This document shows positions 1 to 64,000 of a stretch of 64,000 nucleotides of DNA, in pieces (position 1 is the first letter of the stretch; each line of letters begins with the position of its first letter). The position numbers and the translations under genes were made by a program. The notes beneath the pieces were generated by a model. It had not been told where the DNA came from. It did no database searches and worked only from the letters and a program-made list of their open reading frames with translations. The DNA lies in NCBI GenBank assembly GCA_002049455.2, contig KV919033.1, forward strand, positions 39,843 through 103,842, written 5' to 3'. Origin of the DNA: Porphyra umbilicalis (lineage: Eukaryota; Rhodophyta; Bangiophyceae; Bangiales; Bangiaceae).

Positions 1-2801
1 TCGTCGACGCAGACGTTCAGGTACCGCAGCTCCTTGGCCCACACGTTGCGCCCAGACTTGGCCCTGCCGCCGTGTAGCGCAATACAATCCTTGCCCTTAC
101 CAATGGCCTCCAGGTAGTCGACCTCGAGTGATACCCGAATCTGGGGAAGGAGAAACAGCAGCAAAGACCAGCCAGCCAGTACACACATTCCGCACCAAGA
201 CAGCGACGCCAAGACAGCGGCCACCAACACAACACAACACGAACCAGGACAACGACACAAATGACACCAAGGCAGTACTGGTCAGTAGGCACTCCTTGGC
301 AGGCACACCCACAGTCCCCCTGCTCTCTCGTACTGAATCACCGTCCCCGTCTCGGAGTATGCAAACACGATCACGAGCCACAGTACAAACAAACACAGTC
401 CCAGTAACGTACTTTGCTGAGAACAAACGCCAAGGTGGACAGCCAGGTAGAGATAAGGGTGTCGCCCGTCTTGCCGTCGGGGAAGGTCTTCTCGTCCGGG
501 TCCACGTTGCAGTGTCCCATCGCGGCCAGGACGGCCGCCACGACCCCGCGCCGCCCCGCTTCCCCGCGCAGGTATCCGCGCCCGGTAAGATAGTTCTTGA
601 TGCTGTTGGGCGGGGGCGGCGTCCCCATCTCAGAGTAGCCACTACCGACGGCCCACGCTCGGAAGATGACCGTCTTAAGGTTGAAGTGAATGTTGTTTCT
701 CGTCTTGCCGAGCCAAGACCGGAGAAGCTTCTTGGTAGGGGACTTGTCCCCAGTAACGCGCGGCACGTCCCAGTTCACCTTCCCTAGCAGCCGCTCCGCG
801 TCCGCCGCGTTCACCCCAGCGACCTCCTTGACCACAGTAGTCAGGAAGGCGCCGAGGGAGGCCTTCGAATGGAAGACGTCGTCATTGGTAGCCGGAAACA
901 TGATGCCGCGGTGCATGCGGCGGGTGAGAGCCACCCGGAGCGCCTGGATGCGGGGCTTCTTGAGCGCGGCCCGCGCTACCGCCGCCGCCTCCGCCAGCTC
1001 CACCTCCGGCCCCACGACCACCACCCCCCCCGCATCCCCATCTTCCCCGTCCCCGTCCCCGTCCCCGGTGGTGCCCCGTCTCCCGGAGTTGGAAGTTGGG
1101 CCAGTATGGGAGACGGCTCGCCGTCAAGGCCAGACCCATCCTCGTCCCAGTACCAACGCCAGAAGCGCCAGTAGCGTCCGCCCGAGGAGCCCCAGTACGA
1201 TCGCTGCACCGACCGCCCGACGAGCTCCGGGTGCGGGGGTCACAGGGGTGGCTGCCAAAAGAGGCGACTTGGCCAGGCGCCGGCGCTTTGGCGGGGGGAA
1301 GTCGTACCCGCCAGGATCGGGTGAGCGCCCGCATGGCCACGGCAACCTTTTGCGAGGCATGCCCGTCACGAAAGAGTTGTGCGCAGTGATATGTGCCACA
1401 AGGAGGGGGTCTTGACTGACCCCCCAAGGCGGGGGCTCAACCGCGACGGCGACGCCGTCCACCTTCCACACCAAGGCCTCCACGGCCTTGGCCGCTGCCG
1501 CATCGACCACCCGCTCACGCAGCCGCTTCCGAGACTTGCTCTTGGTCGCGTTGGCATCGTCCCCTGCGTCATCGTCCGACGCCGCCCCAGCAGGCTCCGG
1601 CACTTTCGGTTCTTCCAGAAGGAAGAGAGCTTGGATTGTCTGTCGATTGGACGCGAGGGCAGTAAGAAACAACCAAAGGCAGTAAGAACAGTAAGCCAGT
1701 AGAAAGCGACCAAAGGCAGTATGGGACGTCCAAGACAGAAAAGGGCAATACAAGCACGATGACGCAGCACAAAGAAACAGGCGCCAGACACGTCAGAAAG
1801 CATACTCGTGGGACACGAACTGCACTCTCTCCTCACATCACACTCTGCCCACAGCACACGCACAGCAACAGAACGCCACGAGCACGAAACGTACTTGCTA
1901 GGCTCCCGACAATGTACTGCCCTTGTTGCCGGTTCTGGCCTTCTTTGGCGTCGGCATGGCCGGGTCCGAGGCCGACACGCTCGAGGCTGGCGTCTTGGCA
2001 TGCGCGTTCGTCTCGACGGCGGCGTCGCCGCCGACGGCGGTGGCGATGTCACCGCCCCCGTCGACGGTGGTGGCGGGCGGCGGCTCGTTGCCGGCGTCTT
2101 GGGCGGCACGTGGTCTTGGCGGCGGTGGCGGTGTCACCGCCCCGTCGACGGTGGTGGCGGGCGGCGGCGTCGTTGCCGGCGTCTTGGGCGGCACGTTGGT
2201 CTTGGCGGCGGTGGCGGTGTCACCGCCCCCGTCGACGGTGGTGGGGGCGGCGGCGTCGTTGCCGGCGTCTTGGGCGGCACGTTGGTCTTGGCGGCGGTGG
2301 CGGTGTCACCGCCCCCGTCGACGGTGGTGGCGGGCGGCGGCGTCGTTGACCGCGTCTTGGGCGGCACGTTGGTTTTGGCGGCGGTGCCGGTGTCACCGCC
2401 CCCGTCGACGGTAGTGGCGGGCGGCGGCGTCGTTGACCGCGTCTTGGGCGGCACGTTGGTCTTGGCGGGGTGGCGGTGTCAGCGCCCCTGGTTGTGGCAG
2501 CGGTGAGCGGCAGGGCGGGAAGCGGCGATGGGGCAGCCAGGGGGGCATCCGGGGCAGCGGACGGGGGAGGGGGGGGGGAGGGGGGGAGGGGGCGAGACAC
2601 CAAGCCCAGCGCTTCAGCCGCAACCGAGATGATGGTTGCGGCAGCGTCCTGTGAGCCGTTGCGCAGCGGGTGGGGCGTCCCCACCGCACACCCCTCCGAA
2701 GGCGAGGCGGCGGCGGCGGCGGCAGCAGCAGCGAAGGCCTCCCCTTCGATTACGTTGCCGATAGAAACGAGCAAGCGGCCCAGAGACGAACCACGCTGCA
2801 T
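1..2801 (-). CDS. Unrecognised multi-exon nuclear-type protein, 3' end off the left edge
   Basis: I do not recognise this protein. Reading right to left, a plausible start is the ATG at 2801. It opens a Ser/Ala/Pro-rich segment, then the 86-bp tandem repeats, then an exon with acidic and basic stretches and a nuclear-localisation-like PPPKRRRLAKS (about 1290-1260). A conserved-looking exon follows at about 1024-413, containing WDVPRVTGDKSPTKKLLRSW and TRNNIHFNLKTVIFRAW. The exon ending at 413 has a strong donor (AAA then GTACGT). The matching acceptor (TTCCCCAG, ending at 141) leads into a last visible exon, 140 to 1, that is open off the edge. Other likely introns are about 1917-1630 and about 1153-1040, less certain. 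The repeats shift frame between copies, so either the start lies downstream of them or the array is polymorphic or mis-assembled. Its neighbour is a transposase, so it may be transposon-borne; that is inference. Confidence 0.45.
2041..2480. repeat. Minisatellite, about 86-bp unit, about 5 copies
   Basis: The core TCACCGCCCCCGTCGACGG recurs with its first base at 2049, 2134, 2220, 2306 and 2393, and a degraded copy sits at 2479. Spacing is therefore 85, 86, 86, 87 and 86 bases. Read on the minus strand the unit encodes a PPKTRSTTPPPATTVDGGGD type motif. Because the unit is mostly not a multiple of three, successive copies fall in different frames. Confidence 0.9.
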
Positions 2802-3621
2802 GGTAACGCACGGCCAGGGACAGAGGGAGGAACGGGAGAGGGCAGAGAGGGAGAGGCCAGCCACACCACCAAGGCGGTACCGACCGACGATGTCGACCGT
2901 CGCGCGCCGATGGGGTCGTGGGGGGGGCCTCAAAAAATCGCGGTACCGTCGACAGGACCTCGCCAGGCCCTCACCTGAAGGTTGTTGAGGGGGCGCAGGG
3001 GGGGGGGGGATGGGGGCGGGGCGGGGGGCTGGGTGGTGGGAAGGCCTTCGTGTGAAGGGCGACCTTGGCCCGCCGTCTTAGCCACGCCAACGTCGCCACA
3101 CCCACTTGGCCACTTGGCCCGTCCGCGAGACGCCGCACGCCCAACACAGTCGCAGCACCAATCAGTACTCGCCACTGGAAGCTGATTGTCAGTCGCTGGT
3201 CAGCACTCGGGCAGTGCAGGATCGCTGGAGCCATTCCCAATGCAAAGCAAGTACGGAGAAAGACTACTGACGGCCACAGCCCTCACGGTGCGAAAAATGA
3301 AGGTCCAACCAGGCCCGCAACGGACGGCTCAGGACCACAAATCTTGAGATGTGGTATCTCCGGTCACAGACTGATACGAGTTTCCGTACAAGACTGGGGG
3401 GCTACCTCAATTCGGGGTGTTACTTCAAATATTGTACATTGAATTCGTTCGTGCCCGCTTCCGCGTCTGTCGGTATGGACTGATCCCCGTGACCGTGCCC
3501 CCCGTCCACCGTCCGCATTGATCCTCCAGCCGGGAGCCTGCACTCCTCCGTTCCCCTGCTCACGGTGCTCCTCCCTTGTGGCCTGCGTTCGCTTGCGTGG
3601 TAGCGTAGCGATGGGTACTCC

Positions 3622-6600
3622 GTGCCGTCGCGGGTGCGGTCGTACACTCGCTTCGGTTTGGGCGAGCGTTCGCACGCGAGTCGCATGCATGGAGCCCAGC
3701 AGCCTACAGAGCAGCCCGCCGCCGGGCACGTCTGCACTGTTTGCATTGAGTCCGATGACTCCATTGACAGTACTGGGGAGGTGCCTGGTACTGGGGAGGT
3801 CGCTGGCAGTAACCCTGTCCCTAGAGATGCTGGTGTTCGGCACGTGCTAGGGCTCGAGTCACAGGTTTTTTTGGAGCTTGCCCGGACGATGACAGCCCCC
3901 CCGCCATCGCAGCCTCGTAGGGGCCGCGCCCGGCGAGGGGCGCCGTCGGAGAGCGCCAGGAGGTCCCGCCGTGCTGTTGCGCAGAACCATCAACAACGGA
4001 GGCACCGACGCTCTCGGCGGGGCCGCGGAGGACCGAGCCAGCCGGATGGATCTGTCGGGGACGACGAGGAGTCGGGGTCCGATAGTGCGCCAAGGCGTGG
4101 CGGGGGGGCGACTGGCGGTGGGCGGCTGCGGGGGAACCCGGTCCAGGAGGGAGTCCGACGGGTGGTGACCCAGACAGAGAATTGTGCGAGGATGTGTTTG
4201 ACTTTTATGAGCGTTTTGGGGACGCTAGGAGAGCCACCACGGCGTTCCCGCCGTATGAGGGCAAGGGCACGGGGGACAGGAGCTCTCCGTGGTTGCAGGA
4301 CGACCTGTGGCCTGTCTTCACGTTTGCCTGCACCTCTCGTGCAGGCGGCGGCATGTCCCAAAAAGAGCTGCGGCGGCTCTACGGGTACACCAAGACGCTC
4401 GAGGCGGGTACTGGCGCAAGTAAGAAGCCGTTCACCGACACGTTCAAGAGCGCCAACCGGTTCGTGGCCGCAGTGCGGCGCTTTAAGCGTGCCCTCATCG
4501 CCCCCCTCGATTGGAAGAAGGTCGTCATGAACATTGACGGTCGCAGTACCCGGTGTTTTTTCGCGACGCGATTGATGTTGTGCAGGAGGAGGTTATGGCG
4601 GTGGAGCTGGGGGACCTGTGCTGGGGAGAGGATGAGGAGAACCCCGCGGTGAACCCGCCATCGCCGTCGTCCGGGATGGACACCGCAAGTACGGACGGAA
4701 CCCCCCAATCGATTCTACTCCGGGGGGCCTGGGACGGTGAGATGTACCGGGAGCAGCGCGCCCACGTTGAGGGCACGATGCAGCGGGGCACGCGCGTACT
4801 GGGGATGCATCTCTACTCGGACGCCACCGTACTCAGCAGCAGCGGCGCCGTATCGGCGTACCCGCTGCGCATGCGGGTTGTCAATATCAACACTGAGCAG
4901 GTGCGGTGGGTCACGCTGGCGTTCATACCCCAGGTGGAGGCCAAGTTCCTGGAGACGCGGAAGGGCAGCGAGGTCCGCTCTGAGCTCCTGCAGCGCATCC
5001 TGCACGTCGTGTTCCGACGGTCTATGCTGGCCAGTCACCGGGGTGTGTGGCTGGATCTTCCTGGCGGGGGACAGATGCGCGTGTCACCGCGTCCTCTTCT
5101 GTATGTGTGCGATCAACCAGAGGAGAGGGCGGTCATGTGCCTTAAGGCTACAGGCTGCCTCTTCCCATGTACTCCCTGTATGGCTGGACGGGCCGACTCG
5201 TGCTCCGCGGAAGGTGGCAAGGCCCCTAGCAGGGATGTGGACGAGACCGTAGGGGCACAACTGGACAATGCCACCATGGGTGACTTTCGGGGTGCGGCCG
5301 CGAGACGGACTGAGGTGGAACTGGAGCACAGCTTGAACAGCGTGGTTCCGGCGATGGCCGCCTGGGCTGGACTCGGCAGTGGTCCCCGGATGCTCTATCG
5401 CTTGCCTGGCTTTGACCGCCTCCACGTACGTATTTCTTTTTGGCTTGCTGGCTTGCTTGCTACACCAGAGAGAGAGCACCGTGGGAGTTTTGCTCGTTGC
5501 GACCGTTCAGTAACTTACCACATCGTATGGCACTGGTGGGTGCGTGGCTTGATGTCTGGCTGGCATCGTGTCGCTGCGTATACTGTGAGCCACAGGTCAT
5601 GGATACTGGCATCAATAGGAAAGTTGCCAACCAGGTGCCCGTCTACCTCCGCAGTGCCGCCAACGACGGCAACCAGGCGCGGTTGGACACGGTCACCAAC
5701 ACGGAGCGCGGCATGAACCTGCGGTTCAAGCACGCGTCGCGCCGCTTACGTGTGCCACACATCCACCCTGGGTACGTGACGACCTCGGAGTGGTATCCTG
5801 GACGTGATGGGCGAGTGTCTGCGGGAAGGATGCATGCGTGGCGCTCCCAATGTGACTGATACAGTTTCTTACTCGTCAGTACGTACCTTCTCTCTCTCTG
5901 TACTGTCACTTTTTTTGTACTGCCAGTTTGGTACCACAGCTATTTTGTTACTGAAGCAACGCGCCAAGCCACCCTGACGGGCAGCGAACACCGACGTGCC
6001 CTGCCTTTTTTGCCGTTTGGTGTTGTCGGCGTGGCAGGGGCTCCAGGTAACGAGGAGGAGCACCGGGCGTTGACGGGGGCTGTCTGTGAGCTGGTGGCTG
6101 TTACCAACTCTCTTTTTTCTGCGCAGTGCACAGGGGGGGGGATTATTTACTCCGAAGCAGTCGTCTTGGCCGAGAAGGCGCACGCATGGGTCGTCGACGT
6201 GTTCCAGCCCTTACTTGGACCCTGCCATACAACCAAGCTGCACCGCTTCTCCGTGCATCTGCTGGACGAGTTTCGCCTGCGAGGAAACCTCCACGACGGC
6301 AACAGCGCGTACAATGAGGCGCTGCACAAGCACGTCAAGGCCGCCTACAGGCTGACCAACCGCAAAAGGGGCCAGTTTGTGGAGCAGCTCATCATTAACG
6401 AGGCTGTTGCCCGTCTACTGGCAGACGACGAGACTGATAAGGAGGACGACGGGGAGGGGGCGGGGGACGGCGGGGGGACCGACGAGGACCAATACGACTC
6501 GACGGCACCACGACCAAACCGCCGAAGAAGGCGGCTGCAGAGGAGGCGGAGGTACTCCAAGAAGCGGTCGTTGGCAAACCTGGCCGCGAGCCGCGGGATC

Positions 6601-7230
6601 GCCGGATTGGCGGCCGCGCTGCGTCGCAGCGCAGAACTCGACCAGAGCCATGGCCTGTACGTGCTGGAAGAGGCGCTGCAATGTGACGAGACGACGCCCT
6701 TCAGCAGCAGTAACAACCTGTACTACGGCGACCCCTCCTCCCCCAGGCGCGGGTGCGTGCAGTACACGGTCCGGTGCGCCCCGTCCTTTCACGGGACGCC
6801 GTGGTATGACTGGCTGAGGTACCGGGGACAAGACGGTGTACTGCGGGTCGGGCAGGCAGTCGTGGTGCTGAACACCAGGGCACGCGGCTGGCAGCGGCTG
6901 GTCGTGAAACGAGCCGGCAAGGCCGTCTCTATGCCCGAGTGTGTACTGACCAAGTACGGGTGCGAGCGGCTGCAGTGGGACGTCGCAGAGGGTGGCGCGG
7001 TGTGCCTCGACGTGATCAAGGCAGAGGACGTCGTGGGATGGTTAGCCGTGGAGTATGACTGGGAGAACCTCAGCGAGCGCCACGGTGTGTTGGTGATGCC
7101 CACTGACGTGCCGAGCACGGAGGAGGAGCTGAGGGCGACGCGCTTCTTTGTGAATGCGTTTGTTAGTAGAGAGTGTATGTGGGCACAGGAGGACGAGGGG
7201 GAGAGTGAGGACGAGGAGGAGGGCGTGTAA
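3622..7230 (+). CDS. CACTA/Plavaka-like DDE transposase, probably frame-damaged at the 5' side
   Basis: Probable transposase of a cut-and-paste DNA transposon. The 3' two thirds are well defined: an exon ending at 5425, intron 5426-5595 (GTACGT...CCACAG), exon 5596-5771, intron 5772-5939 (GTACGT...CCACAG), exon 5940-7230. Both joins keep frame and give LHVMDTGINRK and HIHPGYFVTEATRQ. Acidic residues fit a D-D-E set: LYSDATVL (about 4813), YVCDQPEE (about 5107, the D-x-PE typical of this superfamily) and YNEALHKHVKAAYRLTN (about 6310), preceded by KLHRFSVHLLDEF. A Cys cluster CLFPCTPCMAG follows the second Asp. The C-terminus has a basic patch and an acidic tail. Upstream, the low-complexity N-terminal region (from about 3622) and the segment starting near 4176 (LCEDVFDFYERF) lie in different frames, and the frame changes again near 4540 (VVMNIDG to YPVFFRDAI). 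These are small undetected introns or damage. Superfamily call is from motif order, not a search. Confidence 0.75.
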
Positions 7231-7408
7231 AGTGCTTCTGTGAAGACGGTTGCTTTTGGGCATTGACAGGACCGCGACAAAGGGGCAAGGGCGCTGAGCA
7301 GCTTTGCCGCATGAGCTGGGGCGGGGCGGGGGGGACGGGGGCGGGGCGGGGGCAAAAAAATGGGCAAGGGCACTGAGGCAGGGCGGGGGGGAGGCGGGGG
7401 CGGGGGGG

Positions 7409-7488
7409 CGCATCGACTTGACGGAGGAGGCGTCCGACTGGCACCGGGCGCATCGACTTGACGGAGGAGGCGTCCGACTGGCACCGGG
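7409..7488. repeat. Perfect 40-bp tandem duplication
   Basis: Two adjacent identical 40-base copies, 7409-7448 and 7449-7488. Each begins CGCATCGACTTGACGG and ends GACTGGCACCGGG. Exact identity suggests a recent event. Confidence 0.95.
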
Positions 7489-8069
7489 CTGGCAAGCCGG
7501 TGTCGTCGTCACGGTGAGATCTGACCTGGGGTATCACTGGGGGTTCAGTGAGGGCCACGTAGAGCGCAGCGCAGCGTTCCAGAAATCCAGCGATGAACCG
7601 CCGGAGTTGATCCGTGACCACTCTTGTCCAGGCCTTGCATCGAGGCATTGAATCGTCTCACGCACGAAAGTTCCCTCTCGACCCGGTGAGGCTACATTAG
7701 TGATCCGGCGAGGCTACATGATGGGGAATCCCGCCGAATCCCACCGCCGTCGGCGGGGACAACACCAGGACTGAGGGCGCCCACTTGTAGCCTGCGTTTC
7801 CACGGGCTGGTGAGAGGCCAGTGGAGCCCGCGCCACCCCAGCATTGGTTTCACTTTCTGGGTACAAATTCTAGGCCGCAGTACGCCTCAGTACACCCTTT
7901 GCGCACCCCAGTAGTGTGGTACGTAATCGAGACGATTCACTTCACGTGGTAAGAGTGTGGCAGAACCGTTCTGAATCGGCCTCTGCGGGGTCTTTCAGGT
8001 AGATGTGGAACTCTTTTGCACTGTTGAAGTGCGGGATTTTTCAATGAACGCCACACTGAACAGCCGTTC

Positions 8070-8183
8070 TCCCAAGAATCCCGCACTGCAACTGTCCCAA
8101 AACTGTTTCAAATCGGCCTCAGCGGGGTCGTGGAGGCCGATTTGGAACAGTTTTGCAACAGTTGGAGTGCGGGATTTTTGGGA
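8070..8183. repeat. Hairpin-forming inverted repeat with 51-base arms
   Basis: Left arm 8070-8120 and right arm 8133-8183 are near-perfect reverse complements, separated by a 12-base loop. The arm contains TCCCGCACT and AAATCGGCCTC. The stretch 7974-8046 is a diverged direct copy of the loop plus right arm (8112-8184). This is therefore a small repeat unit partly duplicated in tandem. It could be a foldback or MITE-like element or the source of a hairpin RNA. Nothing in it codes. Confidence 0.9.
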
Positions 8184-9344
8184 GATCTGCTGTATGCGCA
8201 AAAACATTGTGGCAGCTCGAGCTCGAGTTAATTGCTGCGGACCAGATAATGTATTTCGTTGGGCAGCCAGTAATATGGCTCTGTTACTCTCTAGAATGTT
8301 CCATACTTACCCACTCTCCCTGTTACTTACCTCCTTGGAGCCGTGACCCCGCTGTTGTGGGGGATCTGGTGGGTCAGCCGCAGAAGTGTGGGCCAATACA
8401 GAGGCGTCCCACGCAGCTGTTCCACCAGATAGGATATGTGAGGCAAAAGCGGCGTTGTGATCCTACCCCCTCTATGAAGGCCAGCGCTGGACAGCCTGCC
8501 ACGCATCGTGGACTCTGCGCACCGCTCACACAGCTGCGGCCTCGGGGGATCTCTGCCCCCCTCTGTCCCTCGGCTCGGTGCGCTCAATCAAGCCCAGCGA
8601 CGTGGCGCCTCGCGCCATACCACCACGCTCGTCACCTGTCACGTGGGATCCCCCCACTTGTAGCTCGCCATGCTTTGTCGGGGCGCGCCGGGCGCTGGGC
8701 AACGATGATGCGTCACGCCGGCCCCACCAATGCGCCGACGGTCCGCGCCGGTGGGACGGCGGTGGCCCGCGGTCACGCCCCAGACGGCGGCTGCTGCACG
8801 GCCTTCCACCCGCGCCTTGGCGGGTGTGGGGGGCAGCGAGCTCCGCGCGCCAAAGCGGGAGCCTTGACGTGTCCGCCCCGAAGCTCCCGCGCAGCCCGCC
8901 CCCCCCCCCCACGCGGCAGTGGTGTTGCCCACACGCAGCCACGGGCGTGCCGCGGCTCTGCCGACCCAACATCTCCCTCGTTGTCGGGTGCGGATGCGAC
9001 CGCCCTGCCGCACGCTGTCGGTGACGCTCTGACGGCGCGCACGCAGCGGGCGCGGGGGGGGCGGCGCTCGCCGTACTGCGTGTGACCGGGGCTGACGAGG
9101 CCGCGCTGGCCCCGCCGCCGCCCGCCGCCATCTTGCCGCTGGCCCTGCAGGGGGGGTGGAAGCAGGGGCAATGGCCGGGTGGGGACACACCCGCGAGTCA
9201 ATGGGGCGGTGCGGTAGGTGCGCACGCCGCCGCGGCGGGGGCGTCCAGCGTGTGTGGCGGCAGCTGTCCGTTGCGAGACGCTGGTCAGACGCGTCCCTGC
9301 ACGCAGCGATGCGCGCGCACGCACGGGTGCGGCTCGGGGGGCCC

Positions 9345-9351
9345 TATAAAA
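9345..9351 (+). promoter_or_regulatory. TATA box of the BCS1-like gene
   Basis: TATAAAA within GCCCTATAAAAGGTGCC, about 200 bases upstream of the ATG at 9551, in otherwise GC-rich DNA. This is the clearest core-promoter element in the window. Confidence 0.7.
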
Positions 9352-9550
9352 GGTGCCGCCACGGAGCAGAGGGTGCTCGACATTCGACGAGCCGTCCCAC
9401 GCCGCGCCCCGCCCAGCGCCGACCGACCCGCCGCCCGCCCCCCGCTCTCCATCAAGGTGTGCGCCGAGTCCGTTTTCCAGCACAGCGGCCCCGGCGCTTC
9501 CCTCCCCTCCTCCACCTCTGCACCCGCGGCGCCCCCCCGTCGCGCCCACC

Positions 9551-11830
9551 ATGCCGACGCACCACTTCCTATCCGCATCGTCCGACGACAGCCTGGACCA
9601 CTCGGAAGAGTCGGGCTCGGAGGCGGCGGCTGCCACGCCCGGCGCGGAGGCCACCCCCGCCAAGCCGCGCGTCATGCGCGCCATGGCCTTTCAGCCGATG
9701 GACCCCGAGTTACTCGCCCAAAACGGGCTCGACGTGCGCAACTGCGCCTCGCTGGAAATCGAGTCCGGTGATATGCTCTTTGACGCTGTCATCGAGTACG
9801 TGGCGGACAATGCGCCCGCCGCGTCGCCGTCGCTCATGCTCCCGTCGGGCACGTGGCGCCGCAACGAGAACAATGACCCGGGGGCGGAAAAGGATGATGC
9901 CGAAACGCCGTCGGGTGCCGCCAAAAAGGATGACGGGGACGAGGTGCCCAACCGGATGCCGCCCCCGTTTGAACCAATCTACTCCATGGGACCGGGCGTC
10001 ACGCGCCTGCCGACGCCGGATGGAAGTTGGGTGGCCGTCGCATCGGCCGTCGGCAAGTACTTTCCGTCACGGGGCCAACCGCCGCGGCTCGCGTGCTTGT
10101 ACACACCCCTTGAGGCGGGGCCTGGGGGGTCGGCGGCCACGGGCGCGGCGGCCGCCACCGACGCGTCGGCCGACACGTCGGCCGCCACCGACGCGCCGGC
10201 GACAGACGCAGAGGCTGCGCCCGACGCGGAGGCGGCGTCGACCGATACTACCGCGGCCGGCAACAGCGTGGCACCCGCCAGTGCCGAGACGCCCAACGGC
10301 AACGCCGCGGCCGACGCCGAGGGGGACGGCGCGAGCGAGAGCGCCACCGCCGCGCCCGCGGCTGACGGTGACGACAGCAGCACAGCCGTGGGGGCGACCA
10401 AGCAGCCGCACGAGTATGCGCGGGAGCGATTTACGGCGCTAATCATGGCGGTGCTCAAGTGGAAGCGCGCTAACGAGAATAAGCAGCGCAAGGTGGACTG
10501 GTTCCATCTATTCCGCTTTGAGTTGCACGGCGACTCGCACGGGTATGTGGGGTGCGTTGGGCGCCTCGAGGGTGCATTCTGGATCGCCGTCGGTCAAAGG
10601 ACGGGCGTTGAGCGGCGGAGGGGGTGGCACCGGGGCGACGCTGCCTGCACGCGGTCGCGGGCGGCTCTGTGGGGGGCCCCGCTTCTAACCGGCCCGTCGT
10701 GTGTCTTGCCACTGGTGTCTCGGCCGTGTGTCCCGCCACTGTGACTCGATTTTTTTTTTTTCCTCCCCGCAGACGCTGGCGCCTGTCAGGCAGACACCTG
10801 ACGCGCCCCGTCGACACGATCGTCCTCGACCCGACCATCCGCGACGCGCTGCTCGACGACGCGCGCGCGTTTGACACCAAAGCCGCGCTCCGCTGGTACA
10901 CGCTCCACGGGCTCCCGTACCGTCGGTGCTACCTCTTTTACGGCCCGCCGGGGACGGGAAAGAGCAGCTTCATCCGCGCGCTGGCGGGCGTCCTCAAGCG
11001 CTCCGTTGCGTTTTTTCAGTGCGCGCACAACAAGCTCAACGACCAAATCCTGGCCGACGCGTTCCGCGACTGCCCGTCCCAGTCGATTCTCGTGCTCGAA
11101 GGTGCGTGGCGCGGCCGTTTGCGTGGCAGGCGACGCAGGTGCGCGCGCTTGGGCGCTGGAGGAGGCCATGGCGCCACTCTGGGAATCCTTTTGCCGCATG
11201 GCAGGCGGACCCGCTCGAGTGTGGATGCGACTGGACGGCATGCTGACCTTTGTTGCCCCAGTTTTTTTTGTTTTTTTTGGCTGCTCCTACTCCTCCCGGT
11301 GATGTCGCCGTCCTCCATGGACGCCTCCCTGCTGCGCGAACGATTCAATAGACATTGACTGCCTCTTCACGTCGGCCGCGGGGGGCGTCGGGGCGCGGGA
11401 ATCCCGCTCTGAAGTCCACATCTCCCTCGCCGGCCTCCTCAACGCCCTCGACGGGCTGCTGTCGGGCACCCGCGGGCGCATTACGGTGCTCTCTTCCAAT
11501 CACCCGCAGCTGCTCGACGCGGCGCTCATCCGCTCTGGGCGCGTCGATCACACCGTTGAGTTTGCGCTGCCGACGCGCGCGGATATGGCCACCCTCTTCA
11601 CGGGCTTTTACCCCGAGGCGACGGCGGCGTCCGCAAAGGCGTTTGCGGACAAGGTGTTTTCAGTGTCCATGAACACGGAAGACCGCACCGTGGCGACAAT
11701 GCAGCAGCTCTTTATCAAGTACCGGGGGCGGTCCATCAAGGAGGTGCTCGACGGCGTGGAGGGCTTTGTGGAGGCGCGCCGGTCGGGGCCGATGGGGGTC
11801 AATGGGCACAGTCCGGGCGTGTACCTGTAG
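9551..11830 (+). CDS. BCS1-like AAA-type ATPase
   Basis: AAA ATPase of the BCS1 family. BCS1 itself is an inner mitochondrial membrane chaperone that translocates the Rieske protein into complex III. Three exons are resolved: 9551-10542, 10773-11101 and 11352-11830, giving 599 residues. Intron 1 (GTATGT...T-run...CCCCGCAG) joins to give DSHGRWRLSGRHLTRPVDT. Intron 2 (GTGCGT...AATAG) restores the Walker B motif SILVLEDIDCLF exactly. Walker A is GPPGTGKSS at about residue 388. The preceding RPVDTIVLDP...RWYTLHGLPYRRCYLFYGPPG and the following LSSNHPQLLDAALIRSGRVD are typical of the family. The first 330 residues are Ser/Ala/Thr-rich and I see no clear transmembrane helix or mitochondrial presequence, so the cellular site is uncertain; it may be a BCS1-like paralogue rather than BCS1 itself. 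A TATA box lies upstream. Confidence 0.92.
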
Positions 11831-13253
11831 TGTGGTGGGAGCGGCGCTTGGAGGGGAGTGGAGGACGCGCCGCGGTTCGTCTGGTAACGGTACTGCAGGT
11901 GTGGGTTCTTTTTGCAGAGACGTGCGTGGAGTCATCGTCTTTTTTTTTGGTGCATTTGACCTACTCGTTCGCAGAGTCTGTCTGCACAGTTTTTGGTGCT
12001 CCAGTAGCGCATCCTCTGTGTGTTGGAGGCGAACAAACACGTCGTTTCCACAAATAGGGTGTTCCAAATGGAAGAATGGCTAGTGCCTTGTCTGCGTCAT
12101 GAGCCGTGATGGTGCAGCCCATCACAGAGCGGAACGGTCGACCCCGGCGTTCGGAGCTACGCTGAAAACAAACGGGATCCAACCAACCCCAGCGGCGGGG
12201 TGGCCCCCGCCGACCCGATCGCGCCACCGGCGCCCGCCACCGCCGCGGCGGCCGTGGGGAGCCACGCATCGGCGGCGCGGCGCGTGGCGCCCCCCCCCCC
12301 CTTGGCGACCGCCGACCTCGCCGCCACGCGCGCCCGCCACCCGCAGCCCGCCACGCGGATCCGTCACCCTCACCGACGCGGCCGTCAGTGGCAGGCGCGC
12401 GTGCGGGGCGGCGGTGCCAGCATCGCGATGGTGCGGGGCCCGCCCTTGGTGGTCGGACCACGGGGCGCTGGGGCGGCCAGCCTGCCGCCACGGACCGGGC
12501 GGGTGTCTCGCGCGCGACGCGCTGACGCGGCCTGCGGCGAGCGGCGTCGGGCGGACCGCAGCGGCAGCGGCGGACGTGTGTGTGGCGGCGTCGGCACGGT
12601 CAGTGCCGCGGCGCGCTTGCCGTCGCAAAGGAAAGAGTGATGGTGGAGGTGGGGTTGGGGTGGAGGGAGATAGAAAAGACGGGGGGGGGGAGCGGCTTGC
12701 GTTGCCTCTTGGCTCGCACTCTGTGGTGTCGCGCTTCCACGCGGCGCGAATCAACACGCATACGGTGGAGGCCGTGGTCCGGACCACAAGGGACGTGTCC
12801 CTTGAGCTCCCGTTGCTTCTGCCAGAGACTGAAACAGATATTGCTGTCTTCCCAATTTTGGCCGATGTGGTCGAAGTCAAGACAGGCTCTTGGTCAACTG
12901 CCCATTGGTCCAACGACTTTATCCGGCTGAATGGATGGCTGAGAAACTGTTTCGCACAGTTGATCATCCCTTTTGACATCGACGGCATCGGCCAAAATTG
13001 GGAAGACAGCAATACTGAAATTGATCCGGCCCAAGCTCTTTTCCAACACGAGTCTTGTGTCCCCGCAACGGATCTCTTCACCTCCGCAACCGTGGCCTTC
13101 CACCACCGTCTTCTTCGAGCTCCCCGAGCACCGCGCCGACCCGGCCGTTCCCCCCCCCCCCCCCGCGTCACTCACCACCCGCCCCCGCCATTTTCCCCCC
13201 GACGCCGGGGCGGCAGCGTTTGTCGCCATCCTCCCCGCGCCGCCTCGCCCGCA
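11831..13253. other. Intergenic with an inverted-repeat element
   Basis: No gene seen. An open frame continues upstream of the methyltransferase start from 12099, but its translation is compositionally random and it crosses a transposon-like inverted repeat (12840-13013). I read it as 5' flanking DNA. Confidence 0.55.
12840..13013. repeat. MITE-like element with inverted terminal repeats
   Basis: The 28 bases at 12840-12867 (starting ATTGCTGTCTTCCCAATTTT) are exactly reverse-complementary to 12986-13013. Weaker complementarity continues about 15 bases inward. Total length is about 174 bases with no coding capacity. The low GC differs from its surroundings. I could not fix a target-site duplication. 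Confidence 0.85.
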
Positions 13254-14804
13254 ATGAACGGGCACGTCGTCTTACCGGCCGCCCCCCAGGCAGCCTTCTT
13301 GACCGCCCCGCCGCGGCTGCCGCGGACCCCGCCCGCGTCGGCGGTACAGACGCCCGCGGCGCGGCGGCGACACGGCGTCAAGGCGCCGACCCCCCGCGGC
13401 CGCTCCACCCCCGCCTGTTTGTTTGGCAAGGGCGACGATGGCCCGCGGCGGTCGGTCTTTACGGACGCGCCCCCCCCCCCCCCGCCAGGGGCGTCGCCCG
13501 CCGCCGACGCGGCGGCGGCCAGCCGCGCCCTGGAAGCGTGGTTGGTCGACAATGGGGTGTACCTGTCGGACAAGAGCACCTGGGGGCGGTCGCCGCACCC
13601 GCTGGCCATCGCCAATGAAACGACCGACGACGGGGAGCCGTCTGGGCGGGGCCTCGTCGCCATCAAGGGCGTCGTCCAAGGGGAGCCCCTCTTCAAGATC
13701 CCCCTCAAGGTCCTCCTGACCAAGGAGGTGGCCGTCGAGGCGTTCGGCAAAGCGGTCCTACCCCCGTCGACCGACGACTTTATCGCCATGGCCGCCCTCC
13801 TCATCCGGGAGCGGTCCCTCGGCGCCGCCTCCTTTTACGCCCCCTACCTCGGCGTGTTGCCAGCCGACGAGGAGCTGACGCCCCTCTTTCGGTGGTCGGA
13901 GGAGGAGCTCACGCCGCTGGCGGGGAGCCCGACGGTGGCGGCGGCCGCGAGCCTCCGCCGCAAAGTGCGTGCCGAGTTTGCCGACGCGGACGCGGCGGAC
14001 GGCCTCTTTGGCCGCTCCCGGTCGGTGTTTGACCCCGCTGTCTACACGTATGAGGCGTGGGAGTGGGCGTTTGCGGTGCTCTTCTCCCGCCTGGTCCTCC
14101 TCCGCGGCAGCGGCACGCTCGCGCTGGTGCCCTATGCGGATTTGCTCAACCACAACCCCTACTGCGGCGCCTACATTGACACATTCAAGGAGAACTTTAC
14201 GGGGGAGGGCTACGTGTGCGTCTTTACGGACCGCCCGTACGGCAAGATGGAGCAGGTGTACACGACGTACGGACAAAAGACGAACGCGGAGCTGCTGCTG
14301 TTGTACGGGTTTGTCGTTGATCGCAACCCGTACGACGCGGTGGACGTGTCGGTGGCGGTCGACGAGGGGGACCCCCTGTACGAGCGAAAGCGGGAGTTTT
14401 TGGAGGGCGCCGGCCAGGAGGCAGGGACGTCCGTGGCCTTCCCGCTCTACGCCGACCGCTACCCGATGGAGCTCATCGAGTACCTTCGCTTTTGCGTTGC
14501 GTCGGAGGCGGAGATGGACGGGGGCGCGGATTGGGGGGACTTTGTGTCGGAGCGCAACGAGGTGTGCGTCGCGCAGGCCCTCCTCGGCGCGTGCACCGCC
14601 GCGCTCGAAGGGTACGCGCGGACGCTTGAGGAGGACGATGCGCTCGCGCGCGACCGGGGATTGTACGCGATGCTGACGCTCAAGCAGCGGCAAGCGCTGC
14701 GGCAGGTGCGGGGGGAGAAGCGCATCCTCAAGCGCACCATTGCGAACACGCAGCGGGAGATGCAGACGCCGCGGATGCTCTTTACGTCGCTCAACGCGGC
14801 GTAG
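13254..14804 (+). CDS. SET-domain protein lysine methyltransferase, Rubisco LSMT / SETD3 type, probably plastid
   Basis: Single-exon 516-residue protein. The start chosen at 13254 gives an N-terminus rich in Ala, Pro, Arg and Thr without acidic residues (MNGHVVLPAAPQAAFLTAPP...), which fits a plastid transit peptide; the frame is open upstream but that DNA is transposon-like. SET hallmarks: GRGLVAIKGVVQGEPLFKIP (N-SET), LVPYADLLNHNPY at about residues 291-303 with the NHN motif, and YTTYGQKTNAELLLLYGFV, the conserved C-SET tyrosine region. The following helical region with LKQRQALRQVR resembles the Rubisco-LSMT substrate-binding domain. Known members methylate Rubisco large subunit, fructose-bisphosphate aldolase or actin histidine; the substrate here cannot be told from sequence. 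Confidence 0.88.
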   Translation: MNGHVVLPAAPQAAFLTAPPRLPRTPPASAVQTPAARRRHGVKAPTPRGRSTPACLFGKGDDGPRRSVFTDAPPPPPPGASPAADAAAASRALEAWLVDNGVYLSDKSTWGRSPHPLAIANETTDDGEPSGRGLVAIKGVVQGEPLFKIPLKVLLTKEVAVEAFGKAVLPPSTDDFIAMAALLIRERSLGAASFYAPYLGVLPADEELTPLFRWSEEELTPLAGSPTVAAAASLRRKVRAEFADADAADGLFGRSRSVFDPAVYTYEAWEWAFAVLFSRLVLLRGSGTLALVPYADLLNHNPYCGAYIDTFKENFTGEGYVCVFTDRPYGKMEQVYTTYGQKTNAELLLLYGFVVDRNPYDAVDVSVAVDEGDPLYERKREFLEGAGQEAGTSVAFPLYADRYPMELIEYLRFCVASEAEMDGGADWGDFVSERNEVCVAQALLGACTAALEGYARTLEEDDALARDRGLYAMLTLKQRQALRQVRGEKRILKRTIANTQREMQTPRMLFTSLNAA

Positions 14805-17115
14805 GGGAGGGGTTGTCGGTGGGGCTGGGCGTGTGCGCGCGGGGGTTGTGCGGTGCTTTTCTCCTCTTGCTCTTGGTCTCTTTCTGCCACAGTCACATCA
14901 CGCGTCGCTGAAACGTGCTTTGTTTCCTCACTGCGCAAGCGGCACAGCCTCCCAAGCCCGACCGTCTGCGGCGTTGGTCTGCACATCTCTCCCCTTGCAC
15001 ATGTCGCGCTGCACCACAGAACTGCCCTCGTCACCAAGATGATTATCGTCCGTCGAGATATCGAGCGTCGATGACTGAAAGCGCGTTCGCGAAAACACCC
15101 TGGACTTGCATGCGCCTCATGGGTCTAGATCTGATCGGAACGTTTCGGTCCACCAAAACAGGCAAAACAGTCGGTGTCGAGATCACGCGCTTGCATTGGT
15201 CAATCCTGACGACCAAGGTGACAGCACGACCTCGGTACGTACCGCTGCTTGGCGCCGCCGGAGCCTCAGCTTGGTCGATGCCCTTTGAGAGCACGCCTCG
15301 TGCACAGGTCATATCGTCGTGGCCCGCCGACTGCCCATCCAAACGCGTTGCGGATGGGCTTTGGATGGGGTCCGCTGGGCTGTGCGATGGGGATGGATGG
15401 GGCCCCAAAGCCCATCCAAGCCCGTTGCGGATGGGATGGATGGGCTTTTTTTTTTTTTTGGATGGGCATTTCCAGGCAACGGCGTGGTCCCAGTTCCGCC
15501 CGTGGAGAGTGCTAACTCGCGAGGCCCGCCGGAGAGACAGCGTGTGATCCTCGGCAGGCTCGGCCGTTTCATATTCAGAAACCTGGTATTGAAACCGTGC
15601 GACCATACCATTGGGTCTCGCACATGGGTCTTCGCGCGCGAGCAGCCGTGTCCGTTCTGGCCAATTCTTCAGCCCCTGGTGTAAGTACCACCCCAAACTC
15701 CACGCTAGCGATTACATTCCATGCCACCGTCGTCGATGATGGGAGACTTCGCGCCGGTCGCTGGACGTCGAGTCGTCTCCACGGTCGAGGTCGGCCGATA
15801 TCACGACAAGGCCTGCCATGAGCTATCGAGCGAGCCGGTGGATACGCGATGAGGACAGAATATCGGCTGAAGCACTATGCTTTTGACGGATTTTTTGCGT
15901 TATCGAAGTGATTTGCTCATTGCTACGAGGAGCACGGCGTTTTGCTACCTCGCTGACTTTACGGGTTTTTGATGACCAAGTCGGATCGTGTCGGCGCCGA
16001 TCAGCGCGAAGAAGACGGTCGCCGCTCCGATCGCGACGACGAGGCGGAAACAATCCATCTGACTTATGTCACAAATACTACCAAAACGGTAAGTTTTGTT
16101 GGAGGATATCCAGGATCCGAGGTCATCCCGCCGCCGGCACCGCCCATGTCGTGCCACGATCGACAGGAATGGGGGCTACAGTTAGCATGTCTTGCGCTAG
16201 GCAAAGAGACGATGCTGGCCCAATCACACCTTGAATCACCTCCGCGGTCTCGAGCGAGCATCAAAAGAAACGGCCTCGCGGGACTTGCCAGCCGCGTGTC
16301 ACCGGCTCGCTCCGGACTCAAAAGCCCATCCAAACCGGTCGGCGCTGGGAAATGGGAGGGCGCCCACAGCGCCCAATAACGCCCATCCACGATGGGTTTG
16401 GATGGGGGATGGGGATGGATGGGGGTGGATGGGGCAGTCGGCGGGCCACGACGATTGTTGTGCTGGCGATACCGCCGCGCTTGTGCGTCGACCGCCGAGC
16501 GGGCGAGTTTGCTGCCAGTCCGCGTCAGAGCATCTGCTATTGACTGCCCCATCCCTCTGGGCCTGCCAAATGGCAACCGCTGGTGTCCCTTGTTGCGGCC
16601 TCGTGCCGTTCCGCCCACGATCCCCGCCTCTTCACAGGCGGTTCGACTCCATCCGCGAGGCCTCTCAGCCCCCGCAGGCCCGCTCGAGGTGTCATGCAAG
16701 GCACTGCCAGCGCATAGCTGGCGGTGAGGCGGGCGATTGTCAGCCCGCCACGGCCCCCTGTGCATCAGACGAGGGGACAGCCGCCAGGCACGCGCCTGTG
16801 TGTTGCTGTATGTCTCGAATCGTTTTCTTTTTTTGTCGCGAGGAGACAAGGGAGCCTTCAGAGGCTCCTGGTGCAGGATTGCTGTTGTCTGGCCAAAGCG
16901 CTCTGTAGGCCCTGGGACGTGTAGCGCGCGGCTCGCGCCGCGCTCTACCCTATTTGAACCCCGCTGCCAGCGTGCCACAGGCCGTTGGACGGATCCGCGC
17001 ATCAGCGACGTGCGTCGTGTGTGACCGGCACCTTGCCCACGACCAAAGTGGCAGAGAGAAGTTCCACGGTTGTTTACCTTCGGTCCGGTTCTCCTTTCTT
17101 ACTTTGATCGGCGAG
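14805..17115. other. Intergenic with a candidate TIR element
   Basis: No gene recognised. The stretch 15075-15140 is a copy of a dispersed repeat also found at 50930. A candidate mobile element occupies 15313-16455. The last 200 bases before 17116 are the 5' flank of the Hint gene and include a weak TATA-like CCCTATTTGAA near 16947. Confidence 0.5.
15313..16455. mobile_element. Candidate non-autonomous DNA transposon with 28-bp terminal inverted repeats
   Basis: The left end, 15313-15340 (ATCGTCGTGGCCCGCCGACT then GCCCATCC), is the reverse complement of 16427-16455 with one base added. Just inside each end is a sub-terminal zone of GGATGGG / CCCATCC repeats in both orientations (15333-15470 and 16325-16435). 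Between them lies about 850 bp with no recognisable gene. Similarity stops outside the ends, as expected at element boundaries. I could not identify a target-site duplication, so the family is unassigned. Confidence 0.7.
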
Positions 17116-18678
17116 ATGGTCAACACTGTGGCGCCAGGTGCTCCCCACCATCATGGCACTGCCCGTTTTGTGGGACCTTTCGCCTGCCGCCGCTCCGGCC
17201 CCATCTCACGGCTGTTGGTTTCCCTAGCTGCAGCTGCTCTCTTCGCACCGCCATCGGTCGCGGGCTCTGCGGTGCGGTCGCGTAGTGACTATGGCACGGG
17301 GCCAAAGCTGCAGCTACCCAAGATGGTGCTTGGCAGCGGTGCGTCGGTAGGCGTCCGCGACGCGCTCTCTTCCCTGTCGGCCACCGCCTTCCCCACCGTC
17401 GTCCGCCAAACGAGCGGGCAACTCGACCTGATGACCGGCCCGTATTCACTGGCGAGCGACCAGCCAACGAATTGCCCATCGTCGGTTACCGTCGGCACTG
17501 AGGTCGTTGTCACGCCCACAGCCTTTGCCATCCCACCCAGCGCCATGACGGTGGGCGGCGCCAAGTGCGTCGCCGACGTGGCCGGCGCGCAGATTGTTGG
17601 CGTGCACCACGCGGGGCTGACCTCGTTGGCGGTCAACGTCAGCCTTGCTGCAGAACTACAAGCCGCCCATCCCAACGGCGGCCTCGGCATTCTGGCAGAC
17701 GGGGGCTGGACGTGCGGCAAGAGCACAGTGGCAGAGGATGTGCTGGTGGTCCTGTTTGCAGTCGCGTCGACCTACACGATGGGCATCGGAGAGTGCACGT
17801 ACTTGCTGAGGGCCGGGTCACCGCCTCTGCCGCCTGCACCCGTTGTGCCGGACCCCCCGGTGCCGCAGCCGACGCCCGCGCCAGCGGTGACGGCCAGGCC
17901 AGTCGCCCCATCCCCCGAAGCGACGGCGGCCCCGGTGACACCGGGTTTTCCAGGGGTCGGGATCGGCAACCTCCCGTCGGACACCGTTGGTGGCACAAGC
18001 GGGACTGCGCTTCCGGCGCCCGGCGGCGCCGCTTGCTTCCCCGCCGCTGCGCGCGTCGAAACGCGGGCGGGCGGGCACGTGCGCGTCGACGCCCTCCGCA
18101 TTGGCGACGTGGTTCGCACGTCGGCTGACAATTGGTCACCCGTGTATGCCTTTTCGCACGCCGACGCCGCCGCGTCGGCGGTGTACGTGACCTTGACGAC
18201 GGCGGCCGGCCGCTTGACGCTCACGCCGGGGCACTATGTGCCCGTCGGCGTCGCACCGGCGGGCGGCAACGGCGGGGATGGGCGCGACGCGCGGTGCGCG
18301 CCGCGCACGCGCCTCGTTGCCGCGGGCGCCGTGCGCGTCGGCGACGCCCGCTGGTCGCTCGCGCCGGCTGCCGCCAATGGCACCGCGGCGGCCGCGGCGG
18401 GCGGCGCGTGGGTGCCCGTCACGGCGGTCGCCGCGTCGGCCGCGCCCGAGCGACGGGGGCTGTACAACCCGCACACGCTCGACGGCGCGGTGCTGGTCGA
18501 CGGCTTTGCCGCGTCGACCTACACGACGGCGCTCGCGCCACGGCTGGCCGAGGCGGGGCTCGCCGTCGCGCGGCTGGCCTACCGCCTCGGCGCGGGGGAG
18601 ATCGTCGGCGGCCGCCTGGTGGCCGCGCTTGGGGGCGTGTCGCCGCCGGCATGGGCGGCGGGTGCGCCGGTGAGTTAA
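17116..18678 (+). CDS. Secreted protein with C-terminal hedgehog-type Hint (Hog) autoprocessing domain
   Basis: 520 residues, one exon. The ATG at 17116 places a hydrophobic signal-peptide-like segment (ISRLLVSLAAAALFAPPSVAG) near residues 30-52. Residues 53-240 form an uncharacterised extracellular-type domain with several cysteines. A Pro-rich linker follows (about 240-270), then the Hint module. It opens GGAACFPAAARVETR with the presumed nucleophile Cys307 and continues DALRIGDVV, LTLTPGHYVPV (the conserved TxxH-like block) and VPVTAVAA. It ends in LYNPHTLDGAVLVDGFAAST, matching the Hog C-terminal block NPxTxxGxLxVDGxxAS. Family knowledge: such modules cleave themselves before the Cys and release the N-terminal part. 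That this copy is active is inference. Hint/Hog proteins occur outside animals, including red algae as I recall. Confidence 0.85.
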   Translation: MVNTVAPGAPHHHGTARFVGPFACRRSGPISRLLVSLAAAALFAPPSVAGSAVRSRSDYGTGPKLQLPKMVLGSGASVGVRDALSSLSATAFPTVVRQTSGQLDLMTGPYSLASDQPTNCPSSVTVGTEVVVTPTAFAIPPSAMTVGGAKCVADVAGAQIVGVHHAGLTSLAVNVSLAAELQAAHPNGGLGILADGGWTCGKSTVAEDVLVVLFAVASTYTMGIGECTYLLRAGSPPLPPAPVVPDPPVPQPTPAPAVTARPVAPSPEATAAPVTPGFPGVGIGNLPSDTVGGTSGTALPAPGGAACFPAAARVETRAGGHVRVDALRIGDVVRTSADNWSPVYAFSHADAAASAVYVTLTTAAGRLTLTPGHYVPVGVAPAGGNGGDGRDARCAPRTRLVAAGAVRVGDARWSLAPAAANGTAAAAAGGAWVPVTAVAASAAPERRGLYNPHTLDGAVLVDGFAASTYTTALAPRLAEAGLAVARLAYRLGAGEIVGGRLVAALGGVSPPAWAAGAPVS

Positions 18679-19210
18679 GGGTTGTTGGCCAGCCGCCCGT
18701 CCCCCTCACCACCACTAAGGCTGCGACAAGTGTGCATGGGAGGGGCAGCCGCCGCCAGGTCTTGATGAGTCCACGGGGAGAGACTTGCATCTACATTTTG
18801 TGCTGAATGCATTCAATTGGTCGACACTGTGCACCACACCTGGGCGCGCCAGACGGATGCAGGGCCTTGGCGGCTCAGGCGACGCACAAGAAACAGGGAA
18901 GAGTCTGCCGGCAGCTCCGAGCCTGTCCAAGTACAGTGTCACAGCTTGACTCGATGAAAGGCGGACCTGCGCGCGTCAACAAAGGCTTCTCACCGGACAC
19001 CAGAGGATCCCAGCACTCTGCTCACAGAAAACGTCGCGTCGTGTGCTGCATTAAAAAAAAAAGGATCAGGAACAATGAAGTGAAAACGAACTACGAGCAG
19101 CGCCACACCAGCTCCGCCGACGCCACACGCGAAGCCACGACCGTATTGTTCCAGCCCACGACCCCCACGACGAGCACACCAACAACTGCGAACGAACCGC
19201 CAGCGGTGCC
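18679..19210. other. Intergenic between convergent genes
   Basis: The 3' flanks of the Hint gene (plus) and the YAK1-like gene (minus) meet here. An A-run at about 19050 (10 A) lies on the plus strand. Nothing else seen. Confidence 0.5.
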
Positions 19211-22200
19211 CTACTCGCGCGGGGGCGGCGGTGGCGACGTCTCGCCGCGTCGCGTCCCCGCTTCCCGGACGGCGCGTGCCTGCGCTGCCGACGGGGGGGC
19301 GGCCGCAAACGCGTCCGGGTCAAAGGGCACAAAGTTTGCAGACTGATCAAAGTCGACGGGGAGGCCGCCGAGAAGCTCGGCCGGGCCGGGCAGCGTCCGC
19401 GCGAGCGGCAGCGGGGCCTGGCCGCCACCTCCGTAAGCAGCGCCCGCGGCAGCGCCGGCGCCGGCACTGCCGAGATCGCCACTACCGCCAGGTCCCGGCA
19501 ACCAGTCGGCATAGCTGCCTGTTGCAGACGACGCCGCGTGATCGGCACTGCCGCCTGGACCGCCATCCGGAGTCCTGCCGGCCGGCCGCTGCGCCGCACG
19601 CTCAGCCCGCTGCTGTGCCAGGTCCATCGACTGAAACGGCTGGTACGTCTCAAATGGGTCGAGGGGCCTGTCGTCGAGCGCCATCCGGAAGAGCACGCCG
19701 TGGGTGACCTCCTCCACCCCCTCCCGTGGGTCCGCAGAGGCGCCGCTGGGCGGGGCGGGAAAGTCGTTCTCGTCGAGCGTCGCGAGCCGACCCGTGCCGT
19801 AATCCCGCGAGTCGCTGGCGTGACGCCAGGTCTCAACAGCGCTGTTGATAGCCTCGCGGGGCTCGTCCTCGAGGCTCTCCTCCTCCCCATCCTCCACGAC
19901 CGGCCGCACGGGCATGTAGGCGCCGGTAAGGGGCTCGTACGACGCCCCGCCCATGAATGTACCGCCCACATACATGGGACCACGTTGAACCGTGCCGCTA
20001 CCGCCACTGCGGCTGGCCGCAAAGCCCGGCATGCCGCTGGGCGCCACAGCAGCGGCGCCCAAATCAATGCCCCCAAAGTCCTCCATCACGGGCACTCGCT
20101 CCCGCCACGCGAGCGGGGACGGGTTGGGCGCGGAGCAGCTGTATTGGTTGGAGGCCATCGGGTCAGCCGCGCCGAACGTGGAGGTATCCAATGAGGGAGG
20201 GGAGATCATTACGGCCGCCGACAACGACGAGTCAACACGACCCGACGGTCGCAACGACAAGCCCCCAGGATCCATGGACGTGGCACCCGTTGCCGCCGCG
20301 TCAAATGGCCCGCTCGAGGTTTGGGCCGAGGCGGACGAGCCGCCCGTCACGCTCATTCCCGAGGACGTCTGCGGTTGCGGTGCAGCAAAGCTCGCCTCCA
20401 AAGGGTTGTGGGGAGTCGACCGTGGCGCCATCAACGCCCGCCCAACCGCCCGGGTGACCGGCGGGGGCGACCACGGGACGCCCCCCGGCAGCACGCCGTC
20501 TGCCGAGAGGAACGGGTGCTGCATCGCCTCGGACGGTGACCACCGCTCAGTGGGATCCACCTGCAGCAGCCCCGAAAGTAAATCGATGAACGACAGCCGC
20601 AGTGCCAGCTCCTTGGCACGCCCCTCAGACGTGAGCGCGTCGCGTTCCGGGGCGGCGCCTTCCCCGCCGCTGCCACCATCCCCACCACCCGTCGCTGCTC
20701 CATACGGGTAGGCCAGGATGATGTCGCGCAACTGCGTGTGCGGAAAGTACCGCTTCCACGGCGGCAGTTGCGTGCCGGTCTCCGCCTCGTATACCGCCGT
20801 GGACTTGAGGACATACTCGTGCACCGCTGTGGGGGGCGATGACGACGACCCAGTCGCATCCGGTGGCGGCGCCTCGCGGTTGGCGCCAGGTGGATGGAAG
20901 AAGCGCGTCGCGTGGCGACAGGAATCGAGAAAGGAACGTGGGGGTGAGCCCATCATCTCCACAATCCGGGCAACCATGTTGAACTCGTTCTGCCCTGGAA
21001 AGAGCGGAATGCCGAGGAAGAGCTCACCCGCGACGCAACCCAGCGACCACATGTCGATCTTGGCGTCATAATCCCGCCCGAGTAGTACCTCTGGGGAGCG
21101 GTAGAAGCGTGACTGCACGTACGAGTAAATGACATGGTTCTGCTGGCAGGCTGATCCGAAATCGATCAAGACTACGTCGACTGCGTTGAGGGAGCGCAGC
21201 AGGATGTTCTCCGGCTTGAGGTCGCAATGGATTACCTCGGAGCGCCGCAGCACGTCCAGTGTCGGCAGCAGCTGATTGAGGAAGGACCGCAGCATGTCGA
21301 GCGAGACCCCCCGATACGCGTTCTGCTGCAGTAGCTCAAACAGGTTGATGGAGAGGGGTTCAAAGACCAGACACAGGTGGCCGCGGAACGTGAAGTGCGC
21401 AAACAGCTTGACGATGTGCCGCGTCGAGTCGGCAGGGTTGTTCTGCGCGAGCAGCCGCAGGATCGCAATCTCCACCCAGGCCTGGTTGAGGTATGCCGGC
21501 TGGTTCTTGATGACCTTGACCGCCACAATCGCAGATGATTGCTCGTGGCGGCAGCGGGTGACTTGTCCAAACGTGCCCGTACCGAGCATGTCCAAAACCG
21601 TATACTGGTCCCCCGTTGTTGGCGCCGACAATACGTCATTGACAAACAGGATATAGTCGTGCTCCTCGTTGTCAAAGCCCGAGTTGTACACTCCAACGTC
21701 CGGTCTGCACGGGGAAGGGGTGGCGGATGAGGTTCACAAGACAAGGACAGCAAGAGGCACACAGGCGAGACGAGAGCGTGGCAACCACAGAAACACGCAG
21801 ACCAAAGCAGCGGAGCACCACGACAGTAGCACACAAACATGCACACGACAGTCAACATCCGGCCCAAGGAGGTGGAAGGAGAGCACCACACTCAGTGGAA
21901 CCAGGACAGCTCGCAACAGGCAACCGTACCACCGCAAGAACATGAGCAAGAGTAACACGAGATGACCAACCACGTACTTGGTAAGACACCGGCGTGGCGT
22001 CAGCCCCGTATCAAACTCAAAGTCGGGGTTGATGGCGCAGTAGGTCGCCAACAAGTTAACTGTCGCGGCCGCAAACAACCGCGGCTGCGCCGCGGCCGGT
22101 GGCCGGCGGGCGCCACCCGCCGTCCCCGGCTCGCCGCCCCCTAACCTGTCGCCTGCGGGTGGGTGTATTGGGTAGCCGCCCCCGCCGCCGCCGACGCTGC

Positions 22201-22804
22201 CGCCGCTCCCGGCAGTCGTCCGTAATTGATCGCCAGCGCCCGCTGCCGCGTCGCCGCCACTCTCCCCACCCCCGCCACCACTCTCCCCGGCACCGCCAGA
22301 TGGCGGCCGTGGTGGCCGCCGGTACGGCTTGAACGCCGACCGCCGCCGCTGGCGGACCCCCTCCTCCGCCGCGAGGGAGAGCGCACTGCTGCCACCCGAC
22401 GAGTGTTGCCACTGACGCATCATCTCGTCGTCTGGTTCGACGCCGGGGTACAGCTGCTGCGAACTGTCGGGCGTGCAGTCACCGGTGGACGAGTCGTCGA
22501 GGCCCCCATCGCTACACGCGCACGTGGTTTGAGCGCAGCCGGGGCACACGCCCGCGCTGCCAGGTTCGCCACTGCTACTTACACCGCCGCTGCCACGGTC
22601 GCCGGCGCCATTCCCAAACACGTCCCCGACAGCGCCCCCACCCGAGCCCGCCGCGCCGGCAGACCCCATCTTGGTGTCGGCGCCGCCGCCACCGCTCCTC
22701 CCCCCGCCGAGATCCCGAGACGCGTCGGGCCTGTCGCTGCCGCCGCCGCCGCCGCCACCACCCCCGTACAAAAGGTCTGTAGACGTTGGGATGACCGCTG
22801 CCAT
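19211..22804 (-). CDS. YAK1: YAK1-type (DYRK family) protein kinase
   Basis: Dual-specificity Tyr/Ser/Thr kinase of the YAK1 group, in other eukaryotes a nutrient and TOR-linked growth regulator. Two exons on the minus strand, 22804-21978 and 21704-19211, joined across intron 21977-21705 (GTACGT...CCCCGTGCAG). The join restores CLTKPDVGVYNSGFDNEEHD, the conserved block just before YAK1 kinase domains. The product is 1106 residues. Kinase motifs: LGTGTFGQV (about 318), VAVKVIK, HCDLKPEN (about 435), DFGSA, and the YAK1-type activation loop YSYVQSRFYRSPEVLLG with the autophosphorylated-tyrosine position. The kinase domain ends near residue 680 (PTERWSPSEAMQHPF). The N-terminal 270 residues are Gly-rich; the C-terminal 420 are Ser/Gly/Ala-rich. 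A T-run plus CGCAG acceptor-like site at about 22861 suggests a further 5' exon, perhaps untranslated. Confidence 0.93.
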
Positions 22805-24337
22805 CGTCCGTGATCCGCCGCGCGGCCGCCGTCCACGCGGTACGCCGCCGGCGTCCCGCACTGCGAAAAAAACCAAAAGAAACAAGCGCCAAAGGACAGC
22901 ACCCAACCTACCGAGCGCTCGTCAAGTGCCGCAATGCGCACCCCAATTGCGCTCCACGTGCTCGCGCGGCACACCTGGTGTCAAGACGAAACGGCCGCGG
23001 CACACGCGCACATTGCTCAGCGACGCGCCAGTGAGGACCAACCGCCACTACCGCCCGCGCTCCGACCCAGCGGCGGCGGCGTGGCCGGGCGCGGTGGCGG
23101 CAGACGCGCACGTCGGGCGCCGGGGAGGCCGTACCAGGCCGGCGGGTGCCGTCAGGCGCACCCACCAAGCAGCGAATCTCGCGGAGCCGGGCCGGCCCGG
23201 CCGACCCGCAAGCGCACAGGCAGCAAGCCGACGCGGACCGACCAACGGCTCCCGCCGACGGGTGCGGGCAGCCGCGTGTGTGCCGCAACGCCGACGCACA
23301 TCCAGTGGCGGCGGCGCGCGACGCCGCGTGGAAGGCCGGCCCGATGCAAGCGGCGGCGGCGCTGGGGAAGGAGGGAGCGAGGGGGGGGGCGGGCGCACCG
23401 CCGCGCGCCGGACGCGTCGAGTCGGTCGGGAGGGGGGCGCGGACGCTGCGAGTGCCGCGCACGATGCGCGCGGCAGCGGCTTGCGGGGGGAGCGCCGCCT
23501 GCGGGGTGAGCGGTCGTGCCGCCCCCACCCCGCCGCTTCCGCGGTGGCGTGATGGTGGCGCGGTGGCGGCAAGGCGAGGGGGGGTGGCGCCGAGGGCCTG
23601 TCCTGTCGTGGGTGTGTGTGTGACTGGGGAGCCACGCGCTGCAAGCACGATGGCCCCCGGTTGCGCATGCAGACGCTGGGCGCCTGGACGAGTCCTTAAG
23701 TCCGCGAATCAAGCCCCGATGATGGCGCGCGAATGGAGGGGGATGATGCGGTCCAGCGCGGCCGCCAGCGTTGGGCACGTGGGTGAGCAACGCACCCATT
23801 GGCTCGTGGCGGCTCAGCTCGATGGTTCCATTGGCACCTGTGAGCGGTCAGGCCCCTGGGCCTCAACAAACTGTACTTGGGATTCATTCGCATTCGCGCC
23901 TCAACGCGCACTACATCCAGATGATGTCTTGTTGCAGTGCGCGAACAATTTTCTTGTAATTTTTCAGAAAGAAGTTGAAAGATCAGGTCATGGTACTCAA
24001 ACTCCTTCCTGCTATGACAGAGCATTAAGTTCTCTTAACCTGGAAAATAGCAGCCTACGATGCCGCCTCGCGTCTGGGGTGTCCCACCAGCGGACGGACC
24101 GTGCGAGTCGCTGACTTCTATCACAGCCGTCCCTTTGTGCGACCTCTTTAACTCAGTTGTCCCTCGGCCTTCTTGGCTCGTGTCTTCATCTGGTTTCCCG
24201 CGGCAGAGTTTCGTGGCGCCTGCTCCGACTCCCTCGACGGCGGTGGCGACTGGCTGTTGGCGCCGCTCTGGGTGCACACAGCTGTCTCTAGTGGCTGTCG
24301 CGGACAGGTGTCGCATCGCCGACACGATTTAGTCGGC
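22805..24337. other. Intergenic, GC-rich then AT-richer
   Basis: Between the divergent YAK1-like and TPR genes. Long frames at 22900-23700 exist on both strands because of GC content and show no domain. From about 23850 to 24110 the DNA is more AT-rich. No element recognised. Confidence 0.5.
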
Positions 24338-25736
24338 ATGGTCGAGACGGAGCACGTGGAGGCCCCCCCCACCGCCGCTGCTGGCGATGAGTCGTTCCCC
24401 AATGGTGCGGCCAATGGCGCTGTCGGCCCGACCCATCGCCGGTCGTTTGCGCTCGTCGACGCTGGCCCGTGGGGCGTGCCCCTCACCTGCACGGTGCTTT
24501 CCTGGTGGACGGGGGGGGGTGGGTCGGCGACGAATGCCACCACGGAGCATGCGGTTAGCGATGTCGCTGACGCAGCCGCCCGGGGAATCCCACATGGGAC
24601 TCTTTGTTCCCGTACGTTTGGCATAGGGTGGGCTCTTGTTTTCTTCCACATCTGATTTGGTATGAGGTTTGCGCGTCTTGCGGGTTTGGTTGCTGCAGGT
24701 GGGACATACAAGGCTGGCCTGTCTTTTGGACGATGCATCTGAAGGGTTTCGTACCTGACGCCACGCACTTGTTACGGTCCAGCTTTCTATGCTTCCTTTT
24801 CTGGCCCTGGTTCTCTTCCTTTGCAACTGCCCTGATTGCTCTCTTTTCTTGTTCGCGCTCTACGCTATTTCCCCCACACAACAGTCACGGTTGAAGCGCT
24901 CGGTGGGGCCACGTCTGTGACGTTTCCGGTCGGTTCAGATACCCCCGCGGCCTATTTGGCCGAGGCGCTGGCAGGCATCCCCCCCCATCCGCCTGCCGTC
25001 GCGGTCATTCACGCGTCCCCATCGGCCGACACCCCCCTCACCTCGCCCCTGCCCAAGACGCTGGCCACCATCACGGTCCACGCGGTCACCCCCCCCCCCC
25101 CCCGCCGCACACCAAGGCGTCGGCGACGGCGCTCCTCTCCGCCGCCTTGCGGTCGGGTGCCCCCCCGCCCGCGGCACGGGCGGCGTTTGCCGCCGCCGGC
25201 GCCGCCGCGGAGGCGGCGCTCCCCACCACCCCGCCCCCCGACGGGGCGGCGTTGCGGGCCAACGCGGCGCTCGGGCGGCTGCGCGCCGGCCACGGCGTTG
25301 CCGCCATTGCGCACTGCGACGCGCTGCTGGGGGCGGGGGGGGGGGGGCTGCCCCGCCCCCTCACCGTCAAGGGCCACTACCGCCGCGCGCAAGCGTGGGC
25401 GACCGTCGGCGCGGGCGGGGGCGGGGAGGAAGGCGCCGGGGGCGTTGGCCCCCGCCTGGCCCTGCTGGACGCTGTCGCCGCGGCGGCGGCGGCCGCCGCC
25501 CTCCCATCGGATGGAGAGGAGGCGGCGGTGACGCCCGCGGCGGCAGCCGAGGTGACCGCCCTCGTCACCCGCCTCGGGGGGGTGGTGGCGGCCACGGAGC
25601 GCGCGGCGATGCAGGCGTTTGTGGGCGCCTGGGGGGGGGTTGGGGGGGGGGGGGGGGGGTGCCCCTCTACGGCAGTGGGGGTAGTGGCGGGGGGGCACCC
25701 GCGACGGCCGTCGCTGAGGCGGGGGAGCGGGCGTGA
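24338..25736 (+). CDS. TPR-like protein, reading frame broken at two homopolymers
   Basis: A tetratricopeptide-like protein of unknown partner. Proposed exon 1 is 24338-24611, and exon 2 begins at 24885 after a CACAACAG acceptor. The joined codon is in frame and leads to LTVEALGGATSVTFPVG. The frame is lost at a run of 15 C (25089-25103), where the neighbouring frame takes over with HTKASATALLSAALRSG. It then runs through the TPR-like segment ALRANAALGRLRAGHGVAAI / VKGHYRRAQAWATVG, the alanine/arginine pattern of co-chaperone TPRs. A second shift, at the G-run near 25640-25660, gives the natural-looking end VPLYGSGGSGGG...AEAGERA and stop at 25736. Without that shift the frame wanders on to 25926. 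Exon 1 is less certain than exon 2. Confidence 0.55.
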
Positions 25737-28223
25737 TGTGGGGCGGTGGCCGCTGCGGTGTGGAACGGGGACGGCGCAATGTTCCTGCGTGTATGCGTAC
25801 GCTGCGCGGCCACTGTGCAGCCGGCGATTTTCGGAAGGAGCGGCAACCCAGACGCCCCGATCAGCCGGCGGCCGCACCATTCTGCGGACTGCTCGCGGCT
25901 GTTTGTCTCGGTGGCTTGAACTCTGATGCTGCCGTCGGCGTCGAGGTCACACCTGCCAGCGTCCCCGTGCAGCTGCTGTTTGGGCTGTGGGAGGTGTGTG
26001 CGGAGGATGCTCGCTGCTGCGGACACCGGTGCCATCCATGCCACCGGGCAGTGCGCTCGCGACACGACTTTCCCTGTGGTTGTGGCGCCTCTTGCGGCCG
26101 ACGGGGGCAGCATCTATGAGAGCATGGCCTGGCAACCACCGCGGCAACAGTGGTGGACGCGACGCGGCTCGCACAGGACGTCATTGGCGGCGTGGCCGTT
26201 GCGGCCGCTGTTCGCACCCTCGTCGAAGGAGGGAGGACTCCCGTCGCTGTTGGTGGCGCCGTCACGTCTCTTATCGCCACCCCACCGTTGTGACCCAGCT
26301 GCCGTTTTCCAAGGGCGGTGCGGATGTCGACGTGTCGGTGGTGCCCGCGGAGGCCGCAGCAGTGGGAGCACTGGCATCGGTGACATGAAAGACATGAGGA
26401 AGAAAGGCTGTGGCAACACCTCGTGCATTTCGTTTGCTTGAGGGCGCGTTTTTTTTGTTTGCCTCGCGCGTCGAGCTGCTTTTCGGCCATCGCGTGCCTC
26501 AGGGTCGGCTCGACTGTTTCGTTTTCTGGCCTTTGCCAGGACGGCCATGGGGAGACCTATTGGCGAGACGATTCAGTGCCTCTTCTAGGAGTTGACGCGG
26601 GCACGGCTATGAAGCCGTCGTGCCCCGTGACGCCTGCCCTTGTTTTGAGTAACTCAAGCATCAATTGTTTATTGTGCATGCATTCCCGTCCTCCGTCGGC
26701 CCTATCTGCTGTTTCCAGCTGGACAGTGGCGGCGCAGCTCCCACAGCTGTGTGCACTGCAGCGGCGGTCTCGCCAATGGACCAGCTGCACGGTGCGGTCA
26801 CCAATCGAGTTTGGCCGCCCCGGGAGCCGCCCCACCGGTCGGATCCAGCGTCGGCGCGCCCGAGCGGCGCGACGCTGCAGCGTTGCGCGGGGCAGGCTCC
26901 CGACGCCTCTGTAGTCTCATCATGGATCAATCAGTGATTGATCATCTGCCTGTCATGGATACGTGGCCACCTACCAGCGGCACTGCGTGGCTTCCGCGCC
27001 GGCATCCACCCCTCCGTCGGGCCACCAGACACGCAGCCAAGACGACCAGCGCACCGCGCATCGTCGCGCGGGGCCCCAGCGCGTGCTGTCCTGGCTGCTG
27101 CCAACGGCTGGGGGTCCACCCATTGGAAGACCTACAGTCAGACCCTCCTCGTGCGGCCGCGCTTCCACCACCAACGCCCGTTGGGCGCCCCGCCTCCTCG
27201 GTGGTAGAGATGGGTGGCGGAAACGGGCCTGCGCGAGAGCAAGAGGTGCGCGGCGCCCGTGACCCGTTGGCATTTGGTGCCTGCCAGGAACAGACTGCGC
27301 CTGCCGCCTATGGAGCGTAGACGCCCCCGCTACGTCGGGCGCAGTCAGGACGAAGAGATGCGCGACACGGCGTGCTCCATACTCGTGCGCCTACGCCTTG
27401 CCTGTCAACTGAGGCCGCCGGCCACGAGGCGTTGCCGACCGAATCTTGAGCGCGCAAGCGTTACGCAATCGTCTCGGCTCCAACAGAATGGACCCCGGGA
27501 TAGGGTGGCAAGCTGCCAAAGACAACGTCCAGCGCGCCACGCCTCTGCACGCCTTGGATCCCGGGCACTGCCCAAGCGAGCTGGGCGCGCGCCCCGCCCC
27601 GGTCGGCGCGGCAGCGTCAGGCCCTGCACGAGGCACCTCTCCTCCTCCGCCACCCTCTTACAGCAGGTGATCCACGCCTCCCGCCGCGCGGACGCGCGCC
27701 ACCCGCGGCCGCAGCAGAGGGGCGTCCGGAGGAGCACCCGCCCCCCCCCCCCCCGCGAGGCGCCGCCAACGGCCAGCCGAGGGGCCTACGTGAACCCCCG
27801 CCCCGCCCGTTGCGTTGACGCAACGCGGACGGGCGGCGGCGGGGGGCCATTGCCGGGGCGGGCCCGCCCCCCGCTGCCACCGCGGTCACCCCCCCGCGGC
27901 ACGGCGGCACGCGCAACGTTGGCGCGGCCCGGACGTGCGGGCGACGTCTCAAACGGCACACCGCCGCCGCGTCCGCCCGACCACCCGCCGCCCGCCGCCG
28001 ACCGCGCGCGCGCGCCGCCACCCGCCGCGGCCCCGAAACGCCGTCTGCCGCCGCGCCCGTCGCTGTCGCGCCGTGTGTGCGCCGCGGGCGGCCTCGCCGC
28101 CGCCGCCGCCATTGCTCGTGCCGCGCAGAGCAAAAAAATCGGCATTGTGCCCGCCGCGCCGACGCCGTGCCCGCGGGGCCCCCCACCCAGGCGCGGGCGG
28201 TGCACCGGCGGCGGGCCGCGGCC
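25737..28223. other. Intergenic, with coding-like fragments in several frames
   Basis: No intact gene. At 25920-26390 short protein-like stretches appear in three different plus frames (for example GVEVTPASVPVQLLFGLWEV, then FPVVVAPLAADGGSIYES, then ADVDVSVVPAEAAAVGAL). This could be a decayed gene or chance. The rest (26400-28200) shows nothing recognisable apart from a palindrome at 27808. Confidence 0.4.
27808..27825. promoter_or_regulatory. Palindrome resembling a bZIP site, upstream of the bZIP gene
   Basis: CGTTGCGTTGACGCAACG: eight-base arms CGTTGCGT / ACGCAACG around TG. It contains TGACGCAA and TTGCGT, resembling CRE or C/EBP-type half-sites. It lies about 400 bases upstream of the bZIP start codon. 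Function is inference. Confidence 0.35.
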
Positions 28224-28479
28224 ATGGCCGCCCCCCCCGAACTGTGGGTGCCCCTCCAAGACCTGTGGGCGGGCGACGACGCGCCGCCCGTCGACGCGGC
28301 ACCCGCCCGGCCGCTGCCGCTGCCGCGGGCGGCCGTCGACGCGCCGGCGCCCATCATGATGGCCGACGCGACGGCGGGGGCGGGCGACGGCACGCCCGCC
28401 GCGCCACACCGCGCGGCGGGGGGGCGGGGCTGGGCCGCCGGGCCGTCGGGCGCGACCGACGGCGGTCGCGGTGTTCCCA

Positions 28480-28528
<49 letters not shown>

Positions 28529-28896
28529 TGGCGGCAGCAGCTCCTCCCCGCGCCGGTTAGTGTACCTGGCGCCGGCCGACGGGCGGCCGCCGCTGGCGGG
28601 CGTCACCGCCCACTTTGCCCCCGACCGGCCGGTCGCCGACGCGCACGCCGCGTCGGCGGCGGCGGCGGCGGTCGCTGGCGCTGGCGGGCGGGTCGGAGCC
28701 GCCGCCGTCACCGCCGCCGCCGGGCCTCGGTGGTCGACGACGGTGACGGCCGCCCCGCCCCCCTTTGACGGCGCCGCGGTCGCCCTGTCGCCCGTCACGC
28801 CCGCCATTGAAGCGGGGTCCGCGTGGCCGCCGCCGCCGCCGCCGACCATGGCGGCGGCGCTCTTCCCGTCCGCGGCCCCATTGACAGGGCCGCTGT

Positions 28897-28944
<48 letters not shown>

Positions 28945-29592
28945 CGGTCGGGAGCACCGGGGCGGCGGGGGCCGGGGGCGGGCGCCCCCGCCCTGGCCCC
29001 CCCCGCCGGCGGCCGCCCCCCGCGTGGCCGTCACGGACCGCGGGGCGGCGGTGCTCGCGGCCGACCCCGCCGCCCTGTCGCCGGCGGGGCGGCGGGAACT
29101 CCGCGGGTGGCTGCGGTACGTCAAGGCCGCGCGGCGGGGCGGCGGGCGGGGCGTCGGCACGTGGGGGGGGGGGGGGGGGGTGCCACCCCCCGTCGCGGGC
29201 CTCGTTGGGGGGGGGGGCGCCGGCGACGCGCCGCCGCCGCCGCCGACGCCGCCGCCAGTGGTGACGGCGGGCGCGGCGGCGGGGGCGGCCACGGGGCGGG
29301 GTGGACGCCCGCCGCCGGCGCCCCTCACGCCCCCCCCCGCGGCGGCGGCGGCGGGGCACGGGGCGGCCACCCCCCCCTCGGGGTGGCCGTCGACAAGGCC
29401 TCCCGCCGCGTCATCCGCAACCGGGAGGTCGCCCTCCGCGCGCGGCAGGCGGCCAAGGCGCAGCTGGCGGGGCTGGAGGCGACGCACGCGGGGCTCGTGG
29501 CGGAGAATGGGCGCTTGCGGACGGCCAACGCGGGGCTCGAGCGGCGGCTGGACGGCCTGGGGGAGGGGGAGGGGGGGGAGGGAAGAGGATGA
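28224..29592 (+). CDS. bZIP transcription factor, frame broken at two C-runs
   Basis: DNA-binding protein with a C-terminal basic leucine zipper. The ATG at 28224 opens MAAPPELWVPLQDLWAGDD, a plausible acidic activation start, followed by long Gly and Pro tracts. The frame moves at an 8-C run (28997-29004) to one encoding VAVTDRGAAVLAADPAALSP and RRELRGWLRYVKAARR. It moves again at a C-run near 29369-29376 to the zipper frame. There ASRRVIRNREVALRARQAAK carries the N-x7-R signature, followed by four heptad leucines in LEATHAGLVAENGRLRTANAGL, and the protein stops at 29592. The three frames chain smoothly only if each C-run is one base too long or short, so sequencing or assembly error is as likely as true damage. 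Overlapping long open frames on the minus strand are composition shadows. Confidence 0.75.
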
Positions 29593-29958
29593 CCGTTGGG
29601 GGGGGGAGGGGGGGGGGGTGATGACCACCACTGCATGTCGGGCGACTTTTTTTTTTTTCGAGGGTGGGCGCACCGGGGGTGCGCGCCCCTGCCGGCCGAT
29701 GGCGGTCAAGACGGGTTTTCCAGCCACGCACGGATGGAGGCGGGCCGCTGCCCTGCCGCCGGCGCCGCCCAGAGTGCGCGCACCCCCACGTGCTGCGACG
29801 GTGACGGTGAGCACCGGGGAGGAGAGGAGGGAGCATTGGTCCGAGGCGGTTGAGGGGCAGGGGACCCAGGGAAACAAGCGCGCGCGGGTGGCGCGGCGGC
29901 GAGGGGACACACAGGGACACTGCAGAAAAAAAAGTAAGGGATGTAACCCGCACGCGAC
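29593..29958. other. Short intergenic between convergent genes
   Basis: The 3' flanks of the bZIP gene and the AI-2E-like gene. It holds a G-rich stretch and a 12-T run near 29648. Nothing else. Confidence 0.5.
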
Positions 29959-31596
29959 CTAGGGTACCTGCTTGACCTCCACATCCTGCGCGTCGGTAGC
30001 CTCCCCCGCGGGCAGCTGCTCCGCCGGCGTGGCACCCGGCACGGCCAGCTGCCGCAACAAAAACACCGTGACGGGCACGGCGAGGAGCAGCCCCGGCACG
30101 CCATACATGTGCTCCGCCACGTACAGCACGACGAGCACCAGGATGGGGTGGAGGTGCAGGTGCGCCGAGTAGATTTGCGGGTTGAGCACGTACGCCTCCA
30201 CGACGTGGACGCCCGCAACCATGAGCAGCACGCCGCCGCTCTTGGCCAACCCGCAATCCGAGAGCGCGAGCACGAGCATCGGGAAGGTCGACACAAACAC
30301 GCCCGCCACGGGGATAAAGGAGCAGAGGAGGGTGACGAGGGAGAGGAAGCCAATGCCAGGAATGCCGAGCAGCATCAGCCCGAGGGTGGTCAGGGAGGTG
30401 TTGACGAGCGCAATCATCGTTTGCGCCTCAAACGATTTGCCGAGCACGTCGGCAAAGTCGCCGAGGCGCGGCGCCAGCTCCAGATACGCCGTCCGCGCGC
30501 GCGAGTGGCGGAGGGACCGCACGCCCTGCGCGATGCGGGGGAGGTCCCACAAAAAGATGGCCGAGAAGAGGATCGCGACCAGCCCCTTAAAGGCGGTCTT
30601 GGTCGACTGCCCGACGAGGCGCGTCAACACCGACGCGGCCTTGGTCACATACCCGCGGATGGAGAGTTGGAGGAGGATGCCAAGCCGCCGCGACCGCTCG
30701 GGCGTCCACGCACTCGCGTCGACGGCGGGCGCGTCGGGGACGGTGCGGAGGAGGCGCCGCGCCTCCCGCTCCTTGGCCGACGTGGAGTAAAAGGTGGACG
30801 AGGGGGCTTCCCCGGCCGCCGCGGCGGCCGCCGCCGTTGCGGCGGCGCTGCTGCTCCCACTGGCGGCGGCGGCGGGGCCGAGCCCCCCCCCCGCCGGCAA
30901 CCGCCCGCCCGCCGCCGCCGCCGTCTCGTCCAACTGCGGCGGGTTGAGCGCAATGATGACGGCCGACTCGAGTTTGCCCGCCAGCTCATCACCGAGCGAC
31001 CGCCGGATCCCGTCGGCGACAAACACGTACGGGTTCTCCGACTGCATCGTGCGGATAAAGTATTGGGATTCGCGGATGACCGTCGGCACGGTCATGATGC
31101 TAAACGCGCCAATGAGCGACACGATGAGCGCATAGTAGGCGGCCACGACGGAGCGGCGAGGGAGGCGCCCCGACGACACCCGACCCGCCCACCGCACGAC
31201 CGTTTGGCCAATGTAGCCGAGGATAAAGGCCATGAGGATGACCGAAAGGAAGGATCGCAGGGCGACGAGGGCGCCGAAAAAGGCCGCCCAGATGGCGACG
31301 CGTTTGAGGGGGATCTTGGCAAGGAGCGTCTCGACATTCTCCTCGTCGGCGGGCGCGCCGGCGTTGCTGCCGCCGGGGCCGGCGGCGGCGCCCGCACTGG
31401 CGCGGGGGGTGGCAACCGCCGGGGCGCCACCGGGTGGGCGGCCGACGCGGGGGTGACGGCGGGCGGCTGCCGCTGCCGCCGCCGGCCGAGGCCACCGGCC
31501 GCACGCCGCGCGCCGGCCGCCCGCAAAGGCGCTCAGCCGTAGGCCACGGCTGGCGGCTGGCGCCACAAAGGCGCCGGCCCACGGGCGGACGGCCAT
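29959..31596 (-). CDS. AI-2E/PerM-family (UPF0118) multi-pass membrane protein, probably plastid
   Basis: 545 residues from the ATG at 31596. The first 80 residues are basic and Ala/Arg/Pro-rich (MAVRPWAGAFVAPAASRGLRL), suggesting a plastid transit peptide. Family features: an early hydrophobic pair with SFLSVILMAFILGYIGQTVVRW, a long low-complexity insertion (about residues 235-290), then VAILFSAIFLWDLP, the SLTTLGLMLLGIPGIGFL block, LLCSFIPVAGVFVSTFP (the conserved IPxxG motif), and VVEAYVLNPQIYSAHLHLHP followed by LYVAEHMYGVPGLLLAVP. Bacterial members export diverse small solutes or exchange sodium and protons, and cyanobacteria and plastids carry relatives. Substrate unknown. The gene is divergent from the next one, 1.46 kb apart. 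Confidence 0.9.
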   Translation of the reverse strand: MAVRPWAGAFVAPAASRGLRLSAFAGGRRAACGRWPRPAAAAAAARRHPRVGRPPGGAPAVATPRASAGAAAGPGGSNAGAPADEENVETLLAKIPLKRVAIWAAFFGALVALRSFLSVILMAFILGYIGQTVVRWAGRVSSGRLPRRSVVAAYYALIVSLIGAFSIMTVPTVIRESQYFIRTMQSENPYVFVADGIRRSLGDELAGKLESAVIIALNPPQLDETAAAAGGRLPAGGGLGPAAAASGSSSAAATAAAAAAAGEAPSSTFYSTSAKEREARRLLRTVPDAPAVDASAWTPERSRRLGILLQLSIRGYVTKAASVLTRLVGQSTKTAFKGLVAILFSAIFLWDLPRIAQGVRSLRHSRARTAYLELAPRLGDFADVLGKSFEAQTMIALVNTSLTTLGLMLLGIPGIGFLSLVTLLCSFIPVAGVFVSTFPMLVLALSDCGLAKSGGVLLMVAGVHVVEAYVLNPQIYSAHLHLHPILVLVVLYVAEHMYGVPGLLLAVPVTVFLLRQLAVPGATPAEQLPAGEATDAQDVEVKQVP

Positions 31597-33055
31597 GATG
31601 ACACTATCGGGAGTGCCGCAGCAAAGGAGGTGATGGGTGGAGGGCGGAAACGTAGAGGGGAAACAAATCAGGTCAGGAGGGCGTGGGGAGGAGACGGTAG
31701 GGGGACAGTGGAAGAAACGGTTCCCAGGGGAGAAGAGGAAACCCAATACACAGTGTATTTCACGGGATACGAGCCACGCGTGACGTACTGGTGCGTACAG
31801 GAGGTGGGGGAGGGGCACCCGCGCCGGTCGTAGCCAAAGTTCGACCCAGGGCGCCGCAGATGGGACCAGTGGTGGACGGAACCGGGGGGCCGCGGGCTCC
31901 AAAGTCGAATGGGCGGGGGGCGGGCGAGAGGCCAAGAGGGCGCCGGGCGGGACGGCGGCGGGACGGCCTTGCGTGCCGCGCCGCCGGTCGGGCAAGGAAG
32001 AGGACGACGGGCCCTGCGAGCGCGGCGGTCGCAGCGCGGATGCAACCGTGGGCGAAGCGGGAGCGCCCCAATCCGAGATGGCCCGCCGCTCCAGGAGCGT
32101 GTGAGCAGTCGGGGTCAGTTGGGGGGCTGCCCGCCAGCCAATCGGGGCATCGAGAGAGATCAGGAGCGCCAATAGATCCGTGAGGATCTCAGATGCAATC
32201 CGGGCTCGGGCAATTGCACGCGAAAGACAGAATCAATCGCTGGTAATTGTCGCATCGAATGGATGACGACGGATCGGGCCCCGAACGCCCCGCGCGTCGT
32301 GCTCGTCGCCCTCTTTCTCCGCGCCCGCCCAGCAAAAATTTACATCCCCCCTCCCGGCGGTGCGGGTGTACGCCCCCCGCAGCCTCTGCCGCTGGGAGAG
32401 GTACGTCGGCGCGGTGGAGGAGGTCGGCCGTGTGGTGGTGGCTACCCCACGGCAGCCTGCCCGTGCTCTCGTCTGGCCGTGACGGCGGACGTGCCCGGGC
32501 CTTGCGTGGCCAACGTTGGCGCCGCCTGCGACCGCTGACGGCGACATGCAGGCGAGGAGAGCGCTTTGGGCGTGAGGCGCCGGCAGGGGCTCGGCCCGCT
32601 GCCCCACCCCGCTGCCTTTTTCGTCGGTTGGTCCCCGTTTTCTTGTTTGAGCTTTCAATGCGCGCTGTCGTCGCGTTGCCCTTAATCTGTTGGCACCGGG
32701 CGCTGCGCGAGCTGCATGCGTGTGGGGGAGGCGCCAACCGCGCCGGGAAGCGGGAGAGGATTTGGAGGGGGGTGATGACTCGTCGGGTGTCGTGGGAGCG
32801 CGCGCACAGTCGTGGTGGTCTCGTCGGTTGTCCGAGGTCGACGGCCGGTCGTGACGCGACCTGGCCGTCTGCTCGGCCAGCCCCCCAGCTCTGAACTTTC
32901 CTGCCGTGCGTGGTTACTCGGTGTTTCTACCCTTCCCTTCCTCCCCTGCTCTCGCACCTCCAATTGGCTGGTACTTGCCTTCCCTCCTCCCTCTGCCTCC
33001 TCTGCTCCCCTTCAACCTTCCCCCTTGCCGGCGGCGCCCGCGTTGGGTGTCCATC
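31597..33055. other. Intergenic between divergent genes
   Basis: A shared 5' region for the AI-2E-like gene (minus) and the helical-protein gene (plus). The CT-rich stretch 32930-33050 before the ATG at 33056 looks like a 5' UTR. No TATA box recognised. Confidence 0.5.
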
Positions 33056-34561
33056 ATGGATGACGATGGTCAGGCGCCGACCACCAAGGGCGCATTTTCC
33101 TTCTTCCAGCAGGCCGACGAGGCTGGCGGTGCCGCCGGCGGCCCGAGCCGGGGCCGACCGCCCTCGACGCCCAACGCCACGGGCACGTCCAAGTCATCGA
33201 CCGGCGGCGGCCTCTTTGTCATGCCCGACATCGAGCTCAACCCGACCAAGGGCGTCATTGGGGATTTCGTATGCATGGTCAACAACTCGGTGCGGCTCGA
33301 GGTGCGCGACTTGTACCGGATCCTCCAGTCGTGCGAGGCGCGCAAGCTGCAGCTGGGGCCGACCGACATGGAGCTGCTCTTTGCCTGGTTTGAGGAGTTT
33401 GAGATCCTGTGCGTGGACCTCTTTGAGATGGAGGAGGACTTGCTGTTTGCGTTCATCGAGCGCAACGACCACCTGTCCCGCTACGACCGGGTGTGGTCGG
33501 GGGAGGGGGACAAGCTCAAGGGCGCCCTGTGCGAGGCCAAGCGAACCCTCGCCAAGGGCACCATCACCTCCGCCTTTGCCAAGTTCAACGACGTCGAGGA
33601 CGAGTTTTGTGGGCGCCCCACCGCGCAGGTCTTCCCAGCTCTCGCGCCCGCGGCGCAGGAGCTGGCGTCTGCCATCCTCTCGTTCGTGGCGCTCAAGGAC
33701 CAGGAGCTGCCGCCAGCGCTGCAAACCCGCTTCTCGGAAAAGGAGATCCGCGCGCAGGAGAAGAAGTACTGGGCCGAAACCAAGGTCATGGAACATTCGG
33801 ACGTCATCCTGTCGTTGGCCACCCGGTCCATGACCCCGGACGAGCGGGTGCGGTGGAAGGCGCGCGCTGCGCCGAGCCGCGCGGCCATCATCGGCCTCCG
33901 CACCAGCGGCGCGGAGCTGTACGCGCGCTTTGAGCGGTGCCACCTGGCCTTTGTCACCGAGTCGGAGGAGCTGGTCGAGACCGCCAAGGCGGAGCGCGCC
34001 AAACTGATGGAAGCTTCCAAGTCGGCCAACGGGGCGGTGGCGGACCGTGAGAACCTGGCGTCGGTGATTGAGCTGCAGCTGGCTAAGATCAAGGAGGACT
34101 CGGAGGCGGCTGCGGCCAAGGCGGCGAGGAGGAAACTCGGGCCGCTGCGGGCGCTCAAGTCCCCACGCCCGGCGGCAGATGGGGTCGGCAGCGCGCCGGC
34201 GTCACCCGCGGACGGGGCGGCGGTGGAGGAGCTCATGTCTCCCGTTTCAGAGGTCGACTCGCCGACCGCCCCCGTCGGCTCGTCGCTCGTGCGGGTGTTG
34301 TCGGGCGGCCGCAAGAGCAAGGGCGACGTCCCCCCAACGCCTGGGCCACGCAAATCCAAGGGCCCCGAGAAGTCGCGGTGGAGCCGCTCCAAGTCGACGG
34401 TCTTCATGCCAACGTCACCAACTAACGGCGACTTTGAGTACCTGTCTCCACTGTCGCTGACGGCGGGCGTGCCAGAGGGGCAGCCGCAGTCAACGCAAGG
34501 CAGGAGGTCAAGGCTTTTTGGCGGCAAGTCCAAGAAGGAGCTGGCCCCAACAGCAGACTAG
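33056..34561 (+). CDS. Conserved-looking all-helical protein of unknown function
   Basis: 501 residues, intronless, start at 33056 directly after a pyrimidine-rich leader. I do not recognise it. The N-terminal 55 residues are disordered. Residues about 60-320 are strongly helical with alternating acidic and basic patches (VRLEVRDLYRILQSCEARKL, WFEEFEILCVDLFEMEEDLL, AKGTITSAFAKFNDVEDEF). This recalls a hemerythrin-like or other four-helix bundle but lacks a clear set of metal-binding histidines. The C-terminal third is Ser/Pro/Lys-rich with SP and TP sites (PRKSKGPEKSRWSRSKST) and could be phosphorylated. No signal peptide or membrane segment. Codon use matches neighbouring real genes and the frame is uninterrupted, so it is very likely genuine. 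Confidence 0.8.
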   Translation: MDDDGQAPTTKGAFSFFQQADEAGGAAGGPSRGRPPSTPNATGTSKSSTGGGLFVMPDIELNPTKGVIGDFVCMVNNSVRLEVRDLYRILQSCEARKLQLGPTDMELLFAWFEEFEILCVDLFEMEEDLLFAFIERNDHLSRYDRVWSGEGDKLKGALCEAKRTLAKGTITSAFAKFNDVEDEFCGRPTAQVFPALAPAAQELASAILSFVALKDQELPPALQTRFSEKEIRAQEKKYWAETKVMEHSDVILSLATRSMTPDERVRWKARAAPSRAAIIGLRTSGAELYARFERCHLAFVTESEELVETAKAERAKLMEASKSANGAVADRENLASVIELQLAKIKEDSEAAAAKAARRKLGPLRALKSPRPAADGVGSAPASPADGAAVEELMSPVSEVDSPTAPVGSSLVRVLSGGRKSKGDVPPTPGPRKSKGPEKSRWSRSKSTVFMPTSPTNGDFEYLSPLSLTAGVPEGQPQSTQGRRSRLFGGKSKKELAPTAD

Positions 34562-36040
34562 CGGCCAAGGGAGGCGTAGCATAGTAGGGGCAATTCTTTT
34601 CTTCTCTGGGCTTGCGCGAGGACACTGGCGACCCTGTATCGGAGGGCACACAAAGTTTGTTGTTCCAACACTTGTTCTCGCACACATGGCAGCTAACCAC
34701 ACCGCTACCGTCCATGAAAAACTGAAGCGCCGAAGTATATCCCATTCCCATTCTATTCCACCCGAAGAAACAGTGTCCGGGAAGCAGGCTGTAGGTCCGC
34801 CACAACAGCAGCTTTTGACAAGCGAGTTTCTCGCACTGGATAGAGACACACTCTACATGCCTCCTGCAGAAAATGGCGCACTTCAGCCGCCTGGAAGCGT
34901 TTCTCGCGAAGGCTCTCACCGACTGAGAAAAGAAGAAGCGCTGGAAATCCTGGTGCGTCGAAGTGGCGCACAGCTGAACCGGAGACGATCGGAAATCGAG
35001 AGACCTGGTGTTGCTGTGCAAGGACAACAGCCGCCAAACGTGCATAAAGGTTGGATGAAAGATGGCATCTTCGGGTGAAAACACAAAGCAACTGTCTCGT
35101 ATGTAATATCATATGGTGGATGTAGATTTTCATCATGAGAAACAGTACTTGTCGCGGGGATGCCTCGAGATCAGCCGAATATCTAAAGGTCAGCCAATCC
35201 AGTCGCCTGTGGCGATGAAGTCGCTGCGCCACACCACTCGTTTGACCAGGGCCGCCTCTCAGCCACAAAAAAGCCGTCCGCACGGGCCGGGTCAATGACA
35301 ATCTCCACTAGCGCACCAAATCATCAGCTCTGGCCGTCGCCACCTGGAAAGCCTCGCGCATGAGCTCCGGCGGATCAGCCGCATCCTGCAGGGGGCCAAT
35401 GGCTGACGAGCGTGACGCTCTTCGCGAGGCGTCGCGGGCCCAACCGACGTCTCGCGGAACCCTGTCTCGGACACGCTCCCTGACCGAGGGGTTTGCGCGA
35501 GAGGCGCCACCCGGAGAGAGCGGGGGCCGAAGAGCATGCGTTGGGAGGGGCTGGTCTGCGGCAGTGGGAGATGGGGTGGCTCTGAGCGACTTCCTGACGG
35601 TCGCCTTGTCCGTGCACCGAGAGAGCCCCCCCCACGGCGGTCTGCAGGGACGACACGCATGCACTGGATGGAGGTCCACCCAGAGCCCATTTTGCCGGGA
35701 TACCGTTCAACAGCTGCACTGCAGGGGGGGGTTGGGCGGGACGAGGGGACTGGCGAAATTGACGTCGTTTGGGCCCTCGCCCGACACTGGGCTGGGCGGC
35801 AGTCGCGCATAAAGCGCGACGCTCGCACGCCACTCGTATGACGGACGCCGCGCGCATCATGCCCGCCCATCGCCGTCTTCCTTCTCCTTCACCCTTCACA
35901 TACCTCCTCTCTCGTGCTGCATACCTCCCAACCCGGCTTGCGTTGCGCCCCCCTCCTTGGCTGTCTGTCCCTGAGCGTAACACGGTTACATCCTCATCTT
36001 GTCTTGGCCAACGCCCCTTCTCCCCTCAAGGTTCTGTACC
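34562..36040. other. Intergenic
   Basis: Moderate-GC DNA at 34600-35300, then GC-rich. A frame from 35399 (MADERDALREASRAQPTSRG) is open for about 140 residues but shows no domain and is not annotated. CATAAAG at about 35809 is a possible TATA variant for the gene at 36041, whose leader is pyrimidine-rich. Confidence 0.45.
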
Positions 36041-37588
36041 ATGACGTCGACGTGTTCCTTCGTGCCGCTGCCGGTCGCCCCCACCCGTCCCCCACCTGCT
36101 GGCACGTCGGCGTTTACCCCTGGCGCCGCGTCGGTTGTCGCTGGCACTTGCCCCACCCCCCCGGCAACGAACCGCCCACGCATGGGTGCGGCAACGGTGG
36201 CACAAGCCGCTACTGCCCCGCGAACGGCGGCGGAGGCCCTGCACGCTGCCGGCGGTGTGGATCCAATCACCCACCATGTGGCCGCGACGCTTCGTCGCCA
36301 CACGAGCGCGCGCGCCGACGCGGCTGCGTCGGATGAGAAGCGGTCGCGGCGCCCGGGCGTGGCCGAGTGGTCACCGGTGCCCAACGTCAAGTGCGGCACG
36401 TCGTCGGGGGGGGGCTGGGTCGGCGGCGCCGCAGCCGTGGCCGCGGACGCTGCCGCCAAGCGCGCCACCTGGGCGGCCGAGATGGCCGCCCTTCGCGGGG
36501 ATGTTGTGGCGGCGCCGGCGCCCGTTGATGCGCCGGTGCCAGCAAAGATCGAGTCGCGCCCGCTCTCCTGGGCCGCCCGTCAGGCGCGCCTGCGTGAGCA
36601 TGCCGCGTCGGTCATCATCAAGCCGACGCCCGTCAAGGTGACGCCAACGCCGGTTGTGACGGTGCCAACACCCGTAGAGGTGGCGCCAACGCCGGTCAAG
36701 GCGATGGCTCCCAAGATCGCCGAGGGGCCGGCTCCCAGTACTCTGACCGAGCCGTCCAAGCTTGCCAAGGCCCTGTCCCCGACGCCTGCCGCGTCGCCTC
36801 TTGAGGTGGCAGCCTCGTCACTGGCGTCGCCAGCGCCTGCCAAGGCCGCGACCGACGTGCCGGTGTACGCGCCTCGCGCCGCGCCAGTTCCCGTGGCCGC
36901 GTCGATGTCGCTGGCCGAAGTCTTGTCGCCTGCGCCGGCGCCGTCGCTGCTTGAGGCGGCTGCGTCCGCGCTGGCCGCGGCGGCTGGCGCTTCTACTTCG
37001 GACGCAGCCACTGTGAAGGTGCCGTCGTATGCTCCGCGCGCCGCACCGGCAACCGTTAAGACACCTTCCGTCGCTGTGGCTGCGCCCGCGCCCGCCAAGG
37101 TCACCGAGCGCGTCACCCCCCGCGTCATCCACGTGCGCTCCGCGTGGGGCAAGACGGGCTCGGTGGCTCCGGTCGTCAAGCCGACGCGCAAGGTCATCCA
37201 CGTGCACTCTTCGTGGCGCAAGACCACCCCTGCCAAGGCCACCCCTGTCAAGGCTACTTCTGTCAAGACCACCTCTGTCAAGGGCCCTGCGGCATCGCGT
37301 GTGTCTTCTGTCCGTGTCAAGGCTCCCGTGTCATCCAGTACGCCTACCCGCACTGCGCCGGTGACCCGCACGGCGGCGCCGGTGGTTCCGGACTTTGTGT
37401 CGGCAGCCTTGACAGGTGTCACCGAGCCTGCATCGGTTGCGGTGGCCGCGCCCGTCGAGGAGGACGACAAGATCTCTGCCGCGATGCGGACGCTAGTGAC
37501 CCCGGCACTGACCATGGCGTTTGTCGGCGCGTGCCTGGCGCTCAGTCACGTAGGCGCCGTCATTGGCGCCGGGCTTCCGCTCAACTAG
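36041..37588 (+). CDS. Ala/Pro/Val-rich low-complexity protein with C-terminal hydrophobic segment
   Basis: 515 residues, one exon, start at 36041. No known domain. Features: a Ser/Pro/Thr-rich N-terminus; a basic centre; a tract of TPVKV / TPVEV / TPVVT repeats (about residues 200-235); two copies of a VPVYAPRAAP / VPSYAPRAAP motif about 50 residues apart; two copies of RVIHVRSAWGKT / KVIHVHSSWRKT; and Thr/Lys repeats (KATPVKATSVKTTSVK). It ends with a membrane-type helix LTMAFVGACLALSHVGAVIG. The composition suits a cell-wall, thylakoid- or membrane-associated structural protein, but this is guesswork. Two internal duplications point to growth by repeat expansion. Confidence 0.7.
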   Translation: MTSTCSFVPLPVAPTRPPPAGTSAFTPGAASVVAGTCPTPPATNRPRMGAATVAQAATAPRTAAEALHAAGGVDPITHHVAATLRRHTSARADAAASDEKRSRRPGVAEWSPVPNVKCGTSSGGGWVGGAAAVAADAAAKRATWAAEMAALRGDVVAAPAPVDAPVPAKIESRPLSWAARQARLREHAASVIIKPTPVKVTPTPVVTVPTPVEVAPTPVKAMAPKIAEGPAPSTLTEPSKLAKALSPTPAASPLEVAASSLASPAPAKAATDVPVYAPRAAPVPVAASMSLAEVLSPAPAPSLLEAAASALAAAAGASTSDAATVKVPSYAPRAAPATVKTPSVAVAAPAPAKVTERVTPRVIHVRSAWGKTGSVAPVVKPTRKVIHVHSSWRKTTPAKATPVKATSVKTTSVKGPAASRVSSVRVKAPVSSSTPTRTAPVTRTAAPVVPDFVSAALTGVTEPASVAVAAPVEEDDKISAAMRTLVTPALTMAFVGACLALSHVGAVIGAGLPLN

Positions 37589-38219
37589 AGGCTCTCCATG
37601 ACGTTGCCATTGGGTCCGACACCCATACCTACGTTTGTCGCTGGAATCCTGGCTCTTCATCAAGGCGTCACCGCGCGCCCACACATCACGCCGCTTCACC
37701 AAGAAGCCGTATCATCTGCTTTCCCAGTTGGGGTGGCTGGTGAGAACCAGCCGGCCGAGTCCGAGCTGCATCCGCTCTTCTGCTTGTTTCGTGTCGTCGG
37801 AGTTGTCGAGATACCCGCGACGGGGGCCGCTGAGGCATCCACTACTTCTACGTTAATTCTGCGGCCCCCCACAGGGTGTGGGCGAGGCCGCAGTCACCCA
37901 GTTCTTTCTTCATTTCTTGGGGCCCGCGATTTTCGCGTGCATTTGAATATATGTCAAAATTTCTCTTGAATACTGTGATTTTTCGCTACAAGATCGCCGG
38001 TCATAGATTGTTTCCGACAATGACCTGCGTTTCCAGGTCGTCAAGGGGGGTAATGGTGAATCTGCAAGGACCTTGTGAAATCATCCCCGATCTGACAGCG
38101 AGAAGTCACTGTACTGTACCCCCAGCGAGCACCCTGCCATCGAATGGAGGTCACGGCATTGGGGACAGACTGAACACACTTCGTGGCTGCAGCCGCTGGT
38201 CGCTACAGTGCACAAAGGT
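37589..38219. other. Intergenic, containing a dispersed repeat
   Basis: The 3' flanks of two convergent genes. Apart from the repeat copy at 37965-38115, nothing is seen. Confidence 0.5.
37965..38115 (+). repeat. Dispersed repeat, copy A
   Basis: About 150 bases that match, at roughly 70-80% by eye, the reverse complement of 51715-51865. Shared blocks include AAGATCGCCGG, ATTGTTTCCG, ATGACCTGCG / ACGACCTGCG, TTCCAGGTC and AGGGGGGTAA. Low GC for the window. No coding. Confidence 0.8.
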
Positions 38220-39869
38220 CTACGCACAGTACTCCACTGCAGCTGTCGCGCCCCCCCCGCCGCCGCCACCACACTCACCCGTCGCTGCCCACCGCACCAC
38301 AGCCGCGCCAGCGGCGAGGAGCGCGCGGCCGACCACCGCGGACGGGGTGCCAATCTCGGCCCAACTGAAGCACCCGAGCAACACGCCAATGACGAGGGCC
38401 TTTGCCCAGTGAGGGAGCGACGGCGGTCGTGGCCGCTGCGATGGCGCCGCGGCGGCGCCCGCCGAGTCACACAGCGTGTCGGCGGGCGATGGCGGTATCA
38501 GCTGCGGCGACTTTTGTGGCGGCGGCGGCGACGGGATTGTCACAGCCAGAGCGGCCCAGATGAGGTGCTGCAGCTCCTCCTCGAGGTACTTGCAGTGACC
38601 GCCGTACCAGTCGAGGACTTTGGCTGAGGACGGGCGGAGGTAGATGCTGGCGTCCACGTTGGCCACCCGCCCCGCCAGCAGCCGCCCGTCGTAGAGGGTG
38701 GACAAATCCCCCATGCGTGGCGGCGGATGCACGCGCGCCGACAGCTCGACGCGGGCGCCCTCGCTGCCCAGCGCCCGCCGCCCGTCCCGGTGGTACCGCT
38801 CGTACAACCACAACGCCGCGTCCGTGTCGGTGTGCGTCACGAGGACGGAGCCCGCCACCCAGTCTGGCACCCGGTGGTACGCCCCCGCTGGAGAGAAGGC
38901 GGTGCTGGGCACAGCGCCCTGCACCAGTACAAGCGTCGACAGCAGCCGACGGTCGCCGGTGCGGCCGGCCGCCGCGGCCTGCACCGCCGCTGACAGGACG
39001 TGGCAGCCGAGGCTGTGGCCGATGGCGTGGTACCGCACCGCCGGGGGGAGGGGAGCGCCAGGCGGCGGCACCCGCAGCGCCTCGGCATCGTGGAGGGCGG
39101 CGAGCAGTGCCTTGCCGGTGATGACGCCAACGGTCACGGCGCGCTCCTCAAAGCGTCCAAACTTCAGGTACGAGACCGACACGCCGGCCGAGATGGCCGC
39201 AGACGCTGCGGCCGCCACGCTGGGCAAGACGACGCCGGCGGGGGCGGCGGCCACCGTCGCGACCGCCTGGGTGACGGCCGGCACCATCCGCCGCGCGTCC
39301 ATCGCTTCGGTCCACGTGGTCGGCGCCCACTGGTCCGAGCGCCAGCACAGGCCGATGAAGAGGGGGTGGAAGTGGGGTGGCGGCGCGCCGTTGGTCGCCG
39401 CCGCCCCCCGCCGCGCAGTGTTGGCGGCAGCCGCCGCCGCCTTTGCACGGCGATAAAACAGGGACTGTATCCAGCCCTCATGGAACGCCACCGCCCCGTC
39501 GGTCGTGCACCCGAGGCCGTGCGCAAAGAGGAACACGTCGGTGACGGGGTGCTCGACGCTGACGAGCAGCTCCGCCACGACCGCCGACGTGCGGACGCCA
39601 CCGGGGCGGGCTGTCTCGACGCCAAAGGCGTCGACGAGGATGGGGTACCACACCGCGTCGCGGTCAGCGCCGCTAAAGGCCGCCGAATGCAGGCGGCGGG
39701 GCTCCATGTCAAGCGACGGCGGGGGGGTGGGGGTGGGGGGGGCGGTGGGTGCGCTCCCAAGCCAATCGGTCTTGGCAGCGGTGACGCAGAGGCTGGTGCT
39801 GGGCGTGCCCCCGAGGCTGGCGGCAGGGCCAACGGCGCGCGCGGCCGCCCCCATTTGAACGCGTCGCAT
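38220..39869 (-). CDS. Alpha/beta-hydrolase (lipase-like) with C-terminal membrane segment
   Basis: 549 residues if the ATG at 39869 is used (MRRVQMGAAARAVG). Later starts are possible (MEPRRLHS near 39706), and the frame is open upstream to 40655 without good coding character. Hydrolase features: VTDVFLFAHGLGCTTDGAVAFH (early strand with a HG oxyanion-type loop), FIGLCWRSDQWAP, the nucleophile elbow YHAIGHSLGCHVLSAA (GHSLG, Ser near residue 286), and LVLVQGAVPSTAF. Aspartate and histidine partners are plausible in VLVTHTDTDAAL and the later region but not assigned. The C-terminus has HWAKALVIGVLLGCFSWAEIG, a probable membrane anchor. It resembles the alpha/beta-hydrolase family that in bacteria includes DUF900-like proteins. 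Substrate unknown. Confidence 0.78.
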   Translation of the reverse strand: MRRVQMGAAARAVGPAASLGGTPSTSLCVTAAKTDWLGSAPTAPPTPTPPPSLDMEPRRLHSAAFSGADRDAVWYPILVDAFGVETARPGGVRTSAVVAELLVSVEHPVTDVFLFAHGLGCTTDGAVAFHEGWIQSLFYRRAKAAAAAANTARRGAAATNGAPPPHFHPLFIGLCWRSDQWAPTTWTEAMDARRMVPAVTQAVATVAAAPAGVVLPSVAAAASAAISAGVSVSYLKFGRFEERAVTVGVITGKALLAALHDAEALRVPPPGAPLPPAVRYHAIGHSLGCHVLSAAVQAAAAGRTGDRRLLSTLVLVQGAVPSTAFSPAGAYHRVPDWVAGSVLVTHTDTDAALWLYERYHRDGRRALGSEGARVELSARVHPPPRMGDLSTLYDGRLLAGRVANVDASIYLRPSSAKVLDWYGGHCKYLEEELQHLIWAALAVTIPSPPPPQKSPQLIPPSPADTLCDSAGAAAAPSQRPRPPSLPHWAKALVIGVLLGCFSWAEIGTPSAVVGRALLAAGAAVVRWAATGECGGGGGGGATAAVEYCA

Positions 39870-42083
39870 CGGACGGGGCCGTACAAGCGGCGCCCCGTCG
39901 CGGCGCTCGTAGCGCGAGTCGGCGCCCACCCACCCACGCGCCGCCGCCGGTGGGTCAGCCCCACCGCGCTTGCCAGGCGCCGCGTCAGCTGCTGGGGCCG
40001 CGCGCGGCCCCTGCGCGCCGGGGCATCGAAGCGTCTGCGTGTCCCCCCCCCAGCCGAGCGCGTTGACGTTGGGGCGCTGCGGGCGCCCGCCGGCGGCGCC
40101 TCCGCCATGGGCCTCAGCCAACTGATCCGGAGCGCCTCGCCCGCCCGCGGCACTCGCACGCCGGCTTGACACCGTGCCAATGCAGGCCGGGACTATAGCG
40201 TCCCGAGGTAGGGGCACGCGGCTGCCATGCGCCGGAGCTGGCGGCGCGGCGGCACCCACAGCCGCCGCGGCGACGCTGGCGGCACAGCAAGGACCGGGCG
40301 CGGTAGTCAGAGCGGGGAGCACGGGTGATATCTCACACAGCTGACGAGGCCGCGTACCAATCGCGCCCCACTCGCCACTTGTGGTGGGGCCGCGTTGCAC
40401 CGGCGGGGGCACCGGCCGGTACAGCTGTACACCGGCTCGCAAGCGACTTGATGCCAGGGTGTCGACCTTGCCTTCAATCAATCCAGATTCAAGGCCATGT
40501 TTTCGTTGAAGGCAGCTACCAAAGACAGCATAGTCGTATTCAACCCTCTCGAACTGATTGTTCATGTGCTGTGAACTTTGTGACCAAGTCGCGTTGACAG
40601 CGGCATTGTCGTCGGCGAGCCGAAAGAAGTTATAGAAAAAAGGCCATACAACCAAACACTATTCACACCTGACCTGACAAACAAACAAGCTGGTGCAGGT
40701 CGCCACGCACCGACGCCGTGCCGGACGCCCACGCCCGTCTCTGCTACATCGCCTCATGGTCCCTGCTGTCCTGCGTGCCCTCGCCTCCGCTTTCTTATAC
40801 GTCGTACCCTCTGATGATGCTCTACGTGCTGCTGTACTGCTGTGGGTACACTGTCTGTTGCTGCTCCGTCGCAGTGTCGTCTGCCACATCAGGCATACAC
40901 AGCGTCATTCTTCGGAAAACATTGGGAGGGAGTGAAGAGGCTGGTGGGGAGGTCGAATTGGGAGGCGTGGGTGGGACCTCGCGCCTGGCGTGGCGTCGGT
41001 GGTCGAAAGCTGCTGCGGCGGTGGATGTGCAGTATCACACGCATACCAATGGGCCGTTTCCTATGATGGCAGCTCTCTTTACCATCAGCAATGGGCTGCA
41101 TGGGCTAGGCGAGAGGTGGCAAACACACCAGGCAGCGCGTGCCACAGCCCAGTTGCAGGGAGCACCCTTGAAACCAATCAACTGCTGCTCGTCTCAAGCG
41201 TTGGTCATGGAGGCACCCCGACGGTCCTTCTTCCACACAATTCGACGCTCTCACTTCATCATTGAGGATACCTAAAAGGCGCGGATTTCTCCAACACCTG
41301 ATTAAATCAGTTGACCCTGACTTTTGTCGCACTTTTCTGGGATGAATCTCGCGACCCTGACTTGAGGCGCACTTTGAGACCCACACAACGGCGCGCGTGC
41401 GGAGCCCTTCCACGCGCCGGCTCACGAGCGACGCTGCGGGCGGCCGGCGGGCGGGCCCGACGCCCGCGTCGGCACGCACCCGCGGCCCGCCCGTTGCGCC
41501 GCGGCGGGCGCGCGCCCGCGGCAACCCCCCCCGACGTCGTCCCCACACGCCCGCGGGGCGGGCGGGCGGCCGGCCGGCGCCCGCCGCGCCCGCCGCGCCC
41601 GCCGCGTCCGCCGGGCGGGCGCCCCCTCGCCGCCCCGCCCGCGGGGCTCGGGAGCGGGGCCGCCGCCGCCGCCCCCGCGCCGGCCCCCGCGCGCGCTCCC
41701 GCCGCCGCCGCCTCGACGGGTCACCGGGGAACCCCCCCCCTGCCCCCCCCGGCCCCCCGCGGCGGCGGGCGGTCGCGCGCCCCCCTCCCGGCCCCCGCGG
41801 CGGCGGGCGGTCACCGCCGCGCGACGGTCGCGCGCCCCCCCCCCGGCCCCCCGCGGCACGCGCCGCGACACGCGGACCGCAGCTTCCGGCGGGCCGCGCC
41901 CGCCGCCGCCGCCGCACCGGGCGACCCGACCTCGCGGGGGGCCGCACGGGCGTCGCCGTCCCGCCCGGCCGCCCCCCACCCCCCTCCCCCCCCCCCCCCC
42001 CCGCCCCGACGCAAGCCCCCACGTCCGGCCAACGCCGCACGCGGCCGGCGGCAGCCCCCCCTTCCCCCCCATCCCCCCCCGCC
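39870..42083. other. Intergenic
   Basis: 39870-40655 is an open but coding-poor extension of the hydrolase frame. 40660-41300 has ordinary composition and no gene. At 41312 and 41352 a phrase GACCCTGACTT...GCGCACTTT / TGTCGCACTTT is repeated in tandem. 41400-42083 is extremely GC-rich and its open frames have random Arg/Pro-rich translations. Confidence 0.45.
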
Positions 42084-42714
42084 ATGGCGGCGGCCACCAC
42101 GTCCACGGCGGGGGTCCCCCCCCCCCCCCTCCCCCCCCCTCGAGGGGCACCCCCCCCCGCACCCGCCGCCGCAGCCGGCAGCGTCTTTCGCGTCGACCTC
42201 GAGGCGGTTGCGCGGGAGCTCGGCGTGCCGTCGGCGGCGGCGCTGCTCGACGCCCTCGCCGCCGACGCGGCGGTGCCGGTCGTTGGGGCGGACCCCGCCG
42301 ACGCGGGGTGGGGGGGGGGGGGGGTGCTTGGGATGGGGGGGGGGGTGCCGCCTGGGCGGGGGGGGGGGTGGGGTTGCCGGGGGGGGGACGCCGGCGGCGG
42401 CGGCGGCGGCGGGTGGGAACCCCCACCCGGTGGGGAGGGTGGCGCCGGCGTCAAGGCCGCCGCCGCCGCCGCCGCCAAGACCGACGCCCCGCCCGCCGGC
42501 CGGGAAGGCGACACGGCCGACGGGGTGGCGCACGGTGCGGCGGCGATGGGGGTGGCGGAGCCGCCGCTGCCGCCGCTGCTGGTGCTGCCGACGACCGGCT
42601 GGCGCCCGCCCGCCCGCTCCCCGTCGGCCATTGCCGCGGCGGCGACGGGGGAGGCGTGGTCGGGGTGGGGCCTCCTCGCCGCCGACGGCGGCAGCGGCGA
42701 CGGCGGCGACGGGC

Positions 42715-42750
<36 letters not shown>

Positions 42751-43887
42751 CCGCCATCCGTGGGGCCACCCCCCCAGACCTGCTGCCGTCGAGGGCCACC
42801 GGCGCTGGGGGGTTTTCCCCCCCGCCCCCCACCCCCGCCGCCGCCGCCTTGACCGGGTGGGCGTCGCCCGCCCCTCCCCCCCCCGCCACCGCGTGGTGGG
42901 CGTGGGCGGCCGCCCCCGACGACGGGGACTCGGACACGGACGGGGGCGGCGGCGGCCCGCCGTCGCCCCCGACACCCGTCACCCCGCTAACGGCGGTCGT
43001 TGTTGGCGGCTCGCCCCGCCGGTATGGGGCGACCGGGCACCTCCCGTGGCGCGCTGAGTGGGTCGATGACGCGGCGCTCGAGCACCTCGACGGCGGTGGG
43101 GGAGGCGGGGGGGGGAGGGGGGTGGCGGCGGCACGCCGCCGCCGCCGCCGACGCCATTGTCGGGGGCGGGTGCCGCCCCGCCGGCGCTCGTCAGCAGCTT
43201 TTCCCGCCGCACCGTGCGCTACTCGACGACGGCCTACGACTTGGGCGCGCCCGACGCGTACGCGGGGACGCCCGGGAGTTCGCCGGTGCGGGGGGAGGCG
43301 GGCGGCCGCCGCGGCGGCGGCGGCTGGTTTGGCCCCGACAGCAGCGGGGAGATTGTCCTCGCGGCCGCCGGCGGCGGCTCCTCGGGGGACGTGTGGCGGG
43401 CGGCAGCCGCGGCGGCGGCGGCGGCGGGGGCGGGGGGGGCGCCCCCGCCACCGCCGCCAGCGGCGGCCCCACGTCCATGCTCCTCGTCGTCCCCCCCGCC
43501 GTCGGGGGAGGCGGTGGCGGCGGCGGCGGCGGCGGCGGGTACCGCCCCCCTACCGCCGCCGCCGCCGCGGCTCCGCCGACCGCAGCGACGCGTCTGACGC
43601 CGACGGCTGGTCCTCGTCGACCGTCGGCAGCGCGTCGGCGGCCGACGAGGCCGGGCGGCGGGGCGTCGGCCGCCGCCGCCGCGCCGGCAGCAGCCGCTTG
43701 GCCGCCGTCGGCGGCGCCGCCGGCAGCGCCCCGGCCCCCGCCCGCCACCGCCCACAGTGGTCGCGCTCCTTCCCCGACTTGCCGGCGCTGCCGGCGCTCG
43801 CCACCCTCGACGCGTCCGTCCACGTGGCGACGCCCCCCCGCCGCGGCGGCGGCGGCAGCGGCTGGCGCCCGTCCCCGCGCACGCCGG

Positions 43888-43918
<31 letters not shown>

Positions 43919-44786
43919 GACGCCGCCGGCCGCGGCGGGCGCGCCCGCCCCGCAACTCCTCATGGCCGTGTCGGCAACGGTCAACGCCGCCGGCTACGCG
44001 CTCCTCGCCGTCGCGTCGCTGTCGACGGCGCCGCCCGGCATTGTTGCGCTCGGCGCGCCGGCGCTCGCCGGCGCGGCCGGGGCGGCCGCCGTCGCGGCCG
44101 CGGCGGCGGTCGTGACCGCCCCGCTCGCCGCGTACGAGTGGGTGGTGACGCCCGCGGGGGGGCGCGCGGCCGCGTCGCGCGGTCGGACGGGGTGGCTCCT
44201 CGGCGTGGCGGCGGCGGCGCAAGCGGCGGGCGGCACGGCGTTGGGGTGGGCGTGCCGCCGCGCGGCGGCGGGGGCGGCGGCGGCCGCGGCCGCGTCGGCC
44301 GCCGCGGCCGTTGCCGCCGGTGGGGGTGCCCCCGCGGGTGCCGCTGCCGCCGCCGCCGCCGCCGCCGCGTCGGCGGCCGCGGCCGCGGCCGACGGCGCGG
44401 CGCTGTTGCTGCACCCCCGCCTGTGGCTCGTGGCCAATGGCCACGCGGCGCTGGCCGTCGCGGCGCTCGCCGTCGGCGGGCACCCCGTGTCGCGCGGCGA
44501 GGGGGCGGGCGTCGTCCTTGCCGCCGCGGGCGTGACCGCGCTCGGCGCCTCTGCCGGGCCCACCGGCGGCGGTAGCAGCGCCGCGGCGGCGGCGGCGGCG
44601 GCGGCGGCCGCCGCCGCCGCCGCCGTGACGGTGGTGGCGGTCAAGGAGTTGGCGGTCGCGGCGCCGCTGTGGGTGACCGTCGGGGGGCTCTTTGCGTCCA
44701 CCGCCGCCGCGTATGCGGGGGTGGCGGCCGCCGGCGGCGTGGCCGCCGTGGTCGCCGCCGCCATTGGCAACGGCGGCGGTCGGGGC

Positions 44787-44821
<35 letters not shown>

Positions 44822-45690
44822 AGCGTCGCCGTCGGCGGCCGACATTGCGGCGTCGCTCGGCACCCCCGCCGGCGCCGCCGCCGTCGGCGCGGCGGTCGTC
44901 GGCACCGCCGCGGCGGTTGCCGCCCTCAAGCGCCTCCCCCCCGTGGCGGTGGCGGCGGCGCAGCTGGGCGCCCCCGCCGCCCTTGCGGTCGCGGCGGCGG
45001 TGGCGGGGGCGGTGCCGCCGCCGCCGCCGGCGACGGTGCTCGGCGGCACGTTGTTGCTGGCGGGGGTGGGCCTCGCGGGCGCCGCCAGCCACCGGCGGGC
45101 GGCGACCGTCGACCTCGGCGGCCACGCCGTGCCCGTCGGCGGCGGCCACCCGGCGGTGGGGGGGGGGGTGGCACCCCCGACGGCGCGGCGGCCGCGCGGG
45201 CGCCCGGCGCGCCCGTCGGGGCGGCCGATGGGGGGCGACGCGCCGCCGGGGGGGGGGGGGGGGGCGGCTGCTGGGGGGGGGGGGGGCGGGGGGCGCCCCC
45301 GCCTGCCGCCAATGGCGAGGGGGGGGGTGCCGCCGCCGCCCGGCCGGGGCGTGCGGCCGCCGCCGCGCGTGGCGGCGGGGGAGGAGGGGGACACCCACGG
45401 GCGCAGGCGCCCGGTGGCGGGGGGGGGGGGGGGGGGTGGCGCCCGGTGGCGCCCCGGGGGGGGCGCCCCGCGTGGGGGGGGGGGGCGCGCGCCGCCCATG
45501 GGGGGGACGGGGGGGGCTGGGGGGGGGGGGGGGTGCGTGCACCACCACGGTAGCACCAGGGGGGGGGGGCGCGCGCATGTGGGGGCGCGGCGGTGGCCAC
45601 CGCCCCGACGGTGCCGCGTGCGAGCCGCGCGCGCGCGAGCGCGCTGCCCGTGCCGCGGCTCGTGGAGCGCTGTGCCACTTTCCAGTTTTT
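42084..45690 (+). CDS. EamA-like (DMT superfamily) multi-pass membrane protein, frame shifts inside, 3' end uncertain
   Basis: The ATG at 42084 opens a Gly/Ala/Pro-rich N-terminal region that includes a credible folded start (FRVDLEAVARELGVPSAAAL). Between about 43120 and 43590 the best frame is a different one (VSSFSRRTVRYSTTAYDLG, WFGPDSSGEIVLAAAGG); the original frame then resumes with ASDADGWSSSTVGSA and SRSFPDLPALPALATLD-like text. From about 43960 come some ten hydrophobic segments. LWLVANGHAALAVAALAVGG, WVTVGGLFASTAAAYAGVAA and the terminal LPPVAVAAAQLGAPAALAVA...ATVLGGTLLLAGVGLAGA fit the two-repeat EamA / drug-metabolite transporter pattern. After 45130 the DNA is mostly G-runs and the true stop cannot be placed; an acceptor-like TTTTTTTTTATTCGTACAG at about 45690 may lead to another exon. 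Alanine content is exceptional even for this window. Confidence 0.5.
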
Positions 45691-45976
45691 TTTTTATTCG
45701 TACAGGGTATAGCCGCCGGTGCGGGGGGCGGCGGCGTCGGCGCCGCCACCAGCCTGACACCCGCCGCGCACCAGCCACGGGCCGCCGGTGCGCGAGCCCC
45801 GCATCGTCCCGCCTGGCCATCGCCTACACCTGCGCCCCCGCCGCCCCAGCTCCGCTCGTGGGTCCACCGCGTGAGTCACGCCAACCAAAAACAGTCCACC
45901 CACCACGCACCCCCCCCCCCCCACCCCCCCTCCCCCAGAAGTCTCACCGACGCCACCCCCCCCCAGACGGCCGGGC

Positions 45977-47899
45977 TTACTCGTCGACCATAATGTCGTC
46001 AAACGCACACCCGACGCTGCCGTTGAGGAAGCGGTCGAGCAGCCGCGCCGTCGACGCGTTGAACGACTCCTTGATCGGCCGGTTGTGGTAGCGCGTCTGG
46101 TTGATCTGCTGCCGCACCTTGATGGCGAGGACCTTGCCGAGCTCCACGCCCCACTGGTCAAACGAGTTGATGTTCCACACGAACCCCTCCACCGCCGTCC
46201 GGTGCTCGTACAGCGCGAGCAGCTGCCCACACGTGTAGGCGTTGCACAGGGGGAGGAGGAGGGACACGGACGGGCGGTTGCCGAGGAAGGTCACGTGGGG
46301 GATGAGCTCCTCGGAGCGCCCTTCCGCGCGGCACTCCTCCGCCGTCTTGCCATTGGCGAGCGCGTCGGGCTGCGCGAAAAAGTTGGCCACGAGCTCGTCG
46401 TGGTTGGAGACGGGCTCGCCCTCCTCGCAGATGGGGTTTTGGGACTCCATAAAGCCGATAAAGTCGCACGGCACCGTTTGGCCCATGTGCAGCAGCTGGA
46501 AGAAGGAGTGCTGGCCGTTGGTGCCGGGCTCCCCAAAGTCCACCTCCCCGACGGGGTAGTCGACGAGGTCCCCGTCGAGCGTCACGTGCTTGCCGTTGGA
46601 CTCCATGTCGACTTGCTGCACGTGGGCGGGGAACTTGAGCAGCGCCTCCGTGTAGGGGTGCAGCGCGCGGGTGCTGTAGCCGAGGAAGGACATGTTCCAC
46701 ACGCCGATGAGGCCCATGAGGACGGGCAGGTTGCGCTCCATCGGCGCCGTCTGCCAGTGCTCGTCCATGGAGCGGGCGCCTTCCAGGAAGCGCTCAAACG
46801 AGTCAAACCCGTACTGCAACGCAATCGGCAGCGCGCCGACCGAGGAGCACACGGAGAAGCGGCCGCCGACCCAATCCCAAAACGGGAAAACGTTCTCGGG
46901 GGAGATGCCAAAGTCGGACGTGCCCTCCATGTTGGTCGAGCACGCCACCATGTGTTGTGCGACCACGTCAGGGGATTTGCCCATGGCGTCGTGGAGCCAG
47001 TCGCGGAGCGTCTTGGCATTGACCTTGGTCTCCCGGGTCGTAAACGTTTTGGAGATGACCACGACGACCGTCTCTTCTGGGTCGAGGTCCCTGGTGTTGC
47101 GGAGGACGTCCACGGGGTCGACGTTGGAGAGGAAACGGAGGGTGCGCCCCGCCGCCGCCTGCGCCGCGTCCCGCTCCGTCTTGAGCGCCTCGTGCACAAA
47201 GTCCGGGCCGAGGTACGAGCCGCCAATGCCAACCGCAATGACGTTTTTGATGATCTTGCCGGTCGCCCCTCGGTGCTCCCCCGAGCGGACGCGCTCCGTA
47301 AAGGCGCGGATGCGGTCGAGGACGTCCCACACCTCCGCATTTACGTCGACGCCATCAACGACGAGGGCGTCGCCTTTAGCCGCCCGCAACGCCATGTGCA
47401 ACACCGACCGGTCTTCCGTCACGTTGATGTGGTCGCCGCGGGCCATGGCCGCCATCTTGCCCTGCAGGTTGGCCGCACGCGCCAAGTCAAACAGCAGGTG
47501 CATGGTGTCCTTGGTCACGCGCTGCCGCGCGTAATCAAGCGACACCCCATCGTGTTCGGCGTAGAGGGCCATTGTGCGGGACTCGTCGAGAAGCAAATCC
47601 CGCAGGTGCGACACGTCAATCACGTCCCGCTTGTGCGCCATGAGCGCCGCCCACTCGGGGGTGGCGGATATCAGGCGGGAGGCGGCGGGATCCGACGGGG
47701 GGGTCGGCAGGGGGGCGGCGCCCGACCGCACGGGCTCGGCGGCAACCATCTGAGGGTGGGAGGCGGTCGCCGCGCCGTGCAACCCAGCCGATCGCCATGC
47801 CAGGGGGCGCCGCGTCGACGCGCAGCCGACCGCGGCCGGCGTCGAGCGGCCGAGGCGCGCGGCAGCGGCCGACGGCGCGACAAACGCAGCGTCCGCCAT
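45977..47899 (-). CDS. GPI: Glucose-6-phosphate isomerase, probably plastid-targeted
   Basis: Interconverts glucose 6-phosphate and fructose 6-phosphate (glycolysis, gluconeogenesis, starch and sugar metabolism). 640 residues, intronless, start at 47899. Family signatures are intact: NVIAVGIGGSYLGPDFVHEA (sugar-phosphate loop), SKTFTTRET, the PROSITE-type DWVGGRFSVCSSVG, and NINSFDQWGVELGK near the C-terminus. The catalytic glutamate and histidine regions (EPGTNGQHSFFQLLHMG) are also present. The first 75 residues are Ala/Arg/Ser/Pro-rich with few acidic residues (MADAAFVAPSAAAARLGRST), which cytosolic enzymes lack, so plastid targeting is likely. Its 3' end lies close to, and convergent with, the EamA-like gene. 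Confidence 0.96.
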   Translation of the reverse strand: MADAAFVAPSAAAARLGRSTPAAVGCASTRRPLAWRSAGLHGAATASHPQMVAAEPVRSGAAPLPTPPSDPAASRLISATPEWAALMAHKRDVIDVSHLRDLLLDESRTMALYAEHDGVSLDYARQRVTKDTMHLLFDLARAANLQGKMAAMARGDHINVTEDRSVLHMALRAAKGDALVVDGVDVNAEVWDVLDRIRAFTERVRSGEHRGATGKIIKNVIAVGIGGSYLGPDFVHEALKTERDAAQAAAGRTLRFLSNVDPVDVLRNTRDLDPEETVVVVISKTFTTRETKVNAKTLRDWLHDAMGKSPDVVAQHMVACSTNMEGTSDFGISPENVFPFWDWVGGRFSVCSSVGALPIALQYGFDSFERFLEGARSMDEHWQTAPMERNLPVLMGLIGVWNMSFLGYSTRALHPYTEALLKFPAHVQQVDMESNGKHVTLDGDLVDYPVGEVDFGEPGTNGQHSFFQLLHMGQTVPCDFIGFMESQNPICEEGEPVSNHDELVANFFAQPDALANGKTAEECRAEGRSEELIPHVTFLGNRPSVSLLLPLCNAYTCGQLLALYEHRTAVEGFVWNINSFDQWGVELGKVLAIKVRQQINQTRYHNRPIKESFNASTARLLDRFLNGSVGCAFDDIMVDE

Positions 47900-48965
47900 G
47901 ATGGGAGGGGAGGGCGAGGAGGGGAGAGGTCGGAGGGGGGATGGGGGGGTGAGGGAAGAAGAGGAAGGGGACCGAACCAACAATGTGGAGCGGCCGGCCG
48001 GCGCCGCAAGCAAGCAGCCTAGACAGAGGGTGCACGAGGTCCAAGGCAGGCAGCTCCTGCGGTGCCGCGCGCCACAAAGGGGCGGGGCGAGCGGGGCACG
48101 GACGGGCAGAGCGGCCGACGCGCAAAGCCACACAACCTCAACAATGGAGGGCGGCGCGGGCACGTGGACGGGAGGCGCCAGCCACGTCGGTCCAAAGCAG
48201 GCGGTGCCGCGCGGCCGACGGGGGCAGCGGCAGCGCCCACGGGCGCCTCGGCACCAACCGGAAGCCGCGCGGGCCGTGCGCGAGCCCTCACGCAACCGCC
48301 CGTCGCATCGGTTGAGCGGATCGGCGCGTGGCGCGTGTCGGCCGTTGCTGTGCCTGGCGGGGGGGGGGGCGTGGCGCACCTGGGCAGCGCGCTCTGAGGG
48401 GTGTCCTCTGAGACACACCTGTGCAGCGTATCTTCCACTGGCTCCAGGGACCCGCCAGCGGGGGGGGGGGCGGCCACCGTGGCGGGCGTCCTCGCGGCCA
48501 CCACCAGCGGGGTCGGCTATCGAGGGGAGCCAAGCCGTCCAGATGAATCTTTGGCGAAGCGGTTGGCTGGCGGCGTGGCGCCGCCTCCACGGTAGAATTG
48601 CATGGAAAAGGCTTCCGTTCGCATTGCCTGCAACCTGATTGGCCGACGCCGCGTTCCACAGACCTCCAAAGCGGATAATTTCATCTCCGCTCGACGCGCG
48701 TCGATCGCCATTTCATCGCGAGGCAACTGCTCACGATGGATCTGCCAAGAAACGCGACCATGCGCTGCTTTTTTCGCGTCCCGCGGGCGCTGGAAGGGGA
48801 ACACTGGTGGACCGGTGGGACACGGCCAGGCCGCCAGCAACGCTCGCGCGTCGGCCCCCCATCCCGTGGAGAGCCCAGCGAGCCCCACCCCCTTCCCTCC
48901 ATTCTACCGTCGGTGCCGTCACTCCCGCTTCCTCCCCCTCCCCCTGCCCGCTCTGTCGGCTCACG
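47900..48965. other. Intergenic between divergent genes
   Basis: The shared 5' flank of GPI (minus) and the cupin gene (plus). The CT-rich stretch 48890-48960 directly before the cupin ATG looks like a leader. No TATA box seen. Confidence 0.5.
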
Positions 48966-49321
48966 ATGGGCGATGCCACCCAGACCTTCCTGACGCCCGA
49001 GCAGCAGGCGGCCGCCATGACCCCCTGCCGCCCTTCCCCGGCTCGGCCATGACCCCGCTCGGCCCCCCGCCGGCGCCCGGCGGCTCGGTGCACCTGCTGC
49101 GCATGGCGGCGGGCACGCGCATCGGCAGCCACACCCACCCTTCCGCCGAGTACGTGCGGCTGTTGGTCGGGGAGTTGGAGACGGGCGGCCGCCGCGTCGG
49201 CGCGGGGACCTCGTGGCACACGCCCGCGGGGTGCGCGCAGGGGCCCCACGTGGCGATCAGCGACGTGCAACTGCTGACGGTGCGGCTCGGACCGATGGGG
49301 GCGTTTGCAGAGGGCGGGTAG
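48966..49321 (+). CDS. Small cupin-domain protein, one apparent frameshift near the start
   Basis: Single-domain cupin, function unknown; relatives such as the ChrR-type cupins bind a metal and act as small enzymes or sensors. The core reads GGSVHLLRMAAGTRIGSHTH, then PSAEYVRLLVGELETGG (HxHxxxE-type metal motif), then TSWHTPAGCAQGPHV, with a second histidine set. The natural-looking start MGDATQTFLTPEQQAAAMTP at 48966 is in another frame. It would join the cupin frame if the C-run in ATGACCCCCTGCCG (49017-49030) had one more C, giving about 118 residues. Without that, translation could start at 49049 (90 residues). No intron seen. Confidence 0.75.
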
Positions 49322-49460
49322 GGGAACCTGTGGGGGTTGGCGGGGTTGTGCGGGGGCCGCGCTGGGCTGGGCGTGTGTCTGTGGCGACAGGCCCGACCGG
49401 CCGCTTGCTGGTGGGCGGTGGCTTGCTTGGGAGACGTGGATTGACCTCTGAACATGCGAC

Positions 49461-50528
49461 TCAGCTACGGCCTCGGTCGAGGGTGGCCACGACCCAGCGC
49501 TGTCCGCAGCTGTGCCACCCTGGAATTTGCTTCTTGCCCACATTCCACTCGGCCACCAATGTCGCCTCACGCGGGGGGCACCGCCCCGCGCGACGCCGAC
49601 CGACCCCGGCGGCGCCCCCCCCCCTCCGCACCCCCCTTGCCCTCTTCCCGTAGCCGCTTCCCTCCCCCCCCCCCACCGACAGGGGCCCGTGGCGCAGCGC
49701 CTCCCGCCGCGCAAGGGCTGTGAGCTCCGGGTGCCCCACAATCCACGCGTCCACCCCCGCCCGCTCCGTGCGGCGGTACTCGCGCAGCGCCCAGCCGAGC
49801 GCCTTGGCCACGAAAAACGCATCGTCGGCCACGACCGCGTCGGCCGACGCCCAAAACAGCGCCGCGTTGGTCGACGCGCCGCTCTTGAGTTGCGCCAGCA
49901 CCGCGGAGCGGCGCACCCACACGACGTCCGACGTGAGCCACGCGCGCATCGTGGCGGCGGCGGGGGAGTCGCCCCCGCCCCCGTCGGCGGCGGCAGCGGC
50001 GGCGGCGGCGGCGGCGGCGGCCTCGTCGCGGCGGAGGACGTCCCCCACGACCGTCGTGGCCAAAAAGTCGACCACGTCCCAGTGCGCTTGCGGGGAGGAT
50101 AACTTGGCGTGCACCCACCCGAGCACCTCGCCGGTCGTTGGTGCCGGCGCAGCAGCAGCGCCCGCGCCGTCGGCGGCAGCGGCGGCGGCGGCGCGTTTGG
50201 TCGGCCGCGGCAGCCGCACGCGGCGGTGGCGGGCGAGCGTGTCGCAGGCGGTGAGCGGGAACTCCCGCTCGGGCGCCCCCACCCACAGCGCGTCGGCGGC
50301 GGCGGCGAGCGCCGACCACCCCCAGGCAGCCCCGTGGCGGTTTGGGAGGGCGACCAGGAGCGCCCGCGTTGCCGCACGGCGGGCAGGCGTGTACACGCCG
50401 AGGGCGGGGAATTTGTGTTTGAGGTAGGCCGCCTGGCCGGCGGCGACGGTCGGGTTGGCGAGTGGCGCCAGCGCCGCCCGCACGTCGGCGAGCAGCGCCG
50501 CAGCGGGGGGGGTAAAGGCAGCCGCCAT
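49461..50528 (-). CDS. AlkD-type DNA alkylation-repair protein (HEAT-like)
   Basis: Helical-repeat DNA glycosylase family (AlkC/AlkD), which removes N3- and N7-alkylated purines. Start at 50528. Family features: AGQAAYLKHKFPALGVYTPA near the N-terminus (AlkD-like YxK...F.GV..P.R), then WDVVDFLATTVVGDVLRRDE, VWVRRSAVLAQLKSG, and the hallmark DDAFFVAKALGWALREYRRT that lines the DNA groove, followed by HPELTALARREALRHG. Ala-rich inserts interrupt the helices. After RHGPLSVGGG the given frame runs to 49461 through unlikely sequence. A one-base change in the adjacent G-run (about 49662-49673) would instead end the protein at 49567 with a Lys/Arg-rich tail (KRLREEGKGG...), a plausible nuclear or DNA-binding tail. 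It is convergent with the cupin gene. Confidence 0.82.
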   Translation of the reverse strand: MAAAFTPPAAALLADVRAALAPLANPTVAAGQAAYLKHKFPALGVYTPARRAATRALLVALPNRHGAAWGWSALAAAADALWVGAPEREFPLTACDTLARHRRVRLPRPTKRAAAAAAADGAGAAAAPAPTTGEVLGWVHAKLSSPQAHWDVVDFLATTVVGDVLRRDEAAAAAAAAAAAADGGGGDSPAAATMRAWLTSDVVWVRRSAVLAQLKSGASTNAALFWASADAVVADDAFFVAKALGWALREYRRTERAGVDAWIVGHPELTALARREALRHGPLSVGGGEGSGYGKRARGVRRGGGAAGVGRRRAGRCPPREATLVAEWNVGKKQIPGWHSCGQRWVVATLDRGRS

Positions 50529-50771
50529 CGGGCGGCCGCCGCGAGGCGGGGGGGGGGGCGCGGCACGGGCGTGCGTGCCGGCCAGCGGGGCGTGGCGGAG
50601 CGCCGCCGCGGGGCCGCGCCCGCCAGCCGCAAGCTGGAAGTCGAGCAACGAGGCAGGCGGTCGGTGGCGCGGTGGCAACCAGCAGAGACGCGGTGCGTGC
50701 CCGATGCCGGCCGGCACCGGAGCGATGCGGCGGCGGGGTCGCAGGCAGGTATAGATGCATCCATTCTCCTC

Positions 50772-50791
50772 GAGAGAGAGGCCTCTCTCTC
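50772..50791. repeat. Perfect 20-bp palindrome
   Basis: GAGAGAGAGGCCTCTCTCTC equals its own reverse complement. Flanking CATTC and GAATG form a further inverted pair. It lies about 245 bases upstream of the AlkD-type start codon, so it may be a promoter element (a GA-repeat site) or a cruciform. Confidence 0.6.
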
Positions 50792-51714
50792 ATGCGAATG
50801 GCCGGTCACAGAGCCCAGAGCAACAGAATGGCCCGTTTTCAGGCCCGTGAGGCCCGTTCGCAGACTCGCATAACGCTGGTGCGCATGAACTTAACGCCGC
50901 CCTGATTGGTCAATCACGATCAGGCGTTCCTGAAAGCCCGTACGCGAAAACACCCTGGCCTGGTGGTGTTATGCTGTGATCGGAGACCATCTATTGGTGT
51001 AAGTTCCGAAGCTTTATTTAGGCTTGAAACATGCCGCGTTGCGCTTCACTTGGCACGTGGCTATATTTAGCGAAGCTTCTAGTATGGCACTTCCCCCAAA
51101 AATGGACACACCGCTCATCCGTTGCACGATGACCCCCCGCAAAGACCCCCCAGAGAGGGGTACGATGTGGACGAAGCGAACAAATGCTGACAGAAGTGGC
51201 GCTCCCGAGTTCGCATGCAAGGACATTTCGTGCCCATCGCGTGGGCGCGGCGGCGGAATCGCGGTGGACGGTCATGCGGGTGCCCCTCTGCCTTAGCCGA
51301 GTGGGCCAGTTCCTAAGATCAGCTCAAATACGCTGAATCTGACCCCCTGTTTGGGCATCGTGCGACGCATCGTGCTCGCCGCCTCAGCACGCCCCTAATC
51401 GGACCATGCGATCTGAGTGCCTGGGGACCTGTCGGCTGTTTTAAGGCCGATTAGCGATGGACATATCTGGGCTCCGGGCCGAAAAATTCGGCATCGTGCT
51501 TGACAACGTGCTCGGCGTCCGACGTGCAAATCTTAGTTTCTCGGGTGCAAACATGCTGAGTCGCCGGCAGACGCCCGTCCGGTGCGGGATCCCCCGGCAA
51601 AGAATCCGGTAGGTCGGATTCTATTGGCTGCTGGAGGGCTCCAGTGTGTCTTGAGAGAGACGATCTCCCGGTCAAATCAGCGGTGGGCCATCGCTTTTTG
51701 CCGTGAGGCCGGTC

Positions 51715-51865
51715 AAACGGTGAGTTCCTGGTAAAAGATCGGTGGTAATATAGCAAGGCCCTTCTTTTTTTTCATATTTACCCCCCTTCAAGACCTGGAA
51801 TCGCAGGTCGTTCCGGAAACAATATTTGGCCGGCGATCTTATAAGCGAGAAAACACTGGAATTCC
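51715..51865 (-). repeat. Dispersed repeat, copy B (inverted relative to copy A)
   Basis: The reverse complement matches 37965-38115 in block order and spacing. Its plus-strand right side abuts the 5' flank of the zinc-knuckle gene. Confidence 0.8.
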
Positions 51866-52096
51866 AGCTGAGACGTCGACGGTGGATGCAGAATCAGCAC
51901 ATCCAGAATCAGCACCCGTCAGGACACCACTGTGGATCCAGAATGTGCCCAAGTCAGAACGCCATCCACTTGGCACTGTGGGCGTTTTCTTCTCCAGGCG
52001 CCGCTCTTCTCCCAATTTCCCCACTTCCTCTTCCGCAATTCTGCCCACCCGCACCACTACGAATCCCCACCACCACCCCACGGACGGCCTGTCGAC

Positions 52097-53693
52097 ATGG
52101 TGGGTCGCTGTGCCATGTGCGGTTTCGATCTGGGGCGGGGGACGACGGGGAGTTGCGCAAGGGCGGGCACGATGCCCGCTCCTGTGAGATGAAGGTGTTC
52201 CCCTGCTTCAACAGAGTACCCCCCGACTCCTCTTTTCATGATGACGAGACGTGTACAACGCAGGGCTGCGCGCACGCTGAGAAGTGCACGACTTGCAAGC
52301 AGGTGGGGCACCATGTCCGTACACTCGTGATCACCGACGCCCTATATGTGCGCACCGGCAACCGCAAGCTGCCGTGTCGCCGGCGGTCGGCACCCGAGCT
52401 TGGGGGCTCCGACTTTGTGTGCCCAATGGTCGACGACCAGTGTGTCAAAGAGTGGGTCAAGGTGTACCACGACAAGTGCTGGGCGTCGTGGCGCGAGCGG
52501 CAGCGCTCCGCCAGCAACGCGGAGCTGCTTCGGAATAATTTATTTCAAACTGGTTTGTCGGCCACCGGGGCGGCGGACGTCATGCGTGCCAATTCCATCC
52601 CGGCGGCCACGAACGCAGTCGACAACCGGCGTCATTACGATCGCGTCACGGCGGCTCTGGCCGAGCCGGGGATGTCGGCTGTCGGAGCCGCCATGGTCGC
52701 AGCCACCTCGGGAACGGCGGCGACGCAGGCGGCACGTGGTGGTCGGGCCGGGTCGGTCGCCTCGGCGACGGCGCCGCCGGCTTCGGGCGTTGTGGCGGGG
52801 GCCGAGACGATGGCAGCGCGCGGGGGAGGGCAGGTGGCTGTAGCCGGCAGGGGACGGCGGGGCGGGGCAGCCTCCGGCACTTCACTGGTGACCGCCTCGT
52901 CCCGGGCGGGCAGTGACGGCGGTGTCACCCTGGTGGCTGCGCGCATGGTGTCGCAACAGGAGGGCGACATGCGCTCCGCGGCGCTGCGCGCCGCCGTGGC
53001 TGTCCGCCAAATGACGGCGGACCGGTCGGCGGCCACTGTGCGTCATACTGGCGGTGGCGGCGGCGGCGGTCCCGCCGCCGCCGAGCCTGCCGGCGGCGGC
53101 AGTGGCTTGACTCGCGCTGGCCCCCCTCCGACACCCGACCATCTCTTGTGGCGCGCTGGACAGCGCGCCCTTTACGACAAGGCAGTCATTTTTTCCGACT
53201 CTATTGTCAATCTGTGGTCGCCAGTGGACTTGGCGAAAGCCGTGTTTGAGGGCGCCATTGGCTCCGCCAACGCGCAGCACTTCCCTGGTATGGAGGCCGC
53301 CTTTGTGGAGGCCGCCAAGGACCACGTTCTGACAGGGATGACTCTGACGTGCGGGACTGTCTCCCCCGCGGACGTTGCCGAGCAGCTTTGCTACAAACGG
53401 ACGCAGAGCCCCAACGTGAACGTCTTGCCTATGATTGCCAAGTGGGTCCACAACCTCGTCGTCGAGTGCGCCGTGGCGACGTCGGTCGTGACACCGCCGG
53501 TTGTGACCGGGGGGGGCGGGGCGGAGGCGCGGGCGCGGGGGGCGGGGGTGCGGGGGATGGCTTGACAGCGGGGGCTGGTGCGGATGGCACGCCGTCACGC
53601 AAGAGGCGGCGCCATGTGGGAAGCGAAGTCGAGGAAGTTTTGGACGAGGACGACGCTGCCGTGTCTCTCGGGAGTGGCAATGAGGGGGAGTAG
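52097..53693 (+). CDS. Zinc-knuckle-like protein of unknown function, two apparent frameshifts
   Basis: Not recognised as a named family. The natural start is 52097 (MVGRCAMCGFDLGRGTTG). A frame change near 52140-52160, a G-rich stretch, continues as ELRKGGHDARSCEMKVFPCF, so that C-x2-C...H-x4-C forms one metal-binding unit. A second Cys/His cluster is CTTQGCAHAEKCTTCKQVGHH. The middle (YVRTGNRKLPCRR, CVKEWVKVYHDKCWASWRER) looks folded. A long Ala/Gly/Thr-rich region follows, then a helical C-terminal domain (NLWSPVDLAKAVFEGAIG, LPMIAKWVHNLVVECAV). A second shift at the GGGGGGGG run near 53510 leads to a tail with a nuclear-localisation-like SRKRRRHV and acidic EVEEVLDEDD, stopping at 53693; unshifted, the frame stops at 53565. 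Its repeat-rich setting suggests a lineage-specific, possibly transposon-borne gene. Confidence 0.6.
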
Positions 53694-53835
53694 CCAGTGA
53701 TGCGTGAGGTGTGATAGGACAGTGTTGCGCCGGCAGCACTTCTATTTCGTTCTTTCCGCCGTCCCCCCCACCTTGACTTGCAGTATGGACCCCTCGACCC
53801 CTCGGCTGCCAGCGGGGTGGACTTCCGTCGTCTCC

Positions 53836-53985
53836 CCCCCCGTCCCCCGTCGCCACCCCCCGTCGCCACCCCCCGTCGCCACCCCTCGTCGCCACCCCCC
53901 GTCGCCACCCCCCGTCGCCACCCCCGTCGCCACCCCCGTCGCCACCCCCGTCGCCACCCCCCGTCGCCACCCCCTGTCAGCTGGC
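53836..53985. repeat. Short tandem repeat CGTCGCCACCCC(C)
   Basis: About eleven copies of a 12- to 14-base unit with a variable number of C residues. On the minus strand it reads GGGTGGCGACGGG. Confidence 0.9.
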
Positions 53986-54639
53986 AACACGTTCCGCATG
54001 CACCCGCCCCGCCCTGCTCGCCCCCTCCCTGTCGCGTTGTTCGGGCGGTCAACGCCGGTGGCGGCCGGCGGGTTCCTCGCGCCGTCGCGCCCACCTCCTT
54101 CCCTCTCCTCTCGCCCGCGACGCTGGCAGCGGCGCTGCCGACGCCACCGCCGCCGCCGTAGCCGCCACCGGCGCCGCGGAGGCCTTGGCCGCCGCCGCTT
54201 GCCTCTTGCCCACCAAAGCCGGCGGCAGCAGCAACACCGTCGGCAGTACCGCCCGTGGCTGCCCGAGCAAGAGCGGCGCCATGCTCGTGGCCCCGAAATG
54301 AGCACGGCGCAGCGGGACCCGCGCCGGGGTGTGGGGGAGAGGGCGAGGGCGCAGGTCACGGGGCTGCCAATGCACCCGTCGGGGCGTTCCACGCCGGCGC
54401 GCGGCTTTGGGCGACGGGAAACCCAAGGCGACCGCCGCCTAGGCCGTCGCCACCAGCAGGGGCGCGCATCGTGGGGCGTCGTTGGCGGCCCGGCGCCGGC
54501 CGTCGCAACCGCCGCCGCCGTGTGTTGCCGCGACTGCCGGCGCAGCCGCCGGCACTCGCGGTGCAGGCACCGCCCCCGGAGGGAGGCCCAGAGCGTAGCT
54601 CGCCAGCGTCTGCCGGCCGCGGTCGTCCCTGTGTCTTGC

Positions 54640-54840
54640 CGGTTGCGGTCGTCCCAGCCGGCAGGGGTGTCGTCGCCGCCGCTGTTGCCGCTGTGGACGT
54701 CGTCCCAACTGGCAAGGTGGTCGTCGCCGCCGCCGATGCCGCGGCGGACGTCGTCGCCACCGGCACGGCGGTCGTCACCGCCGCCGATGCAGCGGCCGAC
54801 ATCGCCCCCGCCGACAGCGCCGTCATAGCCGCGTCCGCCC
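54640..54840. repeat. Imperfect 51-bp tandem repeat
   Basis: Three to four degenerate copies. In one plus frame they encode DVVPTGKVVVAAADAAA, DVVATGTAVVTAADAAA and DIAPADSAVIAA, a 17-residue period. Confidence 0.7.
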
Positions 54841-55204
54841 CCGCGCGCCGCCATCCTCTGCCGTGCCGCCGGGATAGCCGATGTCGACGCCGACGCGGCG
54901 GCGTGCGTCGTCACACCCGTGATGGTTCTTACGTCGGGATGTGCCGCCGCCGGCGCGACGGTTGCCGTTCCGACCGCTATCGCAGCCGCCACCGCCGGCA
55001 ACTGCGAATCCGTTGTGGACGCCGCCACCAAGGATGTTGCCATCATGGGCGCAGCCGCCGCCACCAAGGGGGACGAAAAGTGGCGTGCCACCGCAGTCCG
55101 GGCCGCAGCCTCCGGAGCGGCTCCCGCCGCCGCGGGGCCTGCTCGCGGCGTCGCCTCCGCCGGTGCTGTGTCCCCAGCGTCCGCCGTCACCACCGGCGCC
55201 GCCG

Positions 55205-55745
55205 CTCTCAGCACTCGAGCAATCGGAGGGGGGGCGGGTGTGGGGGGAAATCGAGGTTGTTGAGGGAGAGGGGCGGTGGGGGGTTGCCTGGGGGCGGACA
55301 AAGCAGCATGAGATGACGCGGCCGCCGCGACCATCGCCGCCGCCACTACCACTTCCGTCGCCACTCCAACTGCCGCCGCCACCGCCACCGCTGCAGCCGG
55401 GGCTTCCACCGCCGCCACTGCGTCCGCTTTCATGGCCGCCAATGCGGCCGTCGCGGCCGCTACCGCCGCCGCCGCTCCCAGCACTCGGAGCAATCGAAGG
55501 GGGGGCGCGCGTTGGGGGACATTGGGGTTGGTGAAGCAGGGGGGCGGAGGGGGCGGGGCTGGGGGCGGGCGAAGCAGCATGCGATGACGCGGTCGCCGTG
55601 ACCACCGCCGCCGCCATTACCACTTCCGTCGCCACTCCAACCGCCGCCGCCGCCGCCACCGCTGCAGCCGGAGCTTTCACCGCCGCCACTGCGTCCGCTT
55701 TCATGGCCGCCAATGCGGCCGTCGCGGCCGCCACCGCGGTCGCCG
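55205..55745. repeat. Tandem duplication of about 271 bp
   Basis: Two adjacent copies aligned by CGTCCGCTTTCATGGCCGCC (at 55421 and 55692) and by CACTACCACTTCCGTCGCC / CATTACCACTTCCGTCGCC. The copies also share AGCACTCG(G)AGCAATCG(G/A)AGGGGGG near their left ends. They are diverged at many positions, so this is not an assembly echo. Confidence 0.88.
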
Positions 55746-56536
55746 GCAGTGGACCGCCGCCATCGCGTCTGCGCGTGTCATCAGCTTGGAAGAACGGGAC
55801 CAGCCGCCGTTGTGTGCGCTCTCTGTCTTGCAACATGAGCGTTGGTTGGGAATGCGAGCCAAGACGCCATGTGGACGAACAATGCTGTGCAACTCCTCGA
55901 CCAGGTCACACGCAATTGCAATATGTTGCAATGTTCTCGACCGATGAGTGGACAAGGGGGTATGTGCTGTGCTCAAATGCTTTATCGCCCATGAGGCCGA
56001 GAGGGCAGTGCGCGAGACGTCCGAGGATCTTGGAGCTCCAGTGTCGTCTCTGATCCTGTCCCTCGTCAATCGTCTATCTCGTTCATCTCTGTGGGCCAGC
56101 CGTCCATCCTTGGCGCCTCTAGAGCGACCGCTGTGTCGTCAGCCTTGACTCGTTCTCGTCGACCGGCCGGTGCGTTGTGACTGGCGGGAGCCCGCAGACC
56201 GACTGGCGGGTGTTTGAGACCAGTGGGCGCTCCCGTCCAGGAGGTCACATTGCCTGGAGCGGCTCCTGGCTGACGGGAGGCTTGTTACCGACCCGTTCGC
56301 GCTCGGCCACCGGCGCCTGCCCGCCTAGCAGACCTGCTGTCTGCCTCTGCCTGCTGTGCGTCGTCCGTCAGCCACGTGCTAACCACTGGTCGCTCGTTGT
56401 CCGCCCACTGTGCTTTTGGTTCTGTCCGACTGCGGCTTTCTCTCGCAATGGCGGCTGATCACACGGCCAACAGTGTGTCGATTGCGGTTTTCTGTGGTCG
56501 TCCGGTCTGTACCGTCCGCCGTCTCTTCAGAGAGAC

Positions 56537-59398
56537 ATGGCCTACCCCGCCGCTCTGCATGTCCCTCCTGACTACGCATGTGCGTCTTCGTCCGATGGCG
56601 GTGCGTCGAGCGTCGACCCTGGCGAAGAAGCCATTGATATCGCGAGAGCGCGCGCCGGGGACCGACGCGCGATAGCGCGGGTCGCGCCGCGCATCATCCG
56701 CAGGACGTTTCGGCTGTCGCGGCGCCGTCGCCGTTCTGCTGCTGCAGCTGTCATGAGGGCAAACCGAGAGGCAGTGCGCCGTGCACAGCACGACCGGCAT
56801 CTTCAGATTCGTCGTGGCGCAGCTCCGCTGCCCGTTGAGTGCGCCGACTCCGCTCAAGACGTCATTGCGCCGGCTGCCCACTGTGTTGGCGCGCCCTTGG
56901 CGCCAGTCCCGAAGAGACCACGCCTGGCAGAGACCTTCTCGCCACCTAATTCGGGGGAAGCGGGGGCGGGTGCCGATGTTGCCATCGCACCTTCCGGCAT
57001 TGAACCGCCCATCGACCCATCTGTCGATGTGCCGGAGCGTACGGCCGTTCAGCCGACCATGCTCCACGCAGTGCGACCTCCTCCTCGGATGACCAGCTAT
57101 GCGACTGTCCGCCGATCGTGGCGGCGAGTCGAGGCCTCTTCGCGGGGCTTCGTCTTCCAGCACACGGGGGATTCTTCTCGTGCCAAGGGCACGACGGCGC
57201 GTGGGCTCGACGAGCACAAGGAGTCGTCAACTGTCAGCTCTGACGGCAGCGACACCTCCGGGGACGAAGCAAGCAGGACAGGGAAAGACTTTCACTCCCT
57301 TGCTGCGCGTACTCTCAGAGCCATGCACCGAGAAGCTCTTGCGTCTGTTGTGGCTGTGCTGTGTGCGGACGCTGTCGTGCTCCGTGTCGTGCGTCGTTTT
57401 CTCCGCGTGCGTCGGTCGGCCGTCCGTCATATGCTTGACCAGGCGGACGCCCGTCAGGCCGCCGCGCAAGAAGTCCAACGGGCGCGGACGAGCGCCGCTA
57501 CCCGACACTCGTCTCTGAAACGGCTAACGGGCGGCGCCTGCCTCGCGGCAGTGTTGGCGGCGGGTGCACTGGCAGAGTCCCAGGAATCTCCGTCTGACGT
57601 CGACGCGTTGACCGGGCCTCGCCCGGTCGACCGACGTGGGCGCGCGTTCCAACCCGGCACTGTCCCCTATTGTGCTGACGCTTTGCGTGCAGGCGTCGCC
57701 GGTGCCCGCGCTGTCAGGATGGCTATGCGTGCTGCGGGGGGCGCTACTTTCCCGTCCGTGTCCCCACTCTTCGGGACGCTGCTGGGATGCCACCCTCTGC
57801 GGCACAGTCAAGCGGCCGGTTCATCACGTGCAGACGTCGCTGCTGCCCCGGGGCTGGTCGACTCGGCGGACCGTCCCCGTGACGCGTTTCTCCGATTGTT
57901 CTGTCGGTTTTGCTTTGTGTACTGCTGCCGTACTCACGGCACGACTATGCGTGACACGCTCGTCGCGCCGTTCCCGTCGACACCCGTTGTTTTTCCATTG
58001 GATCCACGCCGAATGGAAACAGCGGCGGATGGCGGCGATTGCGATTTTGACGCCCAAGGCTCGGCGTCTGTTGGCGGGTCAGATGGTGGTCGTGCGCGTC
58101 GCGCCCGCGCCATGCATGCGGCAATTCGTGTCGCGGCCGGACCTTGCCGTGACTGCCGACTCGACCTCCGCAGCCGCGCGGCTGTTTTCGTGCACGGATG
58201 CCGCACGGAGGTTTGGACGGTCGAAGACGTCGAGCTCCTTCGCGCCGCAGTTCGTATTTTCGGGCCATTTGATACGTGCCGCATGGCCCGTTTCGTTCCC
58301 AACTCGACTTGTCGCCGGGTGGCTGAGTACCTGGTGGACTGGGACTGGCCGGGCGCCTGGCGCGAGGAGCCCACAACACCGCGACCACCCCCCCGACGAG
58401 ACGCTCTTCCGTCTCACCCCCCGGTGCTATCCCTCACCAACAGCAGTCAAGAGTCGGTCGTGAAGAAATCTGCGCCCTTCATTCCGTGCTGGCATGTCGG
58501 GCCGTGCACGCGGTCCAGTTGCCAGTGCGTGGCAAATGACGTACCCTGTGAGAAGCAGTGCGGGTGTGCTCGTACCCGGTGGGCGTCGAGGGTGCCTGTC
58601 GTGCTGGAAGCCGGCGAGGCGGCGTCCACATCCATCCCCGCCGACGGCTGCGCGCCGACGGATGGGTCGCTGTTTTGCAGCAGGCGCATATCCTGCTCGT
58701 GTCCCTCGCCGTCGCGCTGTGAGACGGACGCGTGCCCTTGCTATGCCGCGGACCGTGAGTATGACCCAGACGCGTGCATGATGTGCGGTGCCCACCTCCA
58801 TCCCGCGTCAGACGTTGACGGGTTGACCACGGGATCAGTTGCCGCAGAGTCTCCCATGGCCCGATCCACTGCGGCCGCGACTGGAGCCTATTGGCGCCTG
58901 ATGCGGTCGCCGCGCCCGACCGACCTGGGTGTCATGCCAGGGCGTGGCGGTGGTGCGTCGCCGAACAGTCCGCCGATGGTTAGACGCTGTCGCGACATTC
59001 AAGTGCAAGTTGGGGCCCGAGTGCGCCTCGTGCTCGGCGTGTCTCGTGCTCACGGGCTTGGCGTCTTTGTCGCCGAAGCAGCTGGGGCCGGCGACTTTGT
59101 GGGTGAATACGTCGGGGAGCTTGTTTCCGCCGCGGAGGGGCACCGTCGCGGTCGTGCTTACGACGCCGTGGGGGTGAGCTATCTCGCCACTCTGTCGCAG
59201 ACAACCATCGTCGACGCCACTCGGGTTGGAAGCCGGACGAAGTTCATCAACCACAGCTCCGACTCGCCCAACCTGGAGATGAAGTTGCTTAGCATTGGTG
59301 GGACCATTCGTGCCGCTCTGTTCGCTTCGAGGGATTTGAGCGCCGGAGAGGAGGTGTTTTTTGACTACGGCTATGCTCTTGACTCATGGGTGCAGTGA
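56537..59398 (+). CDS. Enhancer-of-zeste homologue, H3K27 methyltransferase of PRC2
   Basis: Catalytic subunit type of Polycomb Repressive Complex 2. 953 residues, intronless, start at 56537. Regions: a basic, disordered N-terminus (about 1-330) in which I cannot recognise the EED-binding part; a SANT-like stretch around residues 560-620 (VEDVELLRAAVRIFGPFDTC, MARFVPNSTCRRVAEYLVDW); a CXC domain from about residue 652 (CWHVGPCTRSSCQCVANDVP then CEKQCGCA ... CSCPSPSRCETDACPCYAAD ... DPDACMMCG); and a C-terminal SET domain from about 830 (VRLVLGVSRAHGLGVFVAE, GDFVGEYVGELVS, KFINHSSDSPNLEMK, RAALFASRDLSAGEEVFFDYGY). The catalytic NHS and FFDYGY motifs are present. The SET domain ends the protein without a post-SET cysteine cluster, as in E(z). 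An insertion sits within the CXC between CGCA and the second cysteine set. Confidence 0.92.
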   Translation: MAYPAALHVPPDYACASSSDGGASSVDPGEEAIDIARARAGDRRAIARVAPRIIRRTFRLSRRRRRSAAAAVMRANREAVRRAQHDRHLQIRRGAAPLPVECADSAQDVIAPAAHCVGAPLAPVPKRPRLAETFSPPNSGEAGAGADVAIAPSGIEPPIDPSVDVPERTAVQPTMLHAVRPPPRMTSYATVRRSWRRVEASSRGFVFQHTGDSSRAKGTTARGLDEHKESSTVSSDGSDTSGDEASRTGKDFHSLAARTLRAMHREALASVVAVLCADAVVLRVVRRFLRVRRSAVRHMLDQADARQAAAQEVQRARTSAATRHSSLKRLTGGACLAAVLAAGALAESQESPSDVDALTGPRPVDRRGRAFQPGTVPYCADALRAGVAGARAVRMAMRAAGGATFPSVSPLFGTLLGCHPLRHSQAAGSSRADVAAAPGLVDSADRPRDAFLRLFCRFCFVYCCRTHGTTMRDTLVAPFPSTPVVFPLDPRRMETAADGGDCDFDAQGSASVGGSDGGRARRARAMHAAIRVAAGPCRDCRLDLRSRAAVFVHGCRTEVWTVEDVELLRAAVRIFGPFDTCRMARFVPNSTCRRVAEYLVDWDWPGAWREEPTTPRPPPRRDALPSHPPVLSLTNSSQESVVKKSAPFIPCWHVGPCTRSSCQCVANDVPCEKQCGCARTRWASRVPVVLEAGEAASTSIPADGCAPTDGSLFCSRRISCSCPSPSRCETDACPCYAADREYDPDACMMCGAHLHPASDVDGLTTGSVAAESPMARSTAAATGAYWRLMRSPRPTDLGVMPGRGGGASPNSPPMVRRCRDIQVQVGARVRLVLGVSRAHGLGVFVAEAAGAGDFVGEYVGELVSAAEGHRRGRAYDAVGVSYLATLSQTTIVDATRVGSRTKFINHSSDSPNLEMKLLSIGGTIRAALFASRDLSAGEEVFFDYGYALDSWVQ

Positions 59399-59900
59399 TA
59401 AGCCAGGGAGTGACAGAAGGGCATTTTCCTCTCTGTTTGTGCGTGTTCAAGTCAGATGGGTGGTCCAGCTCCGGGCGTCTCGTCGTCCCGCGGGCTTGCG
59501 CAGGGCGAACCTCCATCCCTTGATTCTCCTCCAATGCGTTTAAGGAGGCAGCGCGACAGGGCCTCATCCGGGGCGTCAGCGCGTCGAGCTGCCACCCCGG
59601 CACCGGCGCGCCCTTCGGGGACAGTAGCCCGCCGTAGCCGCACTTGCTGCTGCCGCAGCCGCAGCCGCCGGAGGTGTCGGCAGGAGACACCGCAGCTGGC
59701 GCCTCCCCGGCCGAAACCAGCCTGGGCGGGAGCCCGTTGTGGCGCTGACTGCTGCTCGCTGCTCCCGGCGGCGGCCCCGGCTGACAGGACTGCTGTGAGA
59801 TGGACGGAGTCGGGAGAGCACGGTTGGAGTGTTTGTTTCGTTTGCTTGGGCCTCCCATATACCGACCCCCCCATCGTCGTCCCCGCCCACCACGCGACCG

Positions 59901-61765
59901 TCAAGTCTGGGTCGGCAGTCCGTCCAGCAGCAGCCGCACGAAGGCGACGCGCTCGGTCACGTCCGAGGTGGCCGATTCCCCAGCGCTGCCGCCCGCCGCC
60001 GGTCGGCGGCAGCCGTGCAGCCCGCCGCTGCCGCCGGGTCGTCGTCGGTGCCCTCCCTCCCCCCGTCGGCTGTGCCACCGTGGAAGGGCAACGCCGCCGC
60101 CGGCCGCCGCCATGCCGCGGGGGAGGCGAGCGTGGACGGCATCGCGCCTCTGTGCCAGCGCCGCCTTCGAGGCCTGCCAGCCGCCGTGAGAGGTCGAGCA
60201 CGAGCTAACATCTCCGTCGCCGCCGTACCCGCCGACCCGGCAGAGCTGCCGTCGCTCCCACCTGCAATCGTGCCGCCGACGCGCGCATCGCCGCCATTCC
60301 CTCCGCCCCACCGGTGATGCCCGAACCGCCGTCACCTCCATTCCCACCAGCACCCCCGTCGCCATTGTCGTCCCCGCCGCCGCCGCCGGTGTCGTGACCA
60401 TTTTCCGTGCCGCCACCTGCGCGAATGCCGTCCCCGCCATTGCCACCATGCCCATCGGGCCCGCCGACCCGGCAGAGGCGCCGTCGCTCCCCCCCTGCAC
60501 CCGTGCCGCCGACGCCCGCATCACCGCCATTCCCTCCCCCCCCTCGGTGTCGCGCGAACCGCCGTCACCTCCATTCCCACCGGTACCCTCGTCGCCACTG
60601 TCGTCCATTCCCACCGGTACCCCCGTCGCCACTGTCGTCCCCGCCGCAGCCGCCGGCGCCGTCACCATTTTCCCTGCCGTCACCTGCGCGAATGCCGTCC
60701 CCGCCACTGCCACCACTCCCATTGGGCCCGCCGTCGCCGGCATCCATGCCGTCCGAGCCTCCAATGCCGCCCACATAGCCAGACCCGCCGTTACCGCCCT
60801 TCGCGTCGGCGTTTGGCGCATACGGATCCCCCGCGCCCGGGTTGCCGACGTTGCCACCGGTGCCGCCCGCGTCTGACCCGTTGCCGCTGCCACCGTCACC
60901 ACTGGGCCCGCCGTCCCCCCCTTCGCCCCCAGATGGACCCGTCCCGCCGGCGTCACCCGATCTGGCCGGCCCTTCATCACGGCGCCCTTCAGGTTGCCCC
61001 CATTCCCGGCAACGCCGTTGTCCCCCCCGCCGTCACCGTCGCCCGACATGCTGCCCCTCGCCCGTCGTCACCGCCAGCATCTCCGGTGCCCACGAGGAAG
61101 CCGGTCTTCCCCGACGTGGAGCCGTCACCGCCATTCCCACTGCGTCAACCGTCCCCGCCCGCGCAGGGCAAGTCCCCGCCGGCCGCCGACTCCTCAATGT
61201 CACCGTCGTCGCCCGGTCCACCGTCGCCGCTCTGGGGACTGCTGCCGCCATTACTGCCGTCGGCACCATCCCTCCCCGGTCCACTCGAAGCGCCCCCCCC
61301 GACGGGCGCACCGCTCCCCACGGCCTTGCCGTCGCCCCCCGTATTTTCGTTACCAGGGTTGCCCCAATCCTCATCCTGCCCTGCTGCCACACGCCCCACA
61401 CGGGTGCTGGTCGGACGGTGCGCTGCCGCCGCCGCCGCCGCCGTGGACGACGGCGGCGGTGGAGCCGGCGTCAGCATCGCCGGCAATTCCGCGTGGCCTC
61501 TCGCGACCACCACCTCCGGGGCGCCCACCCGCCGGGCCGCAACGACAGTTTCTGCGTCCCCTGGCACATTGTCCTCACACATCCGGGCGCACGTACGAGT
61601 GGTGGCCGGTGGCGCAGCAAAGTCGATGTCTGTCGCCCGGCCGCGAAGGAGCCAACAGGATGGCTGGGTTGCAGCTACTGCCGCCGCCGTTGCACAGAGC
61701 GGCGCAGGCCCCGTTGCCGCCGCCGCCGCCCGTGCCGGAGCTGCCAACGCTGCCCAAGCCGTCAC
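59901..61765 (-). other. Possible Gly/Asp-rich protein-coding tract, frame not continuous
   Basis: On the minus strand, successive pieces in different frames share one style: GQDEDWGNPGNENTGGDGKA and SNGGSSPQSGDGGPGDDGD (ending 61145), MSGDGDGGGDNGVAGNGGN (61049), GGIGGSDGMDAGDGGPNGSG (60774) and GDEGTGGNGGDGGSRDTEGG (about 60600). This hints at one glycine/aspartate-rich, perhaps extracellular-matrix, protein interrupted by frame shifts or introns. It could also be a non-coding repeat. I cannot choose a start, a stop or a function. Confidence 0.25.
60225..60700. repeat. Tandem duplication of about 232 bp
   Basis: GCCGTCGCTCC...GTGCCGCCGACG...GCCGCCATTCCCTCC starts at 60248 and recurs at 60480. 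Flanking phrases (CCACCTGCGCGAATGCCGTC and TCACCTGCGCGAATGCCGTC, near 60412 and 60678) extend the array. The copies are diverged. Unit length is not a multiple of three. Confidence 0.8.
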
Positions 61766-63615
61766 CTCCAGCAGCAGATACAGCCGCCGTCACGCACGGT
61801 GTGCGTGGCAGCACGTCTTTGCGGCAGCTGCCGGTTGCAGTGGCCGCGCATTCCTTCGCCTTTGCCGTCGGAATGGCCCGCTCGTGCTGCACGCGGCAGG
61901 GCTGGCACCACGGCAGAGTCATTGGTGCCGCCGCCGCCGCACCCGGCGACACGGTCCCCGCTGCTGATGCCGCAGTCTGTGCCGTCGCCGGTGCCGCTTC
62001 AGGCCCCGCCGCTTCCTGTGCGGGAGCTGGTGGTGATGCCGCCGCCAGCGCAGCCAAGTATCGCGTCGAGAAGGGACAGTGACCATGCGCCCGGCGGAGG
62101 AGGGTGCCCCAGATTGTTGTTTGCAGACGCCGCCGCCACCACAGCCGCTGGTACCGCTGCGACTGCCGTTGGTGGCTCCGGCAGTGTCGGCAGTGACATC
62201 CTTTGTCGCGCACGGCGGGAATGGGAGCCCGGCGTGGGGGCAGGAGCCGCTGCTGCTGCCACCGCCACAGGGCACCCCCACCGGTGTCGCCGACACAGTC
62301 GCGCGCGTTGTCCATGTCCACCATCGCTGTGTTCGAGGACGGCAGCAGCGTGACGTGGCGCCTGCTCACGTCGTCGCTGCTTCGGCCGCTGCTCCCGCCG
62401 CTGCCGCCGCGGCTGCTGCCGCCGCTGCGGCGGCGGCCGCCGCCGGCGGTGCTGGAAGCGACCAATCTGGCCACACCCGGCACGGGCGGATTTCCAGACG
62501 TACGGGCTTCTGCGCCGCCACCGCCACTGCTGGAGCCGCTACCGCCGCAGTGGTTTGCAACGGAGCCGGCGCCGCTTTATCCGCCGCCGCAGTCACCGCC
62601 GCCGCCGCCGCAACCGCCGCCGGCGCCGCCGGCGCCGCCGGCGCCGCCGCTGGCGTCGGCAGAGGCAACGCCTGTCGCGCCCGGCAAGGGCAGGAGCCCT
62701 GCGTTGTGACAGCTGCCGACGCCTCTACGGCCGCCGCCGCCGCTGTTGGCGTCGGTGTCGGCAGACGCCGCCTTCGCCGCGCTTCCCCGCGGGGGCCGTC
62801 GCGCGAAGCATGCCACCGCGAGATGGGCGTGTTGGTGCGCGTGCCGACCCTGTGCGGCGTTTCAGCGTCCGAAAAGGTCTTTGCGATGCACTGTGACCCC
62901 GCCACTCATGGGCGAGCTGCGGCCGTGGATGACGGGACCGACCAATGGAACGCGTGCGTTTATGCTCTTGGTGCCGGCGACTGCATTCACCGTGTCATGC
63001 AACATCTTGTGTCTGGAAGGCAGATACGTGAACTTGCGAGCGAGCACGACCCACCTGCTCGTGAGTTTTCTCGATTTCCAGTGCACACTGAGCGGGTGCA
63101 GACCAACGCGACACTGTCGCAAGCCCTCATGACCTGTAAAATAGCATCTTCCATGGAAAAGACAAAGTTGCCGTTTCATGTGTATCCGAATACCTCTTTA
63201 AGACAGCGACATCCCAGTCGGGCTCTGGTCCAGTCTCACAAGCGTGCCAATGAGCATGCGCTGTGGCAAACATCTGATTCAAACGACGTGCTTCCATTGG
63301 CAAGCACGATTCGGGTACGCCTTGCATGCACAGGCAACCCAGAGCCTCAGACACGGATGTTTCTGGTCCAACATGTGCTGAGACATGCGCCGTTTGAGCA
63401 GGGCCTGAAACAGAATTCGCACCGGTTCGCACGGACGGGACCGGATCGGCGTGATCGGTTCGAAGGGCGGCTCCGCCATGGTAGTGTGTCGGCTGCCTAG
63501 CATCCACATCTGTCCCTCTCTGTTCTGGTTCTGACTTGTCCGCTGTCTCTGCGAGTCGGCGAGTGTGGTTGAGCCGGGCTGTGAGAGCATGTCTCGTCGG
63601 CGGGCTTCCGTACCC

Positions 63616-64000
63616 ATGTCGGCATCCCCTCCTGGGCCCGCCTCCTTGCCGCCTCTGCCATTTGAGATCCGCTTAACCCCCCCCTTTGTCCGTCACGATG
63701 CATCCCCCACCCCCCCTGGGGTTCAACCGCTCATCTTGTCTTTGGAGGTCACAGTACTCGCCGGACGTGATCATGGTGCCGATGCTGCGCGCAACCCTCG
63801 TGGGGGGCGCACCAGGCGCTCGAGGACTCGGGACTTGTCTTCTCACATGGGTGCAGGACCCGCCGCCGCCGAGCCCGGTGCGCTATATATCGCGCTGGTT
63901 TGTGAGACTCCCTCTGTGGTGGGGCCGCTTCAGACGCTGATTTCCGTCGCACCCGCGCTTGTCGGTCAAGTTGTTTCGATTGACGTACGTCCTGGGATTG
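63616..64000 (+). CDS. 5' part of an unrecognised protein-coding gene, truncated by the right edge
   Basis: From the ATG at 63616 one frame stays open to the end of the window (about 128 codons): MSASPPGPASLPPLPFEIRL, PGVQPLILSLEVTVLAGRDH and, near the edge, LYIALVCETPSVVGPLQTLI and ALVGQVVSIDVRPG. The alternating hydrophobic pattern looks like a folded beta-rich domain, unlike the random frames nearby. No family recognised. TGCGCTATATATCGCG at about 63880 lies inside the frame, so if that were a TATA box it would argue against this being coding. Confidence 0.45.
   Translation, partial: MSASPPGPASLPPLPFEIRLTPPFVRHDASPTPPGVQPLILSLEVTVLAGRDHGADAARNPRGGRTRRSRTRDLSSHMGAGPAAAEPGALYIALVCETPSVVGPLQTLISVAPALVGQVVSIDVRPGI

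Follow-up and report, generated by a model that had tools for sequence, protein, structure and literature searches.

A hedgehog-type Hint domain on a putatively secreted protein of the red alga Porphyra umbilicalis, and the gene family to which it belongs

Introduction

What kind of protein carries, in a red alga, a hedgehog-style Hint domain behind an N-terminal part that is not a hedgehog signal, and how might it mature? The question is raised by a gene in a 64,000-nucleotide stretch of the Porphyra umbilicalis genome (hereafter the window; C273:39843-103842 of an assembly of 83.8 Mb). An earlier note, written from the letters of the sequence, had considered this gene the best candidate in the window for an undescribed system. 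This view has to be abandoned, as Burglin had already published red-algal Hog proteins in 2008, among them some from Porphyra yezoensis and P. haitanensis, with an upstream region unmatched in other organisms (PMC2362128), and Hog genes from other red algae were published in 2023 and 2026 (PMC9812998, PMC13353863).

Results

The window gene and its product

The open reading frame begins with an ATG at 17116 and comprises 520 codons followed by a TAA stop at 18676-18678. Its start codon is uncertain, because the same frame stays open upstream at least to 16954 and because P0002, a relative with 80% identity, begins 15 residues before the start of the window protein. The features of the gene are as follows:

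17116..18678, + strand: non-Hh Hog protein precursor, ORF of 520 aa (ORF reading; 80% full-length identity to P0002)
17212..17265, + strand: segment resembling a signal peptide, at about residues 33-50 (33-44, LLVSLAAAALFA, are hydrophobic; predicted cleavage site)
17359..17811, + strand: N-terminal domain, residues 82-232, with conserved C120, C151 and C200 and a fourth Cys (alignments, leave-one-out profile)
17812..18030, + strand: Pro/Thr/Ala-rich linker, residues 233-305, predicted to be disordered (sequence; model)
18031..18033, + strand: Ala306 codon, with the predicted scissile bond Ala306-Cys307 (homology with the residue preceding Cys258 of fly Hh)
18034..18525, + strand: Hint domain, residues 307-470, with Cys307, His348 at the general-base position, T370-P-G-H373, and Thr468 replacing the second Cys (Pfam, profile, structure comparison, alignment)
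18526..18675, + strand: adduct-recognition-like tail, residues 471-520, with one predicted helix at 475-505 and fewer residues than the sterol-recognition region of animals (model; paralogue tail lengths)

The hydrophobic residues 33-44 come after a basic stretch, with an n-region 32 residues long, which is consistent with a signal peptide. Thus, of the secreted layout that had been proposed, the order of signal-like segment, domain, Pro-rich linker and Hint was found, and secretion itself is a prediction. In the structural model, pLDDT was below 50 across the linker (residues 232-304) and again in the tail, from residue 492 on.

The closest of 26 protein-search matches, self included, were P0002 (80% identity, full length) and P0003 (81% over 87%); the sources named for other matches were P. 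umbilicalis, Pyropia vietnamensis, Rhodosorus marinus and the green alga Raphidocelis. P0014 (BU14_0051s0046) and P0012 (BU14_0342s0018) are both from P. umbilicalis. With respect to selection, the window gene was compared with its orthologues by protein identities: P0001 shares with P0002 and P0003, respectively, 80 and 78% of residues 82-232, 73 and 61% of the linker, and 89% of the Hint domain with either.

The Hint domain is of the hedgehog type

Pfam matched PF01079 (Hint) to residues 306-492 with an E value of 1e-17 (64.9 bits; cut-off, 29.7), and the modelled domain superposed on that of fly hedgehog, 1AT0, at 1.5 Å over 140 residues, with Cys307 and T370-P-G-H373 in place. Both the hedgehog-type Hint domain and the catalytic Cys307 and TxxH geometry that the earlier note had read from the sequence are therefore confirmed, the latter in sequence and modelled structure alike. 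At E values up to 1, the only further Pfam match in the window protein was Hint_2, under its cut-off, with no match to the Hedgehog signal (Hedge) domain, in agreement with the claim that the N-terminal part is not a hedgehog signal.

Among solved structures, a profile of eight algal Hint sequences retrieved Drosophila Hh (6td6, 5.9e-23; 1at0, 2.1e-20) and Sonic hedgehog (7e2i, 6.3e-20), and the best intein reached just 0.011. The single window sequence matched Hh in the same library weakly, and in this alignment (whole-sequence E 0.39) AASTYTT and LAEAGLAVARL of the window protein face AASCYAV and LAHWGLAPMRL of fly Hh, a stretch that the algal profile also covers. The C-terminal His-Asn of inteins was not seen by eye at the end of the window Hint domain, and the protein ends some 50 residues past it, so it has no intein-type C-extein.

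Two features of Hh proper, the general base Asp303 and the second Cys (Cys400), are replaced in the window protein by His348 and Thr468; its motif-J Cys is a Thr, as described for red algae and mosses (PMC2362128). In comparison with the helix-loop-helix sterol-recognition region, the tail is short and has one helix, with low model confidence past residue 492. Overall, the window protein shares with animal Hedgehog (1AT0, and 6TYY, which is the D303H mutant) the Hint fold, Cys1 and TxxH, but differs in lacking the signal domain, in the His that occupies the base position, in having Thr instead of the second Cys, and in its shorter tail. The domain order, fold, residues and family of the window protein are established, and the gene is, as judged from its sequence, that of a hedgehog-type Hint domain on a predicted secreted 'non-Hh Hog protein'.

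A large Hog family with a uniform His at the base position

Searching the genome with the PF01079 profile gave 81 match rows, which became 78 places after merging three same-frame pairs (C16, C393, C140) and 74 loci above the cut-off, with the four other places under it; these counts are lower bounds. We read 58 Hint ORFs, 57 of them at the 74 loci and one at a place below the cut-off; the sample takes in the top 30 and most of those that follow, and is therefore not random. Pfam matched Hint in all 58, and all of them have a His at the base position, where hedgehog has Asp, as well as the His of TxxH, whose first residue is Thr in 22 and Ser in 36. Cys1 is present in the 55 ORFs that reach it, the other three being without that part of the domain. 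The second-Cys position is occupied by Thr (31), Ala (11), Cys (5) or others (11, including one gap), and immediately preceding the base there is Ser in 36, Thr in 21 and Ala in one. The base His was likewise found in all 35 proteins from two protein searches, green alga included. Elsewhere the paralogues are highly divergent, with a mean column identity of 9%. No prior report of a natural His at the base position was found in the literature surveyed, including the available text of the D303H section of PMC9163320.

The tail past the second-Cys motif, measured in the 42 ORFs where a loose pattern found this motif, spans 45-64 residues in 25 of them and ranges from 16 to 529; by our own count, the Hh tail has about 71 residues in fly and 99 in human. 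Additional domains in the same frame were detected in a few of the 58 ORFs: fasciclin (2), carbonic anhydrase (1), imelysin (1) and DOMON (1), domains that are mostly extracellular, and thymidylate kinase (1), perhaps from an adjacent gene read in one frame. L057 and L058 (G000:C243:33500-52500), with a different short N-terminus, lie within a cluster of seven Hint rows that spans about 20 kb.

An N-terminal domain shared by part of the family

The earlier note had delimited an uncharacterised N-terminal domain at residues 53-240. Such a domain exists, is absent from Pfam (no match in the window protein or the 58 Hint ORFs) and has boundaries close to those proposed, with the conserved part at about 82-232. 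Iterated profiles recovered it in other Hog ORFs, and the search for paralogues that the note had suggested was positive, the domain being common to the window gene and 19 paralogues. Three cysteines (C120, C151 and C200) show no variation in alignments of 25 and of 13 sequences, and occur in 32, 33 and 33 of the 33 sequences of another alignment.

In the final set, 24 of 57 N-terminal stretches from the same genome matched the domain at E <1e-3, one locus being represented twice, and matches were obtained with none of 57 reversed and none of 1140 shuffled sequences (best control across rounds, 0.013). Since the seeds contain members, each member was removed together with all its relatives of at least 40% identity; in this leave-one-out assay 20 of the 24 stayed at E <1e-3, the window protein at 3.6e-8, three fell at 0.08-0.26 and one failed. 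We did not assign L041, L042 and L059 to the family, their Cys pattern fitting by eye and their leave-one-out values lying at 0.08-0.26, nor L022, which failed this profile.

Genome searches with single proteins returned five and fourteen places, including those of the queries, and the domain also occurs in stretches with no Hint match. L051-L053 are near-copies of the front end of BU14_0051s0046 and L054 is a shorter copy, with no Hint match in the stretches read; L055 is an open frame of 277 codons containing the domain (1.3e-9), with neither a Hint match in the 2.5 kb read nor a PF01079 row on its contig. The domain was not matched in L056, one of six places fetched. L053 (G000:C273:7000-9900) is on the same contig as the window, outside of it. 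Hint-less relatives were not found at E 0.001 in the protein database by an alignment search that scored the 7993 top word-sharing candidates of 0.55-1.75 times the query length.

The window model is poor over the N-terminal domain (block means of 40-76 pLDDT over residues 101-230), and that of P0008 is better (61-90 over residues 31-210, with one block at 48). Searches of solved structures with the models gave rows for Hint and intein chains, and we do not claim a new fold for the N-terminal domain. Some rows from a viral structure library exceeded 400 columns at more than 18 Å rmsd, and were not read as matches.

Uneven evolution of the two halves

In all 18 paralogue pairs with at least 65% Hint identity, dN was higher before the Hint domain than within it, although these pairs share genes and selecting them by Hint identity biases the comparison towards a low dN in Hint; five of six pairs of the C243 cluster showed the same. 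The region before Hint extended up to 330 codons, with aligned lengths of 18-316, and may include untranslated sequence, and all tests were post hoc.

Two sets of young duplicates, L041, L042 and L059 on the one hand and L013 and L014 on the other, differ before Hint mostly by nonsynonymous changes and have a conserved Hint domain. In the trio, variable codons that are nonsynonymous or synonymous-only number, respectively, 37 and 3 of 155 in the ectodomain, 6 and 1 of 37 in the linker, and 4 and 6 of 186 in Hint (ectodomain against Hint, Fisher p 0.0009). Its tandem pair, L042/L059, shows 17 nonsynonymous and no synonymous differences in the ectodomain (p 0.012) and three and none in Hint; L041 against L042 alone gave p 0.052. 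Between L013 and L014 there are 18 nonsynonymous and no synonymous differences in the stretch that runs from codon 56 up to Hint (p 0.08 for one of its two parts and 0.037 for the other), and none and two in Hint.

Diversifying selection as a general rule was nevertheless discarded, because a nonsynonymous excess before Hint appeared in four of the 18 pairs, from two gene groups, and the BU14_0051s0046 copies and the C243 cluster go without it. The former gave dN/dS of about 0.37-0.51 against L009 in three of three pairs, with dN above dS in one of three pairs of near-identical copies among themselves, and dN was below dS before Hint in the six pairs of the latter.

Discussion

Proposed maturation and alternatives

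We consider it somewhat better than an even chance that the window protein is a secreted non-Hh Hog precursor, self-cleaved and most likely lipid-ligated. The precursor would enter the secretory pathway, and Cys307, aided by Thr370 and His373, would attack the carbonyl of Ala306 (N-S acyl shift) to form a thioester, which would be resolved by an acceptor activated by His348, standing where animal Hh has Asp. The N-terminal domain and linker (about residues 51-306) would thus be freed from Hint, most likely with a C-terminal lipid ester, probably of a sterol, that would hold them at the membrane or wall surface. By analogy with hedgehog, self-cleavage is very probable, and ligation to a sterol or other lipid is a fair possibility that falls somewhat short of probable. 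That Hint is inactive and purely structural seems most improbable: in the available literature no activity of red-algal Hog proteins was found, but Cys1 and both His positions are invariant across otherwise very divergent paralogues.

The D303A change in fly Hh blocks the second step (transesterification) and spares the acyl shift (PMC4695875), so the conservation of the base in 58 of 58 ORFs suggests a real acceptor step, an argument that is weaker because Asp303 is also coupled to Cys258 in fly Hh (PMC9163320). Asp at this position has been described as Hh-specific (PMC4695875), the D303H variant of fly Hh keeps activity and widens sterol use (PMC9163320), and cholesterol is the principal sterol in red algae (PMC8657749). 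Against a hedgehog-like sterol site, all 58 ORFs have Ser, Thr or Ala next to the base, at the place of Leu242 in human SHH, whose change to Ala leaves less than 5% of cholesterolysis (PMC7906309), the tail is mostly short, and the window model has one helix at falling confidence instead of the Hh helix-loop-helix. Also, the second Cys, whose mutation in fly Hh inhibits both steps (PMC4695875), is Thr in the window protein and Cys in only 5 of the 58, and the first TxxH residue, Thr in the window, is Ser in 36. The sterol site of animals has thus not been kept, and a different acceptor is quite possible.

If that acceptor were water, the result would be a self-releasing secreted protein without lipid; the short tail with its single modelled helix and the replacement of Leu242 throughout the 58 ORFs would suit this outcome, which we hold to be rather unlikely, because the possible base at position 46, kept in all of them, suggests an acceptor step. 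Less probable still is that the thioester passes to a hydroxyl group on a polysaccharide or glycoprotein of the cell wall, so that the N-terminal domain would become covalently bound to the extracellular matrix: the reduced sterol site and the fasciclin, carbonic anhydrase, imelysin and DOMON domains of other Hint fusions in the genome speak for it, but Pfam gives the window protein no further domain and no precedent was found in the parts of the literature surveyed. We do not extend the maturation proposed above to a Hedgehog pathway: three places in the genome match Patched and sterol-sensing families, two of them strongly, and NPC1-type proteins would likewise match these families.

Relation to known Hog proteins

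As far as the available text goes, the window protein fits the non-Hh Hog class described from red algae in 2008 (PMC2362128), with which it shares a Hog domain that contains motifs J and K and has its motif-J Cys exchanged, there for Ser, Thr or Asp. The upstream region of those proteins was conserved between the two Porphyra sequences and matched nowhere else. However, two Hog ORFs per Porphyra species were described there, in contrast to about 74 loci in one genome here, and we define an N-terminal domain in the window gene and 19 paralogues, plus Hint-less copies; this domain may correspond to the upstream region of Burglin's figure 13. The Hog and Kelch+Hog proteins of Cyanidiophyceae also join Hint to other N-termini, have a Thr/Pro/Ala-rich connector and are encoded by duplicated genes, but part of them carry an N-terminal Kelch, there are 2-17 Hog genes per genome and many lie in subtelomeric regions; for many, haploid cells are the main site of expression (PMC9812998, PMC13353863). 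Nematode hh-related genes (warthog, groundhog, quahog, ground-like) similarly show varied N-termini on Hog and N-terminal-domain-only genes (PMC2362128), a likeness of gene layout. Expansions of Hint genes have already been published, with more than 290 in a diatom (PMC12803021). As far as the literature surveyed goes, leaving aside the P. umbilicalis genome paper, what is new is the size of the Porphyra set, its uniform His base, the N-terminal domain shared with Hint-less copies, and the uneven evolution.

More speculatively, and with little weight, these roughly 74 loci might encode secreted precursors that serve in recognition at the surface (gamete, self/non-self or microbe); a single conserved Hog processor, with His as its base, would lipidate, or anchor to the wall, many and partly fast-diversifying ectodomains, independently of hedgehog yet on hedgehog maturation chemistry. 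The His found naturally at the base position is the residue introduced in D303H, the laboratory variant whose sterol use is broader, and so offers a direct test of the ancestral Hog reaction. With its many genes, whose front and back halves evolve unevenly, this family is also a tractable case of one processing module serving many ectodomains.

Other features of the window

The Hog gene adjoins, in convergent orientation, a protein kinase gene (PF00069, 2e-47), presumably DYRK-like. It and the other features observed in the window are:

12099-14804, + strand: ORF with Rubisco-LSMT substrate-binding and SET domains
19211-21691, - strand: protein kinase gene
42001-46000: block whose G+C content is about 84% and in which both strands have long, overlapping frames
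56537-59398, + strand: ORF with pre-SET CXC and SET domains, which we take to be enhancer-of-zeste-like
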